Below the pieces are notes generated by a model. It was not told where the DNA came from. It worked only from the letters and a program-made list of their open reading frames with translations, and did not search any database. This document shows, in pieces, positions 1 through 64,000 of a stretch of DNA of 64,000 nt. The position numbers and the translations under genes were made by a program. Source of the stretch: Acidobacteriota bacterium (GTDB lineage: Bacteria; Acidobacteriota; Terriglobia; Acidiferrales; UBA7541); assembly GCA_003165465.1 (NCBI GenBank), contig PLUM01000083.1:20065-84064 (forward strand), written 5' to 3'. Positions within the stretch are counted from its first letter, which is position 1, and every line of letters begins with the position of its first letter.

Positions 1-297
1 GGCCAGCGACCCGCCTTCTCCCGTAACGACTTCCTCGCTCGCCGCAGGAGTGGTCCTCGCCTTGGTGCAGGCTGGTTCGGCCGCCATGTTGATCGCTTTC
101 ATTTTCGGCGCGGTGCCTTCGAGCTTCACCGAGCCGGTCACTTCTCCCGCCGTGGCGGAATCAACTGTTTTTCCGGGCGTTGCGGTCGCTGCCGGCGCCG
201 TTTCCGTTGCTTCTTCTTTTTTTCCACCGCAACCGGTGATCGCCAGCGCGAACGCCCCGACTGCCAGTGAGTACATGCCTAATCTTGTTTTCCTCAC
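1..297 (-). CDS. Truncated lipoprotein (N-terminal part; signal peptide with lipobox)
   Basis: Not in ORF track. Minus strand: GTG start at 297 preceded by AGGAGG; translates (V/M)RKTRLGMYSLAVGAFALAITGCGGKKEEATETAPAATATPGKTVDSATAGEVTGSVKLEGTAPKMKAINMAAEPACTKAR..., open to window edge. Confidence 0.75.
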   Translation of the reverse strand, partial: MRKTRLGMYSLAVGAFALAITGCGGKKEEATETAPAATATPGKTVDSATAGEVTGSVKLEGTAPKMKAINMAAEPACTKARTTPAASEEVVTGEGGSLA

Positions 298-357
298 GAA
301 AGAGTTCCTCCTGTTTGAATACAAAATCTAGGTTCTTTGCAGCGCATTCCAAAGAAT

Positions 358-3300
358 TTACTTTGCCGCACCGCCGCCCGAAGGCGTACGCCCCATGAGA
401 GCGCGTTGTTCCTCGGGAGTCAACTGGAACATGTAACGCACCAGCAGGTCGGCTTGATCTCCCTTATACCCCTTAAAACTCGCGGGCAGCGGGCCTGAGA
501 AAACCCAGTGATCGCCGTCGCGCTTGAATAGGCCGGAAGGCATGGCCGTGCCCGGTGCGATGAGCGCGGGATTGGTGAGCCATCGTGCCGTCCAGCCCGG
601 CTGCAATCGCTCTTTTGCGAAAAGGAAATTCGGGGCGATGGCGTTTTTGTCGTGCCCTGAATCGCCTGTCGCGTGACACTTCAGGCAGGGAGCGGCTGAA
701 CTCGTGAACAAGTCTCGAGCCATTTCCTTTTCCGCCGTCGTGATCGGCTCGATCTTTCGAGGAATATAGGGCTGCGGCTGGCTGGACATGGCTCCGAAGA
801 AAGACACCAGCGCACGAATCTCGTCGTCGGACAGGAAGAACGTCGGCATGCGCACTTGCAGGTACGAGCGCACACCGTTGCGATTCATATCCGTCGTGCT
901 CAGTGATGGGTTGGCGAGAAACGCTTTGAGCCATTCGGGACTGACGCGCGCGCCTTCGCTGGTCAACACCGGCGGCAGGTTCTGCTTGTTTTCACCCTGG
1001 AATTGCGGCAAGCCCATGAGCACGGACCGCTGCCCGATTCCGATCTGGTGGCAGCCAATGCAATTGTATTTCGTGGCGACCCACCAGCCCTTTTGGATGG
1101 CGGCGCGCTGGTCGGCGGGCTTGTACATGTACTCCGCCGGCAAGGTCGGGTCGGTCGAGCCGAGCAGGAACGTCGTCAGGGCGTCGATATCTTCCTTCGT
1201 GACGTTGGGCTTCGGCATGCGCAGCCGGTCCATCGGATCGGGCTTGTATTTGCCGCGATCGTAGACGGCCGGATCGGTCAGCTTGTTCTCGAAGTAGCCT
1301 TTCAAGTCATACCAAGCGCCGCGCGGAGACTTTTTCCCATCCGGCAGGACGCCCAGTTTTGCATCCTCGGTCAGAAGCGCGAAATCCAACCGCTCGATGG
1401 GCTTGCTGCCCTCGTTGGTCAGCTCCGTGCCGACGCGGCCCTCGTCCTCCATGCCCGAAATTTCATGGCATCCGGCGCAGCCATAATGCTGGATCAGTTC
1501 CTTGCCATGCGCCTTGAGTTTCGGATCGTCCATGAAATCGGCGGCTTCGTACGAGGCGTCGGAATGCTTTTGCGTGACGAGGAAGCTGGCGATGTCGCGC
1601 GCATCTTCCAGCGTCAGCCGCAGGCTGGGCATGACCGTCATTTGCTCGACCACGAGTTCGTGGCCATCGTTCGGGCTGCGCGAATGTTCAAGGTCGAACA
1701 CAAACGGGAGATCATGCTTCGCGTAATCCTCCGGCCCAAGATCCTTGTGCTCGAACGGGCTGTAGGGGCGCGTGCGCGTGCGCGGATTGAGTACCCAGCG
1801 AACCAGATAATCGTAGTTGTCCTTTTCGCCGACGCGCGACAGGTTCGCCGCAAAATTTCCGCCGACGAGGTTCGCTCCCTCGCCGATCGAGTGGCACGCT
1901 TCGCAGCCGCGCATCTCGAACAGTTCCTTGCCGTGCGCCGCATTTCCTGGCGACTGTTTCGGAAGCGCGGGTCCCGGAATGGCCGACTGCCAGACATAGG
2001 CGGCGATCGCCTGAATTTCGTCGTCCTGCAGGCGGAATTGCGGCATCTTGGTCGTGGGACGGAATTCGTGCGTGTGCTTCAGCCAGTACGGAACCCATTC
2101 CTTGTGAATCTTCATCCGGACTTCCTTGAGGTCCGGGCCAACTTTTTTAATTTCCTGCAGCAGGTTATGCGTGCGCCGGTCGAGTTGTTCGATCTTGGCG
2201 TCCATCCCCGACATCGTAACGGTCAGGTTCGTGGCTTCCGCGTAGTAGCGGTTCGCGGCGTCGTTGTCGGAGGCCGTGTCGCCCTTCTTGTTCAACTGGG
2301 CGATCTGCAAGCGGTCTTCCTGCTTCTGATTTTCTAGCTGGGCAATAGCCTGCCGCGCGCTGACCATTTCTTCGTCCTGATTGTCAAAGCCCTGGAAGCG
2401 GTGGCAGCCGATGCAGCCCTTTTCCCGGAACAGTTGCTTGGCGCGGTTCAGGACCGGAGCGTGCTCCGTGACCATGTCCGAGGCGTGGCACTGCTGGCAT
2501 CCTGCATTGTAATTTTCCGGATAATTGAGCGGCCAGAGCCAATGTTCGTAGCGGCCATGCCCCTTCACAACCGTGTCCAGAGCGCGGCCATTTCCGCCGT
2601 GGCAGGGCGAGCAGCCAAACTTTTCCAGCGGATGAGATTTCATCATGTCCGGATCGGGATGGCTGGTGAAGGGCGCGTCCTTGCTCTTGCCCAGGCCGAG
2701 GTCCGCATTCGTGAGCGTCATGGTGACCGGAACCAGCAGCGGGTCCGTCCCCAAGTGGCAGGACTGGCAGCGATCAACCAAGCCCGCGCCACCAAGATTG
2801 TTGAGCGAAGCTCCCGTGGGATTCACGTTGATCTGGCGAATGTGAACGTCCAGGCCCTTCATGCTCTGGCCGAGAGAAAACAAATCTTTTGATGCCAGGC
2901 CGGGGAGTTGCTCCTTCACGTAGGCGTTCAACTTGTCTTGCGCGTCCTTGGCCGGCTGATCGATTTCGCCGCGCTGGGCGACTAGCTTGGCCTTCGACGT
3001 CATGATCGAGACAAACAGGCCGTTGAGCCGCTCGTAATTAAAATGCTGCGCCTCGATCTTCCCGCCCTCGACGGGCCACGCCACATCGTACGTCTGCGCC
3101 TTGGCCTCGTTCAGGTCCTTGAGCTTGGATGCCTTCGAGCTCTTGTCCTTCTCGTCGATTTGCTCCAGTTGGTAGGTGAGCGAGCCGACCAGCCCGCGCG
3201 AATTCGTGAACGCATCGGTCATCGCCGCGCGCTGCCGGTCGAGCAAATCGATTTTCTGCCCGATCTCCCGGTCCGCGGATCGAGCGGCGTCCGTGGCGGC

Positions 3301-3561
3301 CTTCACGTCGGCCAATAGTTTTTGGTACTCGGGCGTGGCGTAAAATTTCTGTTCGTCGCCCTTGCGCTGCTTGTACTGCTTGTCCAGGTAGGATGAATAC
3401 GCGCTGGAGAATTCACCCTGGTACTTGCGCCACGGGCGCAATCCATAGAATTCATCGTAGAGCGACCAGGCCACGGTCAGCATCAGGATAAATGCGGAAA
3501 TCAATACCAGCCCGGCCATCGGCCGGGTTGTGATCGGATCGTCAGGAGGAAGCTCAGGCAC
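358..3561 (-). CDS. Membrane-anchored multiheme cytochrome c (8 CxxCH) of a cytochrome bc-type complex
   Basis: 1067 aa with N-terminal TM and CQSCH, CSPCH, CQQCH, CIGCH, CEACH, CAGCH, CIGCH, CLKCH; directly downstream of cytochrome b and Rieske genes. Confidence 0.9.
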   Translation of the reverse strand: MPELPPDDPITTRPMAGLVLISAFILMLTVAWSLYDEFYGLRPWRKYQGEFSSAYSSYLDKQYKQRKGDEQKFYATPEYQKLLADVKAATDAARSADREIGQKIDLLDRQRAAMTDAFTNSRGLVGSLTYQLEQIDEKDKSSKASKLKDLNEAKAQTYDVAWPVEGGKIEAQHFNYERLNGLFVSIMTSKAKLVAQRGEIDQPAKDAQDKLNAYVKEQLPGLASKDLFSLGQSMKGLDVHIRQINVNPTGASLNNLGGAGLVDRCQSCHLGTDPLLVPVTMTLTNADLGLGKSKDAPFTSHPDPDMMKSHPLEKFGCSPCHGGNGRALDTVVKGHGRYEHWLWPLNYPENYNAGCQQCHASDMVTEHAPVLNRAKQLFREKGCIGCHRFQGFDNQDEEMVSARQAIAQLENQKQEDRLQIAQLNKKGDTASDNDAANRYYAEATNLTVTMSGMDAKIEQLDRRTHNLLQEIKKVGPDLKEVRMKIHKEWVPYWLKHTHEFRPTTKMPQFRLQDDEIQAIAAYVWQSAIPGPALPKQSPGNAAHGKELFEMRGCEACHSIGEGANLVGGNFAANLSRVGEKDNYDYLVRWVLNPRTRTRPYSPFEHKDLGPEDYAKHDLPFVFDLEHSRSPNDGHELVVEQMTVMPSLRLTLEDARDIASFLVTQKHSDASYEAADFMDDPKLKAHGKELIQHYGCAGCHEISGMEDEGRVGTELTNEGSKPIERLDFALLTEDAKLGVLPDGKKSPRGAWYDLKGYFENKLTDPAVYDRGKYKPDPMDRLRMPKPNVTKEDIDALTTFLLGSTDPTLPAEYMYKPADQRAAIQKGWWVATKYNCIGCHQIGIGQRSVLMGLPQFQGENKQNLPPVLTSEGARVSPEWLKAFLANPSLSTTDMNRNGVRSYLQVRMPTFFLSDDEIRALVSFFGAMSSQPQPYIPRKIEPITTAEKEMARDLFTSSAAPCLKCHATGDSGHDKNAIAPNFLFAKERLQPGWTARWLTNPALIAPGTAMPSGLFKRDGDHWVFSGPLPASFKGYKGDQADLLVRYMFQLTPEEQRALMGRTPSGGGAAK

Positions 3562-3633
3562 CCCGTGCCTCCTTATTATTTTTCAGACGGACCGCAAGCG
3601 CGGCCCATACCCGCACGAATTGACAATTCCACA

Positions 3634-4617
3634 TCAAACGCTGAACCACGGTGTCACCCACACATACTTGATGCGCAAGAGCAGCCGCAGCAGAATTTTT
3701 ACCGGCAGGCTCAGCATCAGAATCAAAAACACTTCCATGGTCATCATCTGCAACAGCGTCATGCGCTTGAAAATCTTCCTGCTGAAATCCGTGAGCAGCA
3801 GCAGCCGGTGCACCAGATATCCGGCCACGATGAAATAGAACGCCATCGGAAAGATTCCGAAAATAATGCGCGCGAGGATCGGAGCGTAGCTGGCATTCGC
3901 CGCCGGCATGAAATGAACCATCCAGGAACCGGTGATCCCGAAAATCTGATCGACGTTCCGGTTCACGGCGAAGTCGACCCGCTGCGCGTCCCATGTCTGC
4001 CCTGGCCAGAACCACATCCAGCCAGGGCCTCGTATGAAGGTCCCTATAACGATCATTAAGACCCATAAGCCAATGAATCCGAACAGGAACGTCCAGATGG
4101 CGAATTTTCGCTGTTTGTACGTGTAATAGCCGTTCCCGAGAGGATTGGCGTCGATATACGGTATGACCATCAGGCCGACAATGATGAGCGTCGGCATAAT
4201 CACCCCGGCAATCCACGGATCGAAATAGACGAGCATTTCCTGAAGGCCTAGGAAATACCACGGGGCCTTGGCCGGATTCATGGTGACGTTTGGATTGGAT
4301 GGTTCCTCGAGCGGCGCACTCAGCGTGATGGACCACACCATGAGCAGCGCCGTAACCAGGATTGCCGCGACAAACTCGATGCGCATCAGGTACGGCCAGG
4401 TGTGTACCTCGCGGTCCCACTTCGGATTCCACGGGTCGGTCTTGCGGTGCTCGGTTTTCGCGAGTTGCGGGTCGGCCGAAAGCCTGTCGATCAGGCGGTC
4501 ATTATCAAACGCCTGCCGGAAGGCATACCAAACGTAAAACGGGATCAAGAATAGCAGCGCCACGATCGGCACGTTATCCGGAGCGGACGCAACCTCCCAT
4601 ATCTGATGCCAGTTCAT
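3634..4617 (-). CDS. Cytochrome b C-terminal-domain (subunit IV-like) protein
   Basis: 327 aa polytopic membrane protein with AKAPWYFLGLQEMLVYFDPWIAGVIMPTLI typical of the cyt b C-terminal half; adjacent to cyt b6-like gene. Confidence 0.88.
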   Translation of the reverse strand: MNWHQIWEVASAPDNVPIVALLFLIPFYVWYAFRQAFDNDRLIDRLSADPQLAKTEHRKTDPWNPKWDREVHTWPYLMRIEFVAAILVTALLMVWSITLSAPLEEPSNPNVTMNPAKAPWYFLGLQEMLVYFDPWIAGVIMPTLIIVGLMVIPYIDANPLGNGYYTYKQRKFAIWTFLFGFIGLWVLMIVIGTFIRGPGWMWFWPGQTWDAQRVDFAVNRNVDQIFGITGSWMVHFMPAANASYAPILARIIFGIFPMAFYFIVAGYLVHRLLLLTDFSRKIFKRMTLLQMMTMEVFLILMLSLPVKILLRLLLRIKYVWVTPWFSV

Positions 4618-4721
4618 ATCGGCCTCAAACCCCGCCTGTTAGTTTGTCAATTCCCCAACCCGACACCTTGGCACTGCCGATCGCCATCCGTTCGTCAAAC
4701 AAGGAAACGAACGCTTTTCCC

Positions 4722-4800
4722 GTGGCACAGGCTTCAGCCAGTGTTCTTTTGACTTTGGCTTGCCACAAATCAAAACCACACAGGCTGAAGCCTGTGCCAC
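4722..4800. repeat. REPIN-like inverted repeat (copy A)
   Basis: gtggcacaggcttcagcca...cacaggctgaagcctgtgccac, 79 bp. Confidence 0.85.
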
Positions 4801-4807
4801 TCAAGTG

Positions 4808-5746
4808 CTACGCGGTTCCGCTGGGCCGCAGAATGACCGGCCGGTGGCCCTTCTCTTCCTTGATCTCCGATTCGAGCATGACCATCGCGGGGCCGGAGAT
4901 GCCGCCGTCCTTACGCACGCGCCAGAAATGCACGATCATGAAAATACTCGCAATCATCGGAATCGCAATGCAGTGCCAGATGTAGGCGCGCAAGAGCGCA
5001 TTGGCATCCACGATCGACCCGCCCAGCAGCGCAAAGCGCACGTCGTTATACGGCGTCATGCCTAGCAGTCCGCCAAACGGCCCTTCCGTTCCCAGCAAAG
5101 GCGTCGCCCTGGCCATGTTCGTTCCCACGGTCACGGCCCAGAAGCCCAGTTGATCGTCCGGCAGGAGGTAGCCGGTAAACGAAAGGAGCAGGGTAAGGAC
5201 CATCAGCAGAACGCCAATGCACCAGTTAAATTCGCGCGGCCGCTTGTAGGAGCCGGTCATGAACACGCGGAACATATGCAGCCACACGGCGATGATCATC
5301 AAGTGCGCGGCCCAGCGATGCATGTTGCGCAGCAGCTTGCCGAACGGCACGTCGTTCTCGAGATACAAAATGTCCCGAAACGCCTGCACTTTGCTCGGAT
5401 GGTAATAAAACATCAGCAGCACGCCGGTAAAGGTCAGGACGAGGAACAGGTAAAACGTGATTCCGCCCATGCCCCACGTGTATTTGTACTTTACGGCGTC
5501 GCGATTGATCTTGGCCGGATGCAGGTGAAAGAAAACGTTGCCCAGTACCGAGAGCGCGCGATTGCGCGGCGTCTCATCATGCTTGAATCGGAAGATGGAC
5601 CGGAAAAGCTGGCTCTTTTCTGGCTCTTTCAGCGCTTCCAGCTCATCCTTCCCCTTTTCCTTGATCGTTTCCTTTAGGTCCGTGATGTCCTGGCGGACAC
5701 GACCGAGCAGCCCCTTGTTCTTGTTTTCGCCGTTTTCTTCGGCCAT
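4808..5746 (-). CDS. Cytochrome b6-like (cytochrome b N-terminal domain)
   Basis: 312 aa; HRWAAHLMIIAVWLHMFRVFMTGSYKRPREFNW, GYLLPDDQLGFWAVTVGTNM; long charged N-terminal extension. Confidence 0.92.
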   Translation of the reverse strand: MAEENGENKNKGLLGRVRQDITDLKETIKEKGKDELEALKEPEKSQLFRSIFRFKHDETPRNRALSVLGNVFFHLHPAKINRDAVKYKYTWGMGGITFYLFLVLTFTGVLLMFYYHPSKVQAFRDILYLENDVPFGKLLRNMHRWAAHLMIIAVWLHMFRVFMTGSYKRPREFNWCIGVLLMVLTLLLSFTGYLLPDDQLGFWAVTVGTNMARATPLLGTEGPFGGLLGMTPYNDVRFALLGGSIVDANALLRAYIWHCIAIPMIASIFMIVHFWRVRKDGGISGPAMVMLESEIKEEKGHRPVILRPSGTA

Positions 5747-5863
5747 CCCTACGCCCCCTCGAAAAAGTGTCCCAGGTTTCCAGGCACATCAACCCGCCGA
5801 ACTCCAACCCATTAGAGCTCGCAATCGCAAAACCGTTGCCGCTGATTTCCACTAGAAAGTCCG

Positions 5864-6463
5864 CTAAACAGGCAGATACGCTCCTGCATCGTTGAACTGA
5901 TTGACTCCGGCGCGCGGATCATCCATGTACAGCCGGCTCGTATCCACAACGAGTTTTCCGGTTGGGTCCATATCGATGTGCGCTCGATCCATGGGTCGCG
6001 GCGCGGGCCCTTCAAAGTTGACGCCTTCGCTGTCGTACCCGCTGCCGTGACACGGGCACTTGAATTTACTCTCGGCCGGTTTCCATTCCGGGGTGCAGCC
6101 GAGGTGCGTGCAGCGCGCGAAGATTACAAAAATGCGGTCCGGCTCGCGAACCACCCAGGCGCGATTGGTCATGAGATAACGTTGATCGATGCCGATTGTA
6201 AAATCAGCCGGATATCCAATATTGAAGATCGTGTTGGGCTCGTACAGCGCGCGCGGAAAGAAAAACCGCAGAAACATCAGGAGGTTAATGCCCAGATAGC
6301 CGTAGATCATCCCCCAGATGACACGTCTGCGCATGGGATCGGGAGCGTCCGCGCTGTTCTTGGGTTTTGCCGCCGGCTTGGCTGCCGGCGGTTTTGACGC
6401 AGTCGGCGATCCGGCTTGGGCTGTCGAAGAAGCCGGTGTAGTTCCATCCAGGGGGTCGGCCAT
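5864..6463 (-). CDS. Rieske 2Fe-2S protein of cytochrome bc-type complex
   Basis: CTHLGCTP...CPCHGSGYD Rieske motifs, N-terminal TM. Confidence 0.93.
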   Translation of the reverse strand: MADPLDGTTPASSTAQAGSPTASKPPAAKPAAKPKNSADAPDPMRRRVIWGMIYGYLGINLLMFLRFFFPRALYEPNTIFNIGYPADFTIGIDQRYLMTNRAWVVREPDRIFVIFARCTHLGCTPEWKPAESKFKCPCHGSGYDSEGVNFEGPAPRPMDRAHIDMDPTGKLVVDTSRLYMDDPRAGVNQFNDAGAYLPV

Positions 6464-6645
6464 AGTTCCGCTATCAGTCCTCTCGCCGAAAATTATGAAT
6501 CGAGACTATTTACCGCACCGATTGCTTGGGAAGGGGCCCAAGCAACGCTTCCTTATATTTCCGAACTCTCTTCCTGTCAAGCCGAATTTAACGATTAGCA
6601 ACTTTATCTTTATACGCGGAAAACTCCATTTAGGAGTGGAGACAA

Positions 6646-6717
6646 GTAGCGCGGGCTTCAGCTTGCGCGGTTTTGAGTTTGCATGCATAAAACCGCGCAG
6701 GCTGAAGCCCGTGCTAC
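6646..6717. repeat. REPIN-like inverted repeat (copy B, variant palindrome)
   Basis: gtagcgcgggcttcagcttgcgcgg...ccgcgcaggctgaagcccgtgctac. Confidence 0.8.
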
Positions 6718-6761
6718 TAAAAACAGATGCGGCCCGACATCGAGACCCGTGGCTGGCGAAA

Positions 6762-6896
6762 TTACTTTCCGTCCTGCTTCAGGCGGCGAATGTCATCCGC
6801 CAAATTCGCCATGCGGCTCGACACCGAAAAAACGTATCCGCAAAAGACGAGCCAGATTGCGATGTAGGCCGCCACCAGAAAATTTAAGTTTTTCAT
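6762..6896 (-). CDS. ccmD: CcmD-like small membrane protein (44 aa)
   Basis: Below ORF-track length cutoff; MKNLNFLVAAYIAIWLVFCGYVFSVSSRMANLADDIRRLKQDGK with GGAGG upstream; precedes ccmC. Confidence 0.75.
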   Translation of the reverse strand: MKNLNFLVAAYIAIWLVFCGYVFSVSSRMANLADDIRRLKQDGK

Positions 6897-6975
6897 CGTT
6901 CATCCTCCAACAACGGATATCACAATCTTGCGAGACATTCCATTCACTTGACTGCCCGTTTAAGCCGCGGAAGAA

Positions 6976-7000
6976 CCCCGCCTCTGAAGAGGCGGGCTAC
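6976..7000. repeat. Single-arm REP-like palindrome
   Basis: ccccgcctctgaagaggcgggctac. Confidence 0.6.
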
Positions 7001-7104
7001 AGCAACGCTCCTCGCGATGGTTGTAGTCTGGGTCTTCTGACCCGGGATCTTTCGTTCCTTTCAGCGTCCGTTCAACACTCGTTTAGCGCCCGTTTAGCGC
7101 CCGT

Positions 7105-7818
7105 TTAGCGGCTGTCCCGCGCTGCATCCATGCGCAGCGCGTCCACTTCTGCGCGCAACGCTTCCAGCCTGTATCGCAAGCGGATCAGCACCGTCATCAC
7201 GCCAAGCATAGCCGCCCAGGACAAGAGCAGCACCCATCCCATGCGCGCGTCCAGCGATCCCCCATCGCCTATCACCGGCTGCGGATGCTGCGTCCGAAAC
7301 CACCAGATCGAGAAATATACGAGGGGAATATCCAGCGCCGCGAAAATTCCGAAGACGGCCGCCACTTTGGCGCGGCGTTCTGGCTCATCAACCAGTGTTC
7401 GCAGCACAAGATAGCTGACGAAGAGCACCCACAACAAAAACGAAGAGGTCAGGCGCGCGTCCCACGTCCACCAGATTCCCCACACCGGCTTCGCCCAGAT
7501 AGGGCCAGTGACCAAAACAATCGTGAAAAATGCGACGCCCACTTCGGCCGAAGCCACGCTGAGCCAGTCCCACTTCAGCGCGCCCGTGCGCAAGTACGCG
7601 ATGCTTCCGATGAAAACCAAAATAAAGGAAATAAAGCCGGACCACGCGCTCGACACATGAAAATAAAAAATGCGCTGCACGAGGCCCATCGTGTTTTCGG
7701 TCGGCGCCCAGATCAGCGCCCCGTAGCTCGCCGCGGCCAGCAGAAAAAAGACAAGCGCCAACGACGGCGCGGAAATCACCGCGCGGGTTGCCGTCCGGGA
7801 TTGCGCTTCGCCGCCCAT
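7105..7818 (-). CDS. ccmC: Heme exporter / cytochrome c biogenesis protein CcmC
   Basis: 237 aa, 6 TM; WGIWWTWDARLTSSFLLW tryptophan-rich motif. Confidence 0.93.
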   Translation of the reverse strand: MGGEAQSRTATRAVISAPSLALVFFLLAAASYGALIWAPTENTMGLVQRIFYFHVSSAWSGFISFILVFIGSIAYLRTGALKWDWLSVASAEVGVAFFTIVLVTGPIWAKPVWGIWWTWDARLTSSFLLWVLFVSYLVLRTLVDEPERRAKVAAVFGIFAALDIPLVYFSIWWFRTQHPQPVIGDGGSLDARMGWVLLLSWAAMLGVMTVLIRLRYRLEALRAEVDALRMDAARDSR

Positions 7819-7819
7819 T

Positions 7820-8494
7820 TCATTCCTCCAGCAGATATTCGCCGACCATCCAGGCCGCCGTCAAAAATACCACGTCAAAGCATGCCAGAAACGTCAACCA
7901 GACCACGGACAATTCGTAAGGATCGCGAAGGATTCCGATGGTGGCTTCGGTGCTGGCGATCAAGACCGGCGCAAGCACCGGAAGCAACAGCAGCGGAAGA
8001 AGCAGTTCGCGCAGCCGCGCCTGCGCCGCAACCGCCGAAAATACCGTGCCCGTCGCCGCGATTCCGATCGTGCCCAGCGCCAGCACCAGCAGGAGCGGCG
8101 CGAGGACGGGCAGAATCGCAACATTGTAGAGCACGGCAAACACCGGAAGCAGCATCACTTCGACCAGCAGCAGAAACAGAAAATTCGCGGCCATCTTTCC
8201 CGCAAGAATGCTGAACGGATCGATCGGAGCGAGGCGCAGCGCGGCCAGCGTGTCATTCGTCTGCTCCCGCAGAAACGAAGACTGCAACATGAGAGAGCCG
8301 GCAAACAAAAACGCCAGCCACAAAAGCCCGGGGCCAAAGCGGCGCGATTCAACGGAAGTCGGATTGAACGTGAAACTGAACAGAACGACCACGATCAAAA
8401 CGAAAACGACGGTCGTGCCCAGCAATTCACGCGAGCGGAATTCCGTCCGCAGCTCCTTGGCGAGAATCACGCCGGTGGCGCGCGCAAGGGTCAT
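7820..8494 (-). CDS. ccmB: Heme exporter protein CcmB
   Basis: ILAKELRTEFRSRELLGTTVVFVLIVVVLFSFTF...; between ccmC and ccmA. Confidence 0.92.
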   Translation of the reverse strand: MTLARATGVILAKELRTEFRSRELLGTTVVFVLIVVVLFSFTFNPTSVESRRFGPGLLWLAFLFAGSLMLQSSFLREQTNDTLAALRLAPIDPFSILAGKMAANFLFLLLVEVMLLPVFAVLYNVAILPVLAPLLLVLALGTIGIAATGTVFSAVAAQARLRELLLPLLLLPVLAPVLIASTEATIGILRDPYELSVVWLTFLACFDVVFLTAAWMVGEYLLEE

Positions 8495-9252
8495 GCTTCG
8501 CTCCCTTCCCCGCCGTCGCGAACCGCCGCCATCACCAGCACTTCCCTGGGATTGCCGCCCGCGCCCGAGTCGTGCGTGATTTTTCCGCCCTCGAGCCGGA
8601 TCGCGCGCGTGACCGCGCCCTGCGTTTCGTTCCGCCCGTGCGTGCTCATCAGAATCGTGCAGCCCGTATCGCGCAGCCGCTGGATGGCCGCGCCCAACCA
8701 GTGCTGGCCTTCCGGGTCGAGGCCCGTGCCCGCTTCATCCAGAAGAAGCAATCCGGGCGAGGCCAGCAAGGCGCGTGCAATCGACAGGCGCTGGCGCATG
8801 CCGCGCGAAAATGTCCGCACGAGATCTCCAGCGCGGCCTGCAAGGCCGACGGGCTGTAGCGCCTGCCGCGATTTCTCGGCGGGATTCTCCAAGCCAAACA
8901 GCTTTGCAAAAAAAATAAGATTTTCCTCGGCCGTCAGTTCTTCGTACAGCAGCGTGTGATGCCCGACCATCCCCACGCGGACCTTCACGTTCTCCGCCGG
9001 GATGGGCGATTCGCCCGCGTAGAATGCGATTTTTCCGCGCGATGGGTGCGTCAGTTGCGCGGCAATCTTCAGCAGCGTCGTTTTTCCCGAGCCATTGTGA
9101 CCCACGAGCGCGACGCATTCGCCCGCATCGATCGTCAGCGAAACGCCGCGCAGCGCGAGACGCATCCCGTAACGCTTTTCGACTTCGCTGAATTGGATTC
9201 TCAGTCCGTTAGGTGGACCGCCGTTGGTGGACGATGCAAGCGGTGTGGACAC
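8491..9252 (-). CDS. ccmA: Heme exporter ATP-binding protein CcmA
   Basis: ABC ATPase: GHNGSGKTT Walker A, FSRGMRQRLSIARALL signature, LLLDEAGTGLD; GTG start at 9252 proposed because the longer track ORF overlaps the upstream gene. Confidence 0.88.
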   Translation of the reverse strand: MSTPLASSTNGGPPNGLRIQFSEVEKRYGMRLALRGVSLTIDAGECVALVGHNGSGKTTLLKIAAQLTHPSRGKIAFYAGESPIPAENVKVRVGMVGHHTLLYEELTAEENLIFFAKLFGLENPAEKSRQALQPVGLAGRAGDLVRTFSRGMRQRLSIARALLASPGLLLLDEAGTGLDPEGQHWLGAAIQRLRDTGCTILMSTHGRNETQGAVTRAIRLEGGKITHDSGAGGNPREVLVMAAVRDGGEGSEA

Positions 9253-9262
9253 GCGCGGCGGC

Positions 9263-10627
9263 TCAGCCCTGGACCAGATCGCGCAGCAACTGCTCCGCGC
9301 GCCCGCGTTCCAGCGCATACTCCTCGTCGGTAATCGTGCCGGCCTGGCGCCGCAATTCGAGGCGTAGCAGCGTATCTTTCAGCGAGTCCAGATTCGAGTT
9401 CACTTCTTGCGTGACCTTCTCGACTTGGCGAGAATCGGGACGAGAATCGGACGGAGCCGCCGCCTTGGCCTGCGCCGCGCGCTGTGCCTTGCGGCTCTTG
9501 GGAGCGGGCAACTGCGCGGGCGCGCCGGCAATTTCCGGAACCGGCTGGCGCAAGAGCAATCCCACGCCCACGGCAAAGATCGCCGCGAGTCCGCCGAGCA
9601 GAATCCATTTCTGGTCGTCGAGGCGCGCCGGGGCCGTCTCGATCGTCGATTCCGGCCCGGCATCGTGGCCATTCGCCTGATCGGGAGCGCCCGACGCCGA
9701 AGCTTCCGCCGGAGGCGGCGCCGTGCCGGACACCGTCACGTCAAATCCCATGCCAACTTTGACCGATTCCTTGGAGAAGACGTTGAACCCCTGCTCCGTG
9801 CCCGCCGCGTTGAAACCCACGCTGGCTACCTGCATCGTCGGAGGAGCCACGAGCAGCACACGCTGCGAATCGTACGTGGAGGATTCACGAAACTGGGCCT
9901 GATTGCCCGTGTACGGAAGGATGTAGGAGATGCGCACGCCATTTTGGCCGGGCTGGAACGCGTAGGATATCGCGTAGCGGCCCTTGCCCTTGTCGATCGT
10001 GCCCTGGCGCACGGGCATTCCCGAAGGACCAAACGTGGAAACCTGGTCAAGATCGGCTCCCTTGGGAATCGTGAACTCAAAATTTCCGTCCTGCTTGAAA
10101 TACGCCGAGGGAGGATTCGAGTTGTTCTGCACGGAAAACTCTTCGCCCACCATCAGCTTGTCGGCATTGGGCTGGAACACGAGAAGGCGCAGCGGAATCT
10201 GTATGGCCGAGGGATTCGTGGTCGGCTCGTAAACGGTGACATCGACGGTCGCGGTGCCCGGCGTGAGCGGCTGGTGGAAGAAGACGCCGCGATAGACCGC
10301 GCGAATCAGCATCGGCCCCTGTCCGATACCCGGGTTGTCCAAATGATAGCGTCCTTCGGCGTCGGTCTTGGTGCTGGCCACCACGGACATGCCGCCCTGA
10401 AGCTGGATAAGCAGCACATCCACGCCCGCAGCGGCCTTATTGCTATTGGTGCCGTTGTGGACGACGCCCGAAACCGTTCCCGCCTGGGCGGCAACAGACA
10501 CGAGCAACAATAAAGCGGCAAGGCTAAAGAGCCGCGAGCATATTGCTGTAGCCCGCCTCTTCAGAGGCGGGGACTTCCGCCAGGTCATGCAACACGTTTC
10601 CGCGTTCCGCGTCTTTATGATGAGCAA
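9263..10627 (-). CDS. Secreted carboxypeptidase-regulatory-like (Ig-fold) domain protein with C-terminal TM
   Basis: Signal peptide; AGTVSGVVHNGTNSNKAAAGVDVLLIQLQGG...; single TM near C-terminus; embedded in ccm cluster. Confidence 0.7.
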   Translation of the reverse strand: MLIIKTRNAETCCMTWRKSPPLKRRATAICSRLFSLAALLLLVSVAAQAGTVSGVVHNGTNSNKAAAGVDVLLIQLQGGMSVVASTKTDAEGRYHLDNPGIGQGPMLIRAVYRGVFFHQPLTPGTATVDVTVYEPTTNPSAIQIPLRLLVFQPNADKLMVGEEFSVQNNSNPPSAYFKQDGNFEFTIPKGADLDQVSTFGPSGMPVRQGTIDKGKGRYAISYAFQPGQNGVRISYILPYTGNQAQFRESSTYDSQRVLLVAPPTMQVASVGFNAAGTEQGFNVFSKESVKVGMGFDVTVSGTAPPPAEASASGAPDQANGHDAGPESTIETAPARLDDQKWILLGGLAAIFAVGVGLLLRQPVPEIAGAPAQLPAPKSRKAQRAAQAKAAAPSDSRPDSRQVEKVTQEVNSNLDSLKDTLLRLELRRQAGTITDEEYALERGRAEQLLRDLVQG

Positions 10628-10666
10628 AATAGATCCCCGAAAATTGATTCATATATTAAAAAAGTT

Positions 10667-11017
10667 TTACTGCCGCGCGGCGGACGGATCGCGCCGCGGA
10701 ATCGGCGCCTGATTCCCCGTCACGCGCTCAATTTCCAGGAGCACTTGCGCCGCTTCGACTTCCAGCGAATCCCTCATCTGCACATAATCCTGCTCGGCGT
10801 ACTTCCCCGCACGGTTCTCAAATTTCAGGTCGCGCAAATTGTCGTAGATCGAGTCGCGGCGCTCGAGCAACTGATCGAGCTGCGAGCGATGCGGCGCGGA
10901 ATCGCCCGGATCGGGATCAATCCAAAAAACAAAAATGACGGCCGCGAGTGTGAGCGCGACACAGGCCGAAAGCATTACGGCATCGGGAAAAATCATCGCA
11001 GCCAGGGCTATCGTCAT
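10667..11017 (-). CDS. CcmI-like N-terminal domain protein
   Basis: TM segments then LDQLLERRDSIYDNLRDLKFENRAGKYAEQDYVQMRDSLEVEAAQVL, in ccm cluster. Confidence 0.65.
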   Translation of the reverse strand: MTIALAAMIFPDAVMLSACVALTLAAVIFVFWIDPDPGDSAPHRSQLDQLLERRDSIYDNLRDLKFENRAGKYAEQDYVQMRDSLEVEAAQVLLEIERVTGNQAPIPRRDPSAARQ

Positions 11018-11036
11018 GATTCTTTAATCCTCATCT

Positions 11037-11573
11037 TCATTCCTCGGTCTCGCGGTCCACTTGCCGCTTGGCGCGCTCCAGTTGGATGTCGCGCAGTTCG
11101 GAATCCGCCGTGGGCGGAACGGGCGGCGCGCCGGAAACCGTCGCCAGCCGCGCCACATCGCGCTGCCGCCACAGCCGGATCAGCGTCACCACAATGCCCA
11201 GCCCAATCGCAAACGCCACTCCGGGAATATACCAGGCGATGCTATTGAAACCCTTCGCCGGCGGCTCGCTCATTACTTTTTCGCCGTACTTCTGCACAAA
11301 ATCCTGAACGATCAAGTCATCGGCCTCGCCCTTGGCGATGTCCGCATCCAGTTCCTTGAGCATGTGGCCCGACGACGGGCAGTTGATGTGATTGCACTGC
11401 GTGAGAATCTGGCCGCAACCGCACATGCACATCAGCTTCGTGCCCAGGGTCTTGGCGCGGTCGGTTTTCTGCGCGTCCACGTGCAAGGGGAGCAACGACA
11501 GGGCGATGCCCACGCACGCGGCGCACGCCAGCGCAAGTCTCGGTCGATTCGTCATTTTTCGCGATCGCTCCAC
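11037..11573 (-). CDS. ccmH: Cytochrome c-type biogenesis protein CcmH family (atypical Cys motif)
   Basis: KLMCMCGCGQILTQCNHINCPSS; TM segment; adjacent to ccmF. Confidence 0.88.
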   Translation of the reverse strand: MERSRKMTNRPRLALACAACVGIALSLLPLHVDAQKTDRAKTLGTKLMCMCGCGQILTQCNHINCPSSGHMLKELDADIAKGEADDLIVQDFVQKYGEKVMSEPPAKGFNSIAWYIPGVAFAIGLGIVVTLIRLWRQRDVARLATVSGAPPVPPTADSELRDIQLERAKRQVDRETEE

Positions 11574-13654
11574 CGAGAACCCGGTTCACCCGGCAATTGC
11601 GAGCGCGCGGAAAACGACACCTCCGCGGCTTGCGCGCCTCCATGCACGGGCGAGGATTCGCCCGCCGGCGCCGTCGCGAGGACCATGACCGCTTGCCGGT
11701 TCGGCAGAAGAGCGAGAATCGTTCCGAAGACAACCACCGCGCCGCCTAGCCAAATCCATTTCACCAACGGATTCAGATACGCGTGAATCACGGGGAGATT
11801 GGTGTCCGGATTCGTGCCCGCATAGACCACGTAAAGGTCTTCGCGAAGCGTCGAGGCAATCGCCACCATGGTGCCGGATTCCTGATTCGACGGATAAAAT
11901 CGTCGCGTAGGATAGAGCATCATCACCGAGCGGCCGTTTTTTTCCACGTCAATCGTGGCGCGTTCGGCGCTGTAGTTGCGTTCCTGCGTGGAGTCGTAAT
12001 TCTGAAGGTGAAGATTGTACGGCCCAAGGTTCATCACCGAGCCGGCGGACATGTCCATCTGCTTATCCTGATTGAACGCCGTGCCGGAGATTCCGATGAA
12101 GACGAGCACCATTCCGAAGTGGACGACGTATCCGCCGTAACGCCGCGTATTTCGCATGGTGAGCTGCGAGACGGACGAAAACAGATTGGAGCCAGTGCGC
12201 GCGGAGATGACGCGCGCACCGCGATAAAACTCCGCGGCAATCGTGAGCGTCACGAACACGGAGAGCAGGAGGCACAAGGTCACGTAAAACTCCCGCAGCC
12301 CCAGCGCTACCCCGACGATCGCAACCACCACGCCGCCAATCAGCGGAAATCCGAAATTCTTGCGCAGGCTTTCCACCGAAGTTTTGCGCCAGGCGAGCAG
12401 CGGACCAACGCCCGTCAAAAACAGGAGAAACATCGCGATGGGAATATTCACGCGGTTAAAAAACGGGGGCCCGACGCTGATCTTCGACCCGCGCACAGCT
12501 TCCGAAAGCACCGGAAAGAGCGTCCCAGCCAGCACCGCCACGCACGCAACCAGCAGAATCAGGTTGTTGAACAGGAAGCTGGACTCGCGCGAAAGCATCG
12601 AGTCCAATTGATTGTCGCTGCGCAGGTAATCGCGATTCTTGATGTAGGCCGCGAGGCATACGATGACGATCGTCAACAGGAATCCCCAGAACCAGTGGCC
12701 AATGCTCGATTCCGCGAAGGCATGAACCGAATTGACCGCGCCGCTGCGCGTCAGCGAAGTGCCCAGAATGCACAGCATGAACGTCAGAAACACCAGCCAG
12801 ACATTCCACACACGCATCATTCCGCGCTTTTCCTGCATGATCACCGAATGCAGGAACGCCGTTCCCGTAAGCCACGGCATCAGAGACGCGTTCTCGACCG
12901 GATCCCAGCCCCAGTAGCCACCCCATCCGAGCACGGCATAGGCCCAGTGCGCGCCCAGCAAAATTCCAGCCGACTGGAAAGCCCAGGCAATCATCGTCCA
13001 GCGGCGCGTCAGGTGGATCCACTTCTCCCCGGGATACCGACCCAGGAGCGCAGCCAGCGCAAACGCAAACGGGATCGTGAAGCCCGTGTAGCCCGAATAC
13101 AGCGTCGGCGGATGGATGGCCATCTCCGGATACTGGAGGAGCGGGTTGAGGCCGCTGCCATCGGCGCGCGTCGCGAGATGCAGAATTCCTCCGGCGCCGG
13201 GGCCCGCAAACACATGATAGGGACTGGCGACAAAATTATTCAGCGTAAGGAAGAAAATTTGGACGCCGGCCAGGACGACTCCGACGTAGGGCATCAGCTC
13301 CGGATGCTTCCCGCGATACGCAAACAGCGCCGAAAACACGTAGATCGAAAGCAGGAAGCTCCAGAAAAGCAGCGAGCCTTCCTGGCCCGACCATAGCGCG
13401 GAAAATTTGTAATACGGAGCGAGAGAGCGGTTACTGTGCGCCGCGACATACGTGAGCGAAAAATTGTCGGTGAAAAACAGGTAGACGAGAGTGGCGGTCC
13501 CAATCCAGATGAGAACGCATACCGCGAATCCCGCGTTCCGCGCCGATTTGATCAGCAGCGGACGCCGTGTGATGATCGCGGCTATGCCACCGAAAATCGC
13601 GTAGACCGCGAAGGCAAACGCCAACAATAACGCGTAGGAACCGAACAGATCCAC
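11552..13654 (-). CDS. ccmF: Heme lyase CcmF
   Basis: 700 aa polytopic; WGGYWGWDPVENASLMPWLTGTAFLHS. Confidence 0.95.
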   Translation of the reverse strand: MDLFGSYALLLAFAFAVYAIFGGIAAIITRRPLLIKSARNAGFAVCVLIWIGTATLVYLFFTDNFSLTYVAAHSNRSLAPYYKFSALWSGQEGSLLFWSFLLSIYVFSALFAYRGKHPELMPYVGVVLAGVQIFFLTLNNFVASPYHVFAGPGAGGILHLATRADGSGLNPLLQYPEMAIHPPTLYSGYTGFTIPFAFALAALLGRYPGEKWIHLTRRWTMIAWAFQSAGILLGAHWAYAVLGWGGYWGWDPVENASLMPWLTGTAFLHSVIMQEKRGMMRVWNVWLVFLTFMLCILGTSLTRSGAVNSVHAFAESSIGHWFWGFLLTIVIVCLAAYIKNRDYLRSDNQLDSMLSRESSFLFNNLILLVACVAVLAGTLFPVLSEAVRGSKISVGPPFFNRVNIPIAMFLLFLTGVGPLLAWRKTSVESLRKNFGFPLIGGVVVAIVGVALGLREFYVTLCLLLSVFVTLTIAAEFYRGARVISARTGSNLFSSVSQLTMRNTRRYGGYVVHFGMVLVFIGISGTAFNQDKQMDMSAGSVMNLGPYNLHLQNYDSTQERNYSAERATIDVEKNGRSVMMLYPTRRFYPSNQESGTMVAIASTLREDLYVVYAGTNPDTNLPVIHAYLNPLVKWIWLGGAVVVFGTILALLPNRQAVMVLATAPAGESSPVHGGAQAAEVSFSARSQLPGEPGSRWSDREK

Positions 13655-13687
13655 GTCAGGCCCTCACTTCCGTATTTCCATCTCGGA

Positions 13688-13716
13688 GTAGGGGCACGGC
13701 ATTGCCGTGCCCCTAC
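13688..13716. repeat. 29-bp GTAG...CTAC palindrome
   Basis: gtaggggcacggcattgccgtgcccctac; near-identical copies at 34997 and 61961. Confidence 0.85.
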
Positions 13717-13796
13717 AGCCAACCCTTGAATCGTCGTTCCACGTAAATCCATGCGCCGAATTAAAAACGCCGCATTTCGCTTGTGAGAAAGGCAAC

Positions 13797-14240
13797 TTAG
13801 CTCTTGCCGTTTGGAACCGAATCGATGGGTATATTGGCCGGATGCTGGGCGCCCGGCGCGGCTTCGTATTTGGACGCGCACTTGGCTTGAACGGTCTCGG
13901 CCACAAAGCGTCCATCAGGCTGCACCTTGCCTTCGACCAGGCATTGCGCGCCATCCTTAAACGTGTCGGGCAGCGGATCCGTGCCCACGTAGCTGACCGG
14001 CAGGGCTTTTCCCTGCTCGACGAGCACGAAATCCACGCGGCCCGAATAGTGCTGGATCGATCCATTCTTCACATCGCCACCCACGCGCAGGCGCTCATGC
14101 AGCGCCGTGCCACTCAGCGTGGGAATTTCCGAGATCGTGTGGTAGTACGTTTTGCTTTGCTGCGCGCCAACATACGCAAGGCAGGAAAGAGTGATGAGGA
14201 TGATCGCGACCCCGATGCCAAATTTCGCTTTGGTTTTCAC
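13797..14240 (-). CDS. ccmE: Cytochrome c maturation protein CcmE, CxxxY variant
   Basis: OB-fold-like protein with N-terminal TM; FVAETVQAKCASKYEAAP aligns by eye with canonical AKHxxxY region. Confidence 0.85.
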   Translation of the reverse strand: MKTKAKFGIGVAIILITLSCLAYVGAQQSKTYYHTISEIPTLSGTALHERLRVGGDVKNGSIQHYSGRVDFVLVEQGKALPVSYVGTDPLPDTFKDGAQCLVEGKVQPDGRFVAETVQAKCASKYEAAPGAQHPANIPIDSVPNGKS

Positions 14241-14370
14241 CTGACGCCTCCTGCTCTCAAATTGCGCTACATCTGTATAGGAGGAATTCTATCACACCCC
14301 GGGAAAAGATTTTCGAGAGGTGACGCGGGTTAACCAGGTTGCGGAAAAAGTCGGGTCGGAGCCTGTTTTC

Positions 14371-14467
14371 GTAGCACAGGCACTCTGCCTGTGCGGTTTT
14401 TCTCAATGAATGGCGTTACGGATGCGCAAAGGTTAAGAAAATCGCACAGACAGAGTGCCTGTGCTAC
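14371..14467. repeat. REPIN-like inverted repeat (copy C)
   Basis: gtagcacaggcactctgcctgtgcgg...cgcacagacagagtgcctgtgctac. Confidence 0.8.
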
Positions 14468-14817
14468 TTTCCCAGCCTATTCTGGAGGCAATACTTCAGT
14501 TCGGCGCTGAGCTCGGTAATTTCCATGCCCGCGCTCACCTGAAATTTGCAACTCAGAAGTTCATGCGGACGGTCTTCGTCCGAGAGCTTTCCGACCACGC
14601 GGCAGTATTGGCAATCCTGATTCCAGCAGAATCGGCCGTACGGAATGGTTTCCGGGCTGAGGTATTGAAAGGCGCGAAGGATCGTGTTCTTCTCCGGCAC
14701 CTCGAACGATTTCCCCAGAATCTTGATGGTAACGAGCCGCTCGTACGGGCGAAAAATCTGAGTCGTCCCGTTCGTTGCGGCCACTTCTGTCACTTCCGAT
14801 CCAGTTTGCTTTGGCAT
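14464..14817 (-). CDS. 2Fe-2S ferredoxin-like protein
   Basis: MPKQTGSEV... with YGRFCWNQDCQYCRV; internal ATG at 14817 preferred. Confidence 0.65.
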   Translation of the reverse strand: MPKQTGSEVTEVAATNGTTQIFRPYERLVTIKILGKSFEVPEKNTILRAFQYLSPETIPYGRFCWNQDCQYCRVVGKLSDEDRPHELLSCKFQVSAGMEITELSAELKYCLQNRLGK

Positions 14818-14945
14818 GAAGGGCCTGTCTCCGTCTATTAAGACTAGACGAGAAGGCCGGGCGCAACAATAAAGATGGTGCAATGTGGTGCGAAACCAGC
14901 AATGCCCCCTTGGACGCGTGAAAACGGAGGGCGACAGGCGGAAAA

Positions 14946-15902
14946 TCAAGTTCGAGCGGCCTCGAAAAATTGCCCCATGCGGCGGAATTTTTCATAGCGC
15001 TGGTCGAGCAGTTCGTGGACGCTGAGCCGCGAAAGGTCGCGCAACGTATGGTCGAAAACGCGTCCGAGAAATCCGGCGGACGCTTCGGGATCGAGATGCG
15101 CCCCGCCTTCGGGTTCGGGAATAATTTCGTCGATGATTCCGAATCCCAACAAATCCGGCGCGGTAATCTTCAGCGCTTCGGCCGCAACTTCCGCCTTCGT
15201 TGCGTCGCGCCACAGGATCGAGGCGCAACCCTCGGGAGAAATCACCGAGTAGACGGAATTCTCCAGCATGTTGACGCGATCTCCTATGGCAATGGCCAGC
15301 GCGCCGCCCGAGCCGCCCTCTCCCGTGATGGTCACGATAATGGGAACGGGAAGGCGCGCCATCTCGCGAAGATTGCGCGCGATGGCTTCGGCCTGGCCGC
15401 GCTCTTCCGCGTCAATGCCCGGATACGCGCCCGGCGTATCGATGAACGTGAAGATGGGCCGGCCAAATTTCGCGGCGAGTTGCATGACGCGCAGCGCCTT
15501 GCGATACCCCTCGGGCTTGGCCTGGCCGAAATTTTGCGCCACGCGCTGCTTTGTGTCCCTGCCCTTTTGCTGGCCAACGACGACGACGGGGCGGCCGCGG
15601 TAACGCGCAAAACCCGTCACCATCGCGGGGTCGTCGCCATACGCGCGGTCGCCATGCAGCTCGTGGAAATCCTCGAACAGGATGCGCACGTAATCCATCA
15701 TGTAGGGGCGCTGCGGGTGGCGCGCGAGAAGCGTGCGCTGCCAGGCGCCCATGTGCTCGTAAAAGTCGTGGCGCAATTGTCCGACTTCCGTGCGCAGCTG
15801 CTCCAGATCCGTGGAAGGAACGTCCGCCGCCGTCATGCCCTCCAGATCGGCAAGTTCCCTTTCCAGCTTTTCGATTTCGTCTTTGCGAGCGTCTTGGGCC
15901 AT
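14946..15902 (-). CDS. accA: Acetyl-CoA carboxylase carboxyltransferase subunit alpha
   Basis: 318 aa; GGSGGALAIAIGDRVNMLENSVYSVISPEGCASILW. Confidence 0.96.
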   Translation of the reverse strand: MAQDARKDEIEKLERELADLEGMTAADVPSTDLEQLRTEVGQLRHDFYEHMGAWQRTLLARHPQRPYMMDYVRILFEDFHELHGDRAYGDDPAMVTGFARYRGRPVVVVGQQKGRDTKQRVAQNFGQAKPEGYRKALRVMQLAAKFGRPIFTFIDTPGAYPGIDAEERGQAEAIARNLREMARLPVPIIVTITGEGGSGGALAIAIGDRVNMLENSVYSVISPEGCASILWRDATKAEVAAEALKITAPDLLGFGIIDEIIPEPEGGAHLDPEASAGFLGRVFDHTLRDLSRLSVHELLDQRYEKFRRMGQFFEAART

Positions 15903-15933
15903 ATGTTTTTTCCGGTGATGGATACGCTTTTCA

Positions 15934-16012
15934 GTAGCACAGGCTTCAGCCTGTGTTCTTTTGACTTTGGCTTACCACAAATCAAAACCACACAGGCTGA
16001 AGCCTGTGCTAC
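15934..16012. repeat. REPIN-like inverted repeat (copy D)
   Basis: gtagcacaggcttcagcctgtgttcttttgactttggcttaccacaaatcaaaaccacacaggctgaagcctgtgctac. Confidence 0.9.
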
Positions 16013-16098
16013 TGAAACCCTTCGTCGCCAGAACAGCGTTGCATCGCGATAAACCGACTATGGAAAACAATTATTCCATTCCTTGTGAGAAATACGGG

Positions 16099-19000
16099 CT
16101 AGGCGCGCGCATCGAGCTGCACGGAATTGTCGCCGCACAGGCGGCAAACATCGCGGACCAGTTCCTGATCCGCTTTCACGCGCTGATCGGCCCGCAAGGT
16201 GGCCACGGCTCCTTCCGGTGAAATCAGATCGAACGTAACCGAGCACGAGCCCGGCTTATTTACGAACAACTCCTTCAATTCGTCAAGCACTCCAGCATCC
16301 AGCGTATTGAGGTTCACGCGCACGCGCATCACGCTGGGCGGGCGCTCCCCCATGTCCTCGAGTTTCCGCGCTTCCATCACCGCGAGGCGCGTGCCCGCCT
16401 CTTCCACGTTCACGCGGCCCTTGAGGACCAGCGGCGCATTGCTCTTGAACACGGCTTCGAGGCGCGCGAACGATTCCGGAAACGCGAGAACCTCGAGCGT
16501 TCCGGTCATGTCCTGCAAGGTGAGAATACCCCAGCGGTCACCTTTGCGCGAACGCATACTGCGCATCGCCACGACGATGCCCCCGACGGTAATCTCCTCG
16601 CCGTTCCGGCGTCCTTCCACGGCCGCCAGATCGATCGCTTTCAGCTCCGCGAGCTTCGACGCGTATTTCGAGAGCGGGTGCCCGGAAATATAGAAACCCA
16701 CCGTGGCGAATTCCGAGGCCAGCGTTTCGTGCTCGGGCCACTCTTCCAGGTCGGGAAGCGGTTGATCGTCCGGCTCGGGAACCGCCGAGACACCTCCGAA
16801 CAGTCCGTGCTGGCCGCTATTTTTTTCGCGCTGGCGGCGCTGCGCCGTTTCCATGGCCCGGTCGATGACCGCGAACATTTGCGAACGCCGCGACCCCAGC
16901 GAATCCATCGCGCCCGATTTAATCAGGCTTTCGAGAACGCGTTTGTTCAGGAGCCGCGTGTCGATGTGATCGCAGAACTGGTAGATGGACGTGAAGCGTC
17001 CGAGTTCGGCGCGCGCGTCGAGAATCCCCTTGACCGTATTTTCGCCCACGTTCTTGATGGCGCGCAGTCCGAACCGGATGGCCTCGCCCACGGGCGTGAA
17101 ATCCAGATCGCTCGAATTCACATCCGGCGGCAGGACCGTGATGCCCATGCCGCGCGATTCGTTGATATACTTCACGACTTTTTCCGTGTTGCCCGTTTCC
17201 GACGTGAGCAGCGCGGCCATGAACTCGACCGGATAGTGCGTCTTCAAAAACGCGGTCTGATACGCGAGCAGCGCGTACGCGCAGGAGTGCGATTTATTGA
17301 AACCGTAGCCGGCGAATTCGGCCATCAGGTCGAATATTTTCTCGGCCTTTTTCGCGTGCACTTTTCGCGCGGCGCATCCGGCCAGGAATTTTTCCTTCTG
17401 CGAGGCCATTTCGTCGCGCTTCTTCTTTCCCATCGCGCGGCGGAGGATGTCCGCTTCGCCCAGCGAAAAGCCGGGCAGGCGGTTGGCGATCTGCATGACC
17501 TGTTCCTGATACAAAATCACGCCGTAGGTTTCCTCGAGAATTTCCTTCAGCTCGGGCAGGTCGTAGGTGACTTTCTTTTTCCCGTGTTTCCGGTTGATGA
17601 AGTCGTCGATCATGCCGCCCTGAATGGGGCCGGGGCGGTACAGCGCATTCAACGCGGTGAGGTCTTCCATTCGCGTGGGCTGGTAGCGGCGCAGGATGTC
17701 GCGCATGCCGTGCGATTCAAACTGGAAAATCGCGGTTGTCTCTCCGCTGGCGAACAGTTTATAGGTTGCCTCGTCGTCCAGAGGCAGCGTGCCAAGATCG
17801 ACGCGGGCGTTGCGATTCTGCTCGATCATGCGCACGGTGTCGTCCAGCACGGTGAGCGTCGTCAGCCCCAGAAAATCCATCTTGAGCAGGCCGATGTGTT
17901 CGAGGCCCTTCATGTCGTACTGCGTCGTGATTTCTTCCCGGTTGGACTTGTACAGCGGGACGAGGTTGGTCAGCGGCTCGGGCGAAATCACGACGCCCGC
18001 GGCGTGCGTGGAGGCGTGCCGCGCCAGGCCCTCCAGGCGCTTGGCCACTTCCATCATGTCCTTGTAACGCGCATCGCTTTCGATCAGGGCGCTGAGTTGC
18101 GGAGCCTGCTTCAAGGCTTCGTCCAGAGTGATGTTGAGCTGCGCGGGGACGAGCTTGGCGATGCGGTCCACTTCCCCGTACGGCAAATCCATGGCGCGGC
18201 CCACGTCCTTGATCGCCGCCTTGGCCGCCATGGTTCCAAACGTGATGATCTGCGCCACGTTCGACCGGCCGTATTTCCCCGTGACATACTCGATCACTTC
18301 GCCGCGCCGCCTCATGCAGAAGTCGATATCGATATCGGGCATGGACACGCGCTCGGGATTCAGGAAGCGCTCGAACAGCAAGTCGTATTGCAGCGGATCG
18401 ACGTCCGTAATTTGCAGCGCGTAACTCACCAGACTGCCCGCCGCCGAGCCGCGTCCCGGCCCCACGGGAATTCCCTGTGAGCGCGCGTGACGGATAAAAT
18501 CCCACACAATCAGGAAATATCCGGCGTAGCGCATCTTCTGGATCATCCGAATTTCATTGGTCAGGCGCGTTTCGTATTCGGCCAGAGTCTTGCGCAACAT
18601 GCCGGCCTTGGCGCGCGCTTCGAGCACCGCCACGCGGGAAACGAAACCTTCGCGCGACACCGCCTCGAAATAGCTGTCGACCGTGTGTCCTTCGGGAACC
18701 TTGAAATCCGGAAAGGAATTTTGCAGGGCGTCGATCTTCACGTTGCAGCGTTCGGCGATGGCCACGGTGCGTTCGAGCGCGTCGGGAATTTCGCCAAACA
18801 CCTGCGCCATCTCCTCGGCCGTCTTGAAGAAAAATTGGTCGGTGGCGAATTTCATGCGATGCGTGTCGCTCATCGTCTTGCCGGTCTGGATGCACAGCAG
18901 CACTTCCTGCGCGTGCGCGTCGGAATGCTTCAAGTAGTGGCAATCGTTGGTGGCGACGAGCGGAATGCCGGTCTCGCGCGAAAGGTCCGCTATTTTCGGA

Positions 19001-19614
19001 TTGACGCGTTTTTCGATCTCCAGGCCCTGATCCTGAATTTCGAGAAAAAAGTTTTCCTTCCCGAAAATATCGCGCAGGCGATAGGCGGCTTCGCGCGCCT
19101 GATCCGGGCGCTCCTCCACCAGATTCTCGGTGACGACGCCGCGCAAACACGCGGAGAGCGCGATCAAGCCCTTGCTGTGCTTTGCCAGCAGGTCGTAATC
19201 GATTCGGGGCTTGTAATAAAAACCTTCGAGGTAACCGGCGGAAACCAACTTGATCAGATTCTTGTAGCCTTCGGCGTTTTCGCAGAGCAGGACGAGGTGG
19301 TTGTTGCCGCGATGGCCCGGCTCGGAGGCGGAATTGGCGCGGCCGTTGGCGGCATCGCGCTGCGTCGACTCGCCGCGATCGTGCCGGCTTCCCTTCGCCA
19401 CATACACTTCGCAGCCGATGATCGGCTTGACGCCGCGCGTCTTGGCCGCCTGGTAGAACGATTCCGCCGCGAACAAATTTCCGTGATCGGTGACGGCCAC
19501 GGCCGGCATCTTCCGGCGCGACGCTTCGTCGACGACTTCCTCGAGATCGCAGGCTCCATCCAGCAAGCTGTAATCCGTGTGCAGATGAAGGTGAACGAAT
19601 CTGGGAGTTTCCAT
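16099..19614 (-). CDS. dnaE: DNA polymerase III subunit alpha
   Basis: PHP domain FVHLHLHTDYSLLDGA, VGPGRGSAAGSLVSYAL, MPDIDIDFC; ATG at 19614 used because the track ORF N-terminus reads into a repeat. Confidence 0.96.
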   Translation of the reverse strand: METPRFVHLHLHTDYSLLDGACDLEEVVDEASRRKMPAVAVTDHGNLFAAESFYQAAKTRGVKPIIGCEVYVAKGSRHDRGESTQRDAANGRANSASEPGHRGNNHLVLLCENAEGYKNLIKLVSAGYLEGFYYKPRIDYDLLAKHSKGLIALSACLRGVVTENLVEERPDQAREAAYRLRDIFGKENFFLEIQDQGLEIEKRVNPKIADLSRETGIPLVATNDCHYLKHSDAHAQEVLLCIQTGKTMSDTHRMKFATDQFFFKTAEEMAQVFGEIPDALERTVAIAERCNVKIDALQNSFPDFKVPEGHTVDSYFEAVSREGFVSRVAVLEARAKAGMLRKTLAEYETRLTNEIRMIQKMRYAGYFLIVWDFIRHARSQGIPVGPGRGSAAGSLVSYALQITDVDPLQYDLLFERFLNPERVSMPDIDIDFCMRRRGEVIEYVTGKYGRSNVAQIITFGTMAAKAAIKDVGRAMDLPYGEVDRIAKLVPAQLNITLDEALKQAPQLSALIESDARYKDMMEVAKRLEGLARHASTHAAGVVISPEPLTNLVPLYKSNREEITTQYDMKGLEHIGLLKMDFLGLTTLTVLDDTVRMIEQNRNARVDLGTLPLDDEATYKLFASGETTAIFQFESHGMRDILRRYQPTRMEDLTALNALYRPGPIQGGMIDDFINRKHGKKKVTYDLPELKEILEETYGVILYQEQVMQIANRLPGFSLGEADILRRAMGKKKRDEMASQKEKFLAGCAARKVHAKKAEKIFDLMAEFAGYGFNKSHSCAYALLAYQTAFLKTHYPVEFMAALLTSETGNTEKVVKYINESRGMGITVLPPDVNSSDLDFTPVGEAIRFGLRAIKNVGENTVKGILDARAELGRFTSIYQFCDHIDTRLLNKRVLESLIKSGAMDSLGSRRSQMFAVIDRAMETAQRRQREKNSGQHGLFGGVSAVPEPDDQPLPDLEEWPEHETLASEFATVGFYISGHPLSKYASKLAELKAIDLAAVEGRRNGEEITVGGIVVAMRSMRSRKGDRWGILTLQDMTGTLEVLAFPESFARLEAVFKSNAPLVLKGRVNVEEAGTRLAVMEARKLEDMGERPPSVMRVRVNLNTLDAGVLDELKELFVNKPGSCSVTFDLISPEGAVATLRADQRVKADQELVRDVCRLCGDNSVQLDARA

Positions 19615-19706
19615 GCCGAGCGCTATTCTAGTCTCGCGCGAAGATTTTTGCCATGCCGGGATTAAATTGGCACAGTCCCAATTTTGCTCTGTCCGGCAGG
19701 TTTCCA

Positions 19707-19785
19707 GTAGCGCGGGCTTCAGCCTGTGTGGTTTTGACTTGTGGCAAGCTAAAGTCAAAAGAACACAGGCTGAAGCCTGTGCTAC
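19707..19785. repeat. REPIN-like inverted repeat (copy E, inverted orientation)
   Basis: gtagcgcgggcttcagcctgtgtggttttgacttgtggcaagctaaagtcaaaagaacacaggctgaagcctgtgctac. Confidence 0.88.
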
Positions 19786-19831
19786 TGGAAACCTTCCTTA
19801 TCCCTCGAAAATCGTCCGAATGTCCCTGACG

Positions 19832-21316
19832 CTACTTTTTCTTCTTCGCGTGCGGTTTTGGCTGCGGCTTGGGTTTTGACTTTTTCGCGGGAGCCGATTT
19901 TCCCGGCGCCATGCGGTGCGGCTGTATTTTTACGGGAACCACCGCCACGCCCGATTCCGGCCTGCCGGACGGCTCGCTATTTTTTCTGGGCTTTTCCGGC
20001 TTTTTCTTTTCTTCCGGTTTTAGAACTGGTTCCTTAATCCCGGCCAGCTTTCTAAGGATTTTGGCGTGGTCCTCGGGCTTGCGGGCGCGGCCCAGAAGCT
20101 GCAACTGGAAGAAATCCTCGACGACCTTATCAAATTTCGGGCCACGCGCGACTCCCAGCAGTTCCAACTCCATGGCAACGCCTGGAAGGGCCTGCCGAAT
20201 GGGCTTCCACTTATTAAAATACGTGCGAATTTTGCCGACGGCTTTTCCGTTGTTCGACTCAGCGAGAATGTAGGACAGCAAATCCAGCGGCGCCTTTCCC
20301 AGGAATGCGTAGGCGTCGCGCGGAGACGCCGTCTTGGGACCGGAGAGGAGCTTCACGAGTTTCAAGGCTTCCGGCTCCACATTCTGCACCGAGCGCAATT
20401 CCGAGGCGGGCAGCGACACGCGGTTGAGCACGGCCCTGCGCTCGCTGTCCTTGAGCCGGCCGAGAATCGCGACCGTGACCGGCGCAAACAGGCGCGGGCG
20501 CAGCCCCGAGTTCACCATATCCTCGCGCACGCGGAAGATGCGGTTGATCGCTTCGTAATCGGGATGCCGCTTTTCGAGAAGCGGGTGCACAACGCCCAGC
20601 AGGTCATGCGATTCCCAGGACTTGAGGATCGCGGATGGCTTGTCTTCGCGGGCCACCTGCCGGAATTCGCTGCCGGCGTCGTCGAACGAAATCGAATCTT
20701 GCAGCTTGCGCTCGATGGCAAGCTTGAACCACTCCTCAGTGCGCGACTCCATCTGAAAACTCATGCGCGCCGCGTAGCGCAGAGCGCGCAAGAGGCGCAC
20801 GGGCTGGTTCGTAAAGCTATGAATGGAGAGCGCGCGAATCTCGCGCCGCTCCAGGTCCGCGAGGCCGTTGGTGGGATCGAGCAGCAGGCCGCGCGAATGC
20901 GGGTTCAAGGAAATCGCTATGGCATTGATCGAAAAATCGCGCCGCCTCAAATCCTCGGTGATGGCGGAAAACCGAGTTTCAGGTTTCACTCCGGGGCGCG
21001 CGTAAATATCCTCGCGCGCCGCCGAAATGCTCGCGTCCACTTCCCCGGCCAGAAGCAATTCTGTGGCGCGCCGCGATTCGTCCTCGCGCGTCACGACGGC
21101 TCCCCCCTTCTCCAGTTCACGAACGATGCGTGACGGGTTTCCCTCGACCGTGAAATCCAGATCGCGGATGGGCATTCCCGAGATCACGTCCCGCACGGCG
21201 CCGCCGACGAGATACAGATTGGACTCGAACTCCACCGCAAGCTCCTGGATGCGAACCATTGCGGCCCGCTGTTCCGGGGAAAACCGGCTTTCCAGCTGAA
21301 ACATGTAATCTGGCAT
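19832..21316 (-). CDS. CCA tRNA nucleotidyltransferase / poly(A) polymerase family protein
   Basis: LYLVGGAVRDVISGMPIRDLDFTVEG, RRDFSINAIAI, Lys/Pro-rich tail. Confidence 0.85.
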   Translation of the reverse strand: MPDYMFQLESRFSPEQRAAMVRIQELAVEFESNLYLVGGAVRDVISGMPIRDLDFTVEGNPSRIVRELEKGGAVVTREDESRRATELLLAGEVDASISAAREDIYARPGVKPETRFSAITEDLRRRDFSINAIAISLNPHSRGLLLDPTNGLADLERREIRALSIHSFTNQPVRLLRALRYAARMSFQMESRTEEWFKLAIERKLQDSISFDDAGSEFRQVAREDKPSAILKSWESHDLLGVVHPLLEKRHPDYEAINRIFRVREDMVNSGLRPRLFAPVTVAILGRLKDSERRAVLNRVSLPASELRSVQNVEPEALKLVKLLSGPKTASPRDAYAFLGKAPLDLLSYILAESNNGKAVGKIRTYFNKWKPIRQALPGVAMELELLGVARGPKFDKVVEDFFQLQLLGRARKPEDHAKILRKLAGIKEPVLKPEEKKKPEKPRKNSEPSGRPESGVAVVPVKIQPHRMAPGKSAPAKKSKPKPQPKPHAKKKK

Positions 21317-21420
21317 GCGTTTACCGTCCTCGGCCGAAGACGACGTTCACAGTTCCGCGTCTCCGCACCCGATCGATTTTAGTTCTCCACGGACAGGTTC
21401 CGTGGATTGGCATTTGGCCT

Positions 21421-22320
21421 TCACGCGCGCGGGTGATGCGCCTTATAAATCTGCTTCAAGCGCTCCTCGACCACGTGCGTGTAAATCTGAGTCGTGGAAA
21501 TATCCGCATGGCCCAGCATGAGCTGAACCGAGCGGAGGTCCGCACCCCCTTCCAGCAGGTGCGTGGCAAAACTGTGGCGCAATTTGTGCGGCGTAAGACG
21601 CCCGCGCAAACCCAGACGAACTCCATAATCGTGCAGAATCTTCCAAATACCCACGCGGCTGAGTCTTCGGCCAATCCGCGTCAGAAACAATGCCTGATGG
21701 TGCGGCGCGGGACTCAACGGCCTGGCGAATTTCGGACGGCCATGTTCCAGATACTGCTCGACCGACGTGATGGCCTTGCGCCCGATGGGCACCAGGCGCT
21801 CCTTATCCCCCTTGCCAATACACCGAACGCAGCCCGTGCGCATGTCAATATCCGAAATGCGCAGGCTGAGCAATTCGGAAACCCGCAGCCCCGTGGAGTA
21901 CAACACCTCGAGCATGGCCCGGTCCCGCAATCCGATCGGCGTCGCCAGGTTCGGGGCCTCCAGCAGCTTGTCGATTTCATCCACGCGCAGATACGTCGGC
22001 AGGCTGCTCCGGATTTTCGGCGACTCCAGATTCTCCGTCGGGTCCACGCGGACCATCTCTTCCATCATCGCGAATTTATACAATCCCCGGAGCGAGACCA
22101 GATACCTCGCCACGGAGCGGCTGTCCATCTTTTCCTTGTACAAGCCGGAAAGAAAGTCGACGATGTCCTCGCGGGTAACGTCCTCCATTCGTTCTTTCTG
22201 GCGTTTCCGGAGAAATTTGACGAATCTCTGGAGATCGCGCGCATAGGCCAGCATGGTATTGTGCGCAAGCCCTCGCTCGACGCGCAAGTAACTCAGATAG
22301 GCATGGATGGTCGTTTCCAT
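21421..22320 (-). CDS. xerD: Site-specific tyrosine recombinase XerD-like
   Basis: TPHKLRHSFATHLLEGGADLRSVQLMLGHADISTTQIYTHV. Confidence 0.9.
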   Translation of the reverse strand: METTIHAYLSYLRVERGLAHNTMLAYARDLQRFVKFLRKRQKERMEDVTREDIVDFLSGLYKEKMDSRSVARYLVSLRGLYKFAMMEEMVRVDPTENLESPKIRSSLPTYLRVDEIDKLLEAPNLATPIGLRDRAMLEVLYSTGLRVSELLSLRISDIDMRTGCVRCIGKGDKERLVPIGRKAITSVEQYLEHGRPKFARPLSPAPHHQALFLTRIGRRLSRVGIWKILHDYGVRLGLRGRLTPHKLRHSFATHLLEGGADLRSVQLMLGHADISTTQIYTHVVEERLKQIYKAHHPRA

Positions 22321-22326
22321 GGTCGC

Positions 22327-23946
22327 TTAACCCGAGGCTCCCCGCTTGCCCGGGTCCGGTCCGGCCGCTCGAAAGGCGATGCCGTACACCTCTCCGATTT
22401 CGTCGCAACCCAAGGCCCAGGCGATGCCCAAATAGATGAGCGTGGCCGAGCCGATCAGCGCGATAAAAACGAGCAGCCGGGGCAGAAATCGCTCGATGCT
22501 GTCAAACTGTGAATAGCGCAGCGCGCCCCAGCAGAAGACGCCCATCGCGGTCGCGCAGACCGCAATTTTAGACAGGGATGTGGCAATCTCCCGCGTTCCC
22601 AGCCGCCCGAATCGCAAACGAAAAATAACAAATAATGCGAATACATTGAAGTAGCCCGCCAGGGCGCTGGCCAGGGCGGGCCCGCCGTTTTTCAGCTTGG
22701 CAAAGAAATAGAAAAGGAAAATAAAATTCAGCGCGATGTTCGCAATCATGCTGAACACCGCCACGCGCACCGGCGTCCGCGTGTCCTGCGTCGAATAAAA
22801 TGCCGGAACGATCAATTTGACGGCCGCGAAAGCCGGCAGCCCCATGGAATAATATAGCAGCGCGCGCGCCGTCAGGCGCGTGGACTCGGCCACAAACCGG
22901 CCATGCTGGAACAAAACCTGCACGATCGGCTCGCGCAGGATCACCAGACCCACCGCCGCCGGAATCGTGATGAACGACACGATCCGCAGGGAGAAAAGAA
23001 ACGTCTTCTTCATCCCCTCATAATCTCCGGCCGAAGCCTGATGCGACATCATTGGCAGAATGGCCGTCGCCACGGCAATGGCGTATCCCCCCAGCACGAG
23101 TTCGGTGACGCGGTCGGCCACGTAGAGGGAAACCAGGCTGCCTTCGGGCATCACCTTGGCGTTCGCAAAAATCGTGTCCACCAGCAGGTTGATCTGCGCG
23201 ATGCCGATGCCGATAAATCCGGGAACCATCAGCCGCGCCACGCGCCGCACTCCCGGATCGCTGAACGACACGGAAAACTGGAAGTTCATTCCCCGCTTGA
23301 CCAATTGCGGAACCTGCAAAAAGAACTGAAAGATGCCTCCGACCAGCACACCCACCGCAAGTGCTGCCGCGGGACTGGAAAAATGCCGCCATACAATGGC
23401 TGCCGAGAAGACAATAAAGGAGATATTCAACAAAATCGGTGTGGCCGCCGGCAATCCAAAAACATGAAAGCAATTCAATATGGCCATGGCCATGGCGGCC
23501 ATTCCAATGAACAGAATGTATGGAAACATCAGGCGATTCAAATAGATCGCTTCCACCTGCACCTGATTCTTTCCGAACATGGAGAAGAACCGTACAAAAA
23601 GTGGGGAGAAAATGACGCCCAGCACCGTCAGCGCCGCCAAAATCACGCAAAAGGTCCAGAACAAGCGGTTTGCAAATGCCCAGGTCTCTTCCTTGCTCCG
23701 ATTCCGCATGTAATCGGTAAAGACGGGAATGAAGGACGCCGTCATCGAACCTTCCCCCACCAGACGACGCAGGATGTTCGGAATCCGGTACGCCAACACA
23801 AAAGAGTCGGCAATGCCCGTCGTTCCGAGGAGAAGGGTTAAGCGCTCGTCGCGGACATAGCCGAGAATCCGGCTAACCAGCGTGATGATGGTGATGATGG
23901 AAGCAGATTTGAGGATCTGCCTCTTATGGGTGATGGTTTCGGTCAA
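22327..23946 (-). CDS. murJ: Lipid II flippase MurJ/MviN
   Basis: 539 aa polytopic; GEGSMTASFIPVFTDYM, MMSHQASAGDYEGMKKTF. Confidence 0.93.
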   Translation of the reverse strand: MTETITHKRQILKSASIITIITLVSRILGYVRDERLTLLLGTTGIADSFVLAYRIPNILRRLVGEGSMTASFIPVFTDYMRNRSKEETWAFANRLFWTFCVILAALTVLGVIFSPLFVRFFSMFGKNQVQVEAIYLNRLMFPYILFIGMAAMAMAILNCFHVFGLPAATPILLNISFIVFSAAIVWRHFSSPAAALAVGVLVGGIFQFFLQVPQLVKRGMNFQFSVSFSDPGVRRVARLMVPGFIGIGIAQINLLVDTIFANAKVMPEGSLVSLYVADRVTELVLGGYAIAVATAILPMMSHQASAGDYEGMKKTFLFSLRIVSFITIPAAVGLVILREPIVQVLFQHGRFVAESTRLTARALLYYSMGLPAFAAVKLIVPAFYSTQDTRTPVRVAVFSMIANIALNFIFLFYFFAKLKNGGPALASALAGYFNVFALFVIFRLRFGRLGTREIATSLSKIAVCATAMGVFCWGALRYSQFDSIERFLPRLLVFIALIGSATLIYLGIAWALGCDEIGEVYGIAFRAAGPDPGKRGASG

Positions 23947-24072
23947 AAGAGTGAGGCCCCCGGTCCCAGCCTCCGTCTAAACCTTTGAAAAATATGCACT
24001 TGACAGAAAAATCCCGCTTAACATAACATAGTTGCGCTCGACTCGCAAGGCCCGTGCTTCTGGACTCCAATC

Positions 24073-24555
24073 GTGAAACTACGCACACCATCTTCCACGC
24101 ATAAGAAAGTCATCGTGCGATTCTTCAATCGCAGCGTCCTGCGCGGATATCTGAACCCCGGCAAGCTGGGCGATGTGGAGACTCTGGAATTGCTCACGCC
24201 GGAAGGCGAACAGCGCGATTTTCCGGTGAAGGATGTGCGGAGCATTTATTTTGTCCGCGAATTTACCGACGATTTTGAACCCGAGCGCAAGGCATTTCTT
24301 TCCCGTCCCAAACTGGAAGGATTGTGGGTGCGCCTGAAATTTCGCGACGAGGACACGATCGAAGGCGTTGTCCCCAACGATCTGCTGTCGCTGCTGGATC
24401 GCGGCGTGCAAATCACTCCGCCCGACTTGCATGGCACGACGCTGAAGATTTTCATCCCGCGCAACGCGCTGACCGAGATGACCGTGCTCGGCGTCGTGGG
24501 AATTGCGCGGCGCAAGCCACCTGCTCCGCCGCAGCCCGTACTCTTTAACGATTGA
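24073..24555 (+). CDS. Conserved hypothetical protein
   Basis: 160 aa MKLRTPSSTHKKVIVRFFNRSVLRGYLNPG...; divergent from murJ. Confidence 0.75.
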   Translation: MKLRTPSSTHKKVIVRFFNRSVLRGYLNPGKLGDVETLELLTPEGEQRDFPVKDVRSIYFVREFTDDFEPERKAFLSRPKLEGLWVRLKFRDEDTIEGVVPNDLLSLLDRGVQITPPDLHGTTLKIFIPRNALTEMTVLGVVGIARRKPPAPPQPVLFND

Positions 24556-24603
24556 CCGTTATCGCGTAATCGTTAGCAACGGTTCCCGGGATGAAGGGTT
24601 TCA

Positions 24604-24683
24604 GTTGCACAGGCTTCAGCCTGTGTTCTTTTGAATTTTCGCCTGCCGCAACGCAAAACCGCACAGGCTGAAGCCTGTGCCAC
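24604..24683. repeat. REPIN-like inverted repeat (copy F)
   Basis: gttgcacaggcttcagcctgtgttc...cgcacaggctgaagcctgtgccac. Confidence 0.85.
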
Positions 24684-24825
24684 TGAAAAGCGTTTGTTAA
24701 CGACCCCTTGCACTTCCCTTTTCGTCTCTTCCAATTTCGGCCATGAGCGGGAATGATGTAGAGTGAGCGGCAGGGCTGCGTGAATTCCGTAATCCGCCGA
24801 ACCAGCTTTTCCAGGAGATCGAAAC

Positions 24826-25875
24826 ATGAAACTCGGTGAACTGGCCGCGCGATTGGGCTGCAAACTGGAAGGTGACGAAACCGTGGAAGTGCGCGGCGTC
24901 GCGGGGATCGAAGCCGCCGAGGCCGGCGAAGTCACCTTTCTGTCGAATCCCAAATATTATCGCGAACTCGCGGGGACACGCGCTTCGGCCGTGTTCTTGG
25001 ACGAAAAAGTGGTTCTCAAACGCGGCCCCGGAATGCCGCCGCTTGCCGCCCTGCGTTCGAGCAATCCGTATCTCGATTTTGCGCGGACGATTGAATTCTT
25101 CCACACTCCCCTGAAGTACGCGCCGGGGATTCATCCGTCCGCAGTCGTGGCCAAGTCAGCAAAGATCGGCGAGGGGACGCACATCGGGCCGCACTGTTTC
25201 GTGGACGAAGGCGTTGAGATCGGGCGCAACGCGGTGCTACACAGCCTGGTGACGATTTACCGGAACGCGCGAATCGGCGACGATTTTCTCGCGCATTCGC
25301 AAACGGTGGTGCGAGAAGGCTGCACGATCGGAAACCGTGTGATCCTCCAAAACGGCGTGGTGATCGGAGGCGACGGCTTCGGCTTTGCCCGGCGCGCCGA
25401 TGGGCAGTGGCACAAAATTATGCAGACCGCGCCCGTGGTGATCGAGGATGATGTGGAAATTCAGGCTAACTCGTGCATCGATCGCGCGACGGTCGGAGAA
25501 ACGCGCATCCGGCGCGGCGCGAAGATCGACGATCTCGTGGTTGTCGGACATGCGTGCGATGTGGGCGAAGACGCCATTCTGTGCGGGCAGGTTGGACTGG
25601 CGGGATCGACGCGCGTCGGAAACCGCGCCATCCTCGCGGGACGCGTGGGCTCGGCAGGACACCTGGACATCGGCGATGGCGCGACCATCACTTCGCAAAG
25701 CGGAGTGCCTTCGGACGTTCCGCCGGGAGCGATGTACTCGGGCTATCCCGCGATGGAAAATAAATTGTGGCTGAAAGCGATGGCCGCGCTCAAGCACTTG
25801 CCGGAATTGCAGAAAACGGTGCGACGCCTGGCTGAGGAATTGGGCCGGATAAAAGACGGCAAGGATCGAACTTAG
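24826..25875 (+). CDS. lpxD: UDP-3-O-acylglucosamine N-acyltransferase
   Basis: Left-handed beta-helix hexapeptide repeats; GGDGFGFAR. Confidence 0.95.
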   Translation: MKLGELAARLGCKLEGDETVEVRGVAGIEAAEAGEVTFLSNPKYYRELAGTRASAVFLDEKVVLKRGPGMPPLAALRSSNPYLDFARTIEFFHTPLKYAPGIHPSAVVAKSAKIGEGTHIGPHCFVDEGVEIGRNAVLHSLVTIYRNARIGDDFLAHSQTVVREGCTIGNRVILQNGVVIGGDGFGFARRADGQWHKIMQTAPVVIEDDVEIQANSCIDRATVGETRIRRGAKIDDLVVVGHACDVGEDAILCGQVGLAGSTRVGNRAILAGRVGSAGHLDIGDGATITSQSGVPSDVPPGAMYSGYPAMENKLWLKAMAALKHLPELQKTVRRLAEELGRIKDGKDRT

Positions 25876-25953
25876 TGGCACAGGCTTCAGCCTGTGTGGT
25901 TTTGGTTTGTGGCCACCTAAATTCAAGAGAACACAGGCTGAAGCCTGCGCCAC
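25875..25953. repeat. REPIN-like inverted repeat (copy G, inverted orientation)
   Basis: gtggcacaggcttcagcctgtgtggttttggtttgtgg...acacaggctgaagcctgcgccac. Confidence 0.85.
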
Positions 25954-26026
25954 TTCAACGAAACAACTCAATAGAATTACAAAACTCTTACAGTCGGATT
26001 CCCTGCGCTATGCGAAAACAGATGAT

Positions 26027-27448
26027 ATGAGCGATTATCCCACGATCATTCAGGGCGGCATGGGTGCGGGCGTTTCCAATTGGCGTCTTGCGCAAGCGGT
26101 ATCCGAACTCGGCCATCTCGGCGTTGTTTCCGGCACGGCACTCGATCAGATCCTTGCCCGGCGCTTGCAGGACGGCGATCCCGGCGGAGACATGCGCCGC
26201 GCGCTCGATCATTTCCCCTTCCCCGAAATGGCGGAGCGCATACGCCAGGAATACTACATCCCCGGCGGCAAGGCCGAGCGAACGCCCTATAAAAATTTGC
26301 CCTTGCTTCAGAAAGACGGCCCGCGGGAACGCGAAGAGTTGTGTATCGCGGCCAACTTTGTCGAAGTGTTTCTCGCCCGCGAAGGCCACAACCATCCGGT
26401 AGGCATCAACTACCTGGAAAAAATTCAGATTCCGCACCTGCCATCGATCTACGGTGCGATGCTTGCCGGAGTCGGCTACATCCTGATGGGCGCGGGCATA
26501 CCCGTAAAAATCCCCGGCGTGCTGGACAGCTTTGTGCATCACCGGGCCGCAACCTATCCGCTGCACGTCGTCGGTGCGCAGAAGGGCGAGGAAGCGGAAA
26601 TGTCGTTCGATCCCGCTCAGTTCATGGAAGGCAGTCTTCCGCCGCTCGCCCGTCCCCGGTTTCTGGCCATCATTGCCTCCAATGTATTGGCTGCGGCGAT
26701 TCTCAAGCGCGCCAACGGCAGCGTGGAAGGATTCATCATCGAAGGGCCCACGGCCGGAGGACACAACGCGCCGCCTCGCGGAAAATTGCAGCTGGACGAA
26801 AACGGCGAAGCGATCTACGGAGAGCGAGACCTCGTTGACACCGAAAAAATTCGCCAGCTGGGACTCCCCTTCTGGCTTGCCGGCGGATACGGCTCGCCGG
26901 AAAAATTGCGCGAAGCCCTGAGCCTGGGCGCCGCCGGGATTCAGGTAGGGACTGCATTCGCATTTTGCGAGGAGTCCGGCATAAGAGAAGACTACAAGCA
27001 GGCGGTCCTAGAAAAAGTCGCCTCATCCGGCGCGCGAGTGACGACCGATTCGTCGGCCTCGCCCACAAGTTTTCCGTTCAAGGTCGTCCGACTGGAAGGC
27101 ACTTTGTCCGAAAACGAAGTCTATCAAGCAAGGCCCCGGATCTGCGATCTCGGATATTTGCGCGAATCCTACCGGACACCCGAAGGCGAGATTGGCCACC
27201 GCTGCTCGGCCGAGCCGCTGACGGTCTACGCGAGCAAGGGCGGCAAACCGGAAGACACGTCCGGAAAACGCTGCCTGTGCAACGCGCTGCTCGCGACGAT
27301 CGGACTTTCCCAGGTGCGCAACGGAAAATTAACGGAGGCGGGCGTGATTACCTCCGGCAACGACCTGACCACAATCGGCCGCTTTCTGCCGCCCGACGGG
27401 CTGCATTACAACGCCGCAGACGTGATCGCAAAACTTCTCCACGATTGA
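26027..27448 (+). CDS. Nitronate monooxygenase / 2-nitropropane dioxygenase family
   Basis: IIQGGMGAGVSNWRLAQAVSELGHLGVVSGTAL, GPTAGGHNAPPRG, GIQVGTAFAFCEESG; internal ATG at 26027 used. Confidence 0.85.
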   Translation: MSDYPTIIQGGMGAGVSNWRLAQAVSELGHLGVVSGTALDQILARRLQDGDPGGDMRRALDHFPFPEMAERIRQEYYIPGGKAERTPYKNLPLLQKDGPREREELCIAANFVEVFLAREGHNHPVGINYLEKIQIPHLPSIYGAMLAGVGYILMGAGIPVKIPGVLDSFVHHRAATYPLHVVGAQKGEEAEMSFDPAQFMEGSLPPLARPRFLAIIASNVLAAAILKRANGSVEGFIIEGPTAGGHNAPPRGKLQLDENGEAIYGERDLVDTEKIRQLGLPFWLAGGYGSPEKLREALSLGAAGIQVGTAFAFCEESGIREDYKQAVLEKVASSGARVTTDSSASPTSFPFKVVRLEGTLSENEVYQARPRICDLGYLRESYRTPEGEIGHRCSAEPLTVYASKGGKPEDTSGKRCLCNALLATIGLSQVRNGKLTEAGVITSGNDLTTIGRFLPPDGLHYNAADVIAKLLHD

Positions 27449-27501
27449 CGATTCCCCGCGCTTCCCACAACCGGAGCAATGAGCCGTGCGTGCGATGAAT
27501 C

Positions 27502-27577
27502 GTAGCGCCGGCGTCTCGCCGGCGGTTTTTACAATCTCGACACATCGCGAAACCTGCCGACGAGACGCCGGCGCTAC
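27502..27577. repeat. REPIN-like inverted repeat (copy H, GCCGGCG palindrome)
   Basis: gtagcgccggcgtctcgccggcgg...ccgacgagacgccggcgctac. Confidence 0.8.
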
Positions 27578-27716
27578 TAAAACCTTCGTTCTTTGCAGGC
27601 TCAATAAATTTAATTTCACCTCCTGAAATAATTCTCCAGAAATTCCATTCCACAAAATTCGCGAGCAATGCTATACATTACGGGCGTTTCCGTACGTATG
27701 GAAAGGGGCTGAGAAC

Positions 27717-28292
27717 ATGAATCTGATGCTAGTGGCGCTGCTCTTTCTTCAGGCTATTCAGGCGAGCCCTCTGGTCGATAACGAATTCGTTCGCGTATTC
27801 AAAAACAGCGCGCCGTGCGCGACGGGCGAGGCCGCCTGCGGAGAGCGCGTGGTGCTGGCTCTCGGCCCCGTCGAGTTGAACGGGCAAAAGTTGGAGCGCG
27901 GCGACGTCCGGGAATTCAAGCCCGGAGAACGCTACGCTCCTCCCAAAACCGGAGATTACCTCGAAGTGGAAATTAAACCGGGGCATCCCAAGGGAATCGT
28001 CCCAGCAGCGGGGACGCCTCCGCCGCCGGACAACAAGATTCTGTACGCCGGAAAAGATTTCACCGTGTTTGAGGAAAAAATGGCCGTCGGTGAAATGAGT
28101 TCAGTTCACAGCCACAACCTGCGTTTGGCCATTTTCCTCAACCGAACGATGGTAGAGCAGTGGACGGATGGAAAATCGGAAACCCGGGAGCTCGTGCCCG
28201 ATGTCGTGATCTGGAGGCCGGCGGTCGTCCATGCCTCCAAGGACGTAGGAACCGTTCCCATTCGCAATATCCTGATTGAATTCAAACCCTGA
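27717..28292 (+). CDS. Secreted cupin-like hypothetical protein
   Basis: Signal peptide; two cupin-like half repeats ending VIWRPAVVHASKDVGTVPIRNILIEFKP. Confidence 0.6.
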   Translation: MNLMLVALLFLQAIQASPLVDNEFVRVFKNSAPCATGEAACGERVVLALGPVELNGQKLERGDVREFKPGERYAPPKTGDYLEVEIKPGHPKGIVPAAGTPPPPDNKILYAGKDFTVFEEKMAVGEMSSVHSHNLRLAIFLNRTMVEQWTDGKSETRELVPDVVIWRPAVVHASKDVGTVPIRNILIEFKP

Positions 28293-28313
28293 AATTCTAC
28301 AGGACCGATCCCG

Positions 28314-29513
28314 ATGAAACGCAGCACAAACCGAATTTTAACGACGCACGTTGGCAGCCTGATTCGTCCGCCAAAGCTTCTTGAGTTCGCGCGCGCGCAG
28401 CAGAGCGGCGCGGCCGTCGACCAGAAAAATTACGAGGAGTGCCTGAAAGATTCCGTGGCCGAAGTCATCCAGCAGCAAGCCCATGCGGGCATCGACATCG
28501 TCAACGACGGCGAATTCGGCAAGTCGACGAGTTGGGCTCTCTATGCGCTGAAGCGCGTCAGCGGCTTCGAACTGCGCCCGATCAAAGCCGGGGGAACAAA
28601 TCCCTTCGCGCGTGGCGCGGATAGGGAGCGTTTCAAGGAATTTTACGCCGAGCTGGAAGGGGGGAACGAACGCACCTGGTCGAACGTAACCGCAAACGAG
28701 GCCGTGTGCGTCGCACCCGTAAAATACACCGGCATCGCCGAACTCCAGCACGACATTGACCACCTCAAGGCGGGGCTGCAGGGCGTAAAGGTGGAGGAGG
28801 CGTTCCTGCCGGTCGCGGCTCCCTCCAGCGCGATTCCCGACCGCAAGAACGAATACTACAAGAACGACGAGGAACTGGTCGTCGCCCTGGCCGAGGCGCT
28901 GCGAACCGAATACCGCGCCATTGTCGACGCAGGTTTTCTATTGCAAGTGGACGACGCCCGCGCCGCGGTGACCTATGACAGGATGGTGCCCCCGGGAAGT
29001 TTCGAAGATTATTATCGCTGGGTGGGCCGCCATGTCGAAGTGCTGAACCATGCTCTCGAAGGAATCCCCGAAGATCGAATTCGCTACCACGTTTGTTGGG
29101 GAAGTTGGCCGGGGCCGCACACGACGGACGTTCCGCTGCGGAAAATCGTTGATCTCATTCTCAAGGTTCGTGCCGGCGCCTATCTGATCGAAGCCGCCAA
29201 TCCTCGCCACGAACACGAATGGCGCGTCTGGAAGGACGTCAAACTCCCGGATGGAAAAATACTGGCTCCCGGCGTCGTCAGCCACGGCACGAACGTGGTG
29301 GAGCATCCTGAACTCGTGGCTGAACGCATCGTGCGGTTCGCAAACCTCGTGGGCCGCGAGAACGTCATCGCCAGCACCGATTGTGGATTTTCCCAGGAGC
29401 AGTTCAACCGGCGCGTTCATCCCACGATCATGTGGGCAAAGCTGGAATCCATGGCCGAAGGCGCGCGAATCGCGAGCGCCGAGCTGTGGGGCCGGGCCAA
29501 GGCAGGAGCTTAG
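28314..29513 (+). CDS. Cobalamin-independent methionine synthase (MetE C-terminal)-like protein
   Basis: TTHVGSLIRPPKLLEF..., VCWGSWPGPHTTDVPL, FANLVGRENVIASTDCGF. Confidence 0.85.
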   Translation: MKRSTNRILTTHVGSLIRPPKLLEFARAQQSGAAVDQKNYEECLKDSVAEVIQQQAHAGIDIVNDGEFGKSTSWALYALKRVSGFELRPIKAGGTNPFARGADRERFKEFYAELEGGNERTWSNVTANEAVCVAPVKYTGIAELQHDIDHLKAGLQGVKVEEAFLPVAAPSSAIPDRKNEYYKNDEELVVALAEALRTEYRAIVDAGFLLQVDDARAAVTYDRMVPPGSFEDYYRWVGRHVEVLNHALEGIPEDRIRYHVCWGSWPGPHTTDVPLRKIVDLILKVRAGAYLIEAANPRHEHEWRVWKDVKLPDGKILAPGVVSHGTNVVEHPELVAERIVRFANLVGRENVIASTDCGFSQEQFNRRVHPTIMWAKLESMAEGARIASAELWGRAKAGA

Positions 29514-29589
29514 CCGAGCCTCGCAATCGCCGGCGAGGAAAGCGTCCATTCCTGGAATTCACCTGGCATCCGTTTACGATTCTTGGATC

Positions 29590-30498
29590 CTATCGGGCAA
29601 TTGTAGCGGGCGCAGCCTCAATTTCCGTCTGCGCCCCTGCGACGAGTTGCCACACGCCTTCTCGCTTCACCCATATGCGAGTAAAGCGATGCGGCTTGCC
29701 GTTTCGCGGCTGGTGCAGGGCTTCCATCACGACCGTGTCTCCGAAGTCGAAGAAGAGGGCTGACAACAACGGAGCCGGTACCGCTCTGGCATTCGTTTCT
29801 TTTTGCTTCTTGATGGCTGCAATCCGGTTCGCTTTGCTGACCAGTACACCTGGAGTAATCCCGAAGTCCTCATCCCCAATGTGCGCGGCCCAGGCGTCCG
29901 CGTCCGCCTGCCAGATCGCCGTGTTCATGGCCTGAAAGGAAGCAATCACTTCGCGGTCGGCTTCCGTCGTGGGCTTGTATGGGATCGTCTTGCACGGATT
30001 CTCGCAGTCCGCCGAACTCGTGCCGCCGTTCGCATAGGCTGGGGATGATGGCGCACGATCCGGAACTTGCTGATAGACGAGCAATCGCCAGCCCGCTGGA
30101 CGCTTCACCCACACGCGTTCGAAACGACCGTTTTGCTGAACACCGAAAACGGATCCGACCTGTCCATGTCGAAAGACTTTGAGGTCTGCGTTGCCTTCGC
30201 TGTCTTTCGCAAACGCGCCAAGGTCCTCGCGGACCTGTTCTTTGGTCGAGCCGATCCCGTTCGAATCAATCCAGGTGAAATTCGCGTCGAGAAGCCCAGC
30301 GACTACATTCTTGTCTTGTTTCGCAACGGCCTGAACGAACGAGTGGTCAGCCTGGGAGACCGCCTGCTCGTCACTTTTATTATTGTCGGCGGCGGCAGCC
30401 TGCCTGCTTGCCAGCGCGCCCGATAGGCCGCCGAACGCAATCGCAATCGCGAGAGATGTTGTGACGAAAATTCTCATAAATGTACCTTTATCACTCAC
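29590..30498 (-). CDS. Secreted double NTF2/DUF4440-like domain protein (paralog 1)
   Basis: RVWVKRPAGWRLLVYQQV and RIWVKREGVWQLVAGAQT internal repeat; CENPCKTIPYKPT linker. Confidence 0.75.
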   Translation of the reverse strand: MSDKGTFMRIFVTTSLAIAIAFGGLSGALASRQAAAADNNKSDEQAVSQADHSFVQAVAKQDKNVVAGLLDANFTWIDSNGIGSTKEQVREDLGAFAKDSEGNADLKVFRHGQVGSVFGVQQNGRFERVWVKRPAGWRLLVYQQVPDRAPSSPAYANGGTSSADCENPCKTIPYKPTTEADREVIASFQAMNTAIWQADADAWAAHIGDEDFGITPGVLVSKANRIAAIKKQKETNARAVPAPLLSALFFDFGDTVVMEALHQPRNGKPHRFTRIWVKREGVWQLVAGAQTEIEAAPATIAR

Positions 30499-30504
30499 CT
30501 TAGC

Positions 30505-31119
30505 TCAGTTCTGGGGCCACGGATGGCATGCAGTGCAGTTGGTTTTGGCATTGTTCCGCTCATGGCATGTGAGGCAACTGTACATGGTCGCCACGCTGGT
30601 GGCTTCCGACATGACTTCCATCTGGGCCACCTGACCGTGGCACATTTCGCACTTCATGCCGGCCTGCACATGTGTGCGATGCGCCCAGTTCACGCCGGGA
30701 AGGACCGTGTAGATGCGCACCCACGGAACGGGCTGCCGGGACTTGTCGAATGCGGCGAGTTTCTGAATGGACGGCTTGCCCTTGGCAGTGGAATGATGGC
30801 AGGACATGCACGTACTGGTGGCCGGGTAGGTCATCAGTTTGCCGGGCTCCGGATTCGTATGGCAATACGTGCACGTCAGCCCCAAGGCCAAGTGCGTTTT
30901 GTGACTGTAAGGGATTGGCTGGACAGGCCCACTAGGATGCAGCGGGTTATCGGGCACCGTCTGCTGAATCATGGGCGACGACGGCGACTGTTGGGCGCAT
31001 AGCGGGATGACCGTCGGCAGAAGCAATGCAGTGGCTTGCGCTGCCACCAGGACGAATATTTTCTTGGTTCGATTCACGAGTACGTCTCCACTGTTCATGC
31101 TTCGTTTTCCGGCATTCAT
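30505..31119 (-). CDS. Periplasmic pentaheme cytochrome (cytochrome c3/c7-like)
   Basis: CTYCH, CMSCH, CEMCH, CLTCH, CTACH after signal peptide. Confidence 0.85.
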   Translation of the reverse strand: MNAGKRSMNSGDVLVNRTKKIFVLVAAQATALLLPTVIPLCAQQSPSSPMIQQTVPDNPLHPSGPVQPIPYSHKTHLALGLTCTYCHTNPEPGKLMTYPATSTCMSCHHSTAKGKPSIQKLAAFDKSRQPVPWVRIYTVLPGVNWAHRTHVQAGMKCEMCHGQVAQMEVMSEATSVATMYSCLTCHERNNAKTNCTACHPWPQN

Positions 31120-32783
31120 GCTTTCTTTCGCAGGACTTCTTCGATGCTAGTACCAAAATCCTTGAGCATCACGACGGCCGCGTTGCGCCCGGGAGCGCCT
31201 GTGACCGAGCCGCCCGGATACGTCGTGGCGCCGGTTTGATACAGCCCCGGGACAGGCATGCGGTATTGCGCCCAGCCGGGCATGGGCCGCATCGCGCCGG
31301 ATTGCGCCGGGCCAGTCGAGCCCGCGTGAATGCTGCCGTGCCAGTTCATCGGATTCTGGCGCTCGATATCGAGAGGACTGTGAACGATCCGCGCAAGGAT
31401 TTTGTCGTCGGTCAGATTCGGAGCGAACTGGCGCAGGTATTTCAGATTCGCGTCGGAAACCCGATCCTTGATCACGTCCCAATGTTGCGGGCCTTCCTTC
31501 AGATCGTAGGGCTGGTAACCGAGAACCTTAACGGTGTGCATTCCCGCCGGGGCCCGCGAAGGATCGGCAATGCTGCAGCAAATGACGTGCAGCGGCGGCT
31601 CATCGACATCCACCGCGTTGATCGCGTAGTCGTAGGCAAAACGCAGGGCCCGCTCGGGCGTGGACATCAGTTCCGTGTGCACGGAGGAGAGCGTGCCGCC
31701 CTGGACTGGATACTTTGGAGGTTCCGTCATGGCGTAATCGGTTTCGAACGCCTGGTAATCCGCCTGCCAGGTATTCACGCCGTCGAGGAAATCGTCGCCC
31801 CACAACTCGCGCGGTGCCATGTTCACGAGATCCTTGACGTGAATCGTGGAAAGCACGGCCTTTTCGGCGCGATACGCACTGCCATCCTCGCATTCCACGC
31901 CCACGCATTTGCCGTTCTCCACGATGAGCCGCTGCACAGATTTGTTGGTGAGGATCACGCCGTCGTGGGCTTGAATGAAACGCGCCAGCGACTGCGTCAA
32001 TTCGCCCGATCCTCCCTTGGGAAGCGGGCGGCTGTGGAGTTGTTGCTGGAACGGACCGTAGGCCGTCCGGCCGGTCATCGGAAATTGAGCCGGCTGGTTT
32101 GACCAGGGGCTCGCCAGCATGAATGCGCGGCAGTGGTCGTCTTCGAAAGTGTCGCGAATAATATCCCATGCGGACATGGCGAGGCGGCGCTGCCAGAACT
32201 TCCCTTTCGGGTGCTCGGCCAAGCGGTCGTTGAGCGATTTTCCAAAACCAATGGGTGCGAAGGTCACGGCGTCGAATACCGGCGCGATGTTTTCATAATC
32301 GGCCATCATCCGGCGATAGGCGGCCGCATCTTTTTTCGAAAATTTCGCAAATTCCGCGACGGTGCGATCCAAATCGCGCCACTGCGTGATGTAGCTCCCA
32401 TCGGGAAAAGGCCTGTGGATCACCGGGTCCGGATAGATATATTCCAGTCCGTAGTCGCCGAGCTTCAATTCGTCATCGCGCATCAGCGGATTGTCAAAGA
32501 TGGAATTGTGCGCCGACGAGCAGGTGTCATGCTTGAACCCGCGCAGCGTCGTCTCGGCGGTCTTGACGCAGCCGCCGATCCTGGGCCGTCCCTCCAAGAC
32601 CAGGCAGCGATAGCCCGCTTTCGCCAAGTAAGCGGCGGTGATGAGGCTATTGTGGCCCGCGCCGGCAACGACAATGTCGAATCGATCGGTCGGCGGCGCT
32701 TTCCCCTCCAGCGAAAGAGATTGAAGAGCGAGAGGCGCCAGCGCCGCTCCCTGTACGAACTCGCGCCGGGTCATTGGACTCAT
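31116..32783 (-). CDS. Tat-exported FAD-dependent oxidoreductase (phytoene-dehydrogenase-like)
   Basis: MTRREFVQGAALAPLAL Tat-like signal; DIVVAGAGHNSLITAAYLAKAGYRCLVLEGRPRIGGCVKT. Confidence 0.85.
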   Translation of the reverse strand: MSPMTRREFVQGAALAPLALQSLSLEGKAPPTDRFDIVVAGAGHNSLITAAYLAKAGYRCLVLEGRPRIGGCVKTAETTLRGFKHDTCSSAHNSIFDNPLMRDDELKLGDYGLEYIYPDPVIHRPFPDGSYITQWRDLDRTVAEFAKFSKKDAAAYRRMMADYENIAPVFDAVTFAPIGFGKSLNDRLAEHPKGKFWQRRLAMSAWDIIRDTFEDDHCRAFMLASPWSNQPAQFPMTGRTAYGPFQQQLHSRPLPKGGSGELTQSLARFIQAHDGVILTNKSVQRLIVENGKCVGVECEDGSAYRAEKAVLSTIHVKDLVNMAPRELWGDDFLDGVNTWQADYQAFETDYAMTEPPKYPVQGGTLSSVHTELMSTPERALRFAYDYAINAVDVDEPPLHVICCSIADPSRAPAGMHTVKVLGYQPYDLKEGPQHWDVIKDRVSDANLKYLRQFAPNLTDDKILARIVHSPLDIERQNPMNWHGSIHAGSTGPAQSGAMRPMPGWAQYRMPVPGLYQTGATTYPGGSVTGAPGRNAAVVMLKDFGTSIEEVLRKKA

Positions 32784-33071
32784 TCGGTTTCTCCTATTGC
32801 ACGGAAGAAATGAAACTTACCAAGCACTGATGGATGCCAGGAAAATCGCCGCCATCTTTTTTTGAGGCAGAAGAGGCGAGGCCTGCGCTGTTATTTCGGT
32901 CCGCCTCCGCGAGCGACTTTGCCATTTTGGGCATCCCTTCCGGAAAGTCGCGGTGACGCCCGACACATTGGGATGTGATGCAGAGCACTGATGCCTATGA
33001 TCGTTAACTGACAATGTCCACAGCGTATCGAATTGTCTGCTTCGTGATGATTCTGACTTCAAGGAGAGTGT

Positions 33072-33938
33072 ATGAAACGTTTGATCGCACGTGCTCTTGT
33101 CATGGGCATTCTGTGGGCTATCACACTCGCCGCGCTGGCAAGCAGGCCGGTTGCCGCCGCGAGTCCTAAGAACGAGCAAGAGAAGGCTGTCGCACAAGCC
33201 GACCATTCCTTGACCGAGGCCCTCGGGAATGCGGACAAGACGGCCGTGGCAGCGCTCCTGGACGAAAATTTTGAATGGACGGATGTCAATGGAAAGGCGC
33301 GGACCAAGGCGGATGCCCTGGAGAACCTCACCGCGCTCTCGAAGGACACGGGCGGCGAAACCGGCGTGATGACCTACTCCTATGAGCAGGTCGGGCGCGT
33401 CGCGGGGACTCACAACAATACGCATTTTGTGCGTCTATGGGTGAAGCGTCCCGCGGGCTGGCGCGCGTTTATTTATTTGGAAACGCCCGCTCCCGCCTCT
33501 CCGCAAAAGCCCTCAAAACCCCGACCGGGCGATGACGTATGCGAGAATCCTTGCAAAACAATGCCGTATACGCCAACAACGGCAGCGCAACAGGGAGCCA
33601 TGGATGCGTGGAAAGGAACGAAGATGGCCGAATGGAAGGCGCTCCCAGACGAATGGAAAAACTATGTTGGCGAAAGCATGGTGGTGATCAGCCCCAGCCA
33701 GTACCTCGATAAAGCAGGACGGCTGGCACTTCTCGTTTCGCAGAAAGACGCCTATGGAACCGGTTCGCCCAGCCCCGCGGTCGTGTCCATGAAGATGTAT
33801 GATTTCGGGGATGTGGTGATCATGACATCGCATCACGCGCCGAATGCCGCCGGCATCGCCGCATATGCCGTCCGATTATTTACGAACGAAGAAGGCAATT
33901 GGAAGATTGTGTTGAGCTCGCAAACGGATATTAAATAG
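33072..33938 (+). CDS. Secreted double NTF2/DUF4440-like domain protein (paralog 2)
   Basis: QADHSLTEALGNADKTAVAALLDENFEWTDVNGKARTK; CENPCKTMPYTPT linker. Confidence 0.75.
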   Translation: MKRLIARALVMGILWAITLAALASRPVAAASPKNEQEKAVAQADHSLTEALGNADKTAVAALLDENFEWTDVNGKARTKADALENLTALSKDTGGETGVMTYSYEQVGRVAGTHNNTHFVRLWVKRPAGWRAFIYLETPAPASPQKPSKPRPGDDVCENPCKTMPYTPTTAAQQGAMDAWKGTKMAEWKALPDEWKNYVGESMVVISPSQYLDKAGRLALLVSQKDAYGTGSPSPAVVSMKMYDFGDVVIMTSHHAPNAAGIAAYAVRLFTNEEGNWKIVLSSQTDIK

Positions 33939-34010
33939 CGAACCAGCAGGAGCGTGGACAGGTTGGCAATCGTTTTTGTGGACATTCCGGCTTAGAGGAG
34001 GAATTCAGAA

Positions 34011-34907
34011 ATGAAACGTTTCATTAAACTGGCGGTTGTTGGTGGCGTGGTGATCGCTGTCTTTTGTGCAGTGCTGGCTATCCAGTCTGTTGCCGCGGCC
34101 GGCGACGATCAGGCTATTCTCCAGGCCGATCATTCGTTGCTTCAGGCCCTCGCAAAAGCGGACAAGCCCGCCGTGAGCGCTCTGCTGGACGAGAAATTCG
34201 AATGGACGGACGTGGATGGAAAAATACAGAACAAGGCGGAGGCCCTAGGCGACCTGGCCGCGCTCGCAAAGGACAACGAAGGCGACACGGACGTGAAAAC
34301 GCATTTCTATGGCGAGCTGGACATCATCTTCGGCTTTCACCATAACGTGCGTTTTTCGCGCATTTGGGTGAAGCGCCCGGCAGGCTGGCGCGTCATCACC
34401 GATTTGGACACAGCCAGGCCCCCGCAGACTTCTGCAGCGGCCCCACCACCCGCAGCCAGCGGAGCGGCGGGAGACTGCGACAATCCTTGCAGAACCCTGC
34501 CACCCACGCAAATGACGGCGGCCGACAAAGCCGTGCTTCTGGAATGGCAAAAGACGAAGGTCGACGAATGGCATCCGGACGCAGCGGACTGGGGGACTCA
34601 TGTCTCGGACGATTTCCTGATCATGAATGACCGGTCCGAACGAAACAAGGCGGAGCGCGTGGACTTTGGCAAGAAGCAACAAGCGGCGGGGATCAGCGCG
34701 CCGGGCGATCCGATTACCTCCTTGACCATGTTGGACTTCGGGAACGCGGTGATGATGATCTCTCATCACGTGCCCTATCGAGGCGGAAAGCCTTATTACA
34801 ATGTGCGCGTATTTGTAAACCAGAACGGTCACTGGCCGATTGCCTGGAGCCAACAGACAACGATTCAGTCTGCTGCCCCAGTGCCTGCCGTGGGAGCCCC
34901 CAAATAG
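34011..34907 (+). CDS. Secreted double NTF2/DUF4440-like domain protein (paralog 3)
   Basis: QADHSLLQALAKADKPAVSALLDEKFEWTDVDGKIQNKAEAL; CDNPCRTLPPTQMT linker. Confidence 0.75.
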   Translation: MKRFIKLAVVGGVVIAVFCAVLAIQSVAAAGDDQAILQADHSLLQALAKADKPAVSALLDEKFEWTDVDGKIQNKAEALGDLAALAKDNEGDTDVKTHFYGELDIIFGFHHNVRFSRIWVKRPAGWRVITDLDTARPPQTSAAAPPPAASGAAGDCDNPCRTLPPTQMTAADKAVLLEWQKTKVDEWHPDAADWGTHVSDDFLIMNDRSERNKAERVDFGKKQQAAGISAPGDPITSLTMLDFGNAVMMISHHVPYRGGKPYYNVRVFVNQNGHWPIAWSQQTTIQSAAPVPAVGAPK

Positions 34908-34996
34908 GTTGGCGGTCTTTCGTGCCGCAGTTGCAAAGGCCAGCCATGTCGTGCCTCTGCATCTGCGGCAGAACTAAAATGCGTCGCCATTGCGCT

Positions 34997-35025
34997 GTAG
35001 GGGCACGGCAATGCCGTGCCCCTAC
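34997..35025. repeat. 29-bp GTAG...CTAC palindrome
   Basis: gtaggggcacggcaatgccgtgcccctac. Confidence 0.85.
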
Positions 35026-35124
35026 TTCGATTGAGCCGTGTTTCTTAGGAGAAACGCAGTCGAGCGGCGCATGTAAGGTCATGTGCCGCTGGGTGCGATC
35101 CCGATGTTGCCGCAAGGAGGAAAT

Positions 35125-36585
35125 GTGTCTGAATCGAACAAGCAGAATCCTTCCAAGACAATGGTAGAGAGGCGCGAGTTTCTCGGCGGGGCGGCTACGC
35201 TGGCGGGCGCGTCGCTGATCGGCGGCGCTGCCGGATCGACCATGCTGGGCTTGCCGGCTGCCGCGGCCATGTCTCCTCCTGCGGAGCCGTTGCCCGCGCC
35301 TGCGCCCGTGATGTCGCCCGAAGTCGAGCACCGGACCAAGCGCTGGCAGGAGCAGCGCTGGCTGCTCGACACGGTCATCCAGCTGATTGGCCCGGACTGG
35401 GACGAAGGACGCTTGAACGGACAGGTGGTGGATCTCTGCGGCCCGGACGTGTTGGGCGATGTCGCCGGGATTCGCGGGCGCATACATAAATTCAACGATT
35501 TGACGCGCGAATTCGCGCGGGCCGCCGTACGCCGCGAGAAGATGGCGCGGCAGAGCGAGGCGCAGGGAAACACGATCGCGGCGCGCGAGGACTATTTCAT
35601 GGCGGCGATTCTCTATATGTACGCGCTGTGGCCCATCTTCGAAAAGACGCGCGAACTCGTGGCGCTCAACGACCGAAAAAATACCTGCTACGCGAAGTAC
35701 ATCCAGTTCGCGGACCATGAGATTCGGCGCGTCGAGATTCCTCTTGGCAACACCGGAAAATCGCTGCCGGGCTATCTGCATCTTCCGCCGAACCGGACGG
35801 ACCGCGTGTCCTGCGTGTGGGATATCATCGGCGTAGGCGGAACGCGGGAGCGCTCGAGCGCGCTCTACGGCGACAAGCTGCGCGAGCGAGGCATCGCCAC
35901 GCTGGGCCTCGATGGGCCAGGCCACGGCGAGAGCATCCTCCGCGAGATTTACGTCAATCCCTCGATCTGGATGGATGCCGGCCAGTCCGTTCTGTCGTGG
36001 CTGCGTTCGCAAAAAGAAATCGATCCCGAGCGTATCGCTCTGAGCGGCACGAGCATGGGCACGTGTTTTGCGACGCAAATTGCCTCGGTCGACGACCGGC
36101 TTAAGGGTGTCGCGACACGCGCCATGACCCACGAGCCTGGGCTTCATTCCCTGCTCGAGATGGACTCGCCTTCCTGGAAACTCCGGTTCATGTTCATGGC
36201 GGGCTTGCAGACCGAAGAGCAGATGGACAAGATGTGGCAGCCGTTTTCCGTGCTCAACCTGGGAAGCAAAATCAAATGCCCGTATCTGACGGTCGCGGGC
36301 GAGGACGACCAGCTCAGCCGCATTGAATACACGTATCAAATGCTGGACGCGATCGCGGCGCCAAAACAAATGCTGCTGTATGAAGGCACGAATCATGGAG
36401 TCGCCGGATCCCCCGCGGCAACCAACGGCCCGAACCCGCGCACGTTCATCGCGGATTGGCTGAAGGACCGCCTGGATGGCAAGCCGATGGAAACCAAACA
36501 CATGAAGGTGGACGCGGCCGGGACGGTGCACGAATCCACGTTCGAAGAGGCGCGCAAATCCCTGTCTTTATTGTTTCTGACGTAA
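35125..36585 (+). CDS. Tat-exported alpha/beta hydrolase
   Basis: GTG start at 35125 after AAGGAGG; ERREFLGGAATLAGASLIGGAAG; GLDGPGHGES, ALSGTSMG nucleophile elbow. Confidence 0.82.
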   Translation: MSESNKQNPSKTMVERREFLGGAATLAGASLIGGAAGSTMLGLPAAAAMSPPAEPLPAPAPVMSPEVEHRTKRWQEQRWLLDTVIQLIGPDWDEGRLNGQVVDLCGPDVLGDVAGIRGRIHKFNDLTREFARAAVRREKMARQSEAQGNTIAAREDYFMAAILYMYALWPIFEKTRELVALNDRKNTCYAKYIQFADHEIRRVEIPLGNTGKSLPGYLHLPPNRTDRVSCVWDIIGVGGTRERSSALYGDKLRERGIATLGLDGPGHGESILREIYVNPSIWMDAGQSVLSWLRSQKEIDPERIALSGTSMGTCFATQIASVDDRLKGVATRAMTHEPGLHSLLEMDSPSWKLRFMFMAGLQTEEQMDKMWQPFSVLNLGSKIKCPYLTVAGEDDQLSRIEYTYQMLDAIAAPKQMLLYEGTNHGVAGSPAATNGPNPRTFIADWLKDRLDGKPMETKHMKVDAAGTVHESTFEEARKSLSLLFLT

Positions 36586-36685
36586 CCCCACGGGCCAGGA
36601 ACGCAGAGCGGATTTTCGCCAAATAGCCGCGACGGCTGAAAGCTGGAAAGTTAACTAGCGGATGCTCAATGGTTTGGAGAAAAGA

Positions 36686-36730
36686 TGGAGCCGAGGCCCG
36701 GACTTGAACCGGGGACCTGTCGATTACGAA
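36686..36730. repeat. attL: 45-bp direct repeat = duplicated 3' end of tRNA-Thr
   Basis: tggagccgaggcccggacttgaaccggggacctgtcgattacgaa, identical to 50037..50081. Confidence 0.93.
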
Positions 36731-36852
36731 GCGTGGGAGAAGCTTCTACTGCCATTTGTTAAATTGTGCGATTCTCTGCTATTCATGCGGCTTCCAGCAT
36801 GGTCGTAAGGCTTGAGTGACTACTGCCAATTAATGCGAATTGTGATGTGGAC

Positions 36853-36873
36853 GTGCACCAATTCGCGTACCAA
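36853..36873. promoter_or_regulatory. Putative integrase arm-type site (left)
   Basis: gtgcaccaattcgcgtaccaa; matches 21-bp direct-repeat pairs at 44696 and 49970. Confidence 0.5.
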
Positions 36874-36907
36874 ATTTTCTAGGCTTGACGCTGGCGCCAT
36901 GAGCCTC

Positions 36908-37333
36908 TCATTCCCCTAGAAGCGCCTGCGCACTGCGAAGACGGCGCGTGAGATGGTCGATGTCCTCAGTAATGCGGCTCTCGGGGTGGACTCTGTCGTA
37001 TTCGATCTTGATTGTAGCTAGACGCTGATACAATCGAGTGTGACATCTGTCGCAATGGCCGGTGCTCGCATGGCTGACCGTTTTCTTTCCACATGCCCGG
37101 CAACCCCATTTCTCGAAATAAAGGCTCCACTTCCGCTGCTCGAACACATCCTGAATCCGGCGAGTCTCTTGGGCCGCTTCTTTCAATCGGAAGTCTGGCT
37201 CCAATTGACCGCCGTTTCGCGCGGTCATCATCTCTTCCAACTGTTCCCTAACGAAACCACGGAGCATTGCTTTCATGTCCGCAGGCGACGGTTTGCGCAC
37301 AATCTCTATGCTGACGTTCTTTTTCCGTGGCAT
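36908..37333 (-). CDS. Hypothetical zinc-ribbon-like protein
   Basis: 141 aa; CRACGKKTVSHASTGHCDRCHTR. Confidence 0.6.
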   Translation of the reverse strand: MPRKKNVSIEIVRKPSPADMKAMLRGFVREQLEEMMTARNGGQLEPDFRLKEAAQETRRIQDVFEQRKWSLYFEKWGCRACGKKTVSHASTGHCDRCHTRLYQRLATIKIEYDRVHPESRITEDIDHLTRRLRSAQALLGE

Positions 37334-37342
37334 GACAGCCTC

Positions 37343-38467
37343 CTATCCTCGTGGGTGACATTTCTTGTGAATGTCGATCAATTGTCCCGGCGTGACGTGC
37401 GTGTAGATCATCGTGTCTGAAACGGAGCTATGCCCTAGTAGTTCCTGGATGCCTCGCAGGTCCGCTCCGTCGGCTAGCAAGTGAGTCGAAAAGGCGTGCC
37501 GGAATGAGTGTGGGTGTATGCCCGCGATCCCGGCCCGCACAGCCGCCCGTTTCACGATGCGGAGCAGTTGGCGCGTGCTGATAGGCAGGTTATGTTTCGT
37601 GCGCGTGGTATTTGCGGAGCCGATTAGCGTCAGGAATTTGGACTGAGCCTCGTCACGCGACATTTTAGAGACGCTTCCAAGCCATTGCTTGTGCTGGATG
37701 CCCGGCCCGCCATCCTTGGGGTATTCGCGCCAGTATCCGTACCACCATCCGCCGGGTGTGCTCTTTGGTCTGACTTTCGAGACGGTAAACTTCTGCCCAA
37801 GGAAATCGTCTTGGAACAGAAAGCCTTCGCGCCGATCACCCAGGTAGGCGAGCAGGGCTTCCCGCGCCATGCGGCCGAAAAGCACGTCCCTTTCTTTTTT
37901 TCCCTTGCCGAGCACGCGAATCGTGCCAATCTCGCCATCTGAAAAATCAATGTCCTCGTACCGCATTCCCGCCACTTCGGCCACACGGCATCCGGTTGCA
38001 TAGAAGGTTTCGAGAATGGCGCGGTCGCGTGGTGATTTTGTTGCCTCGATGATCTTGCGGGCTTCTTTGACCGTGGGGAATCGCGGAAGATGCCTGTGCC
38101 GTATACGAGTCCTGATAAACCGGGCGACATTGGTACTCACTACGCCGCCGAGTTTCAGGAATCCAAAGAATGCGCGTAACCCGTAAAGTTTTTGTTCGAG
38201 GCTACTAGACCCGATGCCGCGCCCTTGAAGGGACGCGAAATACTCCCTTATGTCGATATGCTTAATTTCGGTAAGACTGCGGGAGCCGATGAACCGGCAA
38301 AAGTCGGCTATCAGGGGAGCGTATGATCTGCGGGTGTGTGACGAGTATTCCTGAATCTCAAGCCATTGTGAGAACTTCGCGGCCAAGCAGAGATTGTCCT
38401 TCGCGTAGGAACGGATGGGCTTGCTGTTTGGGAATCGTGCGGAATCGACTACACTTTGCAAAGCCAT
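37343..38467 (-). CDS. Tyrosine recombinase with inserted arm-like domain
   Basis: HSFRHAFSTHLLADGADLRGIQELLGHSSVSDTMIYTHV; ~67-aa insertion GGWWYGYWREYPKDGGPGIQHKQWLGSVSKMSRDEAQ in the catalytic domain. Confidence 0.88.
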   Translation of the reverse strand: MALQSVVDSARFPNSKPIRSYAKDNLCLAAKFSQWLEIQEYSSHTRRSYAPLIADFCRFIGSRSLTEIKHIDIREYFASLQGRGIGSSSLEQKLYGLRAFFGFLKLGGVVSTNVARFIRTRIRHRHLPRFPTVKEARKIIEATKSPRDRAILETFYATGCRVAEVAGMRYEDIDFSDGEIGTIRVLGKGKKERDVLFGRMAREALLAYLGDRREGFLFQDDFLGQKFTVSKVRPKSTPGGWWYGYWREYPKDGGPGIQHKQWLGSVSKMSRDEAQSKFLTLIGSANTTRTKHNLPISTRQLLRIVKRAAVRAGIAGIHPHSFRHAFSTHLLADGADLRGIQELLGHSSVSDTMIYTHVTPGQLIDIHKKCHPRG

Positions 38468-38533
38468 TTGACACCTCCGCGTGTCATTCGGTTAGGGGCG
38501 TGTCGGTGTTGGATGCACCGGCGCGTCCCGTTC

Positions 38534-38662
38534 TTACTTCTTTTTCAGATATGCCTCGATTGCTTTGCGGATCAACGCGCTAACAGGCGCTCCGGTCTTT
38601 TCAGAAATGACTTTGAGCTTTTTTACGTGATCGTCCTTGAGCCAGATGTTCGTGCGCTTCAT
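38534..38662 (-). CDS. Ribbon-helix-helix-like DNA-binding protein (42 aa)
   Basis: Below ORF-track cutoff; MKRTNIWLKDDHVKKLKVISEKTGAPVSALIRKAIEAYLKKK. Confidence 0.8.
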   Translation of the reverse strand: MKRTNIWLKDDHVKKLKVISEKTGAPVSALIRKAIEAYLKKK

Positions 38663-38739
38663 ATGCGCTCTTATACACCTATGCGCAGAACTGTGTCAAG
38701 GTCCCATCTATTGCGGTAGTGGTACAGGTTGAAATTTGA

Positions 38740-39186
38740 TTAGGCAATCTTGACGAGGGTGTCCGATTTCTGCTCCAGCTCTTGTTTTTGCTTTGTCCTG
38801 CCGTAAACGAAAACAACTGCCAAACTTGCGAGAGCGGTAATAATCGACGCAAGCCCAGCCGCACCCTTTCCTAATTGAATGAGGTAGACACCGCCTCCTA
38901 TCGCAGTCATGCAAATGATGAAACCGTAGATTGGGCCTCTCTTCGAGTTGTGACAGTTTGCAGTTACCACCGTTTTTTCTAGTTCCTGTCGGTGCGCGGC
39001 TTGCTTTTCGGCCATAGCAATAATTCGATCAGCCGCGCCAGGATGAGCTTCGTTATACTTCACTAAAATATCAGGATGAGGAAGCGGGCCTGCGTAGTGA
39101 ACCCCAGAAGCAGTTATTTGGAAAGTTCCAGCTTGTTGCAGGTTTTGTCGAGCCAACTGTCGGCGGAGCTTATCTTGCTTGCTCAA
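38740..39186 (-). CDS. DUF2335-like two-TM membrane protein
   Basis: ITASGVHYAGPLPHPDILVKYNEAHPGAADRIIAMAEKQAAHRQELE followed by two TM segments. Confidence 0.7.
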   Translation of the reverse strand: MSKQDKLRRQLARQNLQQAGTFQITASGVHYAGPLPHPDILVKYNEAHPGAADRIIAMAEKQAAHRQELEKTVVTANCHNSKRGPIYGFIICMTAIGGGVYLIQLGKGAAGLASIITALASLAVVFVYGRTKQKQELEQKSDTLVKIA

Positions 39187-39394
39187 TGCGAATATCCTGA
39201 GACAATTTCATGATTGCATCGCCTAGATCGTTGCCGACTATTGTCCAATCGCAAAGAGTCGCTCTAGAATCCGCCTCAGGTTCATTGCGGCTTCTATTAT
39301 AAACATCAAATGTGCCGTTGAAATCAAGCAGGCGCGCCACTCCGCTAGTAAAAGAGGGGTTGGCGAAAAGAAACGTAGCTACAGCGCGAGACAC
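39170..39394 (-). CDS. Small conserved-looking hypothetical protein
   Basis: 74 aa MSRAVATFLFANPSFTSGVARLLDFNGTFDVYNRSRNEPEADSRATLCDWTIVGNDLGDAI; overlaps start of the DUF2335-like gene. Confidence 0.6.
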   Translation of the reverse strand: MSRAVATFLFANPSFTSGVARLLDFNGTFDVYNRSRNEPEADSRATLCDWTIVGNDLGDAIMKLSQDIRIEQAR

Positions 39395-39424
39395 AAAGCC
39401 AGTTTACGCTTTATTATTGCAAAG

Positions 39425-39640
39425 TCAAGCCGCCATCTCGGTTCTCGCGTCCAATAGCAAAACGACCTCTTCGATGCTCCAAACATGGTCAGAGATTCCT
39501 GCTTCCATCGCGGGAGTGACGCGCAAGGTTTGGTGAATCCGGCAGAAATTGTAGTGCATATAATGGAGCGCAATCGCCCAGTAGTGATTATCGACCTTTT
39601 TTGAAAAACCAATGGAAGGTTTGGGACGCCATTTTCCGGC
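39425..39640 (-). pseudogene. IS1-like transposase C-terminal remnant
   Basis: Minus strand reads FSKKVDNHYWAIALHYMHYNFCRIHQTLRVTPAMEAGISDHVWSIEEVVLLLDARTEMAA*; no start or catalytic N-terminal part. Confidence 0.75.
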
Positions 39641-42600
39641 TTAGGGTGCAATTCCAATCTGCGCTCTTGTTTGCGGCGTCAAAGCATGGGCGCGGCCAAC
39701 CAACTTCTCGAATAGCATCTGTTTGATTTCCGGTTTCTCGATCATCTCCGCTTGTGCTGCTTGCCGGAACTTGGACACGATGTCTCGCACGATTAAGGAT
39801 TTTCCGCCATCGGGGCCATCGGTCTGACGCTGATATTCCGGCGTTTTGATTAGCTCGGCAAGCGTGTCCTTCATTCCTTTTCCGCCAATCTTCAAATCGT
39901 TCCCAGCCAAGCCAACGTAAGTGGCGTACTGGAACGGTGTCAGCGGCACACCTTCGGCAGCGCGTTCCGGCTGCATTCTCACGTCAGGCGGCGCGGAGCC
40001 GAAGAGAGTTTTTGCTGGCATGGTGAGCCTATCGGCAATCTGCGCACGCACAAGTTCCTTTGCCACGGGATCGTTTTGACTGTTGGTGTAGACCGGAGAA
40101 AGAATATCCGGCCCCAGTCCCGGTGTAACCTGTATCGGTTCGCCGAAGATGTTCTGCTGTGGCGGAAGGGTCTTGCTCCATCCCGGCGTCGAGGCTTTGA
40201 TGGCGTCAATCGTGCTGTTCACTGCTCTGAGAATTGGGTCTTGTTCTCGATTGATCGTGCGCACAACCGAAGGCACAACTGTCCTGGCGTAGCCTTCCAT
40301 CAAGGATTGCATTTTCTTGTCAGGCTGCTGAAGTGCATCCAGCCAATTGGAAATTCCCTGGGTGTAGGTCTTGCTCATCATGTTATGACCGAGAGCAAGA
40401 ACAATGGCGTTTGCTGCGGTGTATTGATCTTCCTCGGGGATGTGAGAATTGATTTCCATGTAGTCGGCAATAGCTCCGAGCATCGCGCCAAACGGTTCCA
40501 CGCGATTGTAGGAATAGGCCGTTCCGTTCACGATGAAACTATACGGCGGGCGACCGCTGGCAGTATTCATGTCCCGCAATACTTTGTCCTTCGGCCCGCC
40601 GCCAGTCATGGAAAACTTCGCATCGGGTGCAAGTCCCTTTTCGTACACGGTAGCGATGGCAGCGGCAGTCAGCGCGCCGCTGGTTACTCTCGCAAGCGCC
40701 AGATCGCGCTGCGCTCCGCCAGCGTTAAAATCTTCCCAATTCTGCCGAGACAATAAACTGAGTCCGGGTACGCGCTGCCCGGCTTGCGTGGCGATGTTGG
40801 CGACCACGCGCAAGAATGGCTGAATGAATCGCCCCCCAGGAATCGCGTTGCGCAGTTTGTTGAACGCTTGCCCGACTGGACCTAACTCAGCTTGAAAAGT
40901 TTGTGTCAGCTTAAATTTGTCGGCAGCGTCCTTAATCGACGGTGGCGGATCGTTTTCAATCTCGGCAACTCTCGCGCTCAGATCGTCGCCTTCGAGTCCT
41001 TCCGCTTTTGCTTGCCTGAAAGCTTGCGCGTGCAATTCCATCGCGTAGTTGACGCCCTTAAAGAATGAGCTTTCAGCACTCAGCGCCCGCGTAGGAAGGT
41101 GGTAAATCAGATTGATCGCGTTTCCTACCGCTGTCCCATTCGAGAGATTCAGCTTTTCACGGCTGAGGTTCGTTTCACCAAACGTGCTTTCCGGGTCTTC
41201 ACCTGTCGTGATGATCTTGCCCGCTGCTCGCAGTCCATCGCTCCAGCCGTCCACGATGCCACGCGCCATTGCGAGAGGTTCGCCTTGCTCGACGCCTGGA
41301 CCTTCCGCGCCGAATAGTCTTTGTACACCGCGTATCTGCGCAGCAAGGGTGCGCTCTCCAATCGACCACGGAACCATTGCGGATTCGCTTGTGACCTTGG
41401 CAGCGTGAGTCTGAGGCCCGCTCAAAAGTCCCCACGTCATCCATGCTTCGTGAAGTAGATCCACGCCCTGACTTGCCGCGTTTGTTACTTTGCTCAGAAA
41501 GTCTATCCGCTGATCTTGTCTCGGCAGTGCTTGGAGCATCTTTGCCAGCGTGATCGGGTCTGTATCAACCGTTGAGCTGAAGCGCGAGGAAATGTCTGCG
41601 ATGTCGGACGGTGACAAGGCGGGGCGCGCCGCATCGGACATAATCTGATGCGATTCAAGCGTGCGAGCGGCCGTCCTGCTCGATTGTTCTCGCAGAGATT
41701 CTAATTGCCCGGCAAGAGATACCGCAGATTTTAGCTGCTGGGCTGCATCGGTATCCCCGGCGAGTGTCGCCTTTGCAAGATTATCGACGTGAGTAGCAGC
41801 CGAATCCCGAAGATCACGAAGCGCGAGCATCTCACCGGGACGCAGCGGGGCGCCTGGTTCAACCGCAAGCGCCTGCTGAATGGTCAGCGCGGAACTGGAC
41901 TCCGCTATTGTGGCAGCGTGAGACTGCGTAGCGCGGGACTTGGCAAGGCTCGATGCGTTCATCCTGTTTATGTCGGCAATGACGGCCTTGGTTGAATCTT
42001 CCGCGTCGATGTATTTGAGGTTGACGCGCAGTTCCGGCTGCGCTCCCGGCTCGCCTTCCGCTCCCGGCTCGGCAGGTGGTTTCGATTGTTGGCTGCGGTC
42101 GTAATTCCTCTGCATCGAATCTGGAAGCGCATCACGAAACGCTGCTTTCCCCGACTGGATTGCCATTGCCCCGAGCACCGTCATTTTCCCTAGTATTTCC
42201 CGAGACTTTGGACCTAGCCCGCCTTCATCCTTGAGCGCTTGCTGGTATTCCTTGTTTTTCTGCCACAGTGCCTCACCCATATTGAGGCCGAAATAAAGCG
42301 CCAGAAGTTTACTCCCGCCGTACTCTGCAATCTTTGGGATCGCGCCCAGCGCACCGGCACCCGCGAACATGGCAATATTCGGGACGCTCTGGAAAATGTC
42401 TGTAGCCTGCTTCTCCAGCCCCGATAGAAAACCTGGACCTACAATGTGTTCGGCAATGTTTTGCTGGTTCTCATCCGCTGGATGTACGGGAAGGCCAAAC
42501 AATCCCATCGGCCCCTTACCGGCAAAACGAGGATCAACCGTATCTCCCGCAAATGTCGAGGAAGGCAGGGCATCAAGCTCCTGCTGAGGTGTAGGTTCGG

Positions 42601-42733
42601 CCGGCTGGGGCGCGGGCGCTGGTCCTTGTTGCAATTTCGATTGCACCAGTGCGTCCACACTCGCGTTCTCGGACTCGGAGCGGCTCTGCAAGTACTGCTC
42701 GCCGATGTTCCCTTGTTGCGGCTCGTTTGCCAT
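39641..42733 (-). CDS. Large phage virion/ejection-like protein
   Basis: ~1030 aa; RBS GGAGG before ATG at 42733; resembles large internal virion-type proteins of podoviruses. Confidence 0.6.
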   Translation of the reverse strand: MANEPQQGNIGEQYLQSRSESENASVDALVQSKLQQGPAPAPQPAEPTPQQELDALPSSTFAGDTVDPRFAGKGPMGLFGLPVHPADENQQNIAEHIVGPGFLSGLEKQATDIFQSVPNIAMFAGAGALGAIPKIAEYGGSKLLALYFGLNMGEALWQKNKEYQQALKDEGGLGPKSREILGKMTVLGAMAIQSGKAAFRDALPDSMQRNYDRSQQSKPPAEPGAEGEPGAQPELRVNLKYIDAEDSTKAVIADINRMNASSLAKSRATQSHAATIAESSSALTIQQALAVEPGAPLRPGEMLALRDLRDSAATHVDNLAKATLAGDTDAAQQLKSAVSLAGQLESLREQSSRTAARTLESHQIMSDAARPALSPSDIADISSRFSSTVDTDPITLAKMLQALPRQDQRIDFLSKVTNAASQGVDLLHEAWMTWGLLSGPQTHAAKVTSESAMVPWSIGERTLAAQIRGVQRLFGAEGPGVEQGEPLAMARGIVDGWSDGLRAAGKIITTGEDPESTFGETNLSREKLNLSNGTAVGNAINLIYHLPTRALSAESSFFKGVNYAMELHAQAFRQAKAEGLEGDDLSARVAEIENDPPPSIKDAADKFKLTQTFQAELGPVGQAFNKLRNAIPGGRFIQPFLRVVANIATQAGQRVPGLSLLSRQNWEDFNAGGAQRDLALARVTSGALTAAAIATVYEKGLAPDAKFSMTGGGPKDKVLRDMNTASGRPPYSFIVNGTAYSYNRVEPFGAMLGAIADYMEINSHIPEEDQYTAANAIVLALGHNMMSKTYTQGISNWLDALQQPDKKMQSLMEGYARTVVPSVVRTINREQDPILRAVNSTIDAIKASTPGWSKTLPPQQNIFGEPIQVTPGLGPDILSPVYTNSQNDPVAKELVRAQIADRLTMPAKTLFGSAPPDVRMQPERAAEGVPLTPFQYATYVGLAGNDLKIGGKGMKDTLAELIKTPEYQRQTDGPDGGKSLIVRDIVSKFRQAAQAEMIEKPEIKQMLFEKLVGRAHALTPQTRAQIGIAP

Positions 42734-42734
42734 A

Positions 42735-44258
42735 TTACTTCCCTCCAATGCGAGTTAAGTCTTGTTCCGCCGTATCGAGTTCGGAAATCCTGTGAACGAG
42801 CTGGTTATATTCCGCGTCTGACATTCCTCTTGCGCGGGCCTGCTCGCGGGTTCCAATCTCCTGAATCGTCTTGAACGGCAGATTGCCGCGCAGGCGATCA
42901 ATCGCTTGCTTGGTTGCGAATAGGCCAATCGGCGCGTACTTCCCTCGAATCTCAGGCTCGATTTGCAGCGGGTCTTCCTTCCCGCCAAACGCAGCGGACC
43001 GTTTTGTCAATTCTTCCAGCGCCATCGCGTAAGCCTGCTTCGATGCGCCGGTGATCTGATCCAAGGGACTAGTTACGCCGAAATCCGCCCGGAGCATTTC
43101 CTGTGCTTGCGCGTGTCGAGCCTTAATCTTTCCGTCAGTCTCTTCCGCTTTCTTCAGATTCTCCGCAAGGCGCGTTTGCAGTTGCCAATAATCATCCCGC
43201 GCCAAAGCGCCGCCGCTGTAGTCTCGCGCCAATCGAGTCTGCAAGGCTGGTCCGGCAGAACTGGAATTAACCGCAATGGTGTAGTCGAGCAGTTTCCGGG
43301 GGTCGGAAGCATGGTCCGGGCCTTTTTCGATGTAGTTGCGAACCAGGTCGTACTCTGTGGCGTTCAAGTCAAGATTGCGGCGCTGGTTCTCCAGGTCGGG
43401 CAACGTCAATTGCCCATCGCGGGCGCGGGAAACCATTTCGCTAACCATGCTGTCCCGCACTTGCTTGAATGCCTTGTCTCGGTCCCGGTCATCTTTCTCC
43501 TGCTGCGCGAGTGATTGAGACTGCCAGGCTCTCTGCTCGCTGTCTGCTTGGTCCAGGAAATGTTGCTTGGTTAAAGGGCCTAAAGTTGTGTCGGCCTCAA
43601 TTTTTATTTGTGCTTGAAAGGGATTTTCCCGAATCTGTTTCACAAATCTCGCGCTGGTAATGTCAAGATGGAGACTATTTTCTTCCCTTTGCGCCCGCTC
43701 TGGATCCATCACGCCGTGAGCAACAGCACCGTCGAGATTGCCCTTAATCTGGGACAAGTATCCCGGAAGCTGTTCTTCGGTCCCATCAGCGGCCTGCCCC
43801 GCAAGAGCGTCATTCGATGTTGTAAGCTGCGCACCGTACGCTGCGATTGCTCTTTTATTCTGCTCATCCTGAGCATTAAGAATGTGGTGGTCGGAAAAAC
43901 CTGTAAAAGCACTATTAAAATGTAAACGAACCTGCGGGTCTTTGATGTCTTTGGCGAGTTTATCGTGTACGGCCTGCAATCCCTTCTGTACCGTTTCCGC
44001 GAGTTTGTTGGCCGGAACATTGGGGTCACTGAGCGTGTCCAGGTACAGCTGATTTGCAGCCACCGCGCCTTGTGAAACCTTCGCCATCGCTTGCTCGTTG
44101 CGTCGGAGTTCTGCCGTCTTGTCGAACATTTCCTGCCCGATGTCGGTGAGGGCTACCCCGGCACGCGCAATCGCTTCTCCGGGTGCCATAGCGCCGCCGA
44201 TGGATAGCTCGCCCGGCCTCAACGGTTGATTCTGTACGATCGCTTCGATTCGTGGCAT
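42735..44258 (-). CDS. Coiled-coil phage internal virion/ejection-like protein
   Basis: MPRIEAIVQNQPLRPGELSIGGAMAPGEAIARAGVALTDIGQEMFDKTAELRRNEQAMAKVSQ; tightly coupled to the downstream large gene. Confidence 0.55.
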   Translation of the reverse strand: MPRIEAIVQNQPLRPGELSIGGAMAPGEAIARAGVALTDIGQEMFDKTAELRRNEQAMAKVSQGAVAANQLYLDTLSDPNVPANKLAETVQKGLQAVHDKLAKDIKDPQVRLHFNSAFTGFSDHHILNAQDEQNKRAIAAYGAQLTTSNDALAGQAADGTEEQLPGYLSQIKGNLDGAVAHGVMDPERAQREENSLHLDITSARFVKQIRENPFQAQIKIEADTTLGPLTKQHFLDQADSEQRAWQSQSLAQQEKDDRDRDKAFKQVRDSMVSEMVSRARDGQLTLPDLENQRRNLDLNATEYDLVRNYIEKGPDHASDPRKLLDYTIAVNSSSAGPALQTRLARDYSGGALARDDYWQLQTRLAENLKKAEETDGKIKARHAQAQEMLRADFGVTSPLDQITGASKQAYAMALEELTKRSAAFGGKEDPLQIEPEIRGKYAPIGLFATKQAIDRLRGNLPFKTIQEIGTREQARARGMSDAEYNQLVHRISELDTAEQDLTRIGGK

Positions 44259-44259
44259 G

Positions 44260-44463
44260 TCAGTTGATACTCCAATCTTCGGGATCAAAAGGGACGGCAT
44301 CCGGGTCACTAGAACTTCCTCGCAAGTTCCGGGTCAGCAACGTAGAACCAGGAGCCTGCGCAGGCTCACCCATGTAGAGCGGCTTCGTAAACTTCTCGCG
44401 TAGCTTGGCCAGGGTCTTCCGGGCTTCTTCGATGGCCATCTTTGCTCTTTTTTCAGGCGACAT
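44260..44463 (-). CDS. Small hypothetical protein in phage-like module
   Basis: MSPEKRAKMAIEEARKTLAKLREKFTKPLYMGEPAQAPGSTLL; RBS GGAGGG. Confidence 0.6.
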   Translation of the reverse strand: MSPEKRAKMAIEEARKTLAKLREKFTKPLYMGEPAQAPGSTLLTRNLRGSSSDPDAVPFDPEDWSIN

Positions 44464-44695
44464 ACGTTTGCCCTCCGTTCTGGTTAGCATGAAACCTCCA
44501 AGCCTGGAACCTTAAAATTGGGTACCCGATCTGCGCGACTCCGGACGCCCATCGCGTCGGCTCCGTGTTTTGGTGTACGGGGGGTCGGCGAATCGAAAGC
44601 GAAGGCCCTACGATGCCGCTCCATCTCGCAGCAAGGCCCCTGGCAGACGCGCAGACGGCAGCCTCGTGTGATAACTCGGCCTCTTCCGATGATGC

Positions 44696-44716
44696 GTGCA
44701 CCAATTCGTGCACCAA
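44696..44716. promoter_or_regulatory. Putative integrase arm-type site (internal)
   Basis: gtgcaccaattcgtgcaccaa, in a ~300-bp non-coding gap. Confidence 0.5.
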
Positions 44717-44795
44717 TCGGCTGCACCCTGCCAGCAAGTGCTTATTGCATCGCACGATAGAGCCAGCGACCCCATGCTTGCGCAGCGTGTGTGAG

Positions 44796-45305
44796 CTATT
44801 CATCGACTTCCTCGGCCTCAATCGTGCGCATCTGCTGGCCGTCAGCCTCGCCCAGCACCATGACGTTGACGACAATGTGAGACGCAGGCTCGGAGTGCTT
44901 CGCTCCAGGCAATTCCCCGGCCCGTTCAAGAAGTTTGATCGCGCTGTCCGATGCACGCAGTCTGTGTTGCATGTCCACTTGTGACGAAATATCGTCACCC
45001 TTTACCACAAGTCTCATGCTGTCTAATCCTTCCGATATCACGCGCACAACCCTGTCCTGCGTTACACCGTGACGGAGTAGCGTGGTTCTCAAGACTGCCT
45101 GCGCCGTCCTGGTCGCCAATGATTGAGGCTCGCTTCTAGGCACAATGGCACCATCTGTGACGCTCGCCAGGGCGCTGCCTAGCAGATCGGTGACAAGCTT
45201 CCTCCCTTTGGCCCGATACTTGCGCATCCGGATGCACCCCATCTCGCGGTGATGCCGCCTTCTCGCAGCCAATATTCCCTCGTCCACGCATTTCTTCGGA
45301 GGCAT
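44796..45305 (-). CDS. Hypothetical protein; weak resemblance to small terminase-like proteins
   Basis: LLRHGVTQDRVVRVISEGLDSMRLVVKGDDISSQVDMQHRLRASDSAIKLLERAGELPG. Confidence 0.5.
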   Translation of the reverse strand: MPPKKCVDEGILAARRRHHREMGCIRMRKYRAKGRKLVTDLLGSALASVTDGAIVPRSEPQSLATRTAQAVLRTTLLRHGVTQDRVVRVISEGLDSMRLVVKGDDISSQVDMQHRLRASDSAIKLLERAGELPGAKHSEPASHIVVNVMVLGEADGQQMRTIEAEEVDE

Positions 45306-45312
45306 GCTGTCC

Positions 45313-45921
45313 TCACACGTCGAAGGATGTTTCGGCTTCCCGGGGATTGGAAGATTGGGCCGGTGAACCTACCCCCGCGATCCGTAGCATCCGCACGGCG
45401 GACTTGGGGGAGTTTTCCATCTTGGTCAAAGATGCTTCCAGCATGGTTAACCACTGGTCGATGTCCGAGGCTGCCGAAAGTACGCCAGACATTTCCTTTG
45501 TGATCGTGTCACTCCACCTGTCGCCGTATGGGGATTTCCTGACATCGGAGGGGACAAGCCGTGCAATCTTTCTGGGGATTTCTCCGAGTTGAGAGATCGC
45601 AACCGGGTAAAAGGAAAATATCGAGTTGACGAGTTTATCGACGCGCCCCACCAGGCCGTGAGGCACACCGGCGCGAATATGGGGTTGCCAGTCGAATCTA
45701 TAGAGTTTTTGCGCTGCCTTGAAACGGGGAGTTCGTGAAAGCTCTTTGAGCAATTCCAGGGCGGGGAATCCGCGTGCTTGCCAGTCCGCCGTGAGTTGCG
45801 CCTGAACCTCGGCCAGTTCCGGGTTGCTTTCTCTTTCTGCGGCCATCGCTGCTGATTGTGTTTCTATTCGGTTTACCATTCCCGTCAAGGCATTGATCGG
45901 ACCGATTTGTTTCGCGCTCAT
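45313..45921 (-). CDS. Hypothetical protein
   Basis: 202 aa, same strand and tight spacing. Confidence 0.6.
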   Translation of the reverse strand: MSAKQIGPINALTGMVNRIETQSAAMAAERESNPELAEVQAQLTADWQARGFPALELLKELSRTPRFKAAQKLYRFDWQPHIRAGVPHGLVGRVDKLVNSIFSFYPVAISQLGEIPRKIARLVPSDVRKSPYGDRWSDTITKEMSGVLSAASDIDQWLTMLEASLTKMENSPKSAVRMLRIAGVGSPAQSSNPREAETSFDV

Positions 45922-45955
45922 TTTTCCTGTTCTCCCTTTTTGGATTTTATTTCCC

Positions 45956-46141
45956 TTACTTTTTGTAGGCCGCGTCTTCCCGCTTCAGCGATTCGTTCTT
46001 TTCCCGCAGCGATCTTTCGCCCGCAGCTCGCTGACGTGACGCCGCTGCGTCCCGCATTTTCACGCCCGGGTCCGCGATGTTCAGTTTTTCTCCGTCCACG
46101 AGGGCTCGTCCCTTAGAAATTCCACCGCTTAATTGCGTCAT
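45956..46141 (-). CDS. Small basic/charged hypothetical protein (61 aa)
   Basis: MTQLSGGISKGRALVDGEKLNIADPGVKMRDAAASRQRAAGERSLREKNESLKREDAAYKK, AAGGAG upstream. Confidence 0.6.
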   Translation of the reverse strand: MTQLSGGISKGRALVDGEKLNIADPGVKMRDAAASRQRAAGERSLREKNESLKREDAAYKK

Positions 46142-46166
46142 TTTCGATTTCTCCTTTCGATTTTTC

Positions 46167-46484
46167 CTACTGAACCTTGCTACTTCCTGGCTCCCACTTC
46201 TGGAGCCATTCGAGCCAATCCACGCTGACCTTCGGCGGGTGAAGATCCCCACCGTCCCCGATGCCGTAGCACCCGGCACAGTCCGGCCGGCCGCACGGCG
46301 CAAGCCCTTTCCCACGGGCGCGCAGTACCTCTGCCAGTCCTTCGCGGCGCTGGCGCAGCTGGTCAAGCAAGCTGGATGCTAGAGGGTTGCCGGGAGGGAT
46401 TCGATAGCGAACGCGGTCCCAATCGAGGGTGAGGGTGCCCCCGCTCGATTCCAGGCGCGAAATGATCTGTAGTAGGTCGGTCAC
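46167..46484 (-). CDS. TubC-N/primase-associated-like small protein
   Basis: MTDLLQIISRLESSGGTLTLDWDRVRYRIPPGNPLASSLLDQLRQRREGLAEVLRARG; overlaps helicase stop. Confidence 0.55.
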   Translation of the reverse strand: MTDLLQIISRLESSGGTLTLDWDRVRYRIPPGNPLASSLLDQLRQRREGLAEVLRARGKGLAPCGRPDCAGCYGIGDGGDLHPPKVSVDWLEWLQKWEPGSSKVQ

Positions 46485-47638
46485 AGTAACCCCTCTTCTG
46501 GGGAGTTTCCGTTTCTGCCCACGGGGGCAAACACTGTGTTAGATGTTTGGGCAGAAACATTCTGAGGTAAAAAGTACTTGAATGGGTTGCCCCTTTTACC
46601 CTCGCCGATTGAGCACATCGAGCCTTTGGAGCAAAGCTCCCTGATTACCCGCTGGGCCGTACTACGCGATATTTCTGATCCCTCGATCAGGGCTTTTAGA
46701 TCAACGGATTCAGTGTCTGATCCGGGGGCAACGGATAGTAAATGCCGGGCAGCTTCCTCCGATTCAACGTCTGCCGATGTCCCTAGCGCAACGTAGCCCG
46801 CATCCGTCAGCTCGATGGTCATCTCATCCGGCGTTCCATCAAATCTACTTATGGCTTCGATAGTACGCAGTGTCTTGCGGTGTTTGCCTTCCGGCCTGCG
46901 GATCGAAAGCACAATATCCACCGCTCCCGAAAAGGCCGATGATCCCCGGCCAGACTCGCCCACGGCACCGCCTGATTTTCGTTCATGCCGCAAAGCCATA
47001 ACCCCGATCCCTTCACTTACTGCCATCTGTAAGGGCTGCATCGCTTTAAGCGCGTCACCGGAATTGTTTTCGGAATCGCCGGATATGCCGGCAAACTGCC
47101 CGAGTGTGTCGACGACAAGCAGCGATGCTCCAATCTTTTTGCAATGAAGGACGGCTTGCTCTACGACGAAGGACCATTCGAGGCCATATATATCCCGGAA
47201 GTACAGGCAGTGAAAGTCCGCGCAGGTGAGTAACCCGGCCCGCTCCAGCGCCAGACGCCAAGAGCTAGACGGTTGCTCTGTAAGGTAGACAACCGGAGTG
47301 CGCATGGTGGGGTAGCCCATAAAGGGATCACCATGCACCACTGCCCGGCAGAGATATGTCGCCCAGGTAGTCTTCCCGGCAAGCTTGACCTTGCCGCCCA
47401 CCTCCGTAAGGCCGCCCTTGACGACGTAAGGCTTGCAAATGTATTCAGTCTCGATAGGAGTCTCCGCGCCGATCTGTAACGCGGTTTTGAACGGCAAGCT
47501 GCGAAGAGAATCTTTCTGCCCAAACTTCTTACACAAGGGGTTGGGTTGGGCAGAAACAAAATCCTTTTCGGAGTGTGGGTCATAGGCCGTCCGCAGACTG
47601 CCATCATCCAGCATGTCTATGACTTTTGCGCCCCTCAT
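46481..47638 (-). CDS. RepA-like AAA ATPase / replicative helicase
   Basis: GGKVKLAGKTTWATYLCRAVVHGDPFMGYPT (Walker A), LLVVDTLGQFAG (Walker B). Confidence 0.8.
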   Translation of the reverse strand: MRGAKVIDMLDDGSLRTAYDPHSEKDFVSAQPNPLCKKFGQKDSLRSLPFKTALQIGAETPIETEYICKPYVVKGGLTEVGGKVKLAGKTTWATYLCRAVVHGDPFMGYPTMRTPVVYLTEQPSSSWRLALERAGLLTCADFHCLYFRDIYGLEWSFVVEQAVLHCKKIGASLLVVDTLGQFAGISGDSENNSGDALKAMQPLQMAVSEGIGVMALRHERKSGGAVGESGRGSSAFSGAVDIVLSIRRPEGKHRKTLRTIEAISRFDGTPDEMTIELTDAGYVALGTSADVESEEAARHLLSVAPGSDTESVDLKALIEGSEISRSTAQRVIRELCSKGSMCSIGEGKRGNPFKYFLPQNVSAQTSNTVFAPVGRNGNSPEEGLL

Positions 47639-48069
47639 TCGTTCTCCTCAATCATTGCGATTTGAACAATCTCCTGGCACTCAACGGCGCGGGCAAGACC
47701 TTCAGCGATCGCGGCATCCAGGTTTTTAGCGGAAGTTCGAATGATTACGGGCACCATCACGGCGCGTTCGGTCGGCGTTAGACGAGGCCAAAGATCGTCC
47801 AGCACCTTTCGCACGGATTTAAGTTCGGGACTTGCTGGTTTCCGTGGCGCGTCATGCTCAAATAGATCAGCCATACGCAAACCAACGGCAGCGCAAATGC
47901 TTTCGACGGTGCAACCGGACCAGCATCGGACCAACGTCCTGCCAGCCTCGCCCCGGGTGAGGGAGAGCGAAGTCGCGCTCTTGCCGCCATGAACCGGACA
48001 TTTCCCGCGCCACCGTTCCGGCCCGGCTGATCGTGCATGAAGGCGTTCGGCGATTTGATCGGCTCTCAT
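47635..48069 (-). CDS. CHC2 zinc-finger primase-like protein
   Basis: RWRGKCPVHGGKSATSLSLTRGEAGRTLVRCWSGCTVESICAAVGL. Confidence 0.8.
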   Translation of the reverse strand: MRADQIAERLHARSAGPERWRGKCPVHGGKSATSLSLTRGEAGRTLVRCWSGCTVESICAAVGLRMADLFEHDAPRKPASPELKSVRKVLDDLWPRLTPTERAVMVPVIIRTSAKNLDAAIAEGLARAVECQEIVQIAMIEENE

Positions 48070-48072
48070 TGT

Positions 48073-48267
48073 TTACGCGCTGCGCTCCACGCGAGCCGGA
48101 ACTTCGCTGTCATTAATCAGTTTCACAATGAAGGATTCGCGCAGGCGTACTGAACTGCCCAGCTTGATGTAAGGCCATTCGCGTTTCAGGATTTTCATTC
48201 TGACCGTAGCGACCTTGTATCCGGTGCGCTCTGCGGCCTCGTCAACCTTCAAAAGTCGTTCTGCCAT
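48073..48267 (-). CDS. AlpA/excisionase-family HTH protein
   Basis: MAERLLKVDEAAERTGYKVATVRMKILKREWPYIKLGSSVRLRESFI; RBS GGAGGG before ATG at 48267. Confidence 0.75.
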   Translation of the reverse strand: MAERLLKVDEAAERTGYKVATVRMKILKREWPYIKLGSSVRLRESFIVKLINDSEVPARVERSA

Positions 48268-48356
48268 TTTCACGCCCTCCAGTTTCTTTCTATTTATTAC
48301 TGCCACTTGCGAATTGTCGTTGACAGGCCGCAGCTTGTCGTGCTAAAAACGTAACC

Positions 48357-48968
48357 ATGAGTAAGTCATTGGCGCGTAGGTTACAGCGCAAACCTCGACA
48401 AGAGCCGCACTACTCCGGCGAATCGGCTGGTACTTTGCTTGCAGATTTGCTGAATACGATTCCGAAAAATGATCGCTACAGCGTGGAAGGTTCACAGGAG
48501 GAGTGGAAGCGAATTACAGTGAAGGATCAAATCGCAGATCGCAAAATCATTCGCCGATTGGTTCAAATCCTACAGGAAGAGGGTGCCGGACTGGATGCAT
48601 TTTTCAGTCGGGTTTGTTTCGTGCCTAGACCATCCGTAAGAACGCGCGAGATCGGCCAACGCCACAGGTTATGGGACTGGAAGGTTACCGCAAATGGCAG
48701 GCAGTTGCGCCCTGCCGTTCGCCACGCCATCCTATGTGCGCTTGATCTCGCCAATACCGGCCTCATTCATCGCCTGCGTAGATGCCGCCAATGCTCGTCA
48801 TGGTTCTACGCCAAGATTAAAAAACACTTCCACTGTTCCAACGCATGTCGTGATCGGCATTTCCGCACTACACCGGAAGGCAAAGAGAAGCGCCGACGTT
48901 ATATGCAAACGTACCGAAAGCAACCATCGCACAAAGCCATAAGAAAAACTAAGGAGGAAAAACGATGA
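48357..48968 (+). CDS. CGNR/zinc-finger-like hypothetical protein
   Basis: RLRRCRQCSSWFYAKIKKHFHCSNACRDRHFRTTPEGKEKRRRYMQTYR; overlaps integrase start. Confidence 0.65.
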   Translation: MSKSLARRLQRKPRQEPHYSGESAGTLLADLLNTIPKNDRYSVEGSQEEWKRITVKDQIADRKIIRRLVQILQEEGAGLDAFFSRVCFVPRPSVRTREIGQRHRLWDWKVTANGRQLRPAVRHAILCALDLANTGLIHRLRRCRQCSSWFYAKIKKHFHCSNACRDRHFRTTPEGKEKRRRYMQTYRKQPSHKAIRKTKEEKR

Positions 48969-50035
48969 TCTACCAACGAGGAAAAGCGAAAACGTACTGG
49001 TTGCGGTTTCGATTCGCGGGCCGGTTCGTCCACGAGTCAACCCACACGGCAAGCAAAACGATTGCCCGTGATGCTGAGAGGCAACGGAGGCGTGAGCTAG
49101 AGCTTTCTATCAATGGGCTAAAGGAGCGGCGCTCACTGCCCCCCACCTTGGAACGGGCAGCCGCAGCATGGCAGCAATCCCACGCCCACGAAGTACGGCC
49201 CAACACGCAGCGCATGGCCCGCTTCGCGCTCAATCGGGTTTTACCGGCATTTGGCTCGCGTCTGCTGTGTGACATCGACGCCGATGCTATCAGGGAATAC
49301 CAGAAGAAACGGCTTGCCGAGGGTGCTCAGGGGAGAACCATCAATATCGAGATCGGGGTGTTGCGGCAAGTCCTGAAGGCCAATGAGTGCTGGCAGCCAC
49401 TCGACGGAAAAGTAAAAACGCTCTACGAACGCAAGGATGTGGGCCGGGCGCTCACGCCAGAGGAAGAATACCGGCTGTTAGAAGCTGCTCACAAATCAGA
49501 CTCGGCCTGCTATACCGCCGTCGTTCTGGCACTCAATACCGGCATGAGGAAGAATGAAATTCGGACGTTGCGATGGGACCAGATAGAATTCGCGCAGCGC
49601 ACGCTCACAGTAGGCCACTCCAAAACGGCAGCGGGAACGGGCCGCCTGATTCCCCTGAACGCCACGGCCTTTGATGCCTTGGCACGATGGGCAGGCAGGT
49701 TCCCCGAGGCGAAGTCTGAGCAGCCCGTTTTCCCACTCGGATGGAGAACTGCGTGGCGTCATGCGCTCAAGCTTGCTGGCGTCCGCTGCCGGTTCCACGA
49801 TTTGCGCCATACCTGCATTACCAAACTTGCCGAAGGCCAGGCCGGCGAGCAAACCATGATGGCGATTGCCGGACACGTTTCCCGCCGAATGCTCGAACAC
49901 TATTCGCACATTCGCATGGACGCCAAGCGTACGGCCCTAGACAGCCTGACACCAGTTTTCCAGGTGGGTGTGCACCAAAACGTGCACCAAATCTCTGCCA
50001 GCGAAGCAGAGGCAGAATCTAAGTTATTGAATTGA
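48965..50035 (+). CDS. int: Tyrosine-type integrase
   Basis: FHDLRHTCITKLAEGQAGEQTMMAIAGHVSRRMLEHYSHI; stop codon 1 bp before attR. Confidence 0.93.
   Translation: MIYQRGKAKTYWLRFRFAGRFVHESTHTASKTIARDAERQRRRELELSINGLKERRSLPPTLERAAAAWQQSHAHEVRPNTQRMARFALNRVLPAFGSRLLCDIDADAIREYQKKRLAEGAQGRTINIEIGVLRQVLKANECWQPLDGKVKTLYERKDVGRALTPEEEYRLLEAAHKSDSACYTAVVLALNTGMRKNEIRTLRWDQIEFAQRTLTVGHSKTAAGTGRLIPLNATAFDALARWAGRFPEAKSEQPVFPLGWRTAWRHALKLAGVRCRFHDLRHTCITKLAEGQAGEQTMMAIAGHVSRRMLEHYSHIRMDAKRTALDSLTPVFQVGVHQNVHQISASEAEAESKLLN
49970..49990. promoter_or_regulatory. Putative integrase arm-type site (right), inside int coding sequence
   Basis: gtgcaccaaaacgtgcaccaa, encoding VHQNVHQ. Confidence 0.5.
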
Positions 50036-50036
50036 T

Positions 50037-50081
50037 TGGAGCCGAGGCCCGGACTTGAACCGGGGACCTGTCGATTACGAA
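50037..50081. repeat. attR: 45-bp direct repeat
   Basis: Identical to 36686..36730. Confidence 0.93.
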
Positions 50082-50112
50082 TCGACTGCTCTACCAACTG
50101 AGCTACCTCGGC
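50037..50112 (-). tRNA. tRNA-Thr (CGT), CCA encoded
   Basis: GCCGAGGTAGCTCAGTTGGTAGAGCAGTCGATTCGTAATCGACAGGTCCCCGGTTCAAGTCCGGGCCTCGGCTCCA folds as cloverleaf; anticodon loop TTCGTAA. Confidence 0.95.
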
Positions 50113-50150
50113 CCTGCGAGAATTACTCTAGCATCGCGTGGAAAATACTG

Positions 50151-51149
50151 TCAAACGCCGGCGCTCGAATGCGCGCGGGCGGCCGCCAAGGAAGCGGCGA
50201 TTTGCTTGCCGTGGAAGCGGCCATTTTCGATGAAAATTTCGCTGGTATGATTTCCGCCGATCACCACTCCTGCGACGAACATTCCCGGCACGTTGCTCTC
50301 GTGGGTTTGCGGATTCATCGCGGGCTTGTTGGTTTCGGGATCGAGCGCGATTCCCAGCGAGCTGAGGAATTCGAAGTCCGGATGGTATCCGATCAACGCA
50401 AACACCTGATCGGCGGGCAATGACTGTTCGCCCTCGCGACTCGCAACCACCACGCGGCCCGCTTCGATGCGCTTCACATCTGTTTCAAACATCGCGCGCA
50501 CCTGCCCGGCCTTGATGCGGTTCTCGATGTCCGGCCGAACCCAATACTTGATGTTCGAGCCGAGTTCCGCGCGCCGGTGAATCAGCGTGACATTCGCGCC
50601 GTTGCGGTAGAGATCGAGGGCCGCTTCGGCGGCCGAGTTTTTTCCGCCGATCACGACCACGTTCCGGCGCCAGAACGCGTGAGGCTCCGTGTAGTAGTGC
50701 GAAACGTGCGGCAAGTCCTCTCCCGGAATGTTGAGGCGATTCGGCAGGTCGTAGTAGCCGGTGGCGACCGCGATTTTCCTGGCCGCGAATTGCGCGGGAA
50801 TTCCCTGCCCGTCCCGCGTGTGCACGGTGAATTTTCCATCGGTGCCTTCGACGCGTTCCACGCGATGGCCCAGGCGCAGCTCCAGTTCGTAGTGCTCGGC
50901 GCACTTGCGATAATATTTGAGCGCCTCGCTGCGAGTCGGCTTCTCGGCGGAAATCGTCAGCGGCAGATCGCCGATTTCCAGAAGTTCCGGCGTCGTGAAA
51001 AACACCATGTTGACGGGATAGTGGTAGAGCGAATTGCAGAGGCATCCCTTATCGATCACCAGAGGGTTCATGCCAGCGCGCTTGGCTTCAATGGCGCAGG
51101 CTAGCCCGGTGGGCCCCGCTCCAATGCAAATCAGGTCGTATGTGCTCAT
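50151..51149 (-). CDS. ypdA: YpdA-like putative bacillithiol disulfide reductase
   Basis: YDLICIGAGPTGLACAIEAKRAGMNPLVIDKGCLCNSLYHYPVNMVFFTTPELLEIGDLP. Confidence 0.85.
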   Translation of the reverse strand: MSTYDLICIGAGPTGLACAIEAKRAGMNPLVIDKGCLCNSLYHYPVNMVFFTTPELLEIGDLPLTISAEKPTRSEALKYYRKCAEHYELELRLGHRVERVEGTDGKFTVHTRDGQGIPAQFAARKIAVATGYYDLPNRLNIPGEDLPHVSHYYTEPHAFWRRNVVVIGGKNSAAEAALDLYRNGANVTLIHRRAELGSNIKYWVRPDIENRIKAGQVRAMFETDVKRIEAGRVVVASREGEQSLPADQVFALIGYHPDFEFLSSLGIALDPETNKPAMNPQTHESNVPGMFVAGVVIGGNHTSEIFIENGRFHGKQIAASLAAARAHSSAGV

Positions 51150-51296
51150 AAAAATAAGTTTGCCCCGTGAGGAACTCTTTTGCAACCGCGCCCCTGCGCC
51201 GCCTTGCGTGGCACCGGCGTCTCAACGGCTCCACACACCGTCTTCGGACGCGGGTTTCGCGCGATTGATTCCGACGGATGGCGCGCGTATCATGTC

Positions 51297-53153
51297 ATGT
51301 TAATGAATACAATTGGAACACCTCGCGCAGCGCGCCTCTTTCCTTCTTTCAAGCGCATCTTGCTTACCGCGCTGCTTGCCACTTTTTTGGGGTCGTTGCT
51401 CGCGCCCGCTGCGTTTGCTGCCGATCCTGAAATTTTTCCGCTCTCGCAAATCCAGCCGGGAATGAAGGGCGAGGCGTACACGATTTTTGCCGGTGACCAG
51501 ATCGAGAAATTCGATCTGGTGGTGATCGGCGTGATGCCGAATTTTCTGGCGCCGAAGGAGTCGATCATCCTCGTGCAGCTCCTCGGCGCAAAAGTCGAGC
51601 ATACGGGCGTCGTCGCCGGCATGAGCGGAAGCCCCGTCTACATTGACGGAAAACTTGCCGGGGCCCTGTCCCTCAAGCTCGGCCAGTTCAACAAGGAGCC
51701 GCTGGCGGGAGTGACGCCAATTGAAAATATTCTGAGCCTGCCGAAGGGCCAGCCCGGCGTGATTCGCGCCGAGGCCGCGCCAGGCGAGGCGCCGCCTTCG
51801 CAACAAATCGCGCAACAACTGGACGCACGATTCGAGATTCCCTCGGACTGGGCCTCGCGCGCGGGCGTTTCCGGCGGAACATTTCTGACGCCGATCGATT
51901 CCCCGCTCGTCTTTTCGGGCTTCAGCGGCGTGGCCATACGGCAATTTCAAAGCGAATTTGCCGCCTACGGCATGGCCGCGACGCAGGGCGGCACGGCCGA
52001 CGCGCGGCCCGATGACGCGGACATTCGCCCCGGAGACATGGTGAGCGCGGTGCTCGTCGAAGGCGATCTGTCGCTGGACGCTTCGTGCACGGTCACAGCC
52101 ATCGTGGACGGGCGCGTGTACGTGTGCGGGCATCCGCTGTTTGGATTCGGCGCCGTTCAGATGCCCATGGCGAGGGCGCGCGTGCTGACCACGCTCAGCT
52201 CCGATCTGGAATCGACCAAAATCGTGAACGTTGGCGGAACCATCGGATCGTTCAGCCAGGATCGCGTGACCGCCGTCGTGGGCAGCCTGGGCGCCGCGCC
52301 AAAATTAATTCCCATCGACATGACCGTGTCGACGCCGGACGGCGACAAGCATTTTTCCTTTCGCATGATGTCGAATCCGAAGCTCACGCCGATTCTCATG
52401 GGCATTTCGGCATTGAACGGCCTGGTCCAGAACAGCGTGTATGGCGAAGGAACCACGCTGCACCTGACGGGCGGAATCGACATCGCCGGCCACTCGAGCG
52501 TGACGCTCGATAACCTTTTCCCGCCCATCGACTCCTTCGTTCCGGACGGCGTGCCGGTCGCGAACGCGGTGCAAAATCTTTTTCAGAGAATTTTCTCCAA
52601 CCAATATGAAACGGCGAACATCGAGCGCGTAACGCTGCGCATGGAGTCCTCGCCGAATCGCCGCCAGATGACGATCGAGGGCGCGTGGCTGGATAAACCC
52701 GAGGCCGAGCCGGGCGACACGGTCACCGTGCGCGTGCAATTGCGCCCCTATCGCGGCTCGCCCGTGATCCGCGATATTCCGATCGCGATTCCGCCGCAAG
52801 CGGTGCGCGGCACGTCCATGCAGATTCTGGCCAGCGATTCGAGCACATTGAACCGTATGAGCGTGGTCTCCGGATCGCAGGCGCGCCTGGACAGCCTGGA
52901 ACAGCTCATCGCGGTTTTGAATCGCGAGCGAAGAAACAACCGGTTGTACGTGACGCTGCTCGGATCTTCGCCGACGCTGGTGGTGCAGGACAAGGTGATG
53001 CCGAACGTGCCCGCCTCTCAGATCAATCTGCTCGATCAGCGCGGCGGTCCGGCAAGTTCTCTGGTGGTTCGGGAATCGGCTGCGGGAGAATGGTCGCTGC
53101 CGCTCGATCAGATCATTCAGGGATCCACATCCATAACGATTCAAATCAAGTAA
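51297..53153 (+). CDS. SpoIVB/S55-like peptidase domain protein
   Basis: QIQPGMKGEAYTIFAGDQIEKFDLVVIGV..., GVVAGMSGSPVYIDGKLAGALS. Confidence 0.8.
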   Translation: MLMNTIGTPRAARLFPSFKRILLTALLATFLGSLLAPAAFAADPEIFPLSQIQPGMKGEAYTIFAGDQIEKFDLVVIGVMPNFLAPKESIILVQLLGAKVEHTGVVAGMSGSPVYIDGKLAGALSLKLGQFNKEPLAGVTPIENILSLPKGQPGVIRAEAAPGEAPPSQQIAQQLDARFEIPSDWASRAGVSGGTFLTPIDSPLVFSGFSGVAIRQFQSEFAAYGMAATQGGTADARPDDADIRPGDMVSAVLVEGDLSLDASCTVTAIVDGRVYVCGHPLFGFGAVQMPMARARVLTTLSSDLESTKIVNVGGTIGSFSQDRVTAVVGSLGAAPKLIPIDMTVSTPDGDKHFSFRMMSNPKLTPILMGISALNGLVQNSVYGEGTTLHLTGGIDIAGHSSVTLDNLFPPIDSFVPDGVPVANAVQNLFQRIFSNQYETANIERVTLRMESSPNRRQMTIEGAWLDKPEAEPGDTVTVRVQLRPYRGSPVIRDIPIAIPPQAVRGTSMQILASDSSTLNRMSVVSGSQARLDSLEQLIAVLNRERRNNRLYVTLLGSSPTLVVQDKVMPNVPASQINLLDQRGGPASSLVVRESAAGEWSLPLDQIIQGSTSITIQIK

Positions 53154-53194
53154 GCGGCGGGCTGGCGTGCGTTGCCGGCAGCTTGAGGAGTCTT

Positions 53195-55543
53195 ATGCGC
53201 AATCCATTTTCAAATGCACTGTTCAGCACATGTAAAGTGAGCGGCCGAACCATCGCCGCGCGCGCAATGCTCTTTTTTGCGGGGGCCGCGCTGGCCGTTG
53301 CCGCGCCGGCGCTGGCCGAACACACGCGCTGGTGGAGGCAAAGCACGTTCGAGGAGTTTGACAAAGGGACGGCGAAGGGCGTGGCGCTGCGCAGCGACGG
53401 CAAACTATTTCTCGCGCCGCGATTCGCCGAATTCGCGGACGCAAGCCTCGCCTATCTCCTCCAGATTCGCGCCGACTCCAAGGGAAATCTGTACGCGGCG
53501 GGCGGCTCGAACGCGAAAGTGTTGCGCATCGACCCCAGCGGCAAGACGACCAGCGTATTCGAATCCACGGAACTCGCCGCCCAGGCGCTCGCCCTCGACG
53601 CGTCCGGAAATGTATTCGTTGGCACGTCGCCCGACGGAAAAGTCTACAAGGTGACGACTGATGGAAAATCCTCCGTCTTCTTCGATCCGAAGACCAAATA
53701 CATTTGGGATTTGGTCGTGGACAAGGACGGAACCGTCTACGTCGCGACGGGCGACACGGGCAAGATTTTCTCCGTCGCGCCCGATGGCAAGGGGCAGGTT
53801 TTTTATTCCAGCGAAGAAACGCACATTCGCACGCTGGCGCTCGACGCGCATGGCAACGTCCTAGCGGGCACGGAGCCGAGCGGGCGCGTTTTGCGCATTC
53901 CCAAGGCCGCGAGCAATCGCCGCGCGTTTGTCCTCTACGAAACATCGCGAAAAGAAATCACTTCGCTGCTGCTGGCCGCGAACGGCGACCTGTACGTCGC
54001 CGCAGTGGGCGAGAAAACTCCGCCACCTCCAGGCCAGCCGCGTCCTCAGCCCGCGGACGCAGGCCCGACTGCCAATTTTGTAATTACGCTAGGCCCTGCG
54101 GGAAACAACACTGGAGCCACGCCGCAAACGCAGCCCGCGCCCTTTACGCCGCTCTTCACCGTGAATTCGAGTTCCGTCTACCGACTCGCCCCGGACGGTT
54201 CTCCCGAGGAGCTGTGGAGCGCGCGGGACAATGTTGTGTACTCGATGGGTCTTCTCCCTGATGGAAAATTGCTGCTCGGAACGGGAAATCAGGGCGCGGT
54301 TTTGGAACTGGAAGGCAACCGTATCTTCTCGAAGCTCGCAAAGGCGACGTCGGGCCAGGTGACCTCGATCGCTGCGGGGCCCGGCGGAAAACTTTTCCTG
54401 GCCGCGGCCAATCCCGGAAAAGTTTTCGCGATGGGCCCGGACAAGGAATCGGAAGGAACCTACGAATCGCAACCGTTTGACGGTCATATTTTTTCGCGCT
54501 GGGGCCGCGCCACGTGGTGGGGCGAAAATATCACTTCGTCCAGCGCTTCCGGCGAGGGACGAATCGCGATCTACGCCCGCTCGGGCAATACGTCCAATCC
54601 AGACTCCAATTGGAGCGACTGGTCGGGCCCGTACGCAAACCCATCCGGCGATAAACTCGGCTGCCCCGCCGCTCGTTTTGTGCAGTGGAAGGCCGTCCTG
54701 CGCGGCGGCCAGGCTCCCGCGATCGATTGGTTCAGCATCGCGTACCTGCCCAAAAATATGCCGCCGGAAGTGACCGCCATCGCGTTGCAGGATCCCGGCG
54801 TGCGCGTTCAGGGGATGTCCGTAACCATGGGGGGTGGCACGCAGTCTCTCGCGCAGCTTCGCATGCCTCAGCCGCCGGCGTCCTCATCTTCTCCCAATAG
54901 CGCATTCAGCATTGCGGGGATTTCGAATCAAGTGCCGTCGTCCGGCTCGGCGCATTTCGATCCTGTCCCGCAGAGTTCCACGCAAAAAGGCTACCAGTCC
55001 GTTCTGTGGACGGCGGACGATGCCAATGACGATCAGTTGGAATTCGCCATTTATTTTCGCGGAGAAAACGAAACCGCCTGGAAGCCGCTCAAGGACAAGC
55101 TGGACACACGGTTTTATTCCTGGGACACAACCTCAATGCCGGACGGGGCCTACTACCTGAAGATTGTCGCGAGCGATGCTCCGTCCAATCCCGCGGGCGA
55201 AGGGTTGTCTTCGGAGCGCGTGTCGGAGCGTTTCATCGTGGATAACACGCCGCCCGCGATCGCTCAACTCACCGCCGAGCCATCCGGCGCCGGAGTGCGC
55301 GTCAGATTCCAAGCCGGCGCGCCGGCAAGCTTTATCGCGCGAGCGCAGTACAGCCTGGACGCGGGAGATTGGACGCTGGTCTTTCCCGAGGGCGGACTGA
55401 GCGACGCGGCACGCGAAACATACGATTTTCCGTTGCAGAAACTTTCGCCGGGCGAGCACACGATTACCGTGCGCGTCTACGACCAGTTTGAAAATGTCTC
55501 GAGCGCCAAGGTGACCGTACGGATTCCCGCCAGCGGAAATTGA
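53195..55543 (+). CDS. Secreted beta-propeller protein with C-terminal Ig-like region
   Basis: Repeated blades (DLVVDKDGTVYVATGDTGKIFSVAPDGKGQVFY); RBS GAGGAG before ATG 53195. Confidence 0.75.
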   Translation: MRNPFSNALFSTCKVSGRTIAARAMLFFAGAALAVAAPALAEHTRWWRQSTFEEFDKGTAKGVALRSDGKLFLAPRFAEFADASLAYLLQIRADSKGNLYAAGGSNAKVLRIDPSGKTTSVFESTELAAQALALDASGNVFVGTSPDGKVYKVTTDGKSSVFFDPKTKYIWDLVVDKDGTVYVATGDTGKIFSVAPDGKGQVFYSSEETHIRTLALDAHGNVLAGTEPSGRVLRIPKAASNRRAFVLYETSRKEITSLLLAANGDLYVAAVGEKTPPPPGQPRPQPADAGPTANFVITLGPAGNNTGATPQTQPAPFTPLFTVNSSSVYRLAPDGSPEELWSARDNVVYSMGLLPDGKLLLGTGNQGAVLELEGNRIFSKLAKATSGQVTSIAAGPGGKLFLAAANPGKVFAMGPDKESEGTYESQPFDGHIFSRWGRATWWGENITSSSASGEGRIAIYARSGNTSNPDSNWSDWSGPYANPSGDKLGCPAARFVQWKAVLRGGQAPAIDWFSIAYLPKNMPPEVTAIALQDPGVRVQGMSVTMGGGTQSLAQLRMPQPPASSSSPNSAFSIAGISNQVPSSGSAHFDPVPQSSTQKGYQSVLWTADDANDDQLEFAIYFRGENETAWKPLKDKLDTRFYSWDTTSMPDGAYYLKIVASDAPSNPAGEGLSSERVSERFIVDNTPPAIAQLTAEPSGAGVRVRFQAGAPASFIARAQYSLDAGDWTLVFPEGGLSDAARETYDFPLQKLSPGEHTITVRVYDQFENVSSAKVTVRIPASGN

Positions 55544-55627
55544 ACCACGCAAAATCAGCAGTGGCGCAGGCTTCACAGGCTGCGCCGCAACGCAGGGCGC
55601 AAGCCCGCACGGTCGAAACGCCGCAGG

Positions 55628-55963
55628 CTAAATCTCGCGCCCCTGCTTTGCCTCGTAGCGCTCGATGCGCAGACCAACTCCCATCCTGCCTTCGGGCGAA
55701 GAGCCTGGCCGCACGTGGACCACGCGCGCCACGCACGTCACATCGGTCGTTAATTTCGCGGCAATTTCCCGCGGCATGTGAAGCGAAACTTCCACGGGTG
55801 TGCCGATCTTTAGCGGAACATCGGTCGATAAAAACATTCCTCGCTGAGAAATATTTTCAGACTCCCCCGTCTGCTCCGCCGCGCCAGGAGGCTCGAGAAC
55901 GCGGAACCGCAGGGGCACGTGGATATTCACGCGCGGATCTGTGCGCCGGTCGCTGGAACTCAT
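55628..55963 (-). CDS. PilZ domain protein
   Basis: SDRRTDPRVNIHVPLRFRVL...SENISQRGMFLSTDVPLKIGTPVEVSLHMP. Confidence 0.8.
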   Translation of the reverse strand: MSSSDRRTDPRVNIHVPLRFRVLEPPGAAEQTGESENISQRGMFLSTDVPLKIGTPVEVSLHMPREIAAKLTTDVTCVARVVHVRPGSSPEGRMGVGLRIERYEAKQGREI

Positions 55964-56116
55964 AATTTCCTCCCCGCTCGCACTTTGGCGTGCGCGCGAC
56001 TATCCACTAGGAAAGGGTGAACTCAATTCTAGCGCGCGTCGAGCCCGAAGCAAGTGCCATGCGCATTTTTTCCGGCATATGACTCACGCCGGGGCGACTT
56101 GTGCCATAATGCGCCG

Positions 56117-56181
56117 TTGTTGTGTCATATTGTTGTGTCATATTGTTGAGTCAGGTTGTTGTGTCATGTTGTTACATCATT
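56117..56181. repeat. Five-copy 13-bp tandem repeat
   Basis: ttgttgtgtcata x2, ttgttgagtcagg, ttgttgtgtcatg, ttgttacatcatt. Confidence 0.85.
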
Positions 56182-56196
56182 TTGCCGGGACTTTTT

Positions 56197-57183
56197 GTGG
56201 AGAGATTCCCGTTGAGCGCATCCGACAATCCATCCTTCACGGGCCCAAACCTCCAGGCGATCCAGGAGGCGCGGCGCCGCATCGCTCCCCACATCGAGCA
56301 AACGCAGGTGATGATTTCCTACCCGCTCGATGAGCTGGCCGGCGCGCTGCTGTTTTTCAAGTGCGAAAATTTGCAACTTTCCGGATCGTTCAAAATTCGC
56401 GGCGCGACCAACGCGGTTTTTTCCTTGAGCGAAGCGGAGGCGGCGCGCGGCGTGGTGACGCACTCCTCGGGCAATCACGGCGCGGCACTGGCGCTGGCGG
56501 CGCAGATGCGCGGCATACGCGCCTGGGTCGTGATGCCCCGCAACGCGCCAAAAGTAAAAATCCGCGCGGTGGAGGCCTACGGGGCGGAGATTACGTTTTG
56601 CGAGCCGACGCAGGCGGCGCGCGAGGCTGCCGCCGCCGAACTGCTGCGCGCAACGGGCGGCACGCTCGTGCATCCGTACGATGACGACCGCGTGATCGCC
56701 GGACAAGGCACGGCGGCGCTCGAATTCCTCGAGGAAATTCCCGACCTGGATGTGATTTGCGCGCCCGTTTCCGGAGGAGGATTGCTTTCGGGCACGGCCA
56801 TCGCGGCGAAGTCCCTGCGCCCGGAAATCGTGGTGATCGGCTGCGAACCGGCCAACGCCGACGACGCCGCGCGTTCGCTCGCCTCCGGCCAAATCGAGCC
56901 GGGCTCGCCGAAATTCACGATTGCCGATGGACTGAGGGCGACGCTCGCGCCGCGCACGTTCGCGATTCTGCGCGAGCGCGTCGACCGCATCCTGCTCGCC
57001 ACCGAAGACGAGATCGTCCACTCGATGCGCCTCATCACCGAGCATCTGCGCATCACGGTCGAGCCGTCGGGCGCCGTCGCGGCCGCGCCCGCCCTCCACC
57101 GCCAGATCGACGGCGAAGACCTGCGCATCGGAATTATTCTCTCCGGCGGCAATCTCGATCCGGACGCCGTGCCCGAGCGATAG
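56197..57183 (+). CDS. Threonine/serine dehydratase (PLP-dependent)
   Basis: CENLQLSGSFKIRGATNAVFSL, SSGNHGAALALAAQ, VSGGGLLSGTAIA; GTG at 56197 is one possible start. Confidence 0.87.
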   Translation: MERFPLSASDNPSFTGPNLQAIQEARRRIAPHIEQTQVMISYPLDELAGALLFFKCENLQLSGSFKIRGATNAVFSLSEAEAARGVVTHSSGNHGAALALAAQMRGIRAWVVMPRNAPKVKIRAVEAYGAEITFCEPTQAAREAAAAELLRATGGTLVHPYDDDRVIAGQGTAALEFLEEIPDLDVICAPVSGGGLLSGTAIAAKSLRPEIVVIGCEPANADDAARSLASGQIEPGSPKFTIADGLRATLAPRTFAILRERVDRILLATEDEIVHSMRLITEHLRITVEPSGAVAAAPALHRQIDGEDLRIGIILSGGNLDPDAVPER

Positions 57184-57220
57184 CGGAACTACAAATGAAG
57201 AATGAATTGAATTGCGTTTC

Positions 57221-57387
57221 GTGGCACGGGCTTTACAGGCTGAGGAGAAAATCCCTATTGTTGCCATTCCGAGCGAAGCGAGGAATCTCTCTTCTTCAGG
57301 CTCAGGAAGAGAAAGAGAGATTCCTCGCTTCGCTCGGATTGACAAAAGGGTAGAGCGTTTTTTTCGCCGCCTGTAAAGCCCGCGCCA
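57221..57387. repeat. Nested inverted repeat (REP-like outer arms around a second inverted repeat)
   Basis: Outer gtggcacgggctttacaggctg / cgcctgtaaagcccgcgcca; inner ccgagcgaagcgaggaatctctct (57269) / agagagattcctcgcttcgctcgg (ends 57337). Confidence 0.8.
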
Positions 57388-57400
57388 TTACGCCTCTCGC

Positions 57401-59197
57401 CTACGAAACCGGCGGCCTCTCCGCATACAGCGCTTCTATTGTTTGCGCGTAGCGCTCGGCAATCACGCGGCGTTTGAGCTTCAGCGTGTGGGTCAACTGC
57501 CCGCCATCGAACGTGAAATCGTGATCGAGCAGCGCGAATGTTTTGATCGTCTCGTACTGCGCGAGCTTCGCGTTTACTTTCGCGACTTCCCCGCCGATCA
57601 GTTCATGGACCCACGGATCGGCGGCAAGCTGTTCGTGCGACGCAAACGTCCGGCGTTCGGCGCGCGCGGCGGCCTCGACATTCGCGAAATTCGGCACGAT
57701 CAAGGCCGCGATGAATTTACGTGCGTCCCCAACCAGCACGGCGTTCAGAATCAGCGGATTCACTTTCAGCATATTTTCAATTGGCTGCGGCGCGACAAAT
57801 TTTCCCGCCGCAGTCTTGAACAAATCCTTCTTCCGGTCGGTGATCGAGAGGTAGCCGTCTTCGTCCACATGTCCGATGTCGCCCGTCGCGAGCCAGCCGT
57901 CCGCGGAAAGCACGGCGCTCGTATCCTCGGGCTTCTGGTAATAGCCTTTCATCACGCACGGCCCGTGCACGAAAATTTCTCCATCCGCCGCGATGCGCAC
58001 GCTTACATCCAGAATCGGCCGCCCCACTGTACCCACTTTGTTTGCGCCCGGACAATTCGCGCTCACGACAGGCGACGTCTCGGTCAAGCCATATCCCTGG
58101 TAAACGGGGATCCCCACGGCCCAGAACAATTCAGCGAGTTCGCGCGCGAGCGGCCCGCCGCCGGAGATGAATCCGCGGAAACGGCCGCCGGTTCCCGCGC
58201 GGATTTTTGAATAGACAATGCGGTCCGCGATCTTCCAGCAAAAACCCAGCCAGGAGGAAGCCCCCTCTCCATAGGCCCGCCAGCGCACCGAATTCCGCGC
58301 CACGCGCATCGACCAATCGAAAATCCCGCGCTTCAATCCCGCCGATTCGTGTCCCTTCTGCATGATATTGGCGTAGAGCTTTTCGAAAACGCGCGGAACC
58401 GCGGCAGCCAGCGTAGGGTGAACTTCCACCAGCGCTTGCGGCAAATCTTCCATACGCTCGACATAGGACACGCAAACGCCATGGAACAGGTAGGCATAGG
58501 CGATCACGCGTTCGTACACGTGCGAAAGCGGCAGAAAACTTACGGCCGTGTCGGCGGGATTCATGTGATAGGCCGCGACGGACGTTTCCTCGTTCGAACT
58601 GAGATTGTTGTGCGTGAGCATCACGCCCTTGGGCTCGCCCGTTGTGCCCGAGGTGTAGATGATCGTGGCGATCTGGTCGGGCGTCACGCGCGCGGCTCGC
58701 TGGCGGTACTCGGCCATCGCCGTGTCCGCGGTCGCGGCCGTCAGCGTTTCGTAGCGGAGAACGTCGTGGTCGATATCCGCGGGGGCGCCGGCGCAAATGA
58801 TGTGCTTCACCGAAGCGAGCCGCGCGCGGCACTCCAGCAAACGCCGCGCCTGCATCTCTCCCGCAACAAACACGACCTCGGCGCCGGAATGATTCAGGAT
58901 GTACACAATCCGGTCGGGAGATTCGTTGAAATAAACGGGCACATCGACCGCGCCAAGCCCGAGGATGGCAAAATCCGCGATGTGCCATTCCGGCCGGTTG
59001 GGCGAAAACAGGCCGACGCGATCGCCCGGCTTGACTCCGAGCTGCTCCAACGCTCTGGAAAGCCCGGCAACGCGCCGCATAAATTCCGCCGAGGACATCG
59101 GCTCCCAGCGGCCGTTGACACGCAAGGACAATGCGCGATCGTTCGGCAGCCGGTCCACCGCGTTCAGAAATTTTTCCGTGAGTGTCGCGTAGGCCAT
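57401..59197 (-). CDS. AMP-dependent long-chain acyl-CoA synthetase
   Basis: TIIYTSGTTGEPKGVMLTHNN, GYGLTETSPVVS, DRKKDLFKTAAGKFVAP. Confidence 0.93.
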   Translation of the reverse strand: MAYATLTEKFLNAVDRLPNDRALSLRVNGRWEPMSSAEFMRRVAGLSRALEQLGVKPGDRVGLFSPNRPEWHIADFAILGLGAVDVPVYFNESPDRIVYILNHSGAEVVFVAGEMQARRLLECRARLASVKHIICAGAPADIDHDVLRYETLTAATADTAMAEYRQRAARVTPDQIATIIYTSGTTGEPKGVMLTHNNLSSNEETSVAAYHMNPADTAVSFLPLSHVYERVIAYAYLFHGVCVSYVERMEDLPQALVEVHPTLAAAVPRVFEKLYANIMQKGHESAGLKRGIFDWSMRVARNSVRWRAYGEGASSWLGFCWKIADRIVYSKIRAGTGGRFRGFISGGGPLARELAELFWAVGIPVYQGYGLTETSPVVSANCPGANKVGTVGRPILDVSVRIAADGEIFVHGPCVMKGYYQKPEDTSAVLSADGWLATGDIGHVDEDGYLSITDRKKDLFKTAAGKFVAPQPIENMLKVNPLILNAVLVGDARKFIAALIVPNFANVEAAARAERRTFASHEQLAADPWVHELIGGEVAKVNAKLAQYETIKTFALLDHDFTFDGGQLTHTLKLKRRVIAERYAQTIEALYAERPPVS

Positions 59198-59266
59198 GGC
59201 GAATCAAAACAGTACCGCACGATTCCACATACGCGCAATCGAAGTTCGCCGTGGGATTTTTTTTAA

Positions 59267-59345
59267 GTGGCACAGGCTTCAGCCTGTGTTCTTTTGACTT
59301 TAGCCTGCCACAAATCAAAACCACACAGGCTGAAGCCTGTGCTAC
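59267..59345. repeat. REPIN-like inverted repeat (copy I)
   Basis: gtggcacaggcttcagcctgtgttcttttgactttagcctgccacaaatcaaaaccacacaggctgaagcctgtgctac. Confidence 0.9.
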
Positions 59346-59445
59346 CAAGAAAAACCTCCGCCGCCGAAGCATTTGGAGGCCCGGCGAAAAATACCGTATC
59401 ATTCACACCAGCGCGGCCAGACCCTGCGCAAATCCCCGGAGCAAT

Positions 59446-60378
59446 ATGAACCGCCTGATCGAATGCGTGCCGAATTTTTCCGAAGGGCGCAACGCCGCAA
59501 CCATCGACGCACTCGTCGCCGCCATGAGCGGCATCCCCGGCGCGTGGGTGCTCGACCGCACGAGCGACGCGGACCACAATCGCACGGTGATCACGCTTGC
59601 CGGGGAGCCGGAAGCCGTGGCCGAAGCCGCGCTGCGCGGCGCGGGCGTGGCGGCGAAACTCATCGACATGACGCGCCACACGGGCGTGCATCCCCGCATC
59701 GGCGCAACCGACGTGATCCCGTTCGTTCCCCTGGAAAATGTTTCGATGGAAGAGTGCGTCGCGCTGGCCCGGAGCGTGGGGCAGGAACTCTGGGACCGTT
59801 TCCGCATCCCGGCTTATTTTTATGAGGCTGCAGCAACGCGACCGGAGCGCGTGAATCTGGAAAACGTCCGCAAGGGGCAATTCGAGGGCCTGCGCGAAGC
59901 CGTGTTGCGAAACCCGGGCCGCGCACCCGACATAGGCGAGCCGCGCCTTCACCCTACGGCGGGCGCAACCGCCGTGGGCGCTCGCAAACTGCTGATCGCC
60001 TACAACATTCTGCTCAATACGAGCGATGTGTCGATCGCCGGGCAAATCGCGCGCGCAATTCGCTCGTCGAGCGGCGGGCTTCCCTGCGTAAAAGCCATCG
60101 GCGTGGAGCTGAAGGCGCGCGGCCTTGCCCAGGTTTCCATCAACCTGACCGATTTCCAGGTGACGCCGCCGCATCGCGTCTTCGAAATGGTCAAGCGCGA
60201 AGCCGAGCGCTATGGCTGCGCCGTCGTTGAAAGCGAAATCATCGGCCTGATTCCGCGTCGGGCCCTCGAACTTGCAGCCGGGCATGATTTGCAGCTCGAG
60301 AATTTTTCGCCCGCGCAAATTCTTGAAAATCGCCTGGCCGCCGCCACGGGCATTTTGCCTGCGCCGCTACCAAAATAA
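59446..60378 (+). CDS. ftcD: Glutamate formimidoyltransferase
   Basis: MNRLIECVPNFSEGRNAATIDALV...DRTSDADHNRTVITLAG, HPRIGATDVIPFVPL; ATG at 59446 used. Confidence 0.92.
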   Translation: MNRLIECVPNFSEGRNAATIDALVAAMSGIPGAWVLDRTSDADHNRTVITLAGEPEAVAEAALRGAGVAAKLIDMTRHTGVHPRIGATDVIPFVPLENVSMEECVALARSVGQELWDRFRIPAYFYEAAATRPERVNLENVRKGQFEGLREAVLRNPGRAPDIGEPRLHPTAGATAVGARKLLIAYNILLNTSDVSIAGQIARAIRSSSGGLPCVKAIGVELKARGLAQVSINLTDFQVTPPHRVFEMVKREAERYGCAVVESEIIGLIPRRALELAAGHDLQLENFSPAQILENRLAAATGILPAPLPK

Positions 60379-60657
60379 TTTCGCGTCTGGCACAACTCGA
60401 CACCACGGTCGCGCCATCTAATCTTTTCGATCAGTTTGGGCTCAAACTAGTGGGGATGGCCGCCTCTCGCGGCGCGCTGGACAGCGCGGAGGCCGCCGCC
60501 CCTCGTTACAAGATGCAACCACGGTTGAAAGAATTACGTCCCGCGCGGCCAAAATTGAAGCACAATGATTGTGGAAACAGGTATCCACTTAAATGGATAC
60601 GCGCTAAAATAGATTTCCTACAGGGATCGAACGCTTGGGAGCATGGCAGGAGAAAAA

Positions 60658-61659
60658 ATGAACACTCGCAAATTTATTTGGATGGCCGCATTTGTCGCCA
60701 TTTTGACAGTGCTGTCGGGAACGGCCCGCGCGGGGAGCCTCGGATCGGACATTCTCACCATGTTTCCGAAGGATTCCGGCGAACTCGCTTACGCCAACTT
60801 GAAGGAAGCGCGCCAATTTCCCTGGTTCGATCAGCTCAAGGAACAAATGCTGCCGCCGAAATTCCGCGAGTTTGAGACGTTTCTCTCTTCCGCGGGGATC
60901 GACCCGAACACGCAGGTGACGGAACTCGCCTGGGCGCTCGTGCTGGGCAAATCGACGGCCGACAGCGGCGGCTCCGTTCCCAGCACGGACCAGATTGTGG
61001 GCGTCGCGCTCGGGCAGTTTGATCCCGCGTCGGCCGAAGCCTATTTCACTTCCAAGAAGCTGCCCATCGTGAAGGTGCGCACATTTTCGCTCTTCGCATT
61101 CGGCGGCGGCAGCGGACCAACCGATCTCTTCTTCTTTTTCATCGACTCGAATACCGCGGCCTTTGGCCAGCGGCAGGAGCTTGAAAAAATGATTGGCGTG
61201 CGATACGGAGAAGGACAGGGCCTCTATGCCAACACGGATTTCTCCGCGCTCGTCGATCAAGCCAACGGCACGGGAACCGTCTGGGCCGTGCTGAACCCGG
61301 CGTACGCGCGCCTCGCCATGCAGCAGCTCGTGCCGGAAACGTCGCAGTTCCCCGCCGCCGCGCAGCTCACTTCCAAACTCAAGGCCATGACCATCAGCAT
61401 CAAGGGAACCAGCGGCGTCGATGTGAACTTCGAAGCCGTCTGCGGCTCCGCGGACGACGCCAACACGTTTGCAGCGCTGCTCCAGGCCGGCCTCATGTAC
61501 CGCAAATATCAGGTCGGAACCACCAACCCGGAACTAGGCGCGCTCCTCGACGGAGCATCGGTAACGCCCGCCGGCGACCGCCTGGACGTGAAACTTTCCC
61601 TCACCAACGATCAAATGCAGTCGCTAATCCGGCGCAACACGTTTGCCGTAACGATGTAG
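60658..61659 (+). CDS. Secreted hypothetical protein
   Basis: Signal peptide MNTRKFIWMAAFVAILTVLSGTARAG; AGGAG before ATG 60658. Confidence 0.7.
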   Translation: MNTRKFIWMAAFVAILTVLSGTARAGSLGSDILTMFPKDSGELAYANLKEARQFPWFDQLKEQMLPPKFREFETFLSSAGIDPNTQVTELAWALVLGKSTADSGGSVPSTDQIVGVALGQFDPASAEAYFTSKKLPIVKVRTFSLFAFGGGSGPTDLFFFFIDSNTAAFGQRQELEKMIGVRYGEGQGLYANTDFSALVDQANGTGTVWAVLNPAYARLAMQQLVPETSQFPAAAQLTSKLKAMTISIKGTSGVDVNFEAVCGSADDANTFAALLQAGLMYRKYQVGTTNPELGALLDGASVTPAGDRLDVKLSLTNDQMQSLIRRNTFAVTM

Positions 61660-61690
61660 TTTGCAGCGCCCTGTTTTTGCGTCGGCCGAA

Positions 61691-61878
61691 GTCCCGGAGG
61701 GACGCCACAACGTAGCCCACCGCTTGAGCGGTGGGGGCGCGCAGTTGCAAAAATTAAAAGCCCCGTAGGGGCGACATAGGGGGAACCCAATGTGCCGCCC
61801 CTACGGGGCTTTCCGCTCTACCCACACACATACCCACCGCTCAAGCGGTGGGCTACGTTATTTCGTCCCTAACGGGAC
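61691..61878. repeat. Three-level nested inverted repeat
   Basis: gtcccggagggac / gtccctaacgggac; gtagcccaccgcttgagcggtggg (61712) / cccaccgctcaagcggtgggctac (ends 61856); aaagccccgtaggggcg (61757) / cgcccctacggggcttt (ends 61812). Confidence 0.85.
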
Positions 61879-61960
61879 TGGCGAACCAAGTAATAAGAAA
61901 AATTCCTCATTTAGTTTTGGAGTACATCCATTGTTGTAGCTGCTCGTCCATCTATAAGCC

Positions 61961-61989
61961 GTAGGGGCACGGCAATGCCGTGCCCCTAC
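61961..61989. repeat. 29-bp GTAG...CTAC palindrome
   Basis: gtaggggcacggcaatgccgtgcccctac. Confidence 0.85.
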
Positions 61990-61991
61990 AC

Positions 61992-62108
61992 CGTGACGCT
62001 CGCGACTTCCGTCTCCGCTGCGGCGACTACCTCGTGTTCTTCGATCTGAAAAACGGCAATACCATCGAAATCACTGGCGTCCGCCATTGCAGGGAAGCTT
62101 ATCGCTAA
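61992..62108 (+). pseudogene. RelE/ParE-family toxin C-terminal remnant
   Basis: RDARDFRLRCGDYLVFFDLKNGNTIEITGVRHCREAYR*; no start or N-terminal half upstream of the palindrome. Confidence 0.75.
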
Positions 62109-62186
62109 TAAAATACGCAAAAGGGCGCTCTACTCGTCCTAATTCAAAACCGCTCCGAGAATGGCGCATCTAGCTAGCCTCTGCCG

Positions 62187-62966
62187 TTATAAATTCAACG
62201 AACCTTTAACAATCAAATCCTCCGCCCTTCGGAGTCCAGTGTTTCTAAGTCGGAGATTCCCAATTTCATCGTCGTCCACAAAACGCGTAAGTCGTGAAAC
62301 CGTGACGTTCGCGTTGTTTCTACTATAATCATGTCTGACGAGCGATTCCACTAACTCAGTGTTGCTCATTCTGGCCGGGTAAATGTGCCAAAGAATTAAA
62401 ATGGCGGCCTCGTGCGCACTCCCAGCAATATCAGCATAAACACGACCGTCGATTTCTTCGGTGAATGGAAAGCGTCGTCGCATGAGACTTTCGACGATTG
62501 ACCTCACCTGTGTGAGATCCAGCCCCTTTTGAGAAACGCGAACCATCTCGGAAAGAATCCAGGCACAAACCCCAAGGACCGTACTTGCATCCATCTCATT
62601 CGCGTCAATCTCGTCAGCGTCGTGCCGCGCCCCTCGATTACTGGCGATTTCGTAGGCAAATCGACAAGCACGCGGAATCGTAAGACGAATTGTGTCTGGA
62701 TGCCCTGCTGCGGGCCTCTGTTCAAGTTGTGTCATGACTTTACTGGCCTTAAAATCCTTCCCGGCCGGGGGCGTTTCTCCTACAAAGACCCATAGGGCTT
62801 TTAAAACTGCCTCGATGAATTTGCCGCCCTTCGCTGCCGAATCATCCCATTTACTTTTCTGAAATTCTTCGACCATCCCCTGAAAATGACGCACTGCCGC
62901 ATCCACATGCCTCGCGGGGAATGTGTCTTTTAACAAGTTATTGACGGTGCGCTTGTGCTGAGCCAT
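62187..62966 (-). CDS. Hypothetical protein (possible HEPN-like N-terminus, wHTH-like C-terminus)
   Basis: 259 aa; KGGKFIEAVLKALW..., SNRGARHDADEIDANEMDAS; TAATG overlap with upstream gene. Confidence 0.75.
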   Translation of the reverse strand: MAQHKRTVNNLLKDTFPARHVDAAVRHFQGMVEEFQKSKWDDSAAKGGKFIEAVLKALWVFVGETPPAGKDFKASKVMTQLEQRPAAGHPDTIRLTIPRACRFAYEIASNRGARHDADEIDANEMDASTVLGVCAWILSEMVRVSQKGLDLTQVRSIVESLMRRRFPFTEEIDGRVYADIAGSAHEAAILILWHIYPARMSNTELVESLVRHDYSRNNANVTVSRLTRFVDDDEIGNLRLRNTGLRRAEDLIVKGSLNL

Positions 62967-63238
62967 TAGCGCTTCTTTCCGACGCTCTGTTTTTGTTCAT
63001 GCATTTTGAATGGATACTTCTGAATATACTCGTAGTTCCTCCGCTTGCCTCTTCGCGTTAAGTGTTTGGCACGCTTCAGTGCCATACCCAGTTCAGGGTC
63101 GGAGAAATGATTCCCCCTTTTCTCCAGAGCCTGCTCAATCGGGGCGATCTTCTTCCAAGCAAGAAAGAAACCGTCTTCCCATAAGATTTTCAGGGCTTCC
63201 GTGGCCGTCGTAGCTGCCCGAAGTTTGCTACTTGCCAT
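62966..63238 (-). CDS. Small wHTH-like hypothetical protein
   Basis: 90 aa; FFLAWKKIAPIEQALEKRGNHFSDPELGMALKRAKHLTRRGKRRNYEYIQKYP. Confidence 0.7.
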   Translation of the reverse strand: MASSKLRAATTATEALKILWEDGFFLAWKKIAPIEQALEKRGNHFSDPELGMALKRAKHLTRRGKRRNYEYIQKYPFKMHEQKQSVGKKR

Positions 63239-63599
63239 ATACCCACTTCCCTTCCAGTCTCTTCCGCCTCAAATGGCCTTTCTTGACCAACCCTAGAACA
63301 ATTCCGGACAGGGAAGTTACAGCGTACAGGTATCCCTGTTCCTCTAGCTTAGTTGCGATATCTCCCAACGATTTTGGCTTCTCGAAGAAACCATTTTCCT
63401 TCAGTCCAACTATTAAGTCACTCGCACTGTCTCGTTTCTTAGCTACTTTATTCGCACTCTTCGCCCGCGCAATAGCCTGTTTCGCATGACCCACAACGTT
63501 CACTTGTTCATATCTCGCGATAATGCTGGATACCTCATCTTTGCTGCCTTCTATGGTAATGACGGCCCCTGATTGCGACTTGATGGTTGCCTTTGCCAT
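63228..63599 (-). CDS. Small wHTH-like hypothetical protein
   Basis: 123 aa; FFEKPKSLGDIATKLEEQGYLYAVTSLSGIVLGLVKKGHLRRKRLEGKWVYG. Confidence 0.7.
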   Translation of the reverse strand: MAKATIKSQSGAVITIEGSKDEVSSIIARYEQVNVVGHAKQAIARAKSANKVAKKRDSASDLIVGLKENGFFEKPKSLGDIATKLEEQGYLYAVTSLSGIVLGLVKKGHLRRKRLEGKWVYGK

Positions 63600-63698
63600 T
63601 GTACGCCCCTTATTTATTTATTTAACTATTCGCTATTATTGTCTCAGCACAGGAGGGGTGTTGTCAAGGGGGCAGGTGCTTGAAATGCGTCAATCAAA

Positions 63699-64000
63699 TC
63701 ATGTCGAAAGCTTGGTTTTCCGCAGACGCAGCGCATTCGTTATCACAGAAACCGAGCTAAAACTCATCGCCGCAGCCGCGATCATCGGGCTGAGGAGGAG
63801 GCCGAAGAACGGATAGAGGATTCCCGCGGCGATGGGCACGCCTAGCGAGTTGTAGACGAACGCGAAAAACAAATTTTGCTTGATGTTGCTCATGGTGACG
63901 CGGCTCAGGGCGCGGGCGCGGACGATGCCGCGCAGGTCGCCCTTGATGAGCGTGACTCCGGCGCTTTCCATGGCCACGTCCGTGCCCGTGCCCATGGCGA
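63699..64000 (-). CDS. Heavy-metal (copper-type) P-type ATPase, C-terminal part, truncated by window edge
   Basis: [62 protein letters not shown]. Confidence 0.92.

Follow-up and report, generated by a model that had tools for sequence, protein, structure and literature searches.

The question raised by this locus is what kind of mobile element occupies the tRNA-Thr gene of the window, by which we mean the whole 64,000-nucleotide stretch of DNA, from a soil acidobacterium, that was analysed. An earlier note, made from the letters of the window, had read it as an integrative element bounded by 45-bp repeats with a recombinase at each end. Our analysis showed exact copies of the repeat at 36686-36730 and 50037-50081, with a match that extends to neither side. 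These two copies are the only ones in the whole 4.6-Mb source assembly (G000; ~89% complete, 6.9% contamination), and none would be expected in shuffled sequence. Their start-to-start spacing is 13,351 bp, which corresponds to a 13.35-kb element. ARAGORN found a single tRNA in the window, an intact gene of which the right copy forms the 3′ half, just as the earlier note had proposed. The two ends of the element are as follows.

36686..36730, plus strand: attL, displaced copy of the tRNA-Thr 3′ end (45-bp core)
50037..50112, minus strand: tRNA-Thr(CGT), predicted by ARAGORN, with the attR core at 50037-50081

Comparison of related genomes at this tRNA, which had been suggested as a check, gave a result in favour of insertion. 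In G001, a member of the same genus, both flanks and the tRNA are contiguous and the element is absent; positions 36650-36730 and 50037-50240 of the window align to 12012-12092 and 12048-12251 of G001, and the two aligned stretches overlap by exactly the 45-bp core. The same empty-site arrangement was found in G002. In G003 and G004 the tRNA is present, with neither the repeat nor the element nearby, and in G005 a different element lies between identical 45-bp cores. The element was also distinct from its surroundings in both GC content (0.551 versus 0.587 and 0.593 in the flanks) and tetranucleotide usage, in which it lies 0.216 from the rest; equally long sliding windows have a median distance of 0.114, and none deviates more. 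Palindromic words that are frequent in the flanks (e.g. GGCTGAAGCC, 13 copies) do not occur inside it. The core that forms a tRNA 3′ end, the adjoining integrase and the empty site in relatives support its identification as a tRNA-targeting tyrosine-recombinase integrative element.

The main genes of the element are open and cover 89% of it. Those for integration and replication, together with their smaller neighbours, are listed below.

36908..37333, minus strand: 141-aa protein with zinc-ribbon-like cysteines, 10 bp after rec374 (weak Pfam matches, none over cut-off)
37343..38467, minus strand: second tyrosine recombinase (rec374), XerC/D-like, 374 aa (Pfam Phage_integrase, 2.9e-36)
38740..39186, minus strand: DUF2335 membrane protein
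39170..39394, minus strand: 74-aa ORF overlapping the DUF2335 gene
45313..45921, minus strand: 202-aa ORF (no family match)
46167..46484, minus strand: small helicase-associated protein, also conserved after the helicase of related elements
46481..47638, minus strand: AAA_25 replication helicase-like protein, 385 aa (Pfam, 4.6e-12)
47635..48069, minus strand: primase-type zinc-binding protein, 144 aa (phrog_6088, 2e-10)
48073..48306, minus strand: AlpA/excisionase-like HTH protein (TIGR01764, 6.2e-7, above cut-off)
48357..48968, plus strand: 203-aa zinc-finger-like protein, overlapping the integrase gene by ATGA
48965..50035, plus strand: tyrosine integrase, 356 aa, adjoining attR (Pfam Phage_integrase, 2.1e-24)

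The reading frame of the 356-aa integrase ends at 50035, 1 bp before the right repeat, as previously noted; a relative of this integrase (41% identity) was found next to a tRNA-Asn in G045. The 374-aa recombinase is present at the other end, and its description as lying just inside attL was slightly loose, as it starts ~0.6 kb in with the 141-aa ORF between. It matched the XerC model TIGR02224 with 2.5e-67, which is below the family cut-off, and aligned in two stretches with extra residues between ~217 and 290; a search for a close plasmid relative found none. A homologue of the DUF2335 protein (49% identity) adjoins a related helicase gene in G018, where, by eye, an ORF similar to the 74-aa one precedes it. 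The helicase-like protein also matched phrog_906 (DNA polymerase/primase) at 1e-11, and the small helicase-associated protein has counterparts in G005 (59% identity) and in G000:C91 (60% identity). An integrase, an AlpA-type regulator and a primase/replication module, the genes by which PICIs are recognised, are thus all present. Scans for promoters and terminators did no better than chance.

The remaining large genes set this element apart from a plain integrative element. They form a block with an ORF of doubtful nature upstream of it.

39641..42748, minus strand: gp16-like inner-membrane ejection protein (internal virion protein D family), 1035 aa (phrog_6651, 1.1e-22)
42735..44309, minus strand: predicted gp15-like ejection-tunnel protein, 524 aa (structure model only)
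44260..44490, minus strand: 76-aa ORF, first of the gp15-gp16 operon (no family)
44796..45305, minus strand: 169-aa ORF, possibly small-terminase-like (by eye only; no family match)

The 1035-aa protein gave tblastn matches in 40 phage records, many of them labelled internal virion protein D, and the alignment also supports this family. Judged from its sequence, its membership of the T7 gp16 family is solid. No sequence match was found for the 524-aa protein in Pfam, phrog, phage-record tblastn or pattern scans. Its single-sequence AlphaFold model (mean pLDDT 67) is all-helical. In a Foldseek search of this model against the PDB, T7 gp15 core structures ranked 1, 2, and 9, with E values of 0.05 and weaker and TM-scores <0.2, and the cyanophage A4 ejectosome ranked 11 and 15, individually non-significant; there was no PDB match at E<=0.001. 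Against BFVD, matches went down to 6e-8, mostly to uncharacterised phage proteins. In complete T7-like phages gp15 directly precedes gp16, and the order in the element is the same. From its structure model, the 524-aa neighbour is a candidate for the gp15 partner of the gp16-like protein. A gp14-like outer-membrane pore was not identified in the element.

Pattern scans of IMG/VR and GTDB with gp16 or gp15 alone revealed no close relatives, and a gp16 profile found eight distant loci in IMG/VR. Neither the 524-aa nor the 169-aa protein had a tblastn match in phage records, and PDB sequence searches with gp16 and gp15 returned nothing relevant. Relatives of gp16 were found in G036 and, beside DnaB on a cut contig, in G087, both without recognised capsid genes nearby and both at incompletely delimited loci. 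A gp16 match in G408 looked like chance. Searches of ~350 genomes of the class and 376 of the phylum turned up no complete prophage carrying this gp16.

Among the 17 element ORFs scanned with Pfam and phrog, none matched a portal, coat, tail, or large terminase. The element therefore lacks recognisable forms of the portal, major capsid, tail, and large terminase genes of a complete Autographiviridae prophage, and also the coat and portal genes that would mark a capsid-forming cfPICI; it has integration and replication genes with an incomplete virion set, which is the general gene content of a satellite. The T7-type portal (PF12236) was absent from the source assembly and 60 relatives, with a model that detects three T7-like phages as positive control, and the P22-type portal (PF16510) was absent from the source assembly, with a positive control in E. 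coli. The structure model of the 169-aa ORF (pLDDT 39.5) was unusable. No relaxase or conjugation gene, by which an ICE or IME would be recognised, was matched among the scanned ORFs, nor was any known defence family found in the element.

Inside both ends of the element we have identified a paired 9-mer, GTGCACCAA-N3-GTGCACCAA, and a further pair lies in its interior.

36853..36873, plus strand: putative left integrase arm site, GTGCACCAA pair with degenerate second half
44696..44716, plus strand: third GTGCACCAA pair, within the 305-bp gap that precedes the gp15-gp16 operon
49970..49990, plus strand: putative right integrase arm site, GTGCACCAA pair within the integrase 3′ end

The 9-mer has five copies in the 64 kb, confined to these three places. 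From their sequence, the pairs at the ends look like arm sites of the integrase. With cores that are identical, arm-type repeats that match between the two ends and a gene of the excisionase family, the element may still excise. The middle and left pairs have a 14-bp stretch, CGTGCACCAATTCG, in common. The 7.5-kb relative at tRNA-Asn in G045 carries an equivalent pair, GTACACCAA, twice, only at its two ends. The third pair suggests either a fused, composite element or an operator; it also hints that the ejection block may have been added secondarily.

The element in G005, a Terriglobia MAG (JAIQFB010000010), is 14.3 kb long and lies between identical 45-bp cores at the same tRNA. It shares with the window element a primase-type gene (62% identity), an AAA_25 helicase (29%), and the small helicase-associated protein mentioned above, and its integrase belongs to another lineage. 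It encodes a scaffold (phrog_8865, 7.4e-33), a large terminase (Terminase_6N/6C), a 191-aa ORF that is small-terminase-like by eye, and two large structural-type proteins positioned like ejection proteins; no portal or coat was found in it. As BLAST showed no similarity of these two large proteins to gp15 or gp16 of the window, we treated the late modules of the two elements as analogous, not homologous. Complete phages with a terminase of the G005 type (IMG/VR contigs and a prophage in G102) have the order terminase-portal-scaffold-coat. The order in G005 is scaffold-large proteins-terminase, so this element is not a simple deletion of the phage order. On another contig (L108) a relative of the helicase is joined to a terminase, with no portal start in the remaining 0.6 kb. 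A scaffold scan of IMG/VR and a helicase scan found no members beyond this contig.

With podovirus ejection proteins as cargo, the element fits a phage satellite. We consider it rather probable that it is an integrated satellite of a short-tailed (T7-like) helper phage and that it places ejection proteins of its own in the podovirus particles it hijacks. Upon helper infection or induction, it would excise and replicate with its own primase and helicase. Its DNA would then be packaged in helper heads, for which the helper would supply coat, portal, tail and, probably, the large terminase, and the element's own gp15/gp16 pair would be loaded into these heads. The resulting particle would build a satellite-encoded channel through which the satellite DNA is injected into the next host. 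A wider claim, to which we give slightly less than even odds, is that the Acidobacteriota harbour a family of podovirus satellites that steal coat, portal, and tail but produce DNA-ejection proteins of their own, with the sister element in G005 adding its own scaffold and large terminase.

In the main rival reading, the same genes are what is left of a temperate T7-like phage that integrated here and was rearranged or is decaying. Its head, tail, and terminase genes would have gone, perhaps in a single deletion where the 305-bp gap (44491-44795) now lies, and the ejection genes that stayed would be useless. The phage order of gp15 and gp16 agrees with this, and in complete T7-like phages the head and tail genes lie upstream, where the gap is and where the third arm-like repeat pair sits. 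However, the main genes are open and dense, and the long gp15 and gp16 frames are intact although decay would be expected. The genomes of the class and phylum that were searched yielded no complete prophage with this gp16, and the element at the same site in G005 is similarly capsid-less with different proteins and a different gene order. We therefore regard a decayed prophage as unlikely. It is somewhat less doubtful, though still on the improbable side, that the element is a composite of a satellite-like part (~44.6-50.0 kb) and a left block (~36.7-44.6 kb) with the recombinase, DUF2335, gp16, and gp15, which came together through integration in tandem at this one tRNA and loss of what lay between them; such a fused unit may or may not function. 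This origin would account for there being three repeat pairs, with CGTGCACCAATTCG common to the middle and left ones, where the G045 relative has pairs at its two ends only, and for two different recombinases. But the gap yielded no remnant of a core, and the middle pair could instead be an operator of the late operon. A composite origin is compatible with the satellite reading and overlaps either that or the decayed prophage.

Two further readings concern what the cargo does and how the element travels. If it were an anti-phage or exclusion island, gp15 and gp16 would not serve the element's own transfer but act as decoys, poisoning the virions of the helper or keeping DNA from entering. Anti-phage functions are frequent in satellites (PMC11389934), and the ejection proteins here are unaccompanied by virion genes, but with no match to a known defence family, and with full-length paired proteins that exceed what a decoy needs, we find this quite improbable. 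An integrative mobilizable element that spreads by conjugation and carries cargo of phage origin would also fit the tRNA insertion, the integrase, and the excisionase; the scanned ORFs include no relaxase or conjugation gene, which makes it very improbable indeed.

Read as a satellite, the element can be compared with known systems. EcCIMP1, a functional E. coli PICI with Kapi1 as helper, has genes resembling phage DNA-transfer proteins (PMC11773190). Both have an integrase, AlpA, and primase/helicase genes with no recognised capsid or terminase genes, and the somewhat transfer-protein-like genes of EcCIMP1 lie downstream of its primase, a further likeness. However, the two come from different host phyla, mobilisation of EcCIMP1 has been demonstrated while the present element is known from sequence alone, and only the latter has an explicit full-length gp16-like gene with a gp15-like partner. 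The PICMI of Vibrionaceae (PMC10803314) are similar in having int, alpA, and prim, and a gene that overlaps int by ATGA (iolg in PICMI). They differ in their site (fis, not tRNA-Thr) and in their primase/helicase type (DUF3987/DUF5906, not AAA_25 with phrog_6088), and phage ejection genes are found in our element. Like the cfPICIs (cited in PMC11389934), it has a partial virion gene set, but those make their own capsid. It resembles T7-like Autographiviridae (ProddE, CRP-804) in the adjacency and order of gp15 and gp16, with 22-28% identity for the gp16-like protein, whereas the remaining virion and replication genes of those phages were not recognised in it. The Streptomyces satellites Mulch and Flayer (PMC10690885) likewise have encapsidation-related genes, but are without replication genes, unlike this element with its primase and helicase.

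The open-access papers searched included none that links satellites to ejectosome or internal virion proteins, and none that describes a phage satellite of Acidobacteriota. Own ejection proteins without a shell, portal, tail, or recognisable packaging motor are an uncommon combination, for which those papers gave only one weak hint.

What satellites are mainly known for is redirecting packaging, resizing capsids, or building capsids of their own. The window element and that of G005, at the same tRNA, form a natural pair in which to compare the virion parts that satellites retain. If the satellite reading is true, the injection machine would be among the satellite-specific parts of a helper particle, and DNA entry would also be a target of satellite specialisation. 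An ejection channel of its own could then explain transfer of such a satellite between hosts with different envelopes.

The sister element from G005, which shares its tRNA with the window element, also contains a PKD-domain gene and a RusA-like gene, both assigned by eye, while no portal or coat gene was found in it. Its large terminase showed 53-55% identity to that of a prophage in G102. These loci and the others discussed here are as follows.

L050 1914-16271 (G005), sister element that occupies this tRNA and carries scaffold and large terminase genes
L204 (G102:C6), prophage with the gene order terminase-portal-scaffold-coat
L099 20-4822 (G000:C91), second locus within the source genome, with an integrase and a fused primase-helicase
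L103 5850-13450 (G045), ~7.5-kb element in tRNA-Asn, with a primase-helicase and an integrase related to that of the window element
L207 13152-15270 (G018), AAA helicase relative that adjoins DUF2335 and the small ORF upstream of it
Window 37343-38467, XerC-like recombinase whose catalytic half contains additional residues
Window 44696-44716, third paired GTGCACCAA repeat copy, mid-element, in the gap ahead of the gp15-gp16 operon

The second G000 locus also encodes the small helicase-associated protein of the window element, and no structural genes were seen among the ORFs read there. The G018 locus resembles the window element in this grouping of DUF2335 and its small ORF with a helicase.

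The additional residues of the XerC-like recombinase resemble an integrase DNA-binding domain, as judged by eye. The palindromic words CACAGGCTGAAGCC and CCGTGCCCCTAC, repeated and common in the window flanks, have zero copies within the element. Pairs of GTACACCAA sit at both ends of the G045 element. The mid-element GTGCACCAA pair is possibly a former element end or an operator.
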